Below are positions 1 to 44,115 of a stretch of DNA of 44,115 bases, piece by piece. Within the stretch, counting starts at the first letter, position 1; every line of letters starts with the position of its first letter. The notes below the pieces were generated by a model. It saw only the letters and a program-made list of their open reading frames with translations. It was not told where the DNA came from and ran no database searches. Where the stretch lies: the NCBI GenBank assembly GCA_944372055.1, contig CALVYF010000007.1:1-44115 (forward strand), given 5' to 3'. Source of the stretch: an uncultured Bacilli bacterium. Lineage in GTDB: Bacteria; Bacillota_I; Bacilli_A; RF39; UBA660. The position numbers and the translations under genes were made by a program.

Positions 1-2367
1 GGTTATACACCTGATAAACCTCATAAAAAGAGTGCTAGAATTGTCGGAGATGTTATGGGTAAATATCATCCACATGGTGACTCTAGTATTTATGAGGCTA
101 TGGTTCGTATGGCACAAGATTTTTCATATCGTTATATGTTAGTTGATGGTCATGGAAACTTTGGTAATATTGAAGGTTATGGTGCAGCAGCAATGCGTTA
201 TACTGAATCTCGTTTATCTAAGATTTCTTTGGAATTACTTAGAAATATTAATAAGGATACTGTAGATTTTGTACCTAACTTTGATGAATCTGAGAAAGAA
301 CCTGAAATATTACCATCTAGATTCCCTAATATTTTAGTTAATGGTACTATGGGAATTGCTGTTGGTATGGCCACAAATATTCCACCACATAATTTAAAAG
401 AGGTTATTGACGGATGTATTGCTTATATTGACAATCCTGATATTGATGTTGATGGATTAATGCAATATATTAAGGGACCTGATTTTCCAACGGGTGCAAC
501 CATTTTAGGTAATAGTGGTATTAAGAAGGCTTATGAAACGGGTAGAGGAAGTATTACTATTCGTAGTAAAGCTAGAATCGAAGAAAAAAATGGTAGACAT
601 TATATTATTGTAGACGAAGTTCCTTATGGAATTAATACGTTAGAATTAAAGAATAAAGTAGCTGAACTTGTTCATAATAAAGTGATTGATGGAATTACCG
701 ATTATCACACAGACTTAAAAGATGGTATTAAGATTACTATTACTCTTAAGAAAGATGCTAATCCTCAAGTTGTTCTTAATAATTTGTATAAGCATACTGC
801 TTTTCAAACAAATTATGGAATTATTTTCTTGATGTTGGATCAAGGAGTTCCAAAAACTTTGGGATTAAAGGATATTATTTCTAAGTATATTGATTATCAA
901 AAAGAAATTATTATTCGTCGTACAAAGTTTGATTTAGCTAAGGATGAAGCTAGAGCTCATATTTTAGAGGGATTAAAGATTGCCTTAGATCATATTGATG
1001 AAATAATTCAATTGATTAAGTCAGCTAAGAATGATGAAGAGGCTATGATTGGTCTTAGAAATAACTATAAATTGTCAGAAGCTCAAGCACAAGCTATCTT
1101 AGAGATGAAATTAAGACGCTTGACAGGTTTAGAAAGAGATAAAATTGAAAATGAATTGCAAGAATTACTTGCTGAAATTGAGGAGTTGAAGTCTATTTTG
1201 GCAAGTGAGGCTAAAGTGTTACAAATTATTAAGGATGAAATGACTGAAATTAAGAATAAATATGGCGATGAACGTCGTACAAATATTGATATGACAGCCA
1301 TAGAATATATTGAAGATGAGTCATTAATTCCTGTTGAAGATATTATTGTTACGTTAACAAATAAGGGTTATATTAAGAGACTAAAAGCTGATACTTATAA
1401 GACACAAAACCGTGGTGGTGTAGGTATCAAAGGTATGTCTACGAATGAAGAAGACTTTGTAGAACAATTAGTTTCTATGAAAACGCATGACTATATTTTA
1501 TTCTTCTCTAATAGAGGTAGAATTTATAGGATGAAAGGTTATGAAGTTCCTGAATTTAGTAGGCAATCTAAGGGATTACCAATTATTAACTTGTTACAGT
1601 TAGAAAAAGAAGAAAACATTAGTTCGATAATTTCTTTATCTGCTGATAATGAAGAGCATAAATATTTGGTTTTTGTTACTAAGAATGGAATCATTAAACG
1701 TACAAAATTGTCTGAATTTGATAATATTCGTAAGAGTGGTAAGATTGCGATAACATTAAAAGAAGATGACGAATTGATTTATGTAGGAGTTACTACAGGG
1801 AATGATGAGATTGCTATCGGTGCTAATAATGGTCGAATGGTTCGTTTTAATGAGGATGAAGTTCGCGTTATGGGACGTAGTGCTTCTGGTGTTAAAGGAA
1901 TTGAACTTGAAGATAGTAAAGTTATAGGCGCTGAAGTTATTAAGCCAAATCAGTTGATTCTTATCGTTACAGAGAATGGATATGGTAAAAAATCTGAAAT
2001 CGAAGAATATCGTTTAACTCACCGTGGAAGTAAAGGGGTTAAAGCTCTTAATATTACTGATAAAAATGGTATGATGGTTGCTTTAAAATGTGTAAATCCG
2101 GGTGATGATTATGATTTGATGATTATGACTGATAGTGGAATTATTATTAAATTACCATTAGAGCAGGTGTCTACATTAAAACGTGCTACTCAGGGTGTTA
2201 GATTGATTAATTTGAAAGACGATCAAAAAGTTTCTACTGTAGCAGTTGTGGAAAAGGAAGAAATAGAAGAAAACACAGAAAGTAATGATGATGAAGCTAC
2301 GCCAGCACCTGTGGAAAAAGAAGTTTCAAATGAAGAAAAAACGCAGAATGCTGAAAAAGATGACTAA
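1..2367 (+). CDS. gyrA: DNA gyrase subunit A (5' end outside window)
   Basis: This is the breakage-reunion subunit of the type II topoisomerase that introduces negative supercoils with GyrB. The reading frame is open from base 1, and the first visible residues ([18 protein letters not shown]) are the conserved GyrA core, so about 55 N-terminal residues lie outside the window. The catalytic tyrosine is in AAMRYTE (codon at 199-201). In the quinolone-determining region the Ser equivalent to E. coli Ser83 is kept and the position equivalent to Asp87 is Glu, as is common in Gram-positives, so no classic resistance change is seen. The C-terminal beta-pinwheel carries a GyrA-box-like QNRGGVG, and the protein ends in an acidic Glu/Asp-rich tail. 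A strong terminator follows. The first ATG in the window (55) is internal to the gene. Confidence 0.98.
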
Positions 2368-2397
2368 TTTATTAAAGTAATAAGTTATAAAAAAATT

Positions 2398-2434
2398 AAA
2401 AGCAAAAATTGAATTTCAATTTTTGCTTTTTTTC
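2398..2434 (+). terminator. Rho-independent terminator of gyrA
   Basis: A perfect 13-base inverted repeat (2401-2413 against 2415-2427) is flanked by A's on the left and a run of T's on the right. It lies 30 bases after the gyrA stop. Confidence 0.93.
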
Positions 2435-2513
2435 TTTTGCGTTTTGATTTGTTTATATATCAACATATGTGTGTTTTGTATTTTTTCTTTATGCGTATTT
2501 TTTATATTTTATC

Positions 2514-2522
2514 TGTGGATAA
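2514..2522 (-). promoter_or_regulatory. DnaA box
   Basis: TGTGGATAA is the exact reverse complement of the DnaA consensus TTATCCACA. Only one perfect copy was noticed here, so this is not by itself an origin. The main oriC is expected upstream near dnaA, outside the window. Confidence 0.5.
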
Positions 2523-2568
2523 AATATTTTGAAGAAATAAAAAATTTAAAACGCAATTTAGCAAAATT

Positions 2569-2582
2569 ATTTCCTGGGAAAT
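2569..2582. promoter_or_regulatory. Noc-binding-site-like palindrome 1
   Basis: ATTTCCTGGGAAAT differs at one base from the B. subtilis Noc binding sequence ATTTCCCGGGAAAT. It sits inside a longer near-palindrome (AAATT to the left, AATTT to the right). Noc is the nucleoid occlusion factor that keeps division off the chromosome. Confidence 0.75.
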
Positions 2583-2596
2583 AATTTAATGTTTTA

Positions 2597-2612
2597 TGTT
2601 CCACGTGGAACA
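2597..2612. promoter_or_regulatory. parS-like site 1
   Basis: TGTTCCACGTGGAACA is a perfect 16-base palindrome that differs at one base from the B. subtilis parS consensus TGTTNCACGTGAAACA. It is a likely loading site for the chromosome-segregation protein ParB/Spo0J. It starts 14 bases after Noc-like site 1. Confidence 0.85.
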
Positions 2613-2681
2613 TTTAAAAATATTTTTGTTATATGAAAGTAGTAGTTCATATTTAAAAAGAAAATGATGAGAGAAAAACTA

Positions 2682-2701
2682 TATCGGAGAAATGATTTTT
2701 A
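2682..2701 (+). repeat. Imperfect 20-base repeat, copy 1
   Basis: TATCGGAGAAATGATTTTTA matches copy 2 at 2784-2803 at 18 of 20 positions. I do not recognise the motif. Confidence 0.6.
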
Positions 2702-2783
2702 TTTAAATATTTATAATGTGATTTTTTTATAATTCGTTAATGTAATCGTTAATATGAAAAAGAAATTTATGTTTGAAGAGTTG

Positions 2784-2803
2784 TATCGGAGATATCATTT
2801 TTA
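2784..2803 (+). repeat. Imperfect 20-base repeat, copy 2
   Basis: TATCGGAGATATCATTTTTA is the second copy of the repeat, in direct orientation 102 bases after the first. It ends two bases before parS-like site 2. Confidence 0.6.
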
Positions 2804-2805
2804 GA

Positions 2806-2821
2806 AGTTTCACGTGGAACA
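2806..2821. promoter_or_regulatory. parS-like site 2
   Basis: AGTTTCACGTGGAACA reads TGTTCCACGTGAAACT on the other strand. That matches the B. subtilis parS consensus at all but the last base. Confidence 0.87.
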
Positions 2822-2860
2822 TTTTCTATTTTAGATTCTTATATTATATTGATATAAATT

Positions 2861-2874
2861 ATTTCCCGGGAAAT
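2861..2874. promoter_or_regulatory. Noc-binding-site-like palindrome 2
   Basis: ATTTCCCGGGAAAT is an exact match to the B. subtilis Noc consensus. It is followed 8 bases later by a half site (GGGAAAT at 2882-2888). Confidence 0.85.
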
Positions 2875-3087
2875 AATCTTTGGGAAATAATTTGTTTTTT
2901 GGTTAATTAATGTTGGTTTTTATCTCTAATTAATGTGATTATTAGATTTTAACAACACTTTTTTTACTGGGATTTCTTTATTTTAATAAATGAAATGTTA
3001 GAAAATATGGAAGTGTATTTTATATTTGTTTAATTATGTGATAAATTAGAAGTGAAATATATTTTATGGTGGTAAAATTTTAATAAT

Positions 3088-3103
3088 AGTTTCACGTGGA
3101 ACA
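3088..3103. promoter_or_regulatory. parS-like site 3
   Basis: AGTTTCACGTGGAACA is identical to parS-like site 2, in the same orientation and 282 bases further on. Confidence 0.87.
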
Positions 3104-3139
3104 TACAAATCGTTTTTTATAGATATTCTTTATTTATAG

Positions 3140-3168
3140 TTTACAAAGTTAATTGTTTGTATTAAAAT
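3140..3168 (+). promoter_or_regulatory. Sigma-A promoter of the SRP RNA
   Basis: TTTACA (3140-3145), a 17-base spacer and TAAAAT (3163-3168) predict a start at about 3175-3176. That is exactly where the RNA's terminal helix begins. Confidence 0.8.
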
Positions 3169-3175
3169 ATCTATA

Positions 3176-3250
3176 GCGCAATAAAAGTACTAGAAACAGG
3201 TCAGGACTGGGAAGTAGCAGCCTTAATAGTCAACTTTTATGTGCGCTTTT
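3176..3250 (+). ncRNA. ffs: Signal recognition particle RNA, small (4.5S-like) form
   Basis: This is the RNA scaffold of the signal recognition particle, which binds Ffh to target nascent membrane proteins. The conserved apical domain is visible at about 3196-3222: CAGGTCAGG, a short ACT/AGT stem closed by a GGGA tetraloop, then the asymmetric-loop signature AGCAGCC. The ends pair: GCGCA-ATAAAAGT (3176-3188) against ACTTTTATGTGCGC (3233-3246), with one bulged base. A T-rich stretch follows (3247-3255). The molecule is only about 75 nt, so there is no Alu domain, unlike the long SRP RNA of Bacillus. In B. subtilis the gene lies on the other side of tadA. Confidence 0.9.
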
Positions 3251-3265
3251 CTTTTGAGGTGGATT

Positions 3266-3715
3266 ATGGATTTAAAGTATATGGATATGGCTATAGAAGA
3301 AGCAAGAAAGGCTTTTGAAGAAGATGAAGTCCCTGTAGGGTGTGTAATTGTTAAAAATAATGAAATATTGGCTCTTACTCATAATAGAAAGGAACAGTTG
3401 AAATCTGCTACAAAGCATGCGGAAATCTTGGCTATAGAAGAAGCTTCTTCAAAACTTAATAATTGGAGATTAGATGGGTGTGATGTTTATATCACTTTAG
3501 AACCTTGTCCTATGTGTGCTAGTGCGTTAAAACAAGCGAGAGTTAGTCACATTTTCTGTGGATTGTCTAATTCTGATTTTAGAAATTACGAAATGGTTTT
3601 GAAAATTTTAGAGTCTGATAAAAATAATTCTAGTGTTTCTATTGTTAATAATTTAGCTGTGGAAAAAGTTGAAAGAATCATGAAGAGTTTTTTTACAAAT
3701 AGAAGAAATAGTTAG
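3266..3715 (+). CDS. tadA: tRNA-specific adenosine deaminase TadA
   Basis: TadA converts adenosine to inosine at the wobble position (A34) of tRNA-Arg(ACG), allowing one tRNA to read several CGN codons. The 149-residue protein has the cytidine/adenosine deaminase zinc site, HAE in KHAEILAIEEA and PCPMC, the catalytic Glu being in the first motif. An ATG at 3266 preceded by GAGGTGG is preferred. The open frame extends to 3239, but that would overlap the SRP RNA, and the family starts at MDLKYMDMAIEEA. It is followed by dnaX, as in Bacillus, and its stop codon lies in the loop of its own terminator. Confidence 0.95.
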   Translation: MDLKYMDMAIEEARKAFEEDEVPVGCVIVKNNEILALTHNRKEQLKSATKHAEILAIEEASSKLNNWRLDGCDVYITLEPCPMCASALKQARVSHIFCGLSNSDFRNYEMVLKILESDKNNSSVSIVNNLAVEKVERIMKSFFTNRRNS

Positions 3716-3733
3716 AAGTTTTCTTCTTTTTTT
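3701..3733 (+). terminator. Terminator overlapping the tadA stop
   Basis: AGAAGAAA (3701-3708) pairs with TTTCTTCT (3720-3727), followed by T's. The tadA stop codon is in the loop. Confidence 0.75.
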
Positions 3734-3734
3734 A

Positions 3735-3743
3735 TGGTATAAT
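3735..3743 (+). promoter_or_regulatory. Extended -10 promoter of dnaX
   Basis: TGGTATAAT is a consensus -10 with the TG extension, starting two bases after the T-run of the tadA terminator. No clear -35 is seen. Confidence 0.7.
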
Positions 3744-3768
3744 AAAAGTGTTTCTTGGAGGTGTGCCT

Positions 3769-5520
3769 ATGTATCAAGCTTTATATAGAAAGTATAGACC
3801 GCAAAATTTTGATGATGTGGTGGGTCAATCTTCTATTGTTAAGGTTTTAAAAAATTCAATTGAGCAGCATAAATTTTGTCATGCTTATATGTTTTTTGGG
3901 TCTAGAGGTACTGGAAAAACATCATTATCTAAAATCTTTGCAAAAGCTGTTAATTGTTTAGATCCTATTGATGGTAATCCTTGTGGAAAATGTAAAAACT
4001 GTTTAGCTGCTAGCGAAAAAGAATGTGTTGATATTTTAGAAATTGATGCTGCTTCTAATAATGGCGTTGATGAAATTCGTGAGTTGCGTAATAAGATTAA
4101 TTTAGTTCCAGCTGAATTAAAGTATAAGGTTTATATCATAGATGAGGTTCATATGTTATCAATAGGAGCATTTAATGCTTTATTAAAAACCTTGGAAGAG
4201 CCACCAGAACATGCAATTTTTATTTTAGCAACCACTGATCCTCAGAAGGTTCCTGAAACTATTATTTCTCGTTGTCAGTGTTTTTCTTTTCAAAGAATAT
4301 CTACTGATATGTTAATTCGTCGATTGGAATATGTTTGTAATTGTGAAAATATAAAGATAGAAAATGAAGTACTAAAGGAAATTGCTTTCGCAGCAGATGG
4401 GGGAATGAGAGATTCTTTGGGAATGCTTGATAAATTGAGCTCTTATACAGATGATTTGATCACAATGGATATTTATACTGAACTTAATGGGTTGATTACT
4501 AAAAGAGATTTAAAGATTTTTTCAGATTCTATATTTAGTTGTAATTTTAAGGAAGTATTATCCCAGATTACTAAGTTTAATGATTGTGGAAAAAATTTAG
4601 TTCAAATAACTTCACAATTTATGTATTATTTGAGAGATTTATTAGTGCATTATTATACAAAAACTAAAAATTGTGACTATGATATTAGTCTTGTGGAAAA
4701 ATTAATAACAGTTATAAACGAAAAAATGTTCGATATTAAAAAAAGTGGTAATCCTAAAATTTATATTGAAATATTATTGTTGAATTTTATGTCTTCTATT
4801 AACGGTGATTTTGTTGGAAAATCAAGTGATATTAAGGTTTCTCAAGAAAAAAATAGTGTTATTTTTAATGATAAAAAGAATGAATCTATTTCTGAAAAAA
4901 CTATTGAAACTTCTATTGTTAAAGAAGAGCCAATTGTGGTATCTGACGAAATAGTTGTTGATGATACTAAGGATGAAAAAAATGATTCTTTGGATGATGA
5001 TGTTTATTTAGAAGATAATGATAATTTGGATTCAAAAACAGTTGGGGATATTTTGAATTTAGATGAGATTATAAATGTTCGTATTAACAATGCTTTTGCT
5101 TTAGCGAATAAGCAAGTATTAACACAGGAGATGGAAAAACTTAGCCTTTTGAATGATTATACTTTTGATCAACAAATTGGATACTTAGTATGTGAAATTT
5201 TAAATTCTAAGTTTAGAGTTGCTAGCAATGATATTATTGTTCTTAGCTATGAATATGATTCTATTGTGCAACAAAATTTAGAACATTTAGAGCAAATGGA
5301 AGGTGTGTATAATAAATTGACTGGTTCTTCTAAAAAATTTGCTATTATTACAGATAATCAATGGAATGAATTAAAATCTGAATATATTAGTCATTTGAAG
5401 AATGGTGAACATTATGAAATAAAAGAGGAGCCGGAGAAACTGTTTAAAAAAGAAGAAACTAATGATATAATATCTAATGATGCCGCTTCTATATTTGGCG
5501 ATATCGTAGAATTTGATTAA
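3769..5520 (+). CDS. dnaX: DNA polymerase III subunits gamma/tau
   Basis: This is the motor subunit of the clamp loader, which opens and loads the sliding clamp and links the polymerase to the helicase. The 583-residue protein has the AAA+ Walker A GSRGTGKTS (44-52), a four-cysteine zinc module (C63, C72, C75, C78), Walker B DEVHML (125-130) and the SRC sensor. A long acidic linker (from about residue 370) precedes the tau-type C-terminal domain. The start is ATG 3769 behind GGAGGTG; an upstream in-frame GTG (3748) lacks a ribosome binding site. ybaB and recR follow closely, as in Bacillus. I saw no clear programmed-frameshift site for a separate gamma. Confidence 0.96.
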   Translation: MYQALYRKYRPQNFDDVVGQSSIVKVLKNSIEQHKFCHAYMFFGSRGTGKTSLSKIFAKAVNCLDPIDGNPCGKCKNCLAASEKECVDILEIDAASNNGVDEIRELRNKINLVPAELKYKVYIIDEVHMLSIGAFNALLKTLEEPPEHAIFILATTDPQKVPETIISRCQCFSFQRISTDMLIRRLEYVCNCENIKIENEVLKEIAFAADGGMRDSLGMLDKLSSYTDDLITMDIYTELNGLITKRDLKIFSDSIFSCNFKEVLSQITKFNDCGKNLVQITSQFMYYLRDLLVHYYTKTKNCDYDISLVEKLITVINEKMFDIKKSGNPKIYIEILLLNFMSSINGDFVGKSSDIKVSQEKNSVIFNDKKNESISEKTIETSIVKEEPIVVSDEIVVDDTKDEKNDSLDDDVYLEDNDNLDSKTVGDILNLDEIINVRINNAFALANKQVLTQEMEKLSLLNDYTFDQQIGYLVCEILNSKFRVASNDIIVLSYEYDSIVQQNLEHLEQMEGVYNKLTGSSKKFAIITDNQWNELKSEYISHLKNGEHYEIKEEPEKLFKKEETNDIISNDAASIFGDIVEFD

Positions 5521-5533
5521 AAGGAGAAGATTT

Positions 5534-5830
5534 ATGAATATACAAGCAATGATGAAACAAGCACAAAAATTACAAAAAGATATGATGAATGTAAAGGAAG
5601 AAATTGATTCTAAAGAATTTGTAGGGGAAAGTTCTTTAGTAAAAGTAACTTTAAAAGGTACAAAAGAAATCGTAAAAGTAGAAATCGATAAATCTAATGC
5701 TTTAGATGCTGAAGATTTAGAGATGTTAGAAGACATGATTATGGTAGCAGTAAATGAAGCTATGAAGAAAATTGATGAAGAAACAGAAAAGAAAATGGGA
5801 AAATTTGGTAATATACCTGGATTATTTTAA
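5534..5830 (+). CDS. ybaB: YbaB/EbfC family nucleoid-associated protein
   Basis: This small DNA-binding protein belongs to the YbaB/EbfC family, encoded almost invariably between dnaX and recR. It is thought to be a homodimer that binds or bends DNA; its exact role is unsettled. It has 98 residues with the typical start MNIQAMMKQAQKLQKDM, a charged middle and a Met/Gly-rich end (KMGKFGNIPGLF). AAGGAG at 5521-5526 sets the start at ATG 5534. Confidence 0.93.
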   Translation: MNIQAMMKQAQKLQKDMMNVKEEIDSKEFVGESSLVKVTLKGTKEIVKVEIDKSNALDAEDLEMLEDMIMVAVNEAMKKIDEETEKKMGKFGNIPGLF

Positions 5831-5838
5831 GTTGATTT

Positions 5839-6435
5839 ATGTATCCTGAGAGTATTAAAAATTTAATAGAATCTTTTAAATATTTACCAGGTATTGGTGA
5901 AAAAACTGCTGAGCGTTTAGCTTTTTCTGTTTTGGATTTAGAGGATGAGCAAGTTGAACTTTTTTCAGATAGTTTGAATAAAGTAAAAGAAAATATTCAT
6001 CCTTGTCCTATTTGCAATACATTTACTGATACAGATGTTTGTTTTGTTTGTTCTGATGTAGGAAGAGATAAAAGCACTTTATGTGTAGTAGAAGATACTA
6101 AAAATGTATTTTTGTTTGAAAAATTAGGCATGTTCCATGGTATGTTTCATGTTTTAGATGGATTGATTTCTCCTCTTGATGGTATAAATCCTGAGGATAT
6201 TGGATTGGATAAGTTGATTGAACGAATCAAGGAAGAACAATTTAAAGAGGTTATTTTTGCTTTTCGTCCTAGTATTGAAGGAGAAACTACAGCTTTATAT
6301 ATTAAGAGAGTTTTAGAAGGGATGGGAGTAAAAGTTACTCGACTTGCTAGTGGTGTTCCTATGGGAGCTGATATGGAATATGTTGATAGTCTTACTTTAG
6401 AACGAGCTTTGAATGATAGAAAAGAAATAGAATAA
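5839..6435 (+). CDS. recR: Recombination mediator protein RecR
   Basis: RecR acts with RecF and RecO in loading RecA at gapped or damaged DNA. The 198-residue protein shows the family layout: an N-terminal helix-hairpin-helix (LPGIGEKTAERLAF), a C4 zinc finger (CPIC...CFVC), a Toprim domain starting LCVVEDTKN, and a C-terminal end with ASGVPMGADMEYVD. It starts 9 bases after ybaB with no obvious Shine-Dalgarno, so translation may be coupled to ybaB. Its stop codon lies inside the -35 of the putative sigma-E promoter of bofA. Confidence 0.96.
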   Translation: MYPESIKNLIESFKYLPGIGEKTAERLAFSVLDLEDEQVELFSDSLNKVKENIHPCPICNTFTDTDVCFVCSDVGRDKSTLCVVEDTKNVFLFEKLGMFHGMFHVLDGLISPLDGINPEDIGLDKLIERIKEEQFKEVIFAFRPSIEGETTALYIKRVLEGMGVKVTRLASGVPMGADMEYVDSLTLERALNDRKEIE

Positions 6436-6457
6436 AAGCTGTATTTTTTCATATTTT
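6430..6457 (+). promoter_or_regulatory. Candidate sigma-E promoter of bofA
   Basis: GAATAAA (6430-6436), a 13-base spacer and CATATTTT (6450-6457). The layout matches those before yabG and yabP and resembles the mother-cell sigma-E consensus (about KMATATT, then CATACAMT). Confidence 0.5.
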
Positions 6458-6476
6458 TTATCGAGGAGATAATGAT

Positions 6477-6662
6477 ATGAAAAAAATAGTTGGAATTGTT
6501 AAAAAGATTGTTATTAGTGGGTTCCTTTTATATGGTTATAATTTGATTGCAGTTAATTTTAATATGATTTTACCAATTAATTTTATAACTTTGTTTTCTG
6601 TAGCTTTCTTGGGAGCTCCAGCACTAATTGCATTAGTGTTATTTAAAATTTTGATTTTATAA
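6477..6662 (+). CDS. bofA: Pro-sigma-K processing inhibitor BofA family
   Basis: BofA is a mother-cell membrane protein that, in Bacillus, holds the SpoIVFB protease inactive and so delays activation of sigma-K until the forespore signals. The 61-residue protein is nearly all membrane: two hydrophobic stretches with the family signature NxIxP-x-NxxT followed by LGxPxxxAL (ILPINFITLF, FLGAPALIALVLFK). It is shorter at the N-terminus than the 87-residue B. subtilis protein. Its position just after recR is the same as in B. subtilis. GAGGAG at 6463-6468 supports the start. Confidence 0.85.
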   Translation: MKKIVGIVKKIVISGFLLYGYNLIAVNFNMILPINFITLFSVAFLGAPALIALVLFKILIL

Positions 6663-6674
6663 TAGGTGATGTTT

Positions 6675-7526
6675 ATGAATGATTTAACTTATGTACAAGA
6701 ACGATTTATTAATTATATTGAAAAAATTATGCAATCTAATAAGTTATCTCATTCTTATTTAATAGAATTAGGGGATTTCTCTTTAGAGTTTCCCCTTGTT
6801 TTGTTGTTTGTTAAAATGATTTTATGTTCAGAGTCTGTTAATAAAGTGACAGATTTAAATTGTAATCGTTGTAATAGTTGTAGATTGATTGATGAAAATA
6901 GTTTTCCTGATTTACAAATTATTGAGGCTGAGGGTAATCAGATAAAAAAGAGTCAACTTTTATCTTTGAAAGATGAGTATCAAAATAAATCTTTGATAGG
7001 TCAGAGAAGAGTTTATATCATTAAGAATGCTGAAAAATTGAACCCATCTTCTGCTAATACTATATTGAAGTTTTTGGAGGAGCCAGAAGAGGGTATTATT
7101 GCTATATTACTTACTAGTAATCGTTATCAAGTGTTGGATACAATTTTATCTAGATGTCAAGTTTTGTCTTTATTGGATGATTCTGATTTTGGAGATATTG
7201 ATGATAATGTTATGACTTTTATGAAGTATCTTGCTCACCCTGAAGATTTATTTACTCGCTATAAAGAAATTTATGATTCAATATTACCTGATAAAGAGAC
7301 TGCTAAAGAAATGTTTTTTGCTATTGAGAAAATCCTTATTAACTATTTATCTACTAAATCTCAAGAAAATGAGAATTCTAACTTGTCTTTTTTAGATAGT
7401 GTTGATACTAATATACTTTTATCTTATATTACTATAATTGAAGAAGAAATTCCTAAATTGGTGTATAATATAAATTATAAATTGTGGTTAGATTGTATTT
7501 ATTCTAGATTTGTGGAGGTGAAATAG
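6675..7526 (+). CDS. holB: DNA polymerase III subunit delta'
   Basis: The delta' subunit is the stator of the clamp loader that contains DnaX. The 283-residue protein has the DnaX-like fold with a cysteine zinc module (CNRCNSC) and the SRC motif (ILSRCQVLSL), but no functional Walker A P-loop, as expected for delta'. ATG 6675 is chosen because AGGTGAT sits at the spacing used elsewhere in the window; in-frame GTG and ATG codons at 6666 and 6669 overlap that ribosome binding site. It abuts ricT directly. Confidence 0.93.
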   Translation: MNDLTYVQERFINYIEKIMQSNKLSHSYLIELGDFSLEFPLVLLFVKMILCSESVNKVTDLNCNRCNSCRLIDENSFPDLQIIEAEGNQIKKSQLLSLKDEYQNKSLIGQRRVYIIKNAEKLNPSSANTILKFLEEPEEGIIAILLTSNRYQVLDTILSRCQVLSLLDDSDFGDIDDNVMTFMKYLAHPEDLFTRYKEIYDSILPDKETAKEMFFAIEKILINYLSTKSQENENSNLSFLDSVDTNILLSYITIIEEEIPKLVYNINYKLWLDCIYSRFVEVK

Positions 7527-8330
7527 ATGCAGAAAGTTGTTCAAGTTATGTTTCCTGTTACTAAGGTTTTGGCATATTTTGATTCCAGTGAATTGGATTT
7601 AGTTGTTAATGATCTAGTAATTGTTGAAACTGAATCTGGTCTTGATTCAGGTATTATAAAGAAAGCTTCTTATATGGAAAAAGAAGAAAATTTACCTGAT
7701 TCTGTAAAAAAAGTTGTTAGAAAAGTTTCCGATGATGATAGAAAAATCTTATCTGAAAATGATGAAAAAGCAAAAAAAGCCCTAGAAGTAGCTAGAAAAT
7801 ATAGTAATGATTTAGATTTGAATATGGGGTTTGTAGATTGTTATTATACTTTTGATAAGAGTCAGTTGGTTTTTTCTTTTGTTGCGGATAACAGAGTTGA
7901 TTTTAGAGAGTTAGCTAAAAAGTTAGCTCAGAAATATAAAACTCGTATTGAACTTCGACAAATTGGTGTACGTGATAAAGCTAAGAAAGTAGGAGGATTA
8001 GGACCTTGTGGATTATTTTTATGTTGTCATACGTTTTTGACTGATTTTAATAGTGTGTCTATTAATATGGCTAAGAATCAATTTTTAGCTTTAAATCCTT
8101 CTAAAATTAATGGAATTTGTGGTAGACTTTTGTGTTGTCTTGGATATGAAAATGATTTATATACAGAATTAAAAAAAGGATATCCTAAAATGGGAAGTGT
8201 AGTGGAAACTGAATCTGGTATAGGAAAAGTCTCTTCTATTGATGTTTTTAAAGGGACTTTTCAAGTTGATTTAAAGGAAAAAGGGATTGTTGAGATGAAG
8301 AAGGAAGAATATCATGGAAGTGTTGAATGA
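7527..8330 (+). CDS. ricT: PSP1-domain protein RicT (YaaT)
   Basis: In B. subtilis RicT forms the Fe-S-containing Y-complex with RicA and RicF, which affects RNase Y-dependent mRNA maturation and is needed for sporulation and competence. The 267-residue protein has the PSP1 core and the paired cysteine motifs CGLFLCCH and CGRLLCC that hold the cluster. It starts at the base after the holB stop, with GAGGTG inside holB. The downstream yabA found in Bacillus is missing; trmN6 overlaps the end instead. Confidence 0.93.
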   Translation: MQKVVQVMFPVTKVLAYFDSSELDLVVNDLVIVETESGLDSGIIKKASYMEKEENLPDSVKKVVRKVSDDDRKILSENDEKAKKALEVARKYSNDLDLNMGFVDCYYTFDKSQLVFSFVADNRVDFRELAKKLAQKYKTRIELRQIGVRDKAKKVGGLGPCGLFLCCHTFLTDFNSVSINMAKNQFLALNPSKINGICGRLLCCLGYENDLYTELKKGYPKMGSVVETESGIGKVSSIDVFKGTFQVDLKEKGIVEMKKEEYHGSVE

Positions 8331-9054
8331 TATTTTAGGTTATCCTAATCGTAAGATTTATCAAAATACAGACTTTTTTTCTTTTTCTTTAGACAGTGTA
8401 ATGCTTTCTAACTTTGTTACTATTCGTTTACGTGATAAAAGGATTCTTGATCTAGGTACTGGTAACGGGGTGATACCGCTAATTTTATCTCTTCGTACGG
8501 ACAAACCTATTGTTGGAGTTGAAATTCAGAAATCTTTAGCTAATTTAGCTGAAAAGTCTATTAGATACAATAGTCTTGAAGCTCAAGTTTCTATTATAAC
8601 TTCTGATATGAAAGATTATGTCACGTCTGATACAATTGAAGAATATGATGTTATTACTTGTAATCCTCCATATTTTAAAGTAAATGATAAGAATTTTTTT
8701 AATGAACAAGAAGAAAAAATGATTGCTAGACATGAAGTGCGCATATCATTAGAAGATGTTATTTATACTGCTTCTCGATTGTTGAAAAATAATGGTAATT
8801 TTGCTATTGTTCATCGAACTGAGCGTTTATTAGAGATTTTTGATTTATTTCGTAAATATCATATTGAACCCAAGAGAATTCAGTTTGTTCATGAGAAGGC
8901 CGATAAACCGTCTACTTTAGTTTTGTTAGAGGGAACTAAGCATGGGAAATCTGGTTTAAAAGTAGAACATCCATTTATTATGTATATGAAGAATGGTACT
9001 AAAACTAGTGAATATGAAAAGTTTTTGTTGGAGGTTAAGCATGAGACAGAGTAG
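8314..9054 (+). CDS. trmN6: tRNA1(Val) A37 N6-methyltransferase family (YabB/TrmN6)
   Basis: This is a SAM-dependent methyltransferase of the TrmN6 family, which methylates N6 of A37 in a tRNA. The 246-residue protein begins with the family segment FFSFSLDSVMLSNF and has the SAM motif LDLGTGNGVIPL and the adenine-N6 catalytic motif NPPY (CNPPYF). The start overlaps ricT by 17 bases. The tRNA substrate in this lineage is inferred from the family. The GIY-YIG gene yazA that follows in Bacillus is absent. Confidence 0.88.
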   Translation: MEVLNDILGYPNRKIYQNTDFFSFSLDSVMLSNFVTIRLRDKRILDLGTGNGVIPLILSLRTDKPIVGVEIQKSLANLAEKSIRYNSLEAQVSIITSDMKDYVTSDTIEEYDVITCNPPYFKVNDKNFFNEQEEKMIARHEVRISLEDVIYTASRLLKNNGNFAIVHRTERLLEIFDLFRKYHIEPKRIQFVHEKADKPSTLVLLEGTKHGKSGLKVEHPFIMYMKNGTKTSEYEKFLLEVKHETE

Positions 9055-9883
9055 TTATGATGGAAGTGCTAGTTTATATTTGATTCCTACTCCTATTGGA
9101 AATTTGGATGATATTACAGTTAGAGCACTTAAAGTCTTGGAAATGGTAGATTTTATTTTATGCGAAGATACTAGAGAAAGTAGTAAGTTATTAAATCACT
9201 TTAACATTAAGAAGCGACTTGTTAGTTGTCATGAATATAATGAAGATAAAATAAAAGAATATATTGTTTCAGAATTAAAAAATGGTAAAAATATAGGGTT
9301 AATTACTGATCAGGGATCTCCAATTGTTAGTGATCCAGGATATGTAGTTTCTAAAGCGGTTATAGATAATCATTTCAATGTTATCGCTCTTCCTGGAGCA
9401 ACTGCTTTTGTTCCTGCGTTAACATCTTCTGGACTTTCTCCTTCTCCATTCTTGTTTTATGGTTTTTTACAGACTAAAGAATCTAAAATTAAAAAAGAGC
9501 TTATCAGTTTAAGTAAATTGCCTTATACACTGATTTTTTATGAAGCACCGCATCGTATAGAAAAGACATTAATGTATATGTTAGAGGTTTTTGGTAATCG
9601 TAATATTAGTATTCACCGAGAAATTTCAAAGTTGCATGAAGAGATTTGTCGTGGTACAATACAGGAGCTTATTCCAATTGTTCCTGAATTAAAGGGAGAA
9701 TTTGTTGTGGTTGTTGATGGTAATCATGAAGATATAGATTATTCTAGTATGTCTATTTTAGAACATATTAATCTTTATTTAGATGATGGTATGAGTGAAA
9801 AAGATGCTATCAAAACTGTTGCAAAGGAAAGAGGCGTTGCGAAATCTATTATTTATAAGGAATATCATGAGAATAAAAAATAA
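9041..9883 (+). CDS. rsmI: 16S rRNA C1402 2'-O-ribose methyltransferase RsmI
   Basis: RsmI methylates the ribose of C1402 in the decoding centre of 16S rRNA. The 280-residue protein has the tetrapyrrole-methylase fold: LYLIPTPIGNLDDITVRAL at the start, EDTRESSKLLNHF, and the SAM-binding DQGSPIVSDPGYV and PGATAFVPAL. ATG 9041 follows GGAGG at the right distance and overlaps trmN6 by 14 bases. The frame is open further upstream, but that part only reads through trmN6. Confidence 0.95.
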   Translation: MRQSSYDGSASLYLIPTPIGNLDDITVRALKVLEMVDFILCEDTRESSKLLNHFNIKKRLVSCHEYNEDKIKEYIVSELKNGKNIGLITDQGSPIVSDPGYVVSKAVIDNHFNVIALPGATAFVPALTSSGLSPSPFLFYGFLQTKESKIKKELISLSKLPYTLIFYEAPHRIEKTLMYMLEVFGNRNISIHREISKLHEEICRGTIQELIPIVPELKGEFVVVVDGNHEDIDYSSMSILEHINLYLDDGMSEKDAIKTVAKERGVAKSIIYKEYHENKK

Positions 9884-9886
9884 ATT

Positions 9887-9900
9887 ATTTCCCGGGAAAT
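9887..9900. promoter_or_regulatory. Noc-binding-site-like palindrome 3
   Basis: ATTTCCCGGGAAAT is an exact consensus match inside the perfect longer palindrome AAATTATTT-CCCGGG-AAATAATTT. It fills most of the 39-base gap between rsmI and pth. Confidence 0.82.
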
Positions 9901-9922
9901 AATTTTAATTAGAGGTGATGTT

Positions 9923-10492
9923 ATGAAAATTATAGTTGGTTTAGGAAATCCTGGTAGAGAATACGAGGGTACTAGACATAATGTTGGTTTTTCTTTTTTG
10001 GATTATTATTTAAATTATAAAAATGTTTCTATAACTTGGAAAAATAAGTTTCAAGGTCTTTATTGTGAAATTAATCTAAATGGAGAAAAAGTTATATTTT
10101 TGAAACCTCAATCTTATATGAATTTATCTGGTAATGTTGTTTTACAGTTTATTAATTTTTTTAAGATTGATACTTCTGATTTATTAGTTATTTCTGATGA
10201 TTTAGATTTGAATGTAGGTAATTTTAAATTAAGAGATAAAGGTTCTTGTGGTGGACATAATGGATTACGTAATATTGAGGCATGTATTCATACTCAAAAA
10301 TATAAGCGTTTAAAAATAGGAATTTCTAATGATAAGTCACGTGAAACTAAAGATTATGTTTTGGGTAGATTTTCTAAAGATGAAGAGAAGCAATTGCAAG
10401 AGTTATTTACGTCTTTAGTTGATGTAGTTGATGACTATTTTAAATTAGATTTTTTATCTTTAATGAATCGCTATAATCGTAAAAACAGGTGA
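9923..10492 (+). CDS. pth: Peptidyl-tRNA hydrolase
   Basis: Pth releases tRNA from peptidyl-tRNAs that fall off the ribosome. The 189-residue protein has the complete family signature: GLGNPGREYEGTRHNVGF with the catalytic His, KPQSYMNLSG, SDDLDL with the catalytic Asp, and GGHNGLRNI. AGAGGTGAT precedes ATG 9923. It is followed after four bases by mfd, as in Bacillus. Confidence 0.97.
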   Translation: MKIIVGLGNPGREYEGTRHNVGFSFLDYYLNYKNVSITWKNKFQGLYCEINLNGEKVIFLKPQSYMNLSGNVVLQFINFFKIDTSDLLVISDDLDLNVGNFKLRDKGSCGGHNGLRNIEACIHTQKYKRLKIGISNDKSRETKDYVLGRFSKDEEKQLQELFTSLVDVVDDYFKLDFLSLMNRYNRKNR

Positions 10493-10496
10493 TTTT

Positions 10497-13400
10497 ATGA
10501 ATATTTTTGAACAAATCGGAACTATAGAATTAAAAAAGAACATGGGTATTACTGGTGTTACCGATGAGTTTTTTTGTGTCTTATTATATTCTGCTTTGCA
10601 AAGAGAAAAGAAAAATATTTTAGTTGTTGTTAATTCTTTATATGAAGCAAATCAATTGTATTCTTCTTTATCTAATTATACAGATAATGTTAGTTTGTTT
10701 CCTATGGATGATTTTTTAACTAGTGAAGCTTTAGCTATCAGCCCTGAACTTCGTTATAATCGTTTGGAAACTATTAATAAAGTTTTAGAACAACCTAATA
10801 TTGTTATTACTAACTTGATGGGATATTTGCGCTTTTTACCAACGAAAAAAAATTATCAACAGGCATTTTTAAATTTAGAGGTTGGTAACACTATTAATCC
10901 ACAAGAATTGGTGGAAAAATTAGTTCAATCTGGTTATACTCGAGATACAATTGTTAATAAAACAGGTGAATTTGCAGTACGTGGCTTTATTATTGATGTT
11001 TTCCCTATGGAAAGTGATACAGCAGTTCGTATTGAATTTTTTGATGATGAAATAGAATCTATCCGTTATTTTGATTGTGATACGCAGAAATCTTTATCTA
11101 GTATTTCTTCAATTTTGATACGTCCTTGTTCTGAGTTTTTAACAACGAAAAAAGTAGAAGAAGATTTTTCTAAGCAAAAGTTTTTGCCATTCTATGAGGA
11201 AGTTTCTTCAATCTTGGATTATTTGGGAGATTCTATTACTTTTTTCAAGGATTATGAACAGTTAAAAGTTAGTTTTTCGCAAATTATGGAAGAGGTTTTA
11301 ACTTATCATAGTACTAAAGATACAGAGTTTAATGGAAAATATATGTTTGATTTTTTAGATATTCATCCAACTTTTCCTATTTATTATATGAACATTGATC
11401 ATTATCTTTCTAATAATATATTAGATTTAGGTGTTCATACAATTAATAACTTTAATGAAAATGCTGATTCTATTAATCAATTTATTCGTCAGTCTATTAA
11501 TGATGGAAAGACGGTTGTATTATGTTTAAAAAAATATCAAATTTTTAGTGTTATGAAATTTCTTAATATGAAAGTAGTAGAGACTGATTTTGATCATATT
11601 ATCCCGAATGAAGTGAATTTAGTTTCTACTCCTTTGAAAGCAGGTTTTGTTTATCAAAACTATGTATTTTTGACCGCCAACGAATTGTTTTTAGTAAAGG
11701 AAAAACAAAAGAAATATCGTACTAAATTTAAATATTCTTCTAGTATCTCGGATATTAATAAATTATCTGTTGGGGACTATGTTGTTCATAATATTCATGG
11801 TATTGGTGTTTATAATGGTATTAAAACTCTTAGTTTATCAGGTGTTCAAAAAGATTATGTAGAAGTTTTGTATCAGGGAGAAGATAAATTATATATACCA
11901 GTTGAGAAGATAGATTTACTTAACAAATATACTGGCAAAGAGGGATATGCTCCCAAAGTAAATAAACTTGGTGGTAGTGAATGGGAGAAGACGAAAAATA
12001 GAGTTAAAAAGAAAGTTCAGGATATGGCGGATGATTTATTACAACTATATGCTGAACGTGAAGCACGACAAGGATTTGCTTTTTCTCCTGATTGTGATAT
12101 GTTGTTAGATTTTGAAGCGGAATTTCCTTATGAACTTACTCCAGATCAAAAAAGAGCTATTGCACAGATTAAAGAAGATATGGAGAAACCTACACCAATG
12201 GATCGTTTATTATGTGGTGATGTTGGTTTTGGAAAAACTGAAGTTGCTTTTGTAGCAGCTTTTAAAGCTATTTTAGATTCTAAGCAAGTACTTTTCTTGT
12301 GTCCTACTACTATTCTTTCTAATCAGCACTATGAAAATGCTTTGGAACGATTTAAAGACTTTCCTGTATCGATTGGTCTTTTAAATAGATTTACTTCTCC
12401 TAAAGAGGTTAAAAGGATTGTTGAAGGAATTTCTAATGGTACTATTGATTTGGTTTTTGGTACCCATCGTTTATTGAGTGATGATATCAAACCTAAAAAT
12501 TTAGGTCTTTTGGTTATTGATGAAGAGCAACGTTTCGGAGTTACTCATAAAGAGAAAATCAAGCGATATAAAACCAATGTTGATGTTTTAACATTAACTG
12601 CTACACCAATTCCTAGGACATTGCAAATGTCATTAGTAGGTATTCGTAGTTTATCATTAATTGGGACTCCTCCTGTGAATCGTTATCCTGTTCAGACTTA
12701 TGTAATTGAAGAGAATAATCAAATTTTGAAGGATGCTATTTATAAAGAGTTATCTCGTGATGGTCAAGTGTTTATTTTGTATAATAAAGTTGAGTCTATT
12801 GAAGAAGAAATGTATCGTATTCAGAATTTGGTTCCAGATGCTAGAATTATAACTGCTCACGGCCAAATGAACAAAAATTCTTTGGAAAATAGAATTTTAG
12901 ATTTTATTAATCATGAATATGATATTTTGGTTTGTACAACGATTATTGAGACTGGTATTGATATTCCTAATGTTAATACTTTAATTATTATGGATGCTGA
13001 TAGATTTGGACTTAGTCAACTTTATCAAATACGTGGGCGTGTTGGTCGTAGTGATAAGTTTGCTTATGCTTATTTAATGTATCATCCTGCTAAAGTATTA
13101 ACTGAATCTGCAGTTAAAAGACTTAATGTAATTAAAGAATTTACTGCTCTTGGTAGTGGTTTTAGTATTGCTACTCGGGATTTGTCTATCCGCGGTGCTG
13201 GTGATATTTTAGGAAGTGAACAAGCTGGATTTATTGATTCTGTTGGAATTGATTTGTATTTAAGACTTTTAAATGAAGAAGTAGCTCGTAAGAAGAATAT
13301 AGAAGTACCATTAGAGGAAGAAGAAATTGATAGTAAACCGCTACTAAATGTTAGTACGCATATTGATGATCATTATGTTTCTGAAGATGACTTAAAGATT

Positions 13401-13787
13401 GAAATTCATCGCAAAATCAATGAAATTGATTCTGCAGAAAAATTGGAAGATGTTAAAGCTGAGTTAGAAGATAGATTTGGAAGAGTAAATGAGGATATGC
13501 TTATTTATATGTATGAAGAGTGGTTTGAAAAGTTGGCTAAACGAGTGGGTATTAAACGTGTATCTCAAACTAAGAATTCTATTGAACTTGTATTCCCAGA
13601 GGAAGTTGTCTCTAAATTTAGAGTTGATGAGTTGTTTATGGATTCTTATGAGATTAGTCCCTCTTTTAGATTTTTAAGTAGAGGTTCTAATTTGGTGATT
13701 ATTTTAGATATTATAAAATTAGAAAAGCATCCGATTTATTATTTAGTTTCTTTACTTGATTTAATTTATGGCAAATTTTTGTCATAA
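10497..13787 (+). CDS. mfd: Transcription-repair coupling factor Mfd
   Basis: Mfd removes RNA polymerase stalled at DNA lesions and recruits the UvrABC excision machinery. The 1096-residue protein has the UvrB-like N-terminal modules, the RNA-polymerase interaction domain (YVVHNIHGIGVYNGI), a RecG-like SF2 motor with GDVGFGKTE, DEEQ and TATPIPRTLQMS, the ARGRVGRS-type motif VI (here IRGRVGRS) and the C-terminal TRCF domain. The Bacillus neighbours pth and spoVT are kept, with one extra gene before spoVT. Confidence 0.97.
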   Translation: MNIFEQIGTIELKKNMGITGVTDEFFCVLLYSALQREKKNILVVVNSLYEANQLYSSLSNYTDNVSLFPMDDFLTSEALAISPELRYNRLETINKVLEQPNIVITNLMGYLRFLPTKKNYQQAFLNLEVGNTINPQELVEKLVQSGYTRDTIVNKTGEFAVRGFIIDVFPMESDTAVRIEFFDDEIESIRYFDCDTQKSLSSISSILIRPCSEFLTTKKVEEDFSKQKFLPFYEEVSSILDYLGDSITFFKDYEQLKVSFSQIMEEVLTYHSTKDTEFNGKYMFDFLDIHPTFPIYYMNIDHYLSNNILDLGVHTINNFNENADSINQFIRQSINDGKTVVLCLKKYQIFSVMKFLNMKVVETDFDHIIPNEVNLVSTPLKAGFVYQNYVFLTANELFLVKEKQKKYRTKFKYSSSISDINKLSVGDYVVHNIHGIGVYNGIKTLSLSGVQKDYVEVLYQGEDKLYIPVEKIDLLNKYTGKEGYAPKVNKLGGSEWEKTKNRVKKKVQDMADDLLQLYAEREARQGFAFSPDCDMLLDFEAEFPYELTPDQKRAIAQIKEDMEKPTPMDRLLCGDVGFGKTEVAFVAAFKAILDSKQVLFLCPTTILSNQHYENALERFKDFPVSIGLLNRFTSPKEVKRIVEGISNGTIDLVFGTHRLLSDDIKPKNLGLLVIDEEQRFGVTHKEKIKRYKTNVDVLTLTATPIPRTLQMSLVGIRSLSLIGTPPVNRYPVQTYVIEENNQILKDAIYKELSRDGQVFILYNKVESIEEEMYRIQNLVPDARIITAHGQMNKNSLENRILDFINHEYDILVCTTIIETGIDIPNVNTLIIMDADRFGLSQLYQIRGRVGRSDKFAYAYLMYHPAKVLTESAVKRLNVIKEFTALGSGFSIATRDLSIRGAGDILGSEQAGFIDSVGIDLYLRLLNEEVARKKNIEVPLEEEEIDSKPLLNVSTHIDDHYVSEDDLKIEIHRKINEIDSAEKLEDVKAELEDRFGRVNEDMLIYMYEEWFEKLAKRVGIKRVSQTKNSIELVFPEEVVSKFRVDELFMDSYEISPSFRFLSRGSNLVIILDIIKLEKHPIYYLVSLLDLIYGKFLS

Positions 13788-13789
13788 TC

Positions 13790-13819
13790 TTGACTAGATG
13801 AAGTTGCATTTGTTACACT
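13790..13819 (+). promoter_or_regulatory. Sigma-A promoter of the 220-residue gene
   Basis: TTGACT (13790-13795), an 18-base spacer and extended -10 TGTTACACT (-10 hexamer 13814-13819). Confidence 0.55.
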
Positions 13820-13841
13820 TACAATACTAGGATGTGGTAGT

Positions 13842-14504
13842 ATGAATCAGGAGACAATTGAAGATTTTAGACAAAAACACTTTGAAAATTATAAAAATGC
13901 AGTATTAGAAACCTTGAAAAATAATACTATCTCTTTGTTTGATGATGATATTTTATCTTTATTAAAAAAACCTCCACTTGATTCTATGGATGTTATTAAA
14001 TGTAAATTTTTAGAGTTAGCTAAACGACATAAGACAATTATTCAAGCGGATGTGTTAGATAAAATTTTAGAGGATTATCGAAAAAAAGTTATTACTTATA
14101 TTTCTGATTGGAAAAAAATAAGGATAACTGAACTTCAAAAAATTATTATTTCTTTTTCTCCAAAAAAGAAAACTGATGTTATTAAATTTAATAAAAAAGA
14201 TTTTATTCCTTTAAATCGTAAATTGAAAAAAACAATAAAAGCAGATATTAGTACTATAATTGAGAAAAAAATTGTCAAAAATGTAAATCAATTATTTACA
14301 AAAAACATTGATGAAAAAACTGCTGATACACTTTCAAATGAGATGATAAAATTTGTTCGTTCTGCTTATATCAAGCAGCTTTTAGAAAGTATAGATTTTA
14401 AAGTAATTGTTAAGGATACGACCTTAATTAATGGTGTGAGAGAACAAGGAGAAAGATTTTTATTTACTAAGTTGAATTCTTATTTATTAAATGGAAATGA
14501 GTAA
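13842..14504 (+). CDS. Unrecognised 220-residue protein
   Basis: I do not recognise this family. The protein is Lys/Ile-rich and predicted mostly helical, with no signal peptide, membrane segment, cysteine cluster or nucleotide-binding motif. The N-terminal half has acidic/helical stretches; the middle is strongly basic (residues about 100-145, many Lys). It has its own promoter and terminator between mfd and spoVT, where Bacillus has nothing, so it is a one-gene unit and a lineage-specific insertion into a syntenic block. The start at 13842 (ATG) has only a weak upstream purine stretch (AGGATG). Confidence 0.75.
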   Translation: MNQETIEDFRQKHFENYKNAVLETLKNNTISLFDDDILSLLKKPPLDSMDVIKCKFLELAKRHKTIIQADVLDKILEDYRKKVITYISDWKKIRITELQKIIISFSPKKKTDVIKFNKKDFIPLNRKLKKTIKADISTIIEKKIVKNVNQLFTKNIDEKTADTLSNEMIKFVRSAYIKQLLESIDFKVIVKDTTLINGVREQGERFLFTKLNSYLLNGNE

Positions 14505-14511
14505 ATATATT

Positions 14512-14542
14512 AAAGAAGACAAAAAATGTTCTTCTTTTTTTT
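14512..14542 (+). terminator. Terminator after the 220-residue gene
   Basis: AAAGAAGA (14512-14519) pairs with TCTTCTTT (14530-14537), followed by T's. Confidence 0.8.
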
Positions 14543-14673
14543 GTATGTTTTTTGATATGGAAATATTTACCAAGGGAAATTTTGGGAATATTGATTATAA
14601 TAAATTATGAAAAGCGGTATAAATTTAGAAAAACAAGAAACAATAGTAGTATGGGAAAGTGAGGAATAATTAT

Positions 14674-15201
14674 ATGAAATCAACAGGTGTAGTTAGAAGA
14701 GTGGATGATTTAGGAAGAATTGTTATTCCAAAAGAAATTCGCCGTACTCTTAGAATCAGGGATGGTGAGTCTTTAGAAATCTTTGTAGATAGAGAAATGA
14801 TTGCTTTAAAAAAGTTTTCTAAGATGACGGATATGGATGAGATTTCTAAACAATTGGTTGATATTGTAAATTCAGTTACAGGACAGAGTGTATTTATTAC
14901 AGATCGTGATAATTTTATTGCAGCTAGTGGAAATTTAAAAAAGAAGTATTTGAATAAACCTATTTCTAAAGCTTTAGAATTTATTATGAAAGAACGTAGT
15001 ATAGTAGTGGAGAGAGAATTACATAATATTGAACTTCTTGATTCTGATATAGAACAGTATGCTTATGTTATTTCTCCGGTTATTATGAATGGTGATGCGA
15101 TTGGTTTGGTTTTAATTATTTCTGAACAAAGTGTTGGACAAGTTGAAGAGAAGATGGCTGATGTTGTCTCTAAATTTTTAGGAAAACATATTGAAGAATA
15201 A
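14674..15201 (+). CDS. spoVT: Stage V sporulation transcription regulator SpoVT
   Basis: In Bacillus SpoVT tunes forespore (sigma-G) gene expression, so it affects spore coat assembly and germination. The 175-residue protein has an AbrB-type swapped-hairpin DNA-binding domain (STGVVRRVDDLGRIVIPKEI and following) and a C-terminal GAF-like domain. Its alignment with B. subtilis SpoVT holds along the full length (YLNKPISKALE, MNGDAIGLVLI). ATG 14674 follows GTGAGGAA; the frame is open to 14659 without support. In B. subtilis spoVT also lies downstream of mfd. I could not resolve a sigma-G promoter. Confidence 0.93.
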   Translation: MKSTGVVRRVDDLGRIVIPKEIRRTLRIRDGESLEIFVDREMIALKKFSKMTDMDEISKQLVDIVNSVTGQSVFITDRDNFIAASGNLKKKYLNKPISKALEFIMKERSIVVERELHNIELLDSDIEQYAYVISPVIMNGDAIGLVLIISEQSVGQVEEKMADVVSKFLGKHIEE

Positions 15202-15219
15202 TTTTTTTTGTGTTATACT
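15191..15219 (+). promoter_or_regulatory. Sigma-A promoter of the metG T-box transcript
   Basis: TTGAAG (15191-15196), a 17-base spacer and TATACT (15214-15219), with a TG extension. The -35 runs up to the last codons and stop of spoVT. Confidence 0.75.
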
Positions 15220-15225
15220 CTAGCC

Positions 15226-15455
15226 ATATTGATTGTGTTGAGGAAGAGTCTTATAAAGAAATGTTTAGTTTAGAGATTCCGGTTGGTGAAAAAGGAAATA
15301 AACTTTTTATAAGATATGGCTTCTGAACTATTACATCGATATGTAGGTGTAATCGTAGATAGGCGTTAACTATTTTAAGTGTATAATATTTACTATTATA
15401 AAATAAGGTGGTACCGCGAATGTTCGTCCTTATGCTTATAGTAGTTTTTTTATTA
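15226..15455 (+). promoter_or_regulatory. T-box riboswitch, methionine-specific
   Basis: This leader senses uncharged tRNA-Met and allows metG expression when charging fails. The T-box core AAGGTGGTACCGCGAA is at 15405-15420, its TGGT pairing with the tRNA ACCA end. Stem I can form between GTCTTATAAA (about 15249) and TTTATAAGAT (about 15306); the 3' side of the loop holds ATG at 15316-15318 followed by a purine, matching a Met specifier. The terminator form pairs TACTATTATAA (15391) with TTATAGTAGT, plus inner arms ATAAGG/CCTTAT and CGAA/TTCG, before a T-run at 15445-15452. Stem boundaries are approximate. Confidence 0.92.
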
Positions 15456-15467
15456 GGAGGGAAAATT

Positions 15468-17009
15468 ATGAAAGAAAAATTTTATTTAACAACGGCTATT
15501 GCTTATACATCTGGGAAACCTCATATAGGTAATACTTATGAAATTGTATTGGCAGATGCAATAGCGAGATATAAGAGATTTAAGGGATATGATGTTTATT
15601 TCCAAACTGGTACGGATGAACATGGACAAAAAATCGAAGATAAAGCGAAAGCTGCAGGTGTTAGTCCACAGGAATTTGTTGATGAACAAGCAGCTGAAGT
15701 AAAACGTATTTGGGATTTGATGGATGCTAGTTACGATAAATTTGTTAGAACGACTGATTCTCATCATAAGAAAATAGTTCAGCATATTTTTAAGAAGATG
15801 TATGATCAAGGTGATATTTATAAAGGTGAATACAAAGGTCTTTATTGTACTCCTTGTGAGTCTTTTTGGACTGAGTCTCAACTTGTTGATGGAAAATGTC
15901 CTGATTGTGGTAGAGAAGTTAAAGAGGCAAAAGAAGAAGCCTATTTCTTTCGCTTAAGTAAATATCAAAAACAGTTGGAAGAATATATTGAAAGTCATCC
16001 TGACTTTATTCAACCAGAAGCTAGAAAGAATGAGATGTTAAATAACTTTATTAAACCAGGGTTACAAGATTTATGTGTTTCTCGTACTTCATTTAAGTGG
16101 GGAATTCCTGTAGATTTTGATTCTAACCATGTTGTTTATGTTTGGCTTGATGCTTTGACTAATTATATTACTAATATTGGTTATGATGTAGATGAAGTAA
16201 CTGGTGAGTTTAAAAAGTTATGGCCTGCAGATTTGCAAGTTATAGGAAAAGATATTGTACGTTTTCATTCTATTTATTGGCCTTGTTTTCTATGGTCTTT
16301 AGGTCTTCCACTTCCAAAGAAGATATTTGGTCATCCTTGGTTACTTATGAATAATGATAAAATGAGTAAATCTAAAGGTAATGTTATTTATGCAGATGAG
16401 TTAGTAGAAGCTTTTGGAGTAGATGCAGTACGTTATTATTTACTTCATGAAATTCCTTTTGCTAGTGATGGTAATATTACTTATGATTTATTAATTGATC
16501 ATATTAATGGAGAATTAGCTAATGTATTGGGTAATTTAGTACAAAGATCTATTTCGATGGGCAATAAGTATTTTGATGGAGTTGTTCGTGGTACTGATGC
16601 TGTAGAAGATATTGATTTAGAATTAGAAAGTAAATTGAAAAATTTAGAAAACATAGTGGAAGAGAAGATGCATGCTCTACAAATAAGTGATGCTATTACG
16701 GAGATATTTAATGTATTACGATTTACTAATAAATATATAGATGAAACAACACCATGGGTTCTTGCTAAAGATGATAGTAAAAAAGAGCGCTTACAAAATG
16801 TTATCTATCATTTATTAGAATCTATTCGTGTTTGTTCCCTTTATTTAGAACCGTTTATGCCTAGTACTAGTGAGGAGATTAGAAAACAATTAAATATTTC
16901 TGATACAAGTATTATTTATAATAATTGTAATGAGTATCATTTGAATACTCCTTCTGTATTATTCCAAAGAATTGATAGAGATAAGTTTTTTGCTGAAAAT
17001 GTAAAATAG
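15468..17009 (+). CDS. metG: Methionyl-tRNA synthetase, short form
   Basis: MetG charges tRNA-Met. The 513-residue class I enzyme has HIGN (19-22), a zinc knuckle CTPC...CPDC, and KMSKS (298-302). It ends after the anticodon-binding helical domain: the C-terminal EMAP-II-like tRNA-binding domain of the B. subtilis enzyme (664 residues) is absent. ATG 15468 follows AGGAGGG; the frame is open upstream but that part is the T-box terminator. It is regulated by the T-box leader. Confidence 0.96.
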   Translation: MKEKFYLTTAIAYTSGKPHIGNTYEIVLADAIARYKRFKGYDVYFQTGTDEHGQKIEDKAKAAGVSPQEFVDEQAAEVKRIWDLMDASYDKFVRTTDSHHKKIVQHIFKKMYDQGDIYKGEYKGLYCTPCESFWTESQLVDGKCPDCGREVKEAKEEAYFFRLSKYQKQLEEYIESHPDFIQPEARKNEMLNNFIKPGLQDLCVSRTSFKWGIPVDFDSNHVVYVWLDALTNYITNIGYDVDEVTGEFKKLWPADLQVIGKDIVRFHSIYWPCFLWSLGLPLPKKIFGHPWLLMNNDKMSKSKGNVIYADELVEAFGVDAVRYYLLHEIPFASDGNITYDLLIDHINGELANVLGNLVQRSISMGNKYFDGVVRGTDAVEDIDLELESKLKNLENIVEEKMHALQISDAITEIFNVLRFTNKYIDETTPWVLAKDDSKKERLQNVIYHLLESIRVCSLYLEPFMPSTSEEIRKQLNISDTSIIYNNCNEYHLNTPSVLFQRIDRDKFFAENVK

Positions 17010-17021
17010 TTTGTCAATTAC

Positions 17022-17058
17022 AAAAAGAAAGATGTAAAATTATATCTTTCTTTTTTTT
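17022..17058 (+). terminator. Terminator of metG
   Basis: AAAAAGAAAGAT (17022-17033) pairs with ATCTTTCTTTTT (17044-17055), followed by T's. Confidence 0.9.
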
Positions 17059-17104
17059 CGTATGTTATAGTTAAAGGGTAGTTGCTGTAAGAAAGGATAA
17101 AATT

Positions 17105-17278
17105 ATGTCAAAAAATATTGTGCAGTTTTTTACAGTGAATTTAGTTTTCTTTTTGGGAATATTTTTCTTACTTATTTATATATTTGTTGCGAAAAATATT
17201 TTAGATGTATTCTATTTAATTTTTTTAGTAATTTATTATTTTAGTGTTAAGTATTATGGGTGGCAAAAATATCATTAA
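17105..17278 (+). CDS. Small two-segment membrane protein (57 residues)
   Basis: This short frame starts at ATG 17105 behind AAAGGA and ends at TAA 17276. The product is very hydrophobic: segment 1 at about residues 9-29 (FFTVNLVFFLGIFFLLIYIF), a short KN linker, segment 2 at about 33-47, and a basic/aromatic tail YYGWQKYH. An extended -10-like TGTTATAGT lies at 17063-17071, and a terminator starts inside its end, so it is bounded as its own transcription unit. I do not recognise a family. Confidence 0.6.
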   Translation: MSKNIVQFFTVNLVFFLGIFFLLIYIFVAKNILDVFYLIFLVIYYFSVKYYGWQKYH

Positions 17279-17294
17279 TGTGATATTTTTATTT
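17265..17294 (+). terminator. Terminator overlapping the end of the 57-residue gene
   Basis: AAAAATATCA (17265-17274) pairs with TGATATTTTT (17281-17290). The stop codon is in the loop. It immediately precedes the tatD ribosome binding site. Confidence 0.7.
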
Positions 17295-17306
17295 TGGAGG
17301 TATTTT

Positions 17307-18059
17307 ATGTTTATTGATACGCATTGCCATTTATCTATAGAAGATTATGAAGATATAGAAACAATTTTGGAAGATAATAGAAAAGAAGGAGTAAGTCCTA
17401 TTATTATTTCAGGATGTACAAAAGAAACTATTATAGAATCATTACAATATGGGAACTTGTATTCGGATGCTTTTGTGACTATAGGTTATCATCCTTCGGA
17501 AGCAGATATTACTACAGATGAGGATTTGTTTTTATTAGAAGAAAAACTAAAATTAAATAAAGTCGTTGGTATTGGTGAAATTGGCTTGGATTATCATTAT
17601 GGTAAAGAAAACAAAGATAAACAAATAGAGCTATTTGAAAAACAGTTAGCGATTGCGGAAAAATATCATTTACCTGTTGTTATTCATAGTCGTGATGCTA
17701 CTTTTGATACCATAGATTGTTTAAAAAAATATTCTGTAAGCGGAGTTATTCATTGTTTTAGCGGAAGTCTAGAAACTGCAAAAGAATATATAAAAATGGG
17801 ATTTTTTTTAGGAATTGGCGGAGTTATTACTTTTAAGAATAGTAATTTAGCAGATACTGTTACTAAAATTCCTTTAGATAGTATTGTTTTAGAAACGGAT
17901 AGTCCTTATTTAACACCGGTTCCATATCGTGGAGAGAAAAATAGTTCTAAGTATATACCATTCATTGCGGAAAAAATAGCTAATTGTAAGAATGTTTCTC
18001 TTAAACAAGTGGCGGAAATTACTACATCTAATGCTAAGTATATTTTTCATTTAGATTAG
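17307..18059 (+). CDS. tatD: TatD family metal-dependent hydrolase
   Basis: This is a TIM-barrel metal-dependent hydrolase of the TatD/YabD family, associated with DNase or DNA-repair activity. The 250-residue protein has the metal ligands in order: DTHCHL, the Glu of IGEIGLDYH, VIHSRDA, HCFSG and ETDSPYL. ATG 17307 after GGAGG is the start; the open frame upstream runs through the small membrane gene. In Bacillus yabD follows metS directly, so synteny holds. Confidence 0.94.
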   Translation: MFIDTHCHLSIEDYEDIETILEDNRKEGVSPIIISGCTKETIIESLQYGNLYSDAFVTIGYHPSEADITTDEDLFLLEEKLKLNKVVGIGEIGLDYHYGKENKDKQIELFEKQLAIAEKYHLPVVIHSRDATFDTIDCLKKYSVSGVIHCFSGSLETAKEYIKMGFFLGIGGVITFKNSNLADTVTKIPLDSIVLETDSPYLTPVPYRGEKNSSKYIPFIAEKIANCKNVSLKQVAEITTSNAKYIFHLD

Positions 18060-18060
18060 G

Positions 18061-18089
18061 TTGAAAAAAAAGATAAAATAGTGTATTCT
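18061..18089 (+). promoter_or_regulatory. Sigma-A promoter of the surface-protein cassette
   Basis: TTGAAA (18061-18066), a 17-base spacer and TATTCT (18084-18089). Confidence 0.5.
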
Positions 18090-18115
18090 TAATACTATAA
18101 GATAGGGGTTGCTAT

Positions 18116-18718
18116 ATGAAAGTATTTAATAAATTACAGCAGCATCAGACATTATTTATTTTGATTATTTTGATTTTGATAGCTATTTTTTCATTTGTAC
18201 TTTGCCTATTTCTTTATTTTTATGGTAATACTGAGAATACAAAAAATGCTACTTTGATTTTTTCTTATTCAGAAAATTCTAACGGTTTAGAAGTTGATAA
18301 TTCTATGCCTATTACTGATGCTATAGGGAAACAACTTACATTTTCTCCTGATCAAACAAAATATGGGTATAGTGAATTTAGTATTTCTTCTACTATGGAA
18401 GGTATAGAATTTGTTAATTATGAAATTTATGCTATACCTGTTGGTGTGGCTTTAGAGCTTCCTACAGATTATGTTAAAGTTTACTTGACGGATGGTAAAG
18501 ATGATTCCCCTATGGAGGATTATCGTTCGTCTATTCCTACTTATAGTGATTTAAAAGTAGCCAAGGCTGATCCTGCTGGGAAGAAACTTTATTCTGGTGT
18601 ATTGAAGAAAGAAGAAACCAAAAAATTTAGATTACGTATTTGGTTGAGGGATACTTATCCAATTACAATGGAAAAACGTAGTTTTAAAATTTTACTTTAT
18701 GCTAAGGTAATAGATTAG
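18116..18718 (+). CDS. TasA/camelysin-like exported protein, paralog 1
   Basis: This is the first of three related proteins encoded beside a SipW-type signal peptidase. Its 200 residues are one N-terminal hydrophobic segment (about 13-36) and an extracytoplasmic domain. Shared landmarks with the other two are MPITDAIGKQL, YSEFSISS, VNYEIYAI and, near the end, LRIWLRD. No clear Ala-X-Ala cleavage site follows the hydrophobic segment, so it may stay membrane-anchored. The TasA/camelysin relation is inferred from size, architecture and the neighbouring peptidase, not a clear sequence match. It is in an operon with paralog 2 (8-base gap). Confidence 0.65.
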   Translation: MKVFNKLQQHQTLFILIILILIAIFSFVLCLFLYFYGNTENTKNATLIFSYSENSNGLEVDNSMPITDAIGKQLTFSPDQTKYGYSEFSISSTMEGIEFVNYEIYAIPVGVALELPTDYVKVYLTDGKDDSPMEDYRSSIPTYSDLKVAKADPAGKKLYSGVLKKEETKKFRLRIWLRDTYPITMEKRSFKILLYAKVID

Positions 18719-18726
18719 GAGGATAT

Positions 18727-19320
18727 ATGGAAAATAATTATAGGACAAGAAATGTAGTATTTATTGTTTTGGGGATTAGTCTAATTTTAATTTTAGTTGT
18801 TGTGTTTGCTTTTATGATGTTTTTTAGAGAACAAAAACAGAACGTGAATGAGGTAGTAAAAAATAGTGTTGTTACTATGAATTATAAAACTTCTACTAAT
18901 GAATTTTCTCTTACCAATTTGACTCCTATGTCTAATGAAAGTGGCAAGGATTTAAGAGACGAGGGGAGTTATTTTGATTTTTCGGTTTCTTCTAAGATGG
19001 ACGAAGATGCTTCTGTTCAATATGAAATTGCTTTGATAAAAGATGATAGTTCTACTATTTCTGATAATGATATCGTTGTTTATTTAGAAAAACAGAGTAG
19101 TGGTACTTATGCCAAAGTAGAGGATCCTACTGTTTTTACTCCCATTAAGAAAAAAACAACTTTAGGTAGTCCAGCTAAATCTATGGTGTTGGATAAGGTA
19201 AATCTTTCTTCAGAAAAAGAAGTTAACTATAGATTAAGATTATGGGTAAGAGAGGGTGCTGTTGTAGATTCCAGTGCTACCTATTCTGTTAAAATCAAAG
19301 TGTTTGGGCAAGCGAAATAG
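18727..19320 (+). CDS. TasA/camelysin-like exported protein, paralog 2
   Basis: The second paralog has 197 residues. A basic N-terminus (NNYRTRN) precedes a hydrophobic segment at about 10-31, then an external domain with LTPMSNESGKDL, YFDFSVSS, VQYEIALI and LRLWVREG at positions equivalent to those in paralogs 1 and 3. It also lacks an obvious signal peptidase site. AGGAGG just after the paralog 1 stop sets ATG 18727. A hairpin beginning in its stop codon ends the two-gene operon. Confidence 0.65.
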   Translation: MENNYRTRNVVFIVLGISLILILVVVFAFMMFFREQKQNVNEVVKNSVVTMNYKTSTNEFSLTNLTPMSNESGKDLRDEGSYFDFSVSSKMDEDASVQYEIALIKDDSSTISDNDIVVYLEKQSSGTYAKVEDPTVFTPIKKKTTLGSPAKSMVLDKVNLSSEKEVNYRLRLWVREGAVVDSSATYSVKIKVFGQAK

Positions 19321-19343
19321 ACTTCTTTGAAGTCTTTTATTTT
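19319..19343 (+). terminator. Terminator overlapping the paralog 2 stop
   Basis: AGACTTC (19319-19325) pairs with GAAGTCT (19329-19335), followed by an imperfect T-run. Confidence 0.6.
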
Positions 19344-19369
19344 GATTTTTAAATTTTATATGATATGAT
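19342..19369 (+). promoter_or_regulatory. Sigma-A promoter of paralog 3
   Basis: TTGATT (19342-19347), a 16-base spacer and TATGAT (19364-19369) with a TG extension. Confidence 0.55.
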
Positions 19370-19399
19370 TAAAGTACTATAGTAGACGGAGGTTTTCAT

Positions 19400-20026
19400 A
19401 TGATTCAGTCAGAGTCTAAACAAATTTTATTATCTATTATTGGCATTGCTGTATTAATTATTGCTTTTGTAGGTGTTTCTTATGCAGCTGTTACTAATGT
19501 TTTTAGAGATTCTTATACTAATAGTATTTCTACAGGTACTATTTCTTTAGTTTTAGAAAATAACCAAGGGTCTTTATCTATGGAAAATATGATGCCGATT
19601 TCTGATGATACTGGTAAGTTGTTGGAGGGTAATGGCAATGTTTATGATTTTACAGTACAAAGTAATTTATCTGCACATACTACTCTTAATTACGAAATTT
19701 TTGTAGAAAAGATTTCTTCTGATCTAGAGATGTTAGATAATTCTTCTGTCAGATTTTATTTACAACGTTTTAGTGATAACGGATATGTAGATACTACTAT
19801 TACTCAAATTCCCCAACCATTTATACCATTAGACGAGGTGAGTTTCCTTGGAAGTAAAAAAGGTAGTATGGTATTATATTCGGGTACTTTGGCGAATACA
19901 TCAGAAACTAGTAAAGAGCTTAGAGAGAATTTTCGTTTACGTATGTGGGTATCTAAAGATACTATTATTGATTCCGTTAGTCGCAATTTTGATATTAAAC
20001 TAAATGTGACAGCAAAAGCGATTTAG
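19400..20026 (+). CDS. TasA/camelysin-like exported protein, paralog 3
   Basis: The third paralog has 208 residues and is the one with a convincing signal peptide: a hydrophobic segment at about 9-28 ending GVSYAAVTNVF, similar to SipW-dependent signal peptides where the processed chain begins shortly after an Ala pair. The external domain repeats the cassette landmarks MMPISDDTGKLL, VYDFTVQS, LNYEIFVE and LRMWVSKD. It has its own promoter and terminator, unlike paralogs 1 and 2, so it may be made in different amount, for example as the main fibre subunit. That role is inference. Confidence 0.7.
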   Translation: MIQSESKQILLSIIGIAVLIIAFVGVSYAAVTNVFRDSYTNSISTGTISLVLENNQGSLSMENMMPISDDTGKLLEGNGNVYDFTVQSNLSAHTTLNYEIFVEKISSDLEMLDNSSVRFYLQRFSDNGYVDTTITQIPQPFIPLDEVSFLGSKKGSMVLYSGTLANTSETSKELRENFRLRMWVSKDTIIDSVSRNFDIKLNVTAKAI

Positions 20027-20051
20027 AGGATGTAAACTCCTCTTTTTTTTT
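20025..20051 (+). terminator. Terminator overlapping the paralog 3 stop
   Basis: AGAGGA (20025-20030) pairs with TCCTCT (20038-20043), followed by a long T-run. The stop codon overlaps the left arm. Confidence 0.8.
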
Positions 20052-20118
20052 ACCTTATAACTGGTTTTTTTGATTTTTGCGTGTTATTATGTTTATGATG
20101 ATAGATAGGAGGGCTATT

Positions 20119-20784
20119 ATGAAACAATACTTTGATACAAATCATGATGATGTTGTTTCTATCAAAGAAATCATACAGTTCTTCTTTCATTTTATAACTA
20201 AGGTTATTTTGTATGTTATCTTTCTTTTATTAGCTCTTGTTTTTTTATTTTTTATTTTTTATTTTATTGATTTATTATATAATCTTCGTTCTGGGGAAGA
20301 TAAACCGCCACTTTTTGATGCTTATGTTATTGTGAGTCCTAGTATGGTTCCAACGATTAATGTACAAGATGCGATTATTGTAGCCAGAACTTCTCCTGAA
20401 GATTTAAAACAGGGAGATATTATTAGTTATTTAGCAACGGATTCTTATTATGCTGGTAAAATTATTACTCATAGAATTATCGGTATTGAAAAAGGGACGG
20501 ATGGTTCTTTGCTTTATCGTACTAAAGGAGATAATAATAATGTTGCTGATGGAGTTTTAGTTAATGAAGATAACGTTTATGGAAAAGTCTTGTTTAGAAT
20601 TCCGATGCTCGGTTATATTAGGCAGTTTTTGTCTACATATTTTGGCTGGATTCTTTGTATAGCACTTCCACTTTTATATTTAATTATGGTAGAAGTAATT
20701 AAAGTACGTGCACTTATGAAACAAAAGAAGTTGAATGAGGCAAAAAAACAGTCTGTTTTGGAGAAAGACATTGAAGTGATTTAA
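20119..20784 (+). CDS. sipW: Signal peptidase I, ER/SipW type
   Basis: This membrane peptidase removes signal peptides from exported proteins. The 221-residue protein has an N-terminal membrane segment (about 27-54), the catalytic serine in VSPSMVPTI (S75), and ITHRI (H118) where bacterial P-type enzymes have lysine. Ser-His is the archaeal/ER arrangement seen in B. subtilis SipW. Box E is TKGDNN (D138). A second membrane segment lies at about 184-202 with a basic tail. In B. subtilis SipW matures TasA and TapA; here the gene follows three TasA-like genes, so those are its likely substrates. ATG 20119 follows AGGAGGG. Confidence 0.85.
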   Translation: MKQYFDTNHDDVVSIKEIIQFFFHFITKVILYVIFLLLALVFLFFIFYFIDLLYNLRSGEDKPPLFDAYVIVSPSMVPTINVQDAIIVARTSPEDLKQGDIISYLATDSYYAGKIITHRIIGIEKGTDGSLLYRTKGDNNNVADGVLVNEDNVYGKVLFRIPMLGYIRQFLSTYFGWILCIALPLLYLIMVEVIKVRALMKQKKLNEAKKQSVLEKDIEVI

Positions 20785-20804
20785 TTTATTGTCTTTCTTT
20801 TTTT
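20762..20804 (+). terminator. Terminator overlapping the signal peptidase stop
   Basis: AGAAAGACA (20762-20770) pairs perfectly with TGTCTTTCT (20790-20798), with a T-run after. The stop codon is in the loop. An extended -10-like TGTTATATT for ksgA follows at about 20809. Confidence 0.75.
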
Positions 20805-20833
20805 ATTATGTTATATTTTTGGTGGTGATAAGT

Positions 20834-21634
20834 ATGGAACATTACAATGTAGATTTTAAAAAAAGGTATGGTCAGAATTTTTTGAAACGGAAAGCTGTAG
20901 TAGAACGAATTGCAGATGTTTGTTCTTTGACAGATAAAGATTTAGTAATAGAAGTTGGTCCGGGTGGAGCAATTTTAACGCAAGAATTGGCAAAAAGGGC
21001 AGGACATGTGTTGGCTTATGAGATTGATATGGATTTACAGGGAGAACTACATAAGAAGTTAGAAAATTGTTCTAATGTTGAAGTGTTATTTCAGGACTTT
21101 TTAACTAGTTCCTTAGAACAAGATATTTTACGTTTTTCTTATCAAAATTTGTATTTCATTAGTAATGTTCCTTATTATATAACAACGCCAATCATTATGA
21201 AGATTATTGATAGTCATTTGAATTTTCAAAAGATTTGTATGATGGTTCAAAAAGAAGTAGGTAATCGATTTTCTGCTCTTCCTGGAACTAGAGATTATGG
21301 TTCTATTACTGTTTTTTTATCTTATTTTTATATCATAAAAAAAGAATTTTTAGTTTCTAGAAAAGAGTTTATTCCAGAACCTAATGTTGATAGTGTAGTA
21401 ATATCTTTTACGAGAAAAGATAATTTGTTACCTTTGAAGGATCAAGATTTATTTTTTAGATTGGTAAAAGATAGTTTTCAATTTAAAAGAAAGAACTTGC
21501 GTAATAATTTAAAAAAATATGATCTAAATTCTATTTCTTTAATTTTGGAAAAACATGGTTACGATTTGACTGCTCGTGCTGAGCAATTATCTGTTGAAAT
21601 ATTTGTAGATATTGCTAATGGCTTATCTGTTTAG
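20834..21634 (+). CDS. rsmA: 16S rRNA A1518/A1519 dimethyltransferase KsgA (RsmA)
   Basis: The enzyme dimethylates two adjacent adenosines at the 3' end of 16S rRNA during 30S maturation. The 266-residue protein has the family start RYGQNFLKRKAVVERI, the SAM motif VIEVGPGGAILTQEL and the catalytic NVPYYITTPI. The start is ATG 20834 after GGTGGTGATA; the upstream frame (from 20789) overlaps the preceding terminator. It lies upstream of yabG, as in Bacillus. Confidence 0.95.
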   Translation: MEHYNVDFKKRYGQNFLKRKAVVERIADVCSLTDKDLVIEVGPGGAILTQELAKRAGHVLAYEIDMDLQGELHKKLENCSNVEVLFQDFLTSSLEQDILRFSYQNLYFISNVPYYITTPIIMKIIDSHLNFQKICMMVQKEVGNRFSALPGTRDYGSITVFLSYFYIIKKEFLVSRKEFIPEPNVDSVVISFTRKDNLLPLKDQDLFFRLVKDSFQFKRKNLRNNLKKYDLNSISLILEKHGYDLTARAEQLSVEIFVDIANGLSV

Positions 21635-21661
21635 AATATTTCTTTTTTTTTTGCATACAAT
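21634..21661 (+). promoter_or_regulatory. Candidate sigma-E promoter of yabG
   Basis: GAATATT (21634-21640), a 13-base spacer and CATACAAT (21654-21661). Both boxes fit the sigma-E consensus fully. The -10 lies 18 bases before the yabG start. Confidence 0.65.
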
Positions 21662-21678
21662 TTATTGGAGATGATTGT

Positions 21679-22443
21679 ATGGAATTTAATGAAGGTGATT
21701 ATGTTACACGTATTTCTCATAATCATGATATCGTTTTTAAGATAGTCTCTATTGATGGGAATATAGCCTTTTTAAAGGGTGTTGACTTGAGACTTTATGC
21801 GGATAGTTCTTTATCTGATTTGGTTAAAACTACGGTATCTTTTGATTCTGACCAGCAGATTCTTGAAAAAAATTTACGTTCTTTGCAAATGGATCGAAGT
21901 CAATATTTTTATTTGCCTGGTAAAATTTTACATATAGATGGTGATAGTGACTATCTTAAAAGATGTATGAATTTTTATAAAGAAATGAATGTTAAAGCTA
22001 ATGGACTTACTGTTTCTGAAGTGGAAATTCCACATAAAATTTATGGCTTGTTAGAAGAATTTCAGCCAGATATTGTTGTTATTACTGGACATGATGCATA
22101 TTTAAAGAAAAATCGGGGTGACTATCAAAATTCGCTTAATTTTATAGAAGCTGTGAGAGAGGCTAGAAAATATGAAAAGAGTCAAGATAAATTAATTATT
22201 ATTGCGGGTGCTTGCCAATCTAATTATGAAGAACTGATTAAAGCTGGTGCAAATTTTGCTTCTAGTCCCAAAAGAATTAATATTCATGCTTTGGATCCAG
22301 CAATTTTGGCTTCTTCTTTAGCTTTATCTGATAAGAATAAAAGTATTGATTTACTTAATATTTTAGAAAAAACAAAATATGGCAAAGATGGTATCGGGGG
22401 AATTATTACAAATGGAACTATGTATGTGGGGTATCCTAGATGA
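21679..22443 (+). CDS. yabG: Sporulation-specific protease YabG
   Basis: YabG processes spore coat proteins in the mother cell. The 254-residue protein matches the family from the start (a barrel-like FNEGDYVTRISHNHDIVFKI) through GHDAYLKKNRGDY (H138), AGACQSNYEELIKAGANFASSP (C179) and IHALDPA. The His and Cys are good candidates for the catalytic pair; I recall a Cys/His pair being proposed for the Bacillus enzyme, but assign these positions only by motif. It overlaps veg by an ATGA junction. Confidence 0.93.
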   Translation: MEFNEGDYVTRISHNHDIVFKIVSIDGNIAFLKGVDLRLYADSSLSDLVKTTVSFDSDQQILEKNLRSLQMDRSQYFYLPGKILHIDGDSDYLKRCMNFYKEMNVKANGLTVSEVEIPHKIYGLLEEFQPDIVVITGHDAYLKKNRGDYQNSLNFIEAVREARKYEKSQDKLIIIAGACQSNYEELIKAGANFASSPKRINIHALDPAILASSLALSDKNKSIDLLNILEKTKYGKDGIGGIITNGTMYVGYPR

Positions 22444-22652
22444 TGATAGATAATATAAAGAAAGTGGTAAAGCAGAATCAAGGTGTTAAGTGCTCATTTC
22501 GATTTCATGGAGCAAGAAATCAGGTGGACGAGTTTTATGGTGTAATTGTTGATTTATATCCAGCAATTTTTACTATAGAAACTGAAAATAATAAAATAAA
22601 AACATTTAGTTATAGTGATATTTTGACTCAAAATTTAGAAATTTTACCATAA
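22440..22652 (+). CDS. veg: Veg family protein
   Basis: Veg is a small, highly expressed protein of spore-forming Firmicutes linked to biofilm regulation in B. subtilis; its biochemistry is unclear. The 70-residue protein aligns with Veg: IKKVVKQNQGVKCSFRFHGARN, a barrel-like core, then YPAIFTIET and FSYSDILTQNLEI. It starts inside the yabG stop (ATGA at 22440-22443; ATG 22443 is also possible) with little ribosome binding site, so coupled translation is likely. The order ksgA-yabG-veg is as in Bacillus. Confidence 0.9.
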   Translation: MMIDNIKKVVKQNQGVKCSFRFHGARNQVDEFYGVIVDLYPAIFTIETENNKIKTFSYSDILTQNLEILP

Positions 22653-22676
22653 ACTCTTTCTAAAGTATAAAAAATA

Positions 22677-22705
22677 TTGCATTTTTCTTATAATTATTAT
22701 AGAAT
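22677..22705 (+). promoter_or_regulatory. Sigma-A promoter of spoVG
   Basis: TTGCAT (22677-22682), a 17-base spacer and TAGAAT (22700-22705). No clear sigma-H -35 is visible, although Bacillus spoVG is sigma-H dependent. Confidence 0.6.
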
Positions 22706-22746
22706 TAAAATGTAAAGTGTAATACTTTAAGAGGGAGGAATATTAC

Positions 22747-23025
22747 ATGAAAATTACATCTGTAAATGTACGCAAAATCAATAAGGAAGGATCTCGCATG
22801 AAGGGTATTGCTTCAGTATTGTTAGATGATAGTTTTGCAGTACATGATATTCGAATTATTGATGGAGACAACGGACTATTCATAGCTATGCCTAGCCGAA
22901 AGACAGCTACTGGTGGTTACCGTGATGTTGCTCACCCAATTAATCCAGAAGTTAGAGCAATGTTTGAAGAAGCAATTTTAGATGCTTATGAAAAAGCTGA
23001 TGAACCTACTGAAAATGAAGACTAG
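22747..23025 (+). CDS. spoVG: SpoVG, RNA/DNA-binding regulator
   Basis: SpoVG is a small nucleic-acid-binding regulator that affects septation and sporulation in Bacillus and virulence or stress genes elsewhere. The 92-residue protein is a full match: ITSVNVRKI, SVLLDDSFAVHDIRIIDGDNGLFIAMPSRK (a conserved core, quoted here in part) and YRDVAHPINPEVR. GAGGGAGGAAT precedes ATG 22747. Bacillus places it after purR and yabJ, both absent here. Confidence 0.95.
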   Translation: MKITSVNVRKINKEGSRMKGIASVLLDDSFAVHDIRIIDGDNGLFIAMPSRKTATGGYRDVAHPINPEVRAMFEEAILDAYEKADEPTENED

Positions 23026-23042
23026 TTAGTCTTCTTTTTTTT
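23017..23042 (+). terminator. Terminator overlapping the spoVG stop
   Basis: GAAGACTA (23017-23024) pairs with TAGTCTTC (23027-23034), with a T-run after. The stop TAG is in the apex. Confidence 0.85.
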
Positions 23043-23069
23043 CATAAAAAAAATTTGTTTGCATATTAT
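23042..23069 (+). promoter_or_regulatory. Candidate sigma-E promoter of yabP-yabQ
   Basis: TCATAAA (23042-23048), a 13-base spacer and CATATTAT (23062-23069), 17 bases before the yabP start. The spacing is the same as before bofA and yabG. Confidence 0.55.
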
Positions 23070-23085
23070 TTATTAGGAGGATTTT

Positions 23086-23373
23086 ATGGATAAACAAGAT
23101 ACTATTAATAATTATAATCATGGAATTAGTTTGTTAGAAAGAAAAAATCTAGTTATTACAGGTGTGAAAAAAATAGAGAATTTTGATAGTGAACAATTTT
23201 TATTAGATACTATTATGGGCTTTTTAATGATTAAGGGAGAGGGATTAGAGTTAATTAAATTAGATACTATGCAAGGTAATGTATCAATTAAAGGACTTAT
23301 TCATAGTATGACTTATATTGAAGATGTGAAAAAGGATAAAGAGAATAGTATATTTAATCGTTTATTTAAATAA
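23086..23373 (+). CDS. yabP: Sporulation protein YabP
   Basis: YabP is a mother-cell sporulation protein of the YabP/YqfC family, needed for normal spore formation in Bacillus. The 95-residue protein shows the family pattern: an N-terminal LLERKNLVITGVKKIENFD and the repeated beta-strand core ending GNVSIKGLIHSMTYIED. AGGAGG sets the start. It is followed by yabQ with a one-base overlap and then divIC, exactly as in B. subtilis. Confidence 0.9.
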   Translation: MDKQDTINNYNHGISLLERKNLVITGVKKIENFDSEQFLLDTIMGFLMIKGEGLELIKLDTMQGNVSIKGLIHSMTYIEDVKKDKENSIFNRLFK

Positions 23374-23648
23374 TGAATTTAAAAATACAAATTTATTCTT
23401 TACTTTTTTCTTTTTTTTATGGTATCTTTTTTTCTTTTTTATTTAATCTTCATTATCAGTTTCTTTTTTATAAAAAAATAGTAGTTCAAATTTTAATTAC
23501 TTTGTTATTTTTACTAGATATGTCATTATTGTATTTTCTAATCCTTCAGAAAATTAATCATGGAATTATTCATGTCTACTTTTATTGTCTATTATTTTTA
23601 GGATTTTATATTAGTTTTCCATTCTTTAAAAAAATCCGTAAAAAATAG
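23373..23648 (+). CDS. yabQ: Spore cortex biosynthesis protein YabQ
   Basis: YabQ is a membrane protein required for the peptidoglycan cortex in Bacillus. The 91-residue product has three hydrophobic segments (about 8-26, 35-57, 66-84) with the early motif FFYGIFFSFLFNLHY where the family has a G-x-x-x-G/D-x-x-R region, and a Lys/Arg tail. Sequence similarity is weak, and the call rests on position between yabP and divIC and on topology. It shares one base with the yabP stop (TAATG) and lacks a ribosome binding site, so translation should be coupled. Confidence 0.78.
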   Translation: MNLKIQIYSLLFSFFYGIFFSFLFNLHYQFLFYKKIVVQILITLLFLLDMSLLYFLILQKINHGIIHVYFYCLLFLGFYISFPFFKKIRKK

Positions 23649-23679
23649 TGTCAAATTTCTCTTTTTTTTTTTGGTATTC

Positions 23680-23708
23680 TTGCTCTATACTTTAAACTGG
23701 TCTATAAT
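23680..23708 (+). promoter_or_regulatory. Sigma-A promoter of divIC
   Basis: TTGCTC (23680-23685), a 17-base spacer and TATAAT (23703-23708). Confidence 0.65.
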
Positions 23709-23734
23709 TTATGGTGAAAGAGTAGGTGATCATT

Positions 23735-24034
23735 ATGGCAAAGTCGAAAGCAAAGACTAAAAGGCGTAGAAGAATGCTCTTTTTAGGTCTGTCTTCTGTT
23801 ATTGTCATAGGATTTACTACTTTTACTATTGGTAAGTACTGGCTAGAAATTTATGATAAATACCAAGAAAAAAAAGATTTGGAAGAAGAATTAATTTCTT
23901 TAAAAAATAAGGAAAAAAAATTGAAGGTAGATGCAAATAAGTTGCAAGATCCGGATTATATAGCTAGATATGCTAGAGAAAAATATCTTTATTCTAAAGA
24001 TGGAGAGTTTATTTTGAAAATTCCTGAAGAGTAA
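23735..24034 (+). CDS. divIC: Septum formation initiator DivIC (FtsB-like)
   Basis: DivIC is a bitopic division protein that forms a coiled-coil complex with FtsL and DivIB/FtsQ. The 99-residue protein has a very basic cytoplasmic start (KSKAKTKRRRR), one membrane segment (about 15-33), a coiled coil (YQEKKDLEEELISLKNKEKKL) and the conserved C-terminal motif DPDYIARYAREKYLYSKDGE. Start ATG 23735 follows AGGTGAT. In Bacillus yabR, spoIIE, yabS and yabT lie between divIC and tilS; all are missing here. Confidence 0.92.
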   Translation: MAKSKAKTKRRRRMLFLGLSSVIVIGFTTFTIGKYWLEIYDKYQEKKDLEEELISLKNKEKKLKVDANKLQDPDYIARYAREKYLYSKDGEFILKIPEE

Positions 24035-24051
24035 AGGGGTTTTCTTTTTTT
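24016..24051 (+). terminator. Terminator overlapping the divIC stop
   Basis: GAAAATTCC (24016-24024) pairs with GGGGTTTTC (24036-24044) with two G-U pairs, then T's. The stop codon is in the loop. Confidence 0.65.
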
Positions 24052-24076
24052 CTGAGGTTACTATAGGAGGTATGTT

Positions 24077-25387
24077 ATGTTGTCAATAGAAGATAATTTT
24101 ACTTTTCATAAACAAGATATTATTGTTATAGGTTGCTCTGCAGGACCTGATTCTATGGCTTTAGTAGATATGTTATTAAAAATTCGAGAGAAATACTCAT
24201 TAAGTTTAATTGTAGCTCATGTTAATCATAATTTGCGTGCACAAAGTGTGCAGGAGGAAGAATATTTAAGAAATTATTGTGAAAAGAATCAGATTATGTT
24301 TGAATGTATGATGATTACAGAATATGGTGATGATAATTTTCATAATGAAGCTAGAAATATTCGTTATGACTTTTTTGAAAAAGTGGTATATAAATATCAT
24401 GCTAATTATTTAATGACTGCTCATCATGGTGATGATTTAGTAGAAACTGTTTTGATGCGTATTACTCGTGGCTCTAATTTAAACGGGTATAGTGGATTTA
24501 AGAAAGTAGTAGAGAAAGGTGATTATAAAATTGTTCGCCCATTACTTGGATATACGAAACAAGAACTAGAGGACTATGATAAGTGTAATCATGTTATGTA
24601 TTATGTTGATGATTCTAATGCCAAAGATAAATATACTAGAAATCGTTATCGTAAATATGTTTTGCCTTTTTTAAAAGAAGAAGATCCTAATATTCATTTG
24701 AAATATTTAAAATTTAGTACTGTTTTAAATGAAGCTAATCAGTTTATTGAACATGAAAGAGATAAAGCGTTAAAAAAAGTGATTCATCATAATTTTTTAA
24801 AGATAGACCTATTTAAAGAATTGGATGCTTTTATTCAAAAGGAAGTTTTATATTATATGATGAATGATTTTTATCAGGATGATTTAATATTAATTAATGA
24901 TAAACATATTGAACTTTTATTAAATTTAATATATAGTAATAGAGCGAATGCCTTTGTTAATTTGCCTAACGAAGTCATTGCGATAAAAACCTATCAAGAA
25001 TTAGAGTTAAAGAAGATTACAACCGAAATTACAACTTATGAAGTTGAACTATCTAAATACGTTCTTCTTCCTAACCATCATGTGATTGAACAGGTTGATG
25101 ATGTTTGCGGTAATGGAAATGATACTTGCCGTTTACTTAGTTCAGAAATTAGTTTGCCACTTACAGTTAGAACACGTAGATTTGGTGATCGTATGTCTAT
25201 AAAAGGAAATGGTACTAAGAAAATTAAAGATATTTTTATTGATAAGAAGGTTAAATTAAGTGATCGAGATACTTGGCCAGTTGTTGTCGATGCTAAAGGT
25301 GTTGTTGTTTGGCTTCCAGGTTTAAAAAAGTCTAAATATGATAAGAAAAAAACAGAAAAATATGATATAATACTAAGATATAGTTAA
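24077..25387 (+). CDS. tilS: tRNA(Ile) lysidine synthetase TilS
   Basis: TilS converts C34 of the AUA-reading tRNA-Ile to lysidine, essential for correct AUA decoding. The 436-residue protein has the PP-loop ATPase motif CSAGPDSMAL (usual form SGGxDS, here Ala-Gly), HVNHNLR, the AHHGDDLVETVLMRITRGS segment (part quoted), and a C-terminal tRNA-binding domain (LPLTVRTRRFGDRM). GGAGG precedes ATG 24077. ftsH follows after 12 bases; the hpt/hprT gene that separates them in Bacillus is absent. Confidence 0.95.
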   Translation: MLSIEDNFTFHKQDIIVIGCSAGPDSMALVDMLLKIREKYSLSLIVAHVNHNLRAQSVQEEEYLRNYCEKNQIMFECMMITEYGDDNFHNEARNIRYDFFEKVVYKYHANYLMTAHHGDDLVETVLMRITRGSNLNGYSGFKKVVEKGDYKIVRPLLGYTKQELEDYDKCNHVMYYVDDSNAKDKYTRNRYRKYVLPFLKEEDPNIHLKYLKFSTVLNEANQFIEHERDKALKKVIHHNFLKIDLFKELDAFIQKEVLYYMMNDFYQDDLILINDKHIELLLNLIYSNRANAFVNLPNEVIAIKTYQELELKKITTEITTYEVELSKYVLLPNHHVIEQVDDVCGNGNDTCRLLSSEISLPLTVRTRRFGDRMSIKGNGTKKIKDIFIDKKVKLSDRDTWPVVVDAKGVVVWLPGLKKSKYDKKKTEKYDIILRYS

Positions 25388-25399
25388 GGAGGAAATGTC

Positions 25400-27382
25400 G
25401 TGAATAAAACAATAGATAAAAAAACAATAAAAAAAGGATTGTTACCTTATTTATTTTTAGCATTAATTATGCTTGGTGTTTTTTACGTTGTTAATGTAAT
25501 GAACAACGATGTGAATGTATTAACGTATAATGAGTTCATGTCAGAATTAAATAAAGGTAACATTGAAGAAGTACAAATTACTGCTCGTGGTAGTGCTTAT
25601 ACTTATGAAGTACGGGGGAGTTTAAAAGACTATGACAGTAATGAAACTTTCTTTGCTCGTTTACCACTTAGTGATGAAGTAATGAAAAAAATTGTAAATG
25701 CTAGTGAAGAGAGAAATTTCAAATTAGAGGCAGAAGCTGATCCTGATTCTTCTTCTTTCTGGTTATTGGTAATTAATGTTTTGCCTTTTGTATTGCTAAT
25801 TGGTTTTGCTTTCTTCTTCTTTAGCCGTCAGATGGCTGGTAATAAAAGTTCTATGGACTTTGGAAAGAGTAAGGCTAGATTAAATAGTGATGCTAATAAA
25901 GTAACATTTAAAGATGTGGCTGGGTTAAAAGAAGAAAAAGAAGAGGTAAAAGAGCTAATTGATTTCTTAAAAAATCCTAAGAAGTTTCAAAAACTTGGAG
26001 CTAGAATTCCTAAAGGAGTATTATTATTTGGTCCTCCGGGAACAGGTAAAACTTTACTTGCTAAAGCTGTAGCTGGAGAAGCTAATGTTCCATTTTATTT
26101 TATAAGTGGTTCTGACTTTGTAGAATTGTTTGTTGGTGTTGGTGCTTCTCGTGTTCGTGATATGTTCCAGCAAGCAAAAAGAAATGCTCCATGTTTAATA
26201 TTTATTGATGAAATTGATGCTGTAGGTCGTCAACGTGGTACTGGTTTAGGTGGAGGACACGATGAACGTGAACAAACATTAAACCAATTACTTACTGAAA
26301 TGGATGGTTTTGGTGCTAATGAAGGAATTATTATTATCGCTGCAACTAACCGTCCAGATGTCTTAGATCCTGCCTTACTTCGTCCGGGTCGTTTTGATAG
26401 GCAAGTTACAGTTAATTTGCCTGACGTAAGAGGGCGTGAAGAAATTTTAGGTGTTCATGCTAAAAATAAGATTTTAGCTGATGGTATTACATTAAGTAAT
26501 TTAGCTAAACGTACTCCCGGTTTTAGTGGAGCCGATCTTGAAAATTTACTTAATGAAGCTGCGCTTTTAGCAGTTCGTCGTAATAAAGATAAAATTACTA
26601 TGAGTGAAATCGATGAGGCAACAGATCGTGTCCTTATGGGTCCTGCTAAAACATCCCATAAGTATAGTGAAAATGATCGTAAGCTTGTCGCTTACCATGA
26701 AGCAGGACATGCTGTTATAGGATTAAAGCTTGCTCATGCAAATGATGTTCAAAAAGTTACTATTATTCCAAGAGGCTCTGCTGGTGGATATAATATGATG
26801 GTTCCAAGCGAGGAAAAGTTATGTTCTACGAAAACAGATTTGCTTGAGGAAATTACTGGACTTTTAGGTGGTCGTTCCGCTGAAGAAATTATTTTCGGAG
26901 AAATTACTACTGGAGCTCATAATGACTTTGAGAAAGCAACAAAGATTGCTCGTGCTATGGTTACAGAATATGGTATGAGTGATTTGGGGCCACTTCAATT
27001 CGAACAACAAGAAGGTAGTGTATTCTTAGGAAGAGATTATAATAAAGCACAACATTTTTCTAATGAAGTAGCAAATGAAATTGATATGGAAATGAGAAAG
27101 ATTATTAATAATTGTCATAAAAAGGCTAAAGAAATTATTAATAAGAATAAAGATTTACTTGAACTTATTGCTAATGCATTATTAGAATATGAGACTTTAA
27201 CTAAAGAGCAAATTGATTACTTAGTTAAAAATGGTCGTATGCCTGAAGAAACTGAGGATACTAGTTATGAAAAGATGTCTGTTACTAAGTTAAAAGAGAT
27301 TGCTAAAGAAAAAGGGGTTAAAGGTTATTCGAAGATGAATAAGGCTGAATTACTAAAAGAATTAGATGAAGCGAATCATTAA
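25400..27382 (+). CDS. ftsH: ATP-dependent zinc metalloprotease FtsH with extra C-terminal helical module
   Basis: FtsH is the membrane-anchored AAA+ protease that degrades misfolded membrane and regulatory proteins. The 660-residue protein has two membrane segments (about 14-33 and 118-138) around an extracytoplasmic domain, Walker A GPPGTGKT, Walker B FIDEIDA, the second region of homology RPGRFDRQ and the zinc motif HEAGH. Translation starts at GTG 25400 after AAGGAGG. The unusual part is residues about 626-657 ([17 protein letters not shown], then [13 protein letters not shown]), which looks like a Rho-N/SAP-type helix-extended-loop-helix module after a normal FtsH end. Confidence 0.95.
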
Positions 27383-27398
27383 TTTGCTTCTTTTTTTT
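27368..27398 (+). terminator. Terminator overlapping the ftsH stop
   Basis: GAAGCGAAT (27368-27376) pairs with ATTTGCTTC (27382-27390), then eight T's. The stop codon is in the loop. Confidence 0.85.
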
Positions 27399-27411
27399 AT
27401 TGTGTTATAAT
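27384..27411 (+). promoter_or_regulatory. Sigma-A promoter of mscL
   Basis: TTGCTT (27384-27389), a 16-base spacer and extended -10 TGTTATAAT (27403-27411). The -35 is the descending arm of the ftsH terminator. Confidence 0.65.
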
Positions 27412-27430
27412 TTTGGTGGGAGGTAGTAGT

Positions 27431-27865
27431 ATGAAAAAAGTCAGTGTTGAAAAAGTTAAAGAGTTAAAAAATATTAAGAAAGGTGCAAATGAGTTTAAGA
27501 AATTTATATCTCGTGGAAATGTAGTTGATATGGCTGTCGGTGTTATTATTGGTGGCGCCTTTGGTAAGATTGTTACGAGTTTAGTTCAAGATATTTTAAT
27601 GCCTTTAATTGGAGTGTTGTTAGGTGGTCTTGATTTTACGTCATTATCAATTAAAGTTGGAAGTGCTAGTGTTGCCTACGGAACTTTTTTACAAACTATT
27701 GTTGATTTTTTAATTATATCTTTCTCAATATTTGCAGTAATTAAACTTTTTGAGAAATTTAAAAAGAAGGAAGAAGCAGCAGATGAAGTTAAAAAAGCTG
27801 ATGAAGTTTTATTACTTGAAGAAATTAGAGATTTACTAAAAAAACAAGCAAAAGGAAGTAAATAA
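27431..27865 (+). CDS. mscL: Large-conductance mechanosensitive channel MscL
   Basis: MscL is a homopentameric pressure-release pore of the cytoplasmic membrane. The 144-residue protein has the conserved first helix FKKFISRGNVVDMAVGVIIG, TM1 running into GGAFGKIVTSLVQDILMP, a second TM at about 90-113, and a charged cytoplasmic helix ending LLEEIRDLLKKQ. There is an N-terminal extension of roughly 20-25 basic residues ahead of the usual start. ATG 27431 follows GGGAGGTAGTAGT. It is not part of the Bacillus order at this place. Confidence 0.95.
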   Translation: MKKVSVEKVKELKNIKKGANEFKKFISRGNVVDMAVGVIIGGAFGKIVTSLVQDILMPLIGVLLGGLDFTSLSIKVGSASVAYGTFLQTIVDFLIISFSIFAVIKLFEKFKKKEEAADEVKKADEVLLLEEIRDLLKKQAKGSK

Positions 27866-27878
27866 CTTTCTTTTTTTT
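27851..27878 (+). terminator. Terminator overlapping the mscL stop
   Basis: AAAGGAAGT (27851-27859) pairs with ACTTTCTTT (27865-27873) with one G-U pair, then T's. The stop codon is in the loop. Confidence 0.75.
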
Positions 27879-27921
27879 ATTTATTGTGATATATTAAGCC
27901 TTGCAAAAAGGAGTTGTAAAT

Positions 27922-28908
27922 ATGGAGTGGAAGATTGGCAATGTACTTATTAAAAATCAAGTTGTTCTTGCTCCTATGGCTGGAATTTGTAATTCTGCTT
28001 TTCGCCGTATTTGTAAAGAGATGGGGTGTGGACTAATTTATGCAGAAATGGTTAGTGATAAAGCCATTACTTTTCAAAATCAAAAAACTTTAGATATGTT
28101 ATATATGACGGATGAGGAAAGACCTTTGGTACAACAAATTTTCGGTAGTGATAAGGAATCTTTTGTTGCGGCTGCTCGATATATTTATGAGACAATGCAA
28201 CCTGATATTATTGATATTAATATGGGCTGTCCCGTTCCTAAGGTGGCAGTTAGGGCTCAGGCTGGTAGTGCTCTTTTGAAAGATCCAGATAAGATTTATG
28301 AGATTGTTGCAGCGGTTGTTAAGGCAGTTCCTATTCCAGTTACCGTTAAAATTCGTAGTGGATGGGATCAAAATCATATTAATGCTGTTTGCGTTGCTAA
28401 AGTTATAGAATCCGCAGGGGCTTCTGCAATTTGTGTTCATCCTCGTACTCGGAGTCAAGGTTATAGTGGTAAAGCTGATTGGTCTATTATAAAAGCCGTT
28501 AAAGAAGCTGTTTCAATTCCAGTTGTTGGAAATGGAGATATAAAAACACCAGAAGATGCTAAAAGAATGTTAGATGAAACTGGATGTGATGCTGTGATGA
28601 TTGGGCGGGGTGTTTTAGGAAATCCTTGGCTTATTAAAAATACTATTTCTTATTTAGAAACTAATTTTTATAATTCTGATATTTCTATAGATGATAAAAT
28701 AGCTATGATTTTGCATCATTTAGATTATTTGACTCATCTTAAAAGTGAGCATATTGCTACTTTGGAAATTAGAAACCATATTGGATGGTATTTAAAAGGA
28801 GTTCCTGGTGGTACGATAGTTAAAAATAAAATCTATCAAACAACTAAAATTCGTGATATAATTTCTATATTAAATGTATTTAAGGAGGAATTAGATGGCA
28901 AAAAGTAA
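27922..28908 (+). CDS. dusB: tRNA-dihydrouridine synthase DusB
   Basis: This FMN enzyme reduces uridines in the tRNA D-loop. The 328-residue protein has the Dus TIM-barrel motifs: [29 protein letters not shown] with the active-site Cys, [23 protein letters not shown] and [24 protein letters not shown] and ATG 27922 set the start; an in-frame TTG (27901) lies upstream without support. As in Bacillus (yacF) it lies upstream of lysS, but with an RDD gene in between that overlaps its end. Confidence 0.95.
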
Positions 28909-29626
28909 AAAAGTAGAAGAAGCATCAATCGTTGAAGAAGAAAATAAAAATACCAAGTCAAAGAAAAGAGCAACTGTTGAGAAAGTGGTAAAAGAAAAGC
29001 AGGAAGAAAAAGCTTTGTTTATTCAAAGATTTGCTGCATTTATATTAGACGTTTTTATTGTCTCTATGGTTGCGTCTATGATTGCATATCCTTTTTTAGA
29101 TATGAATTCTATTGATAAATTGAGTGAATCTAGTACACAGATAGTAGAAGATTATATGAAACAAGAAATCAGTATTGAAGAATACACTAATGAAAGTATT
29201 AGTGTTAGTTACGAAATGGCAAGAAAACAAGGTATCCTTTCTTTAATTACTATATTTTTAAATGTTTTGTATTTTGTGGTTTTTCAAATTAAAAATGATG
29301 GTCAAACTATTGGTAAAAAGTTACTAAAAATAAAAGTTAGCAGTAATGATGGAAATCAACTTACTATGAATCAGATGATTTTTAGATCTTTAATTATCAA
29401 TTCCATTTTAATTGATATGGTAAATTTCTGTGTTTTATTATTTACTAATCAAATGGCTTATTTTTATGGTGTTGGTATATTAAGTATGGTTCAATTTATA
29501 ATGATTGCAGCTAGTGGATTTATGGTTATGTTTAGTGAGAAAAGACAAGGTATTCATGATTTAATTGCTCATACTGATGTAGTTAAATGTGACTTAGTAA
29601 AGGAGATGGAAACATGCGAGAATTAA
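28895..29626 (+). CDS. RDD family membrane protein
   Basis: The 243-residue protein has a long Lys/Glu-rich cytoplasmic start (1-40), then the RDD pattern: [14 protein letters not shown] with the conserved Arg and Asp in the first membrane segment, [10 protein letters not shown] after the second, and [14 protein letters not shown] near the end. Four to five hydrophobic segments are visible. RDD proteins have been linked to ion or metabolite transport in a few cases, but no substrate can be assigned here. It overlaps dusB by 14 bases and lysS by 13, so the three form one coupled operon. Confidence 0.85.
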
Positions 29627-31095
29627 GTGAACAAGAAGTGGTTAGAAGAGAAAAGCTTAAAAATATTGAACATCCTTATCCAGAAAGGTTTGAGGTTAAT
29701 TATGAACTTTCTGATGCCAGTAATTTGGAAGATGGCGTTACTGGTGTTAGAGTGGCTGGTCGTATTATTTTAATGAGAAAAATGGGTAAGATGAGCTTTT
29801 TAACTATTGGAGATATTAAAGGGAAAATTCAAATTTCTGTTAAATTAGACATGGTTGGAGAACTGGCCTATCAAGAGTTTAAAGCAAATTATGATATTGG
29901 AGATTTTATAGGTGTAGAAGGTGAAACTTTTACTACTCACACTGGAGAAAAAACAGTTCGTGCTAGTAGTATTACTTTCTTAGGAAAAGCATTAAAACCA
30001 TTACCAGAAAAATTTCATGGTGTTGAAGATGTTGAAACTATTTATCGTGAGAGATATTTAGATTTAATTATGAATGATGAGTCAAAGAAAAAATTCTTAT
30101 TTAGAAGCCGCTTTATTCGAGAAATTAGAAATTATTTAGATGAGGCTGGATATATTGAAATTGAAACTCCAATCTTAAATAACAAAGCTAGTGGAGCAGC
30201 CGCTAAACCTTTTATTACACATCACAATGCTTTAGATATTGATTTATATTTAAGAATTGCACCTGAGACATATTTAAAACGTGCTGTTGTAGGTGGATTT
30301 ACTAAAGTATTTGAAATTGCTAGATGTTTTAGAAATGAAGGAATAGATGCTACTCATTTGCAAGATTTTACTATGATTGAAGGATATGCTGCTTTCTATA
30401 ATTATAAAGACAATATGAAGTTTTTACGTGAGATGCTTCAATCTATTATTATGAAATTATTTGGTACTTTAACTATTACAGTTGGTGACAAGGAAGTAGA
30501 TTTAAGTGGAGAATGGGAAGCAGTTAGTTTTAGAGATTTAATTTTACGTTATAGTGATATTGATATTAAAATTTATGATACTAAAGAGAAATTGTTAGAA
30601 AAAATTAGAGAAGAAAAGATTGAAATTGATAGTGAAACACCACTTGAAAATTTAGGTTACGGTAATTTAGTAGATCAATTGTATAAGAAAGTTGCAAGAG
30701 TACATATTGTAAATCCTATTTTCTTAACCGAGCATCCAATTAGCTTGAGTCCCCTTGCTCGTGCAAATGATGAAGATCCGACTATTACTGATCGTTTTCA
30801 ATTAGTTATTAATGGTGCAGAGATTATTAATGCTTATTCAGAACTTGTTGATCCACAGGAGCAGGCTCGTCGTTTAGAAGAACAAGCAAAATTAAAAGCT
30901 CAAGGTGATGAAGAGGCTATGCCGATGGATCATGATTATATTTCTGCTATGGAATGTGGTATGCCGCCGATTAGTGGATGGGGAATGGGAATTGATCGTG
31001 TAGTTCAACTTCTAACTAATTCTCAAAATATTAAAGATGTTATTTTGTTCCCATTAATGAGACCAATTAATGAACCTGAAGAAGACTTGGATTAG
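29614..31095 (+). CDS. lysS: Lysyl-tRNA synthetase, class II
   Basis: LysS charges tRNA-Lys. The 493-residue enzyme has the N-terminal OB-fold anticodon-binding domain (GRIILMRKMGKMSFLTIGD), motif 2 (ARCFRNEGIDATHLQDFTMIE, quoted in part) and motif 3 (GMGIDRVVQLLT). AAGGAGATGGAAAC precedes ATG 29614. Its stop lies in the loop of its terminator. Confidence 0.97.
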   Translation: MRELSEQEVVRREKLKNIEHPYPERFEVNYELSDASNLEDGVTGVRVAGRIILMRKMGKMSFLTIGDIKGKIQISVKLDMVGELAYQEFKANYDIGDFIGVEGETFTTHTGEKTVRASSITFLGKALKPLPEKFHGVEDVETIYRERYLDLIMNDESKKKFLFRSRFIREIRNYLDEAGYIEIETPILNNKASGAAAKPFITHHNALDIDLYLRIAPETYLKRAVVGGFTKVFEIARCFRNEGIDATHLQDFTMIEGYAAFYNYKDNMKFLREMLQSIIMKLFGTLTITVGDKEVDLSGEWEAVSFRDLILRYSDIDIKIYDTKEKLLEKIREEKIEIDSETPLENLGYGNLVDQLYKKVARVHIVNPIFLTEHPISLSPLARANDEDPTITDRFQLVINGAEIINAYSELVDPQEQARRLEEQAKLKAQGDEEAMPMDHDYISAMECGMPPISGWGMGIDRVVQLLTNSQNIKDVILFPLMRPINEPEEDLD

Positions 31096-31106
31096 AGTCT
31101 TTTTTC
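31082..31106 (+). terminator. Terminator overlapping the lysS stop
   Basis: AAGACT (31082-31087) pairs with AGTCTT (31096-31101), followed by T's. The stop TAG is in the loop. Confidence 0.7.
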
Positions 31107-31148
31107 TTTGTTTTTCACTAAATTTTCATAAAAAAAAGAGTCAAATGC

Positions 31149-31177
31149 TTGTAAAAATTTTCCTATGTCAGTATAAT
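31149..31177 (+). promoter_or_regulatory. Sigma-A promoter of the transporter gene
   Basis: TTGTAA (31149-31154), a 17-base spacer and TATAAT (31172-31177). Confidence 0.75.
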
Positions 31178-31195
31178 GATAATGGGAGGTTAATT

Positions 31196-32707
31196 ATGAA
31201 GAAACATAATACATTTAAAGTCGTTCTTATTACACTATTAGTGTTCATGTTACTTACTTGGATATTACCAGCTGCTTATTATTCAGGTAGTTACGTTGAT
31301 CAAGGACGCATTCAAATGGGACTATTTGATTTATTTAATTATCCTGTTACAGCAATCTCATATTTTGGTTATATTGCAGCCTTTATATTAGTTGTTGGTG
31401 GTTTCTATGGCGTGCTAAATAAGATTGGTGCATACCGTACAATGTTAGATAAATTAACAGTTGCATTTAAGGGTAAAGAAGTAGTTGTTCTATCTATTAT
31501 GATGGTACTTATTGCTCTTCTTACATCTATTTGTGGACTACAACTTGGATTAATTATTTTTTATCCAATGTTAGTATCTTTGATATTACTTATGGGATTT
31601 GATAAGATTGTAGCTGCACTTACTATTATTGGTTCTACAATGATTGGTATGTTAGGCACTACTTTCGGATATAATAATACTGGTATTATTCCTAGTATTT
31701 TAGGTAATGAATTTACTGATGGAATGTTACCTAAATGTATTTTACTATTTTTAGGTTTGGTATTATTAATCGTAAATACTATTTTATATATCAATAAGAC
31801 AAAGAAGAGTGAGAAAAAAGCCAATGTAAAAAAGGTTACTGCTAAAGAAACGAAGAAAACTTCTAAAACTAAATCTTCTAAAAATACAAAAGCAGCTGTA
31901 AAAGAAGAAGTAGTTGTAGTTACAGAAGATCAAGCAGAGGAAGATTCTTATATCCCTGCTACAGTTGCTGGTAAAAAACATATTGTTTGGCCATTAGCTG
32001 TTATTTTATCTGTAGTCTTTATTATCTTAGTACTAGCATTTATTTCATGGTCTGGAGCCTTTGGTCTTACTGCTATGGATGAAGCTACTACAGCAGTTAC
32101 TGGATTTGAAGTGTTTGGATTTGCTTTATTTGGTAAATTGTTAGGTACTATCAATGCTTTTGGATCTTGGACTTTAATTGATTTAGTAGTTGTATTAATG
32201 GTATTCATGTTTATCTTAGCTTTAATTTATAAAGTTAAATTTGATGAATTAGTAGATGGTTTTGTTAATGGTGCTAAACGTGCTTTAGGACCTGCAGTAA
32301 TCACTATTATGATTTATACTATCTTAGTACTTACTACTTATCATCCATTCCAATTAGTTGTTTATAAAGCAATTTTAGGAATCACTGATGGATTTAATGT
32401 ATTTACTACATTTGTTGTAGCAATTTTATCTGCATTATTTAATGGAGATGCAGCTTATGCATTCCAAAGCTCTTTACCATATTTAGCTAGTATTGTGACA
32501 AATGCTGATAACTATCCAATAATAGCAGTTGTATATCAAGCAGCTTATGGATTGACTATGTTAGTTGCTCCAACTAGTTTAGTTTTAATGGGTATGTTAT
32601 CTTACTTGAAAGTTCCATACTCTAAATGGTTTAAAGCAATTTGGAAATTAGTATTAGAATTATTAGTTGTATTATTAATCGTATTTACAATTTTAATTTT
32701 AATCTAA
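31196..32707 (+). CDS. YfcC/ArcD-like secondary transporter (DcuC/IT superfamily)
   Basis: This polytopic membrane protein has 503 residues. The opening TFKVVLITLLVFMLLTWILPAAYY (quoted in part: LLVFMLLTWILPA) matches the start of YfcC-family carriers, which include arginine/ornithine-type and dicarboxylate-type transporters. About ten hydrophobic segments are visible in two halves. Between them, about residues 198-260, is a long Lys/Thr/Ser-rich loop (KKSEKKANVKKVTAKETKK) followed by an acidic stretch. The substrate cannot be told. It has its own promoter and a strong terminator and sits between lysS and clpC, where Bacillus has ctsR-mcsA-mcsB. GGGAGG sets ATG 31196. Confidence 0.72.
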   Translation: MKKHNTFKVVLITLLVFMLLTWILPAAYYSGSYVDQGRIQMGLFDLFNYPVTAISYFGYIAAFILVVGGFYGVLNKIGAYRTMLDKLTVAFKGKEVVVLSIMMVLIALLTSICGLQLGLIIFYPMLVSLILLMGFDKIVAALTIIGSTMIGMLGTTFGYNNTGIIPSILGNEFTDGMLPKCILLFLGLVLLIVNTILYINKTKKSEKKANVKKVTAKETKKTSKTKSSKNTKAAVKEEVVVVTEDQAEEDSYIPATVAGKKHIVWPLAVILSVVFIILVLAFISWSGAFGLTAMDEATTAVTGFEVFGFALFGKLLGTINAFGSWTLIDLVVVLMVFMFILALIYKVKFDELVDGFVNGAKRALGPAVITIMIYTILVLTTYHPFQLVVYKAILGITDGFNVFTTFVVAILSALFNGDAAYAFQSSLPYLASIVTNADNYPIIAVVYQAAYGLTMLVAPTSLVLMGMLSYLKVPYSKWFKAIWKLVLELLVVLLIVFTILILI

Positions 32708-32710
32708 TAG

Positions 32711-32735
32711 AGGGAGCCGAAAGGCTCTTTTTTTG
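32711..32735 (+). terminator. Terminator of the transporter gene
   Basis: GAGCC (32714-32718) and GGCTC (32723-32727) close a GAAA tetraloop, extended by three weaker pairs and followed by seven T's. Confidence 0.92.
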
Positions 32736-32759
32736 TCTTTTTTTTGGGTACTCTATTTC

Positions 32760-32788
32760 TTGAATCTAATCTTTCTTATTTCTAAAAT
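32760..32788 (+). promoter_or_regulatory. Sigma-A promoter of clpC
   Basis: TTGAAT (32760-32765), a 17-base spacer and TAAAAT (32783-32788). No CtsR operator (tandem GGTCAAA) or CIRCE repeat is visible around it. Confidence 0.7.
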
Positions 32789-32807
32789 AGATATAGGAGA
32801 TGATTAT

Positions 32808-35033
32808 ATGTTTTCAAAATTTACTGAAGATGCTCAAAAAATATTGATTATGTCAAAAAGAGAGATGCAAGAATTAAAACATCCATATGTTAGCAGTGAA
32901 CATTTATTGCTATCTATTTTACATTATGCTAATAAAAACTTTTTATCTTTTTTAGAACAATATAACCTTACATATTCTTCTTTTAAAAATAAATTGATAG
33001 ATGTTATAGGAATGGGGAGTAAACAAACAAAATGGTTTTTATATACACCTCTTTTAAAAAAAATTATTGAGAATGCAATTTTGGATAGTAAAGATGAAAA
33101 TACGGATGTTAGTGTGGAACAATTGTTTTTGTCTTTGTTAGAAGAAGGAGAAGGCGTTGCTAATAGAATAATGATGAGTATGGATATAGATTTGGATAGC
33201 TTATATGAACAGTTTTCTAATCAATTGATTCGTGAAGGAAAATCTATATCTACTAAATTAGCAATAGAGGATTTTGCTGTTGATTTTACAGAAGAAGCTA
33301 GAAACGGTAATTTTGATCCTGTTATTGGTAGAGATGAAGAAATTTGTCATATGATAGAGATATTGTTACGGAGAAAGAAATGTAATCCTTTGCTTATTGG
33401 TGATGCTGGTGTTGGAAAGACTGCTTTGGTAGAAGAATTAGCTAGAAGAATTCTTTTGGGACTTGTTCCTAATGAACTAAAAAATAAAAGAATTTTAAGT
33501 GTTGCGATTTCATCTTTAGTCGCTGGTACTAAATATAGAGGAGAATTTGAGGAGAGAATTAATAAAATGATTGAAGAGTTAGAACAGGCTCCTAATATTA
33601 TTTTATTTATTGATGAAATTCACACTATCATTGGTGCCGGAGGTGCAGAAGGGGCTATTGATGCTTCTAATATTTTAAAACCTTATTTAGCTAGAGGAAA
33701 AATTAAAATTATTGGTGCAACCACGAAACAAGAGTATATGAGGTTTTTGGAAAGTGATAAAGCTTTTGACCGGAGGTTTCAGAAAGTTATTGTTGAAGAG
33801 CCAAATTTGGAAAATGTTAAGGCTATTCTTTTACATTTAAAGGAGATTTACGAAAATTATCATGGAATTATATTAACTGATGATATTTTGTTTTCTATTG
33901 CTGAATTGTCTGACCGATATATTTCTAATGGTAAACAGCCGGATAAAGCAATAGATTTATTGGATGAAGCATGCTCTAAGTTAGTTAGTATGAATACTTT
34001 AACAAATAAGAAATTGCAACAATTGCAACAGGAACTTAGTGGTGTTATAGAAGATAAAAATGAGTATATTGTAGAGCATAACTTTAAAAAAGCAGCCGAG
34101 TTACGTGAGCAAGAGTATTATTTACAGTCTAAAATTAATCATTTAATTACCCAAACTAAGACTATGCTAAAGCCTAAATTATCTGTTGATATAGTTTATG
34201 ATGTTATTTATTCAAAAACTAAAATTCCAATAAAGAAAATCCTTCAATTAAATTCATCAACTTTGAAAAAAGAATTAACTAAAAGTGTTATTGGACAGGA
34301 GGAAGCAATTACAGCTTTATCCAAAGCAATTTTTTCTTTCTCTAAAGAGAGAAAAGCTCCTAAAAGTTTTCTTCTTGTTGGTAAAAGTGGTTTAGGAAAG
34401 ACTTTATTGGTACGTAAATTTGCTGATTTGTTATATCCTAAGGATTCTTTTATTAAACTGGATATGAGTGAATATAAAGATTCTAATTCTATTTCTAAAA
34501 TCATAGGCTCGCCTCCTGGTTATGTTGGTTATCAAGATAAAAATACGGTATTGGAAAAGATAAAATTACATTCTTATTCTGTTTTGTTGTTGGATGAGGT
34601 GGAAAAGGCTCATCCTAGTGTTTTGAAACTGTTTTTACAAGTTTTAGATGATGGCGTTATGTCTACTTCTTATGGTGATACGCTGGATTTTTCTAATGTT
34701 ATTATTTTTATGACTTCTAATCTAGGCAGTTCAAAAGACTCGCTTGGTTTTTTGGAAAGTGATAAGAATTTTGTCAAAAAAGATATTAAGGATTTTTTTG
34801 GGGCTGAACTTGTTAATCGACTTGATCATATTTTATATTTTCATCCCTTTTCTTCTAGTTGTATTGATAAAATTATTCTTCAAAAGGTTCGTGATAGATT
34901 TTCCGACATTAGTCTTGACCGAGCCATTGAAATATCTCATGCAATAAAATATAATTGTCAATATTTGGAGTTTGGTGCTCGTAAAATTGATAAACTGTTG
35001 GAAGAAATGGATTTAAATACTGTTTATAAATAA
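32808..35033 (+). CDS. clpC: ATP-dependent chaperone ClpC
   Basis: ClpC is an Hsp100 unfoldase that feeds proteins to ClpP. The 741-residue protein has the double Clp-N domain at the start (FTEDAQKILIMSKREMQELK), AAA1 with GDAGVGKT and FIDEIHTIIGAGGA, a short ClpC-type middle domain, and AAA2 with GKSGLGKT and LLLDEVEKAHPS. It is shorter than B. subtilis ClpC (810 residues), with reduced middle and C-terminal regions. ATG 32808 follows ATAGGAGATGATT; the frame upstream to 32733 has no support. The usual ctsR, mcsA and mcsB genes are missing. Confidence 0.93.
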   Translation: MFSKFTEDAQKILIMSKREMQELKHPYVSSEHLLLSILHYANKNFLSFLEQYNLTYSSFKNKLIDVIGMGSKQTKWFLYTPLLKKIIENAILDSKDENTDVSVEQLFLSLLEEGEGVANRIMMSMDIDLDSLYEQFSNQLIREGKSISTKLAIEDFAVDFTEEARNGNFDPVIGRDEEICHMIEILLRRKKCNPLLIGDAGVGKTALVEELARRILLGLVPNELKNKRILSVAISSLVAGTKYRGEFEERINKMIEELEQAPNIILFIDEIHTIIGAGGAEGAIDASNILKPYLARGKIKIIGATTKQEYMRFLESDKAFDRRFQKVIVEEPNLENVKAILLHLKEIYENYHGIILTDDILFSIAELSDRYISNGKQPDKAIDLLDEACSKLVSMNTLTNKKLQQLQQELSGVIEDKNEYIVEHNFKKAAELREQEYYLQSKINHLITQTKTMLKPKLSVDIVYDVIYSKTKIPIKKILQLNSSTLKKELTKSVIGQEEAITALSKAIFSFSKERKAPKSFLLVGKSGLGKTLLVRKFADLLYPKDSFIKLDMSEYKDSNSISKIIGSPPGYVGYQDKNTVLEKIKLHSYSVLLLDEVEKAHPSVLKLFLQVLDDGVMSTSYGDTLDFSNVIIFMTSNLGSSKDSLGFLESDKNFVKKDIKDFFGAELVNRLDHILYFHPFSSSCIDKIILQKVRDRFSDISLDRAIEISHAIKYNCQYLEFGARKIDKLLEEMDLNTVYK

Positions 35034-35085
35034 AAACTTCTATTTTTTCCATTTTGTGTATGATATACTATTGATAGGTGATTTT

Positions 35086-36474
35086 ATGCAACTTTATAAT
35101 ACTTTAACAAGAAAAATCGAAGAGTTTATTCCTAATGAGGAAGGAAAGGTAAAATTATATACGTGTGGTCCTACTGTTTATCACTATGCACATATCGGTA
35201 ATATACGTAATTATATAGGGCATGATATTTTGGATAAAACCTTGCGCTTTCTTGGATATGAAGTGACTCGTGCTATGAATATTACGGATGTTGGACATTT
35301 AACTAGTGATTCTGATTCTGGCGAGGATAAGATGGAAGTTGCTCGTAAAAGGGAACATAAGTCAGCAATGGAAATCGCTAAGTTTTATACAGATGCTTTT
35401 TTTGAAGATTTTAAGTTAGTAAATTGTAAAATGCCTGAGGTTGTATCTCCTGCTACTGATAATATTGATGAATATATAAAGATTATTTCTACTTTAATCG
35501 ATAAGGGATATGCTTATTTATCTGGTGGTAATGTTTATTTTGATACTACTAAGTTATCAGATTATTATGTTTTAACTAATCACCAAGAGGACAATATGGT
35601 AGTAGGTGCTAGAGAAGGTGTTGAAGAAGACAGTAATAAAAAAAATCAAGCTGACTTTGTTTTATGGTTTACTACTAGTAAATTTGAAAATCATGAACTA
35701 TTATGGGATTCTCCATGGGGACGTGGCTATCCTGGGTGGCATATTGAGTGTAGTGGTATTTCTATCAAATATTTAGGTGAGTATCTAGATATTCATGGTG
35801 GTGGTGTTGATAATATTTTTCCTCATCATACTAATGAAATTGCTCAAAGCGAAGCTTATTTAGGACATCCATGGTGTAAGTATTGGTTTCATAATGAACA
35901 TTTATTAGATGAAACAGGTAAAATGAGTAAGTCTAATGGGGCTATTTTAACAGTTACTGCTTTAAAAGAAAAAGGGTATGATCCGTTAGCTTTTCGTTTT
36001 ATGTGCTTGAATTCTCATTATAGAAAGCAATTGGTATTTTCTTATGAAGCATTAGATCAAGCTTCTGCTACTTTGAGAAAATTGCGCAATCGTATTTCTT
36101 CTATTTCTGAGAATGGAGAAGAGGACAAAGAATTAATAGAGCAATATCGTAATAAATTTATGTTAGACTTATCAGATGATTTGAATACTGCTAATGCACT
36201 TTCTGTTTTATATGAAGTTTTAAAAGATGATCAGCTTTCTGGAAAGAGTAAACTTTCTTTAATTCGTGAGTTTGATCAAGTGTTATCTTTAGATTTAATT
36301 CAAGAAAAGAAAGTAGTTGCTAATGAGGCTCATATATTGGAGCAAATAGAAAAAAGAGCAGAGGCTAAACGTAATAAGGATTTTGTATTGGCTGATTCTA
36401 TTCGTGATGAATTATTAAAAGAAGGGATTCGCTTAATTGATAGTAGAGAAGGAACTACTTATGAGCTTCTTTAG
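35086..36474 (+). CDS. cysS: Cysteinyl-tRNA synthetase
   Basis: CysS charges tRNA-Cys. The 462-residue class I enzyme has the zinc-binding start YTCGPTVYHYAHIGNIRNY (C27, HIGN 36-39), GWHIECSG, HHTNEIAQSEA and KMSKS (279-283). The start at ATG 35086 has AGGTGATTTT; a -10 with TG extension (TGATATACT, 35061-35069) lies just upstream. In Bacillus it follows gltX and cysE, both absent, and is followed by mrnC as here. Confidence 0.97.
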   Translation: MQLYNTLTRKIEEFIPNEEGKVKLYTCGPTVYHYAHIGNIRNYIGHDILDKTLRFLGYEVTRAMNITDVGHLTSDSDSGEDKMEVARKREHKSAMEIAKFYTDAFFEDFKLVNCKMPEVVSPATDNIDEYIKIISTLIDKGYAYLSGGNVYFDTTKLSDYYVLTNHQEDNMVVGAREGVEEDSNKKNQADFVLWFTTSKFENHELLWDSPWGRGYPGWHIECSGISIKYLGEYLDIHGGGVDNIFPHHTNEIAQSEAYLGHPWCKYWFHNEHLLDETGKMSKSNGAILTVTALKEKGYDPLAFRFMCLNSHYRKQLVFSYEALDQASATLRKLRNRISSISENGEEDKELIEQYRNKFMLDLSDDLNTANALSVLYEVLKDDQLSGKSKLSLIREFDQVLSLDLIQEKKVVANEAHILEQIEKRAEAKRNKDFVLADSIRDELLKEGIRLIDSREGTTYELL

Positions 36475-36511
36475 TAGGGATATGTATAAATAATAAATGT
36501 TATTAGTGTAT

Positions 36512-36565
36512 AAAGAACGAGCTTCTCTTATTATTAGTATGAGTTGAAGTGTTGTTCTTTTTCTA
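36512..36565 (+). terminator. Probable terminator of cysS
   Basis: AAAGAAC (36512-36518) pairs with GTTCTTT (36554-36560), with an imperfect inner stem (CTTC/GAAG) and T-rich DNA after. Confidence 0.55.
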
Positions 36566-36591
36566 TTATTTTGTTTATTAGTAATAGTCTT

Positions 36592-36620
36592 TTGATATAT
36601 AGATGGTTTGAACATATGAA
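36592..36620 (+). promoter_or_regulatory. Possible sigma-A promoter of mrnC
   Basis: TTGATA (36592-36597), a 17-base spacer and TATGAA (36615-36620). Confidence 0.45.
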
Positions 36621-36662
36621 TTATTATGATAATCATTTGTTTTTGTAATGGTGGTGATTTTT

Positions 36663-37046
36663 TTGAAAGTAATAGAAATTAATTCTTTAGTTCTCGCTTA
36701 TTTAGGTGATACTATCTATGAGAATTATGTACGTAAATTTTTAATTCGTCGAGGAATTGCTCATGTAGATGAATTACAGAAGGAAGCTGTAAAGTATGTT
36801 AGTGCAAAAAGTCAGGCTGCATATTTGAAGAAAATGATAAATGTCAATTTTTTGTCAGATGAAGAGATGGATATCGTAAAGAGAGCTAGAAATTATAAGA
36901 CGACGTCACATCCTAAAAATTGTGATATTGTAACATATAAATATGCGACTGGGTTGGAGGCGTTAATTGGCTATTTAGATTTAGATAATAAGAGAGATAG
37001 AATTGATATGATTATGAAATTTATTTTGGAGGATAGTGTATGTTAG
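36663..37046 (+). CDS. mrnC: Mini-ribonuclease 3 (MrnC)
   Basis: MrnC is a dimeric RNase III-like enzyme without a dsRNA-binding domain that matures the ends of 23S rRNA. The 127-residue protein has the RNase III signature LAYLGDTIYENYVR and a second acidic motif YKYATGLEALIGYLDL. A TTG start at 36663 is preferred because GGTGGTGA at 36651 would be its ribosome binding site; an ATG at 36648 would make that sequence coding. It lies between cysS and rlmB as in Bacillus (yazC), overlapping rlmB by 7 bases. Confidence 0.9.
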   Translation: MKVIEINSLVLAYLGDTIYENYVRKFLIRRGIAHVDELQKEAVKYVSAKSQAAYLKKMINVNFLSDEEMDIVKRARNYKTTSHPKNCDIVTYKYATGLEALIGYLDLDNKRDRIDMIMKFILEDSVC

Positions 37047-37738
37047 TATATGGTAGAAATGTTGCTTTGGAAGTATTAAAAAAACCTAAGAATGTTCAAA
37101 AAGTATTATTACAGGATGGTTTTGATGATAAAAAGATTCTTGCTTTGTTAGAGAAGAGTAAAATTCCGGTTTTTATTAAGCCAAAAAAGGAAATTGATCA
37201 TTTGGCAGAAGGTGTTCATCAAGGTATAATTCTATATGTTCGAGATTACCAATATTATCCATTAGCAGATGTTGTTAATGAAGATGCTTCTTTCTTAGTT
37301 ATTTTAGATCATTTAGAAGATCCGCATAATTTTGGGGCAATTATTCGTACCTGTGAAGCGGCTGGAGTTGATGGTATTATTATTCCTAAAGATAGACAAG
37401 TACAAGTAAATGCAACTGTTATGAAAACTAGTGTTGGAACACTTGACACTATGAAAGTTTCTCGGGTTGCTAATTTGTCTTCAACTATTGACTATCTTAA
37501 GAAAAATGATTTTTGGGTTGTTGGTACTGCTTTAGAAGATAGTGTCGATTATCGAAGTATTGATTATTCAGGAAAAATTGCTTTAGTTATCGGAAATGAA
37601 GGAGCGGGAATTTCTGAATTGGTTAGGAAAAAATGTGATTTTATAGCAAAAATTCCAATGTATGGTACTACTAATAGTCTTAATGCTTCTGTTGCTAGTG
37701 GAATAATGATTTATGAGGTGATTCGAAATAGAAAGTAG
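37040..37738 (+). CDS. rlmB: 23S rRNA G2251 2'-O-methyltransferase RlmB
   Basis: This SpoU/TrmH-family methyltransferase with a knotted SAM site modifies the peptidyl-transferase region of 23S rRNA. The 232-residue protein has the N-terminal substrate-binding domain (YGRNVALEVLKKPKNVQKVL) and the three SPOUT motifs: DPHNFGAIIRTCEAAGVDG, LVIGNEGAGISELVRKKCD and PMYGTTNSLNASVASGIMIYE (each quoted only in its core). It overlaps mrnC; GGAGG lies within mrnC. The substrate is from family knowledge. Confidence 0.93.
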   Translation: MLVYGRNVALEVLKKPKNVQKVLLQDGFDDKKILALLEKSKIPVFIKPKKEIDHLAEGVHQGIILYVRDYQYYPLADVVNEDASFLVILDHLEDPHNFGAIIRTCEAAGVDGIIIPKDRQVQVNATVMKTSVGTLDTMKVSRVANLSSTIDYLKKNDFWVVGTALEDSVDYRSIDYSGKIALVIGNEGAGISELVRKKCDFIAKIPMYGTTNSLNASVASGIMIYEVIRNRK

Positions 37739-37746
37739 ATGATATT

Positions 37747-38346
37747 TTGAATTATAAGACCGTGAATGATTATGAAGTTTTGTATTTAATTAGCGAAGAT
37801 ATGGATTCTAGTTATGATATTTTATATCAAAAATATTTGCCTATTGTTAAATCTCTTGCTACAAAGTATTTTCATTTTGCTTCTTTACACGGGGGAGAAT
37901 ATCAGGATTTGATTCAGGAAGGATACATAGGGCTTAACAGTGCTATTGTTAGTTATCGTGATGATGCTAATACTGTGTTTTATACATATGCTAGTATTTG
38001 TATAGAAAGACATATGCGAACTTATTGTCGGTCTTTATCAGCACAAAAGCACCAAGTTTTAAATTCATCTCTTTGTGATGAAGAGTATTCTTCTAATATT
38101 ATTCCTGACTCTTCTTATTTTGGAACTTTTTTTAGTTTTCCTTCTCATGATTTGGTTTACGAAGTTTTTATGTCTTCTTATATGTTAGATTTAGATACTC
38201 GGTGTGTTTTTGAATTACGTTATAATGGTTTTTCATATAAGGAAATTGCTCAACTTTTAGATTTAAAGCTTTCTTCTGTTGAATCTAAAATTTCTAAGGC
38301 AAGAAGATTTTTTAAAAAAGTTGTTGAAAAATATAATTTGAATTGA
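37747..38346 (+). CDS. sigH: RNA polymerase sigma factor SigH-like
   Basis: In Bacillus SigH drives entry into sporulation and competence. The 199-residue protein has sigma-70 region 2 (YLPIVKSLATKYF, YQDLIQEGYIGLNSAI, FYTYASICIERHMRTYCR) and region 4 (YNGFSYKEIAQLLDLKLSSVESKISKAR, quoted in part). The identification as SigH relies on position between rlmB and secE and on the region 2 pattern. A TTG start at 37747 is the only early candidate besides an in-frame GTG at 37762; the ribosome binding site is poor, so coupling to rlmB (8-base gap) is likely. Bacillus has yacP between them. Confidence 0.82.
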   Translation: MNYKTVNDYEVLYLISEDMDSSYDILYQKYLPIVKSLATKYFHFASLHGGEYQDLIQEGYIGLNSAIVSYRDDANTVFYTYASICIERHMRTYCRSLSAQKHQVLNSSLCDEEYSSNIIPDSSYFGTFFSFPSHDLVYEVFMSSYMLDLDTRCVFELRYNGFSYKEIAQLLDLKLSSVESKISKARRFFKKVVEKYNLN

Positions 38347-38371
38347 AAAAAGACTTTGTTTGTTTTACAAT
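38343..38371 (+). promoter_or_regulatory. Sigma-A promoter of the kinase-like gene
   Basis: TTGAAA (38343-38348), a 17-base spacer and TACAAT (38366-38371). The -35 includes the sigH stop codon. Confidence 0.7.
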
Positions 38372-38390
38372 AATAATAGGTGAATAGAAT

Positions 38391-39233
38391 ATGGCAGGAC
38401 AGGTGCAAAGGGTGAAAACTGAAGATTTTTCTTCATTAGAACAGAATTCCACTGTTCCTTTTTCTGTTATAGATGGAGGCCAAGATAAGCAAGAATTGAA
38501 GAATTTAAAACGTTCTAATATTATCCCTTTCCCTCATAAAGAATTAGATTTTGTCACTTTAAATGAATGGTTGCAGGACTATCATACTAATGAACAATTG
38601 CAAAATTTATTTGTGAATATGGATATTGCTATGAAATATATTCATAATCAGGGATATTATATTTCTTCTTTTGCTCTTGATAGAGTAACCTTATTAAATC
38701 AGTCTATTCGACAAATTAAGTTTCAGGATTTGGAACCTTTGCCTTATGATATTTCGCAGAAGAAAAGAATTGTTAGAGATAATATCTTTATGTCAGCGGT
38801 ATTACAAGTAGGACTTTATGCGAAGTGCTTGCAGCATTTTACAATGAACACTATTCCGTCATTAAAAGAGAATTTCCAAGATTTTAGTATCTTTTTACCT
38901 CTTGAAGATGTTCCGTATTATTCCGGTATTATAGAAAAAGGTGCTTCTGTTTATTATAGTGAATATGTTGGTGAAAGGAAGAAACGTGATTTACAGAATT
39001 TAGAAAAAGAAGTTTCGTCTAATAGTGGAGAAAGTCGAGAAAAAAGTTTAGTTAAAACAAATGGTACTAATTATACTGCAGAGGATTTTCTTCCACATAA
39101 TGAAGAAGCTAATGAAATTATTTATGCTAGTTTGGCAAGAAAAGAAGCTGCTTTTGCTAGAGCTTTAATTTATCCAGTGTTAGTATTTGTATTAGGTTTC
39201 GTTGTTTTATTCCTTGCTTATTTGTTGCGTTGA
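38391..39233 (+). CDS. Unrecognised tail-anchored protein with a kinase-like segment
   Basis: The 280-residue protein ends in a single hydrophobic segment (about 259-278, LIYPVLVFVLGFVVLFLAYLL), so most of it should face the cytoplasm. The middle (about 73-117) resembles kinase subdomains VI-VII: MDIAMKYIHNQGYYISSF, then a hydrophobic strand and IKFQDL where HRD and DFG would be. The catalytic Asp motifs are not present, which suggests a degenerate or pseudokinase. Residues about 200-230 are charged and low complexity. AGGTGA precedes ATG 38391, with its own promoter. The kinase relation is inference from pattern only. It replaces nothing known in Bacillus. Confidence 0.7.
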   Translation: MAGQVQRVKTEDFSSLEQNSTVPFSVIDGGQDKQELKNLKRSNIIPFPHKELDFVTLNEWLQDYHTNEQLQNLFVNMDIAMKYIHNQGYYISSFALDRVTLLNQSIRQIKFQDLEPLPYDISQKKRIVRDNIFMSAVLQVGLYAKCLQHFTMNTIPSLKENFQDFSIFLPLEDVPYYSGIIEKGASVYYSEYVGERKKRDLQNLEKEVSSNSGESREKSLVKTNGTNYTAEDFLPHNEEANEIIYASLARKEAAFARALIYPVLVFVLGFVVLFLAYLLR

Positions 39234-39253
39234 TATATTTTTATCTTTAGTTG

Positions 39254-39282
39254 TTGACATTTTCTAGTGTTTATGCTATTTT
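39254..39282 (+). promoter_or_regulatory. Strong sigma-A promoter of secE-nusG
   Basis: TTGACA (39254-39259), a 17-base spacer and extended -10 TGCTATTTT (hexamer 39277-39282). The transcript would begin almost directly with a small hairpin (AACAC-GGAAA-GTGTT, about 39290-39304). Confidence 0.75.
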
Positions 39283-39337
39283 AATGGTGAACACGGAAAG
39301 TGTTTTTATTTTGATAAAAAAATAGGAATGGTGAAAT

Positions 39338-39670
39338 ATGGCTGAAGTTAGAAAAAGAGATGAAATAGAAAACTATAAAATTGATGAGACTCAGTTTCAT
39401 AAGAATGAAAAAAGTAAGCAGAATAAGGATAAGCAGAAAAAAGAAAAAAAAGATAATTCTGTAAAAGTCTCTTCAGAGAAGAAGAGCTTATGGGTAAGAT
39501 TCCGTATCTTTTGTCATGGTGTAAAGTCAGAGGCAAAGAAAGTTCATTGGCCAACAAAGAAAGATATGGTTAAGTACTCTATTGCGACAGTTTTATTTAT
39601 TGTTTTTTGTTCTTTGTTCTTTTATATCATCGACATTATTTTTGCATTAATTCAATCAATATTTAGGTAG
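39338..39670 (+). CDS. secE: Preprotein translocase subunit SecE
   Basis: SecE is the essential small clamp of the SecYEG channel. The 110-residue protein has a long Lys-rich cytoplasmic extension (1-50), the conserved amphipathic segment EAKKVHWPTKKDM and one membrane helix (about 82-105). It is longer than B. subtilis SecE (59 residues) because of the basic N-terminus. ATG 39338 follows AGGAATGGTGAAAT. It is followed by nusG after 14 bases. The small rpmG gene that precedes it in Bacillus is not present. Confidence 0.95.
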   Translation: MAEVRKRDEIENYKIDETQFHKNEKSKQNKDKQKKEKKDNSVKVSSEKKSLWVRFRIFCHGVKSEAKKVHWPTKKDMVKYSIATVLFIVFCSLFFYIIDIIFALIQSIFR

Positions 39671-39684
39671 AAGGAGTTTTAGTT

Positions 39685-40218
39685 ATGGATAAACAATGGT
39701 ATGTTGTTAATACTTATTCTGGTCATGAGAATAAGGTTAAAGAAAAATTAGAGATGCGTGCTGAATCAATGGACATGCAAGATTATATTTTTAGAGTTGT
39801 CATTCCAGAGGAGAAAGTTATCGAGGAAAGAGATGGAGTTCGCAAAGAAAAAGTTAAGAAAATGTTTCCTGGTTATATTTTAGTAGAAATGGTAATGACA
39901 GACGAAGCTTGGTATGTTGTTCGTAATACACCAGGTGTTACTGGATTTATTGGTTCTAGTGGAAAGGGTGCTAAACCTACACCATTACAACCATACGAAG
40001 TAGATAAGATTCTTGGTAATATGGGAATCAGTCGCATGGATGTTGATACTGATTTAGTAGAAGGAGCTACTGTTAAAATTGTTGATGGACCATTTAATGG
40101 AATGTTTGGTAAGATTGATAGTATTGACCTTCCTAATCAAAAAGTTATGTTACTTGTTGATTTATTTGGACAGGAGACTTCTGTTGAGGTTGAATTAAAT
40201 CAAATTCAAAAAGCATAA
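39685..40218 (+). CDS. nusG: Transcription termination/antitermination factor NusG
   Basis: NusG binds the RNA polymerase clamp and modulates pausing and coupling to the ribosome. The 177-residue protein has the NGN domain (WYVVNTYSGHENKVKEKLE, MFPGYILVEMVMTDEAWYVVRNTPGVTGFIG; quoted in part) and the C-terminal KOW domain (VEGATVKIVDGPFNGMFGKI). AAGGAG precedes ATG 39685. It is in an operon with secE. Confidence 0.97.
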   Translation: MDKQWYVVNTYSGHENKVKEKLEMRAESMDMQDYIFRVVIPEEKVIEERDGVRKEKVKKMFPGYILVEMVMTDEAWYVVRNTPGVTGFIGSSGKGAKPTPLQPYEVDKILGNMGISRMDVDTDLVEGATVKIVDGPFNGMFGKIDSIDLPNQKVMLLVDLFGQETSVEVELNQIQKA

Positions 40219-40223
40219 AATAG

Positions 40224-40252
40224 TTGCAAAAATATAATTTCTATGTTATTAT
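40224..40252 (+). promoter_or_regulatory. Sigma-A promoter of rplK
   Basis: TTGCAA (40224-40229), a 17-base spacer and extended -10 TGTTATTAT (hexamer 40247-40252). The start should be near GGGG at 40257-40260. Confidence 0.78.
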
Positions 40253-40283
40253 TTAGGGGCTATATTGAAATTAATATAGATTT

Positions 40284-40338
40284 AGTGGGAAGCATGGTTT
40301 GCATTTATGAAAGCGGGAATCAAGCTATTTGGACCACT
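40284..40338 (+). promoter_or_regulatory. Candidate L1-binding RNA motif in the rplK leader
   Basis: AGTGG (40284-40288) pairs with CCACT (40334-40338). Asymmetric loop segments GAAG and GCTATTTGGA lie inside, around a variable upper hairpin (AGC..GGTT / AATC..GCT). The same flanks recur before rplA. An unrelated 7-bp hairpin (CTATATT/AATATAG, 40260-40279) precedes it. Confidence 0.55.
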
Positions 40339-40370
40339 CGCGAAAACTAAAATTATAGGAGGTGTTTTTC

Positions 40371-40808
40371 GTGGCAAAGGAAGCAATAAAGAAGATTAAA
40401 TTACAAATCCCAGCAGGAAAAGCTACACCAGCTCCACCAGTTGGAACAGTTTTAGGACCTGCAGGAATTAATTTACAAGATTTTTGTACTAAGTATAATG
40501 ATGCTACTAGAGATAAAATGGGTGATATTTTACCAGTAGAAATCTCAATTTATGATGATAGAAGTTTTGATTTTGTAATTAAAACTCCACCAGTTGCATT
40601 TTTACTTAAGAAATATGCAAAAATTAATAAAGGTGCAGTTAAGGGAGCTAACGAAGTTGTCGCTACATTAACTGAAGATCAATTAAGAGAAATTGCTGAA
40701 ATCAAATTACCAGATTTAAATGCTTATGATGTAGAAGCTGCAATGAAGATTGTTGCTGGTACTGCTAGAAATATGGGTATTTCAATCCCTGGTTATACTG
40801 ATAAGTAA
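40371..40808 (+). CDS. rplK: Ribosomal protein uL11
   Basis: L11 lies in the GTPase-associated centre of the 50S subunit. The 145-residue protein has the hallmark IPAGKATPAPPVGTVLGPAGIN (quoted in part: GKATPAPPVGTVLGPAGIN), the Pro-rich linker and the C-terminal rRNA-binding domain (GTARNMGI). The start is GTG 40371, seven bases after AGGAGGTG. It is the first gene of the L11-L1 operon. Confidence 0.97.
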   Translation: MAKEAIKKIKLQIPAGKATPAPPVGTVLGPAGINLQDFCTKYNDATRDKMGDILPVEISIYDDRSFDFVIKTPPVAFLLKKYAKINKGAVKGANEVVATLTEDQLREIAEIKLPDLNAYDVEAAMKIVAGTARNMGISIPGYTDK

Positions 40809-40830
40809 TTATTCTATGTAGGTTATACCT

Positions 40831-40861
40831 ATGTGGAAGGTTCTAACCGCTATTACCACGT
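40831..40861 (+). promoter_or_regulatory. Candidate L1-binding RNA motif before rplA
   Basis: ATGTGG (40831-40836) pairs with CCACGT (40856-40861). AAG on the left and GCTATTA on the right are unpaired around a small GGT/ACC hairpin. The structure ends directly against the rplA Shine-Dalgarno (AAGGAGG), so protein binding could block translation. Confidence 0.6.
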
Positions 40862-40875
40862 AAGGAGGAATAAAA

Positions 40876-41571
40876 ATGAAAAAGAGAAGTAAGAAATATA
40901 CAGAAGCTATGTCTAAAGTTGAACGTAACAAAGTATATACTAAAGAAGAAGCTGTTAAGTTAGTTAAAGAAACTTCTACTAGTTCTTTTGATGGTACAGT
41001 TGAGATTGCTATGAGATTAAATATCGATACTAAGAAAGCTGACCAACAATTAAGAGGTGCTATTGTACTTCCTAAAGGAACTGGTAAGACTACAAAAGTT
41101 TTAGTTATTGCTAAAGGAGAAAAAGCTAATCAAGCTAAAGAAGCTGGAGCTGATTATGTTGGAGATGTTGATATGTTAGAAAAAATCGAAAAAGAAAATT
41201 GGTTCGATTTTGATACTATGATTGCTACTCCTGATATGATGCCTCTTCTTGGTAAATTAGGTAGAGTTTTAGGACCAAAAGGTTTAATGCCTAACCCTAA
41301 AACTGGTACAGTTACATTAGATGTTGCTAAAGCTGTTAGTGAAGTAAAAGCTGGACGTGTTGAATATCGTGCTGATAGTTTCGGAATTATTCACGGAGTT
41401 ATTGGTAAGGTTTCATTCTCTGAAGAAGATTTGATGGAAAACTTAAATGCTTTCGTATCAGCTATCTTAAGAGTTAAACCAGCAACAGTAAAAGGTGATT
41501 ATGTTAAGAGTATTTCTATAGCTTCAACTATGGGTCCTGGAATTAAAGTTGAAAATAATTTTGACAAATAG
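40876..41571 (+). CDS. rplA: Ribosomal protein uL1
   Basis: L1 forms the mobile stalk near the E site and, in many bacteria, represses its own mRNA. The 231-residue protein has the two-domain L1 layout with [33 protein letters not shown] and the KAGRVEYR segment. AAGGAGGAATAAAA precedes ATG 40876. The perfect promoter of the next operon begins inside its last codons. Confidence 0.97.
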
Positions 41572-41589
41572 GAAGTTATAGGATATAAT
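41561..41589 (+). promoter_or_regulatory. Consensus sigma-A promoter of rplJ-rplL
   Basis: TTGACA (41561-41566), exactly 17 bases, TATAAT (41584-41589). Both hexamers are perfect. The -35 overlaps the last codons of rplA and the spacer covers its stop. Confidence 0.93.
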
Positions 41590-41595
41590 AAAGAC

Positions 41596-41702
41596 AATTT
41601 GTAGGTGCCATAGACAGTAGGTATAAACATAAATCCTACCGAGGACTTAATCTTAAGTGAATAGGAAAAGGTTCTCTTGCGTCTGTGTAGAGAATCTTTT
41701 TT
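41596..41702 (+). promoter_or_regulatory. Ribosomal protein L10 leader with attenuator
   Basis: The leader matches the Firmicute L10(L12)-binding leader: GTGCCATAGACAGTAGG near the start, a stem closed by GTAGG/CCTAC (41617/41635), then CCGAGG, and GCGTCTGTGT before the end. GGTTCTCT (41670-41677) pairs with AGAGAATC (41689-41696) ahead of TTTTTT, giving a terminator that competes with pairing of AGAC/GTCT. Excess L10-L12 complex is expected to stop its own synthesis here. Confidence 0.88.
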
Positions 41703-41735
41703 ATGGCATCCCTAAATAATAAAGGAGGTGTTTTG

Positions 41736-42230
41736 ATGGCAAGTGAAGCAATCTTAAAGCAAAAACAAGCTATTATCGATGAAATTAAAGAGCGTGTTCA
41801 GAATGCTAATACTATCGTATTATTTGATTATCGTGGTATTACTGATAGTGAAGCAAAAGAATTGCGTATCAAATTAAGAGAAACTAACTCTGATTATAAA
41901 GTTTATAAAAACACTTTAATGGCTCGTGCTTTTAATGATTTAAATATAGATTTAAATGAATCATTAAATGGGCCTAGCGCTTTTGCTTTTGGTGAAGATC
42001 AAATCGCACCAATTAAAGTATTGTCAGATTTTGCTAAAGATCATCCAGCATTAGTATTAAAAGTAGGGATTGTAGATGGAGAAAAAGCAGATCAAGCTAA
42101 ATTAGCTGAATATGCTACTATACCATCAAGAGAAGGATTACTTACTATGCTTGCTGGTGGTATGATGGCTATTCCAAGAGATTTAGCAATCGCATTAGAT
42201 TTATATAGTCAACAAAAAGAAGAAAATTAA
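41736..42230 (+). CDS. rplJ: Ribosomal protein uL10
   Basis: L10 anchors the L7/L12 stalk to the 50S subunit and, with L12, regulates its own operon. The 164-residue protein has the N-terminal rRNA-binding domain (VLFDYRGITDSEAKELRIKLRE, quoted in part) and the C-terminal helix that carries L12 dimers. AAAGGAGGTG precedes ATG 41736; the open frame to 41703 lies in the leader terminator and is not used. Confidence 0.96.
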   Translation: MASEAILKQKQAIIDEIKERVQNANTIVLFDYRGITDSEAKELRIKLRETNSDYKVYKNTLMARAFNDLNIDLNESLNGPSAFAFGEDQIAPIKVLSDFAKDHPALVLKVGIVDGEKADQAKLAEYATIPSREGLLTMLAGGMMAIPRDLAIALDLYSQQKEEN

Positions 42231-42264
42231 TAATTAAATAAATATTAAATAAGGAGGAAATAAA

Positions 42265-42633
42265 ATGGCTAAATTAACAAAAGAAGATTTTATCAGTAGT
42301 TTAAAAGAAATGAATTTATTAGAAATTAAAGAATTAGTAGATGCAATGAAAGAAGAATTTGGTGTTGATCCATCTGCTGTAGCTGTAGCTGCACCTGCTG
42401 CTGGAGCTCAAGCTGATGCTGCACCTAGCACTGTTACAGTATCTATCGCTGATGCTGGAGCTGCTAAAGTTGCTGTTATCAAAGTTGTTAAAGAAATTAC
42501 TGGTTTAGGATTAAAAGAATCTAAAGATATCGTTGATAACAACGGAGCAGTTAAAGAAAACATTTCTACTACTGAAGCTGATGAAATTAAAGCTAAGCTT
42601 GAAGAAGCTGGAGCTACTGTAGAAGTTAAGTAA
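42265..42633 (+). CDS. rplL: Ribosomal protein bL12 (L7/L12)
   Basis: L12 is the multicopy stalk protein that recruits translational GTPases. The 122-residue protein has the N-terminal dimer domain ([21 protein letters not shown]), an Ala-rich hinge ([18 protein letters not shown]) and the C-terminal domain ([20 protein letters not shown]). AAGGAGG precedes ATG 42265. Its stop codon is in the loop of a strong terminator. Confidence 0.97.
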
Positions 42634-42648
42634 TTAACTTCTTTTTTT
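42621..42648 (+). terminator. Terminator overlapping the rplL stop
   Basis: AGAAGTTAA (42621-42629) pairs perfectly with TTAACTTCT (42634-42642), then T's. The stop TAA is in the 4-base loop. Confidence 0.88.
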
Positions 42649-42678
42649 TATTTATAAGGAATTTTCTTTTCGAAAATA

Positions 42679-42698
42679 CAAATTTGAAAATTTAATAG
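42679..42698 (+). repeat. Flanking direct repeat, left copy
   Basis: CAAATTTGAAAATTTAATAG is nearly identical to the sequence at 44069-44089 on the other side of the tnpB element. Confidence 0.6.
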
Positions 42699-42704
42699 AA
42701 AACA

Positions 42705-42743
42705 GTTGACTAGCGAACAAATGTATTATATATTTGAGTCAAC
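42705..42743 (+). promoter_or_regulatory. Left-end hairpin and tnpB promoter
   Basis: GTTGACT (42705-42711) pairs with AGTCAAC (42737-42743), extended by CAAAT/ATTTG across a 6-base bulge, as expected for a subterminal transposon hairpin. The same stretch contains TTGACT (42706-42711), 17 bases, TATATT (42729-42734), a plausible promoter. Confidence 0.6.
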
Positions 42744-42755
42744 AGGGGGATTGTT

Positions 42756-43886
42756 ATGTATAAATCTTATCGTTTTCGTATGTATCCTACAACTAGTCAA
42801 ATAGAATTAATTCATAAGACATTTGGTTGTACTAGATTAGTATATAATTATTATCTAGAAAAGAAAAAAGAAGCCAATTTATCTTGTTTTGATATGATAA
42901 AAGATTTAAAAAACTTACAAGCAGAATATCCATATTTAAAAGAAATAGATTCTTGTAGTTTAAGATGTAGTTTATTTAATTTAGATGATGCATTTAAAAG
43001 ATATTATAAAAAACAAGGTAGTTATCCTAAATTTAAAAGCAAATATAATTCTAGAAGATGTTATAGAACCAATTGTATAAGTAGTAGTTATAAAGATAAA
43101 ACATATCAAAGTATAGAAGTAAATTTGAAAAAAGACATAATAAAACTTCCTAAGTTAAAAGAAGTAAAAATAAGAGGATATAGAGATTTAGAATATTTAC
43201 CAGGAAGAATTATAAATGCAACTGTAGAACAAGCTTCTACTGGTAAATATTATGTAAGTGTAGTAGTAGAAGAAAACGATATATATACAAAACTAACTCC
43301 AAGAAAAATAATAGGAATAGATCTAGGTATTAAAGATATTATAATTACAAGCGATAATGAAAAGATAGGAAATCCTAGATTAGTAGAAAAATATGAAAAA
43401 AGAATAAAAAGATATCAAAGAGAGTTATCAAGAAGAATAAAAAGAAGTAATAATTATTATAAAACCAAAAGAAGACTTGCGGTATTATATCAAAAATTAA
43501 AGAATGCAAGAAAATATCTTATCCATCAAATAACTAAAAAACTAGTAATAGAAAATGATATTATAGTAACAGAAAATTTAAACATAAAGGGCATGCTAGA
43601 AGAAAAGAAAATATCTAAACACTTAACAAATGTAAGTCTAGGAGAAATATGTAGGGTATTAGAATATAAAGCTAAGATATATGGAAAAAAATATATTCAA
43701 ATAGATAGTTATTATCCAAGTAGTCAGATATGTAGTAAATGTGGATATAAGAATGAGCAAGTAAAAAAGTTAGGTGTAAGAAGTTGGGTATGTCCCAAAT
43801 GTGGAAGTTATCATGATAGAGATTATAATGCTAGTTATAATATATTATTTGAAGGATTAAAGAAATATATACAACAATACATATAA
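42756..43886 (+). CDS. tnpB: TnpB, RNA-guided DNA endonuclease (IS200/IS605 family)
   Basis: TnpB is the RuvC nuclease ancestral to Cas12; guided by omega-RNA, it cuts DNA next to a short target-adjacent motif and helps the element persist. The 376-residue protein looks intact: N-terminal MYKSYRFRMYPT, RuvC-I GIDLGIKD (D189), RuvC-II VTENLNIKGM (E273), a zinc finger CSKC...CPKC (C326, C329, C346, C349) and RuvC-III HDRDYNAS (D354/D356). GGGGGA precedes ATG 42756. The start is supported by the family N-terminus. Confidence 0.95.
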   Translation: MYKSYRFRMYPTTSQIELIHKTFGCTRLVYNYYLEKKKEANLSCFDMIKDLKNLQAEYPYLKEIDSCSLRCSLFNLDDAFKRYYKKQGSYPKFKSKYNSRRCYRTNCISSSYKDKTYQSIEVNLKKDIIKLPKLKEVKIRGYRDLEYLPGRIINATVEQASTGKYYVSVVVEENDIYTKLTPRKIIGIDLGIKDIIITSDNEKIGNPRLVEKYEKRIKRYQRELSRRIKRSNNYYKTKRRLAVLYQKLKNARKYLIHQITKKLVIENDIIVTENLNIKGMLEEKKISKHLTNVSLGEICRVLEYKAKIYGKKYIQIDSYYPSSQICSKCGYKNEQVKKLGVRSWVCPKCGSYHDRDYNASYNILFEGLKKYIQQYI

Positions 43887-44017
43887 GAAAAGTAAGAACA
43901 AAACTACGGTAGCGACTATCGGATGTTAAGCCTGTGGAGAAGTAGGGTTACCTAGTCTGAGAAGCAGGAAACTTGGGAGGCGACGACCAAGGCGAATTAA
44001 GCTTACTTAATTCTTTT
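43887..44017 (+). ncRNA. Omega-RNA (reRNA)-like right end of the tnpB element
   Basis: Directly after tnpB the base composition changes to GC-richer, structured DNA: CCTGTGGAGAAGTAGGG, TTACCTAGTCTGAGAAGCAG, then CTTGG/CCAAG around GAGGCGACGA, ending in the perfect hairpin GAATTAAG-CTTA-CTTAATTC (43994-44013) and four T's. This fits the guide-RNA scaffold that overlaps the right end of such elements and probably begins inside tnpB. The guide would be the bases just beyond the true right boundary. Confidence 0.72.
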
Positions 44018-44068
44018 GTTCTGATAAAATAATTATTATAAAGGAGACTAACTATTAAAAGTCAATAT

Positions 44069-44089
44069 AAATTTTGAAAAATTTAATAG
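44069..44089 (+). repeat. Flanking direct repeat, right copy
   Basis: The sequence TTTTGAAAAATTTAATAG (end at 44089) repeats the left copy at 42679-42698 with two extra bases. No gene start is visible between 44018 and the end of the window, although an AAGGAG occurs at about 44041. Confidence 0.55.
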
Positions 44090-44115
44090 TTTGTTGTAAA
44101 TTGGAAATTATCCCA

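Follow-up and report, generated by a model that had tools for sequence, protein, structure and literature searches.

A cassette of three TasA-like paralogs and a SipW-type signal peptidase at a conserved site in Candidatus Faecimonas

Three tandem genes for TasA-like proteins (P1, P2 and P3), followed by a gene for a SipW-type signal peptidase, were found between tatD and ksgA in an uncultured gut bacterium of the genus Candidatus Faecimonas, order RF39. In the reading that explains the data best, and which we regard as somewhat probable, these genes form a fibre system of the TasA kind that includes a dedicated SipW and occupies a fixed chromosomal site in GTDB CAG-611; P3 would be the secreted subunit, and P1 and P2 membrane-held partners. 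The window, that is, the whole stretch of 44,115 nucleotides that was analysed, is part of a 1.35-Mb genome. Candidatus Faecimonas was assigned to GTDB order RF39, family CAG-611, by a MAG survey (PMC8035907). No description of TasA or SipW in RF39 or Faecimonas was found in the open-access literature searched, and the locus seems to be a surface system shared widely within a large assemblage of uncultured gut bacteria. The features of the locus, in window coordinates, are the following.

17244..18059, + strand: tatD, the upstream boundary, flanking and outside the system; conserved as the left flank in 30 loci, including the window
18061..18089, + strand: putative P1-P2 promoter, TTGAAA-17-TATTCT (pattern match)
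18116..18718, + strand: P1, TasA-like, 200 aa, one N-terminal hydrophobic segment, without the cleavage motif (LCLFLYF)
18727..19320, + strand: P2, TasA-like, 197 aa, one N-terminal hydrophobic segment, without the cleavage motif (FAFMMFFRE)
19319..19335, + strand: terminator-like hairpin and T-run after P2, AGACTTC-TTT-GAAGTCT
19342..19369, + strand: putative P3 promoter, TTGATT-16-TATGAT (pattern match)
19400..20026, + strand: P3, TasA-like, 208 aa, predicted secreted subunit
19400..19486, + strand: predicted P3 signal peptide, residues 1-29, with the putative cut after S-Y-A; the motif [ST][FY]A|x[FY] was aligned family-wide
20025..20043, + strand: terminator-like hairpin and T-run after P3, AGAGGA-TGTAAAC-TCCTCT
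20081..20090, + strand: putative extended -10 of sipW, GTGTTATTAT (consensus match); most orthologs have this box upstream of sipW
20119..20784, + strand: SipW-type (ER/archaeal-type) signal peptidase, 221 aa, assigned by profile matches and SPSM and THRI
20825..21634, + strand: ksgA, the downstream boundary, flanking and outside the system (PF00398, E 2.6e-58)

According to the ORF calls in the window, the genes are arranged in the order tatD, P1, P2, P3, peptidase gene, ksgA, all on the + strand. A preliminary description made from the letters of this DNA had proposed three tandem paralogs of about 200 residues, each with one N-terminal hydrophobic segment, followed by a peptidase; this was confirmed by the ORFs of 200, 197 and 208 aa. 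The four shared landmarks that it had listed in the same order proved to be invariant columns of the P1/P2/P3 alignment: in P1 numbering, P65, G71-K72 and L74; F88 and S92; Y102-E103-I104; and L173-R174 and W176. This three-way alignment contains 23 invariant columns, with pairwise identities of 23-26%. A single-sequence search with P3 in its own genome recovered both paralogs, P2 (E 1.3e-18) and P1 (E 1e-9). At the level of sequence, the homology of the three proteins is above chance.

All four genes of the cassette were present in 16 of 16 genomes examined in the genus, the own genome counted. When a tree was computed from the mature regions of the proteins, P1, P2 and P3 formed three separate ortholog groups. 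The outgroup genus L082 was represented in all three groups, and members from genus G028 fell with P1 and with P2, some of these joins involving long branches. Because the ortholog groups are shared with L082 (and, for P1 and P2, with G028), the trio probably predates Candidatus Faecimonas. In G028 (L023:841-2728), P1, P2 and SipW lie between tatD and ksgA and P3 is missing there; therefore, P1 and P2 are not strictly dependent on P3. This genus, together with the orphan anchored relatives described below, speaks most against an obligatory trio.

Profile comparison places the cassette as a distant offshoot of the TasA/camelysin family, below the family cut-offs. P1-P3 reached no Pfam or NCBIfam cut-off. 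PF12389 had no match in the own genome, P1-P3 included; NF046066 did not match P1-P3 and matched 7 of 111 relatives, with a best E of 0.0037; and the TapA model was not among the NCBIfam matches of P1-P3 at E <= 1. An alignment of the 111 relatives was then compared by hhalign with 17 proteins found with PF12389 in other Bacilli. The probability was 98.1% over the full length and 92.1% after removal of the signal segment, and the reversed-alignment control gave 0.5%. The 17-protein comparison profile itself finds the TasA structures 5OF1 and 8AUR (E 7e-8) as well as archaeal AbpX (E 5e-5). Thus, the TasA/camelysin likeness suggested in the preliminary description is supported as remote homology.

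The AlphaFold2 model of P3 (mean pLDDT 88.9) consists of a long N-terminal helix followed by a beta-sandwich; mature P3 modelled from its single sequence, without an alignment, gave an uninformative pLDDT of 52. Foldseek with the P3 model returned many beta-sandwich proteins with low TM-scores. The TasA fibre 8AUR ranked 28th (E 3.3e-4, TM 0.28), EcpA and FimG were near it, and several unrelated beta-sandwiches ranked above it; the structural likeness to TasA is weak and no better than to these. The proposal had been tied to a fold related to that of TasA. Since P3 is modelled as a beta-sandwich, its fold is not clearly unrelated, but with 8AUR only at rank 28 and TM 0.28, the model alone does not settle the fold. 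Consequently, the strong hhalign result outweighs the weak structural one in linking the cassette to TasA.

The peptidase was correctly described as a Ser-His signal peptidase, and its SipW type was borne out by profiles. It passed the ER/archaeal-type model TIGR02228 (E 1.1e-29, 103.4 bits, cut-off 51.85) and scored below the cut-off of 190 for the Bacillus SipW equivalog NF046067 (E 1e-24, 87.2 bits). SPSM (in one case VTPSM) and THRI or THRV, which contain the catalytic Ser and His of peptidases of this type, were found in every genus ortholog examined. The mechanically called ORF begins at TTG 20077; ATG 20119, which is preceded by AGGAGG, is the better start. Elsewhere in the own genome, a signal-peptidase-like stretch was noted inside a 386-aa ORF (C13:19813-20121), and counterparts of 380-400 aa are present in many genomes of the family.

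The N-terminal strand of a TasA subunit (A28-F29) is free and, in the fibre, enters the next subunit near P62; F29 and P62 belong to the interface residues singled out as most conserved (PMC10151520). The family consensus around the cut is GxSFA|AF, and of the 83 members that meet the cleavage rule, 75 have F or Y at mature position 2. P3 retains the TasA-type signal and the mature start S-Y-A|A-hydrophobic; in the window its mature start is A-V, and in orthologs it is mostly A-F. The column equated with TasA P62 through the profile alignment is proline in 109 of 111 members, P1-P3 included. The TasA C-terminal pocket glutamine (Q232) has no counterpart: P3 ends in LNVTAKAI, compared with EAIQ in the comparison consensus. 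The cleavage motif is lost in 14 of 14 rows for P1 and in 13 of 14 rows for P2, L082 among them, the P2 ortholog of L068 retaining a borderline S-F-S site. A clear signal peptide had been ascribed to P3 alone, and the motif is indeed limited to P3 and lost in P1 and P2 of nearly all orthologs. Lacking a cleavage site, P1 and P2 probably stay uncut in the membrane. It was also considered whether P1 is a lipoprotein, as its hydrophobic segment contains a conserved Cys; the residue before this Cys varies (L, F, I, V or G) and the residues after it are hydrophobic, so a lipoprotein is unlikely.

The cassette is probably divided into three transcription units, P1-P2, P3 and sipW, of which P3 and sipW would have their own promoters. 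The gap between P1 and P2 is 8 bp in the window and in nearly all orthologs. Of 16 loci, 13 have a hairpin with a T-run after P2 and 13 have one after P3, where shuffled sequence would give 0.8 and 0.46, respectively; these conserved hairpins suggest the separation into three units, and their stems vary in sequence between species. The co-transcription of P1 and P2 that had been proposed is thus supported by the short gap and the hairpin after P2, as a pair apart from P3. In the window, 10 promoter matches were found where 15.9 were expected, so that individually they are not above chance, and the putative promoters are argued for only because boxes recur across species before P1, P3 and sipW. 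The pattern GTTGAAAA..AAAATAGTGTATTCTTA..ATAGGGG before P1 recurs in most genus orthologs, and a TATGAT-type box precedes P3 in most orthologs. In the hairpin after P3 (20025-20043 in the window, and in orthologs), the stem differs from species to species, yet the loop is conserved as TGTAAA or TGTCAA.

Homology, motif losses, conservation and the probable separate units were computed here; cleavage, polymerisation and anchoring are what we infer. In the proposed mechanism, SipW would cut P3 after S-Y-A and free a beta-sandwich protein whose N-terminal strand begins with A-hydrophobic, like TasA A28-F29. By analogy with TasA, P3 might then polymerise, each subunit donating its strand to its neighbour. 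P1 and P2, which by homology would share this fold and which keep the proline-box residue, could not be cut and would stay in the membrane. Because they keep the receiving-side proline and not the free N-terminus, it is proposed that they might anchor the fibre or initiate it. If so, the anchoring of TasA-type fibres becomes directly testable, as two of the three paralogs would be natural membrane-held versions of the subunit.

A reading that deserves weight, but that we consider rather unlikely, is that these are TasA-superfamily surface proteins that form no fibre, P3 being a soluble secreted or wall-associated protein and P1 and P2 membrane-held sensors or chaperones. It would account for the many anchored members, namely P1 and P2, the two orphan families of the genus and, outside the genus, a short paralog that follows SipW, and for the presence of P1 and P2 without P3 in G028. 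However, two features that belong to the subunit interface in TasA fibres, the free A-F start and the proline, are conserved, and up to seven tandem copies, mostly cleavable, occur in other genera, as expected of the subunits of a polymer. Both observations argue against this reading.

Two further readings appear much less probable. Coating of the spore, in place of a vegetative fibre, had been suggested as a variant in the preliminary description; yabG, spoVG, yabP and yabQ are among the neighbours, the genome encodes Spo0A, and TasA is alternatively named spore coat-associated protein N (5OF1 title). Although Spo0A is encoded, the -10 boxes conserved upstream of P3 and of sipW resemble housekeeping-sigma sites, which leaves this variant unsupported. 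Moreover, the gene order around ksgA here is the general ancestral arrangement, and we consider a spore role very improbable. Convergence is likewise improbable; under this reading the proteins, perhaps related to archaeal pilins, would share with TasA no more than a generic beta-sandwich that is secreted and has a hydrophobic N-terminus. Weak profile matches (E about 0.01) to two archaeal pilins, 8TIB and 6NAV, and the unrelated beta-sandwiches above TasA in the Foldseek ranking would fit it, but they stand against the mature-only profile comparison (92% versus 0.5% reversed). Archaeal pilins of the 8TIB/6NAV class are cut by another peptidase and at another place, and a relationship to them was rejected as weak.

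Regarded as a fibre system, the cassette resembles the tapA-sipW-tasA operon of Bacillus subtilis in having a dedicated SipW beside its substrates, and P3 shares with TasA the type of signal, the mature start (A-hydrophobic) and the residue of the proline box. Unlike that operon, the cassette contains no TapA match, its non-subunit partners being TasA-like paralogs without a cleavage site; it also differs in genomic site, in sequences below the family cut-offs and in its probable three transcription units. The sipW-calY1-bc_1280-calY2 locus of Bacillus cereus (camelysins), with CapP, likewise has more than one TasA-type paralog per SipW, and one of these may fill the role of TapA (PMC10151520). 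In contrast to the camelysins, two of the three paralogs described here retain the membrane segment. The archaeal bundling pili (AbpA/AbpX) belong to the wider TasA-like group, AbpX having been found by the comparison profile, but are archaeal. With type 1 and P pili (chaperone-usher) the cassette would share the donor-strand principle, a parallel proposed here by way of TasA, whereas no usher or periplasmic chaperone was recognised at the locus and the envelope is of the Gram-positive type. Loss of sortase as the reason for a sortase-independent system was ruled out by five sortase domain matches in the own genome.

The family was also followed in other genera. Family members occur at 30 tatD-linked loci, the window counted, and SipW is present in 26 of them. 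Among the four loci without SipW, L086 and L087 end about 4 kb or less past tatD, and L113 and L114 lack SipW in 4.9 and 12 kb, respectively. A SipW match was found in 34 of 35 genomes having a P3 match. The preliminary description had held that homologs regularly standing without the peptidase would count against it. The figures for loci and genomes favour the association; in other genera, dispersed copies that lie apart from SipW are common.

At the tatD-ksgA site of other genera, one to seven family members, mostly with the cleavage motif, lie ahead of SipW. In many of these genera, SipW is followed by a short paralog with an N-terminus that looks uncut, then by membrane proteins of 229 aa and about 150 aa and by ksgA; examples of the two membrane proteins are L093:8365-9484, L089:13329-14472 and L091:12096-13324. 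For neither of them did any Pfam match exceed the cut-off, and Candidatus Faecimonas lacks the 229-aa family. Some genomes contain 13-37 dispersed family members, many within ORFs of 400-700 aa. In sampled fusions, a TasA-like N-terminal module is joined to an LRR/DUF285 region (L109:133-1743) or, near threshold, to an Ig-like one (L090:2133-5495), and such proteins are possible candidates for fibre-docked adhesins. A broader picture, which we put forward tentatively and hold to be doubtful, is that of an RF39 fibre machine with secreted subunits, uncleaved, membrane-held TasA paralogs as its base, two undescribed membrane proteins in many genera, and dispersed proteins in which a TasA module is fused to LRR, Ig-like or other large regions and which dock on the fibre as adhesins.

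Several minor observations were made in the course of this analysis. The two orphan membrane-anchored families related to P1-P3 within the genus are of about 195 aa and about 245 aa (L118:1492-2217; L166, L167, L169 and L170), so anchored members may have other jobs. In the neighbourhood read, the relative in L118 has no adjoining SipW. In several genera, a protein of about 195 aa lies between tatD and the TasA-like genes (L089:6409-6996, L092:5318-5902, L108:3627-4214 and L102:7586-8212). The one in L089 matches the PF06725 3D domain, and these proteins may be remnants at the yabE position. A second SipW-type locus, L123, is present in the own genome (C12:13000-25769). It encodes a large surface protein, an AAA ATPase, several TasA-like secreted proteins with A.F/AWF starts, a 212-aa peptidase-like protein in which the active-site Ser is not recognisable, and a further SipW at L123:9753-10358.
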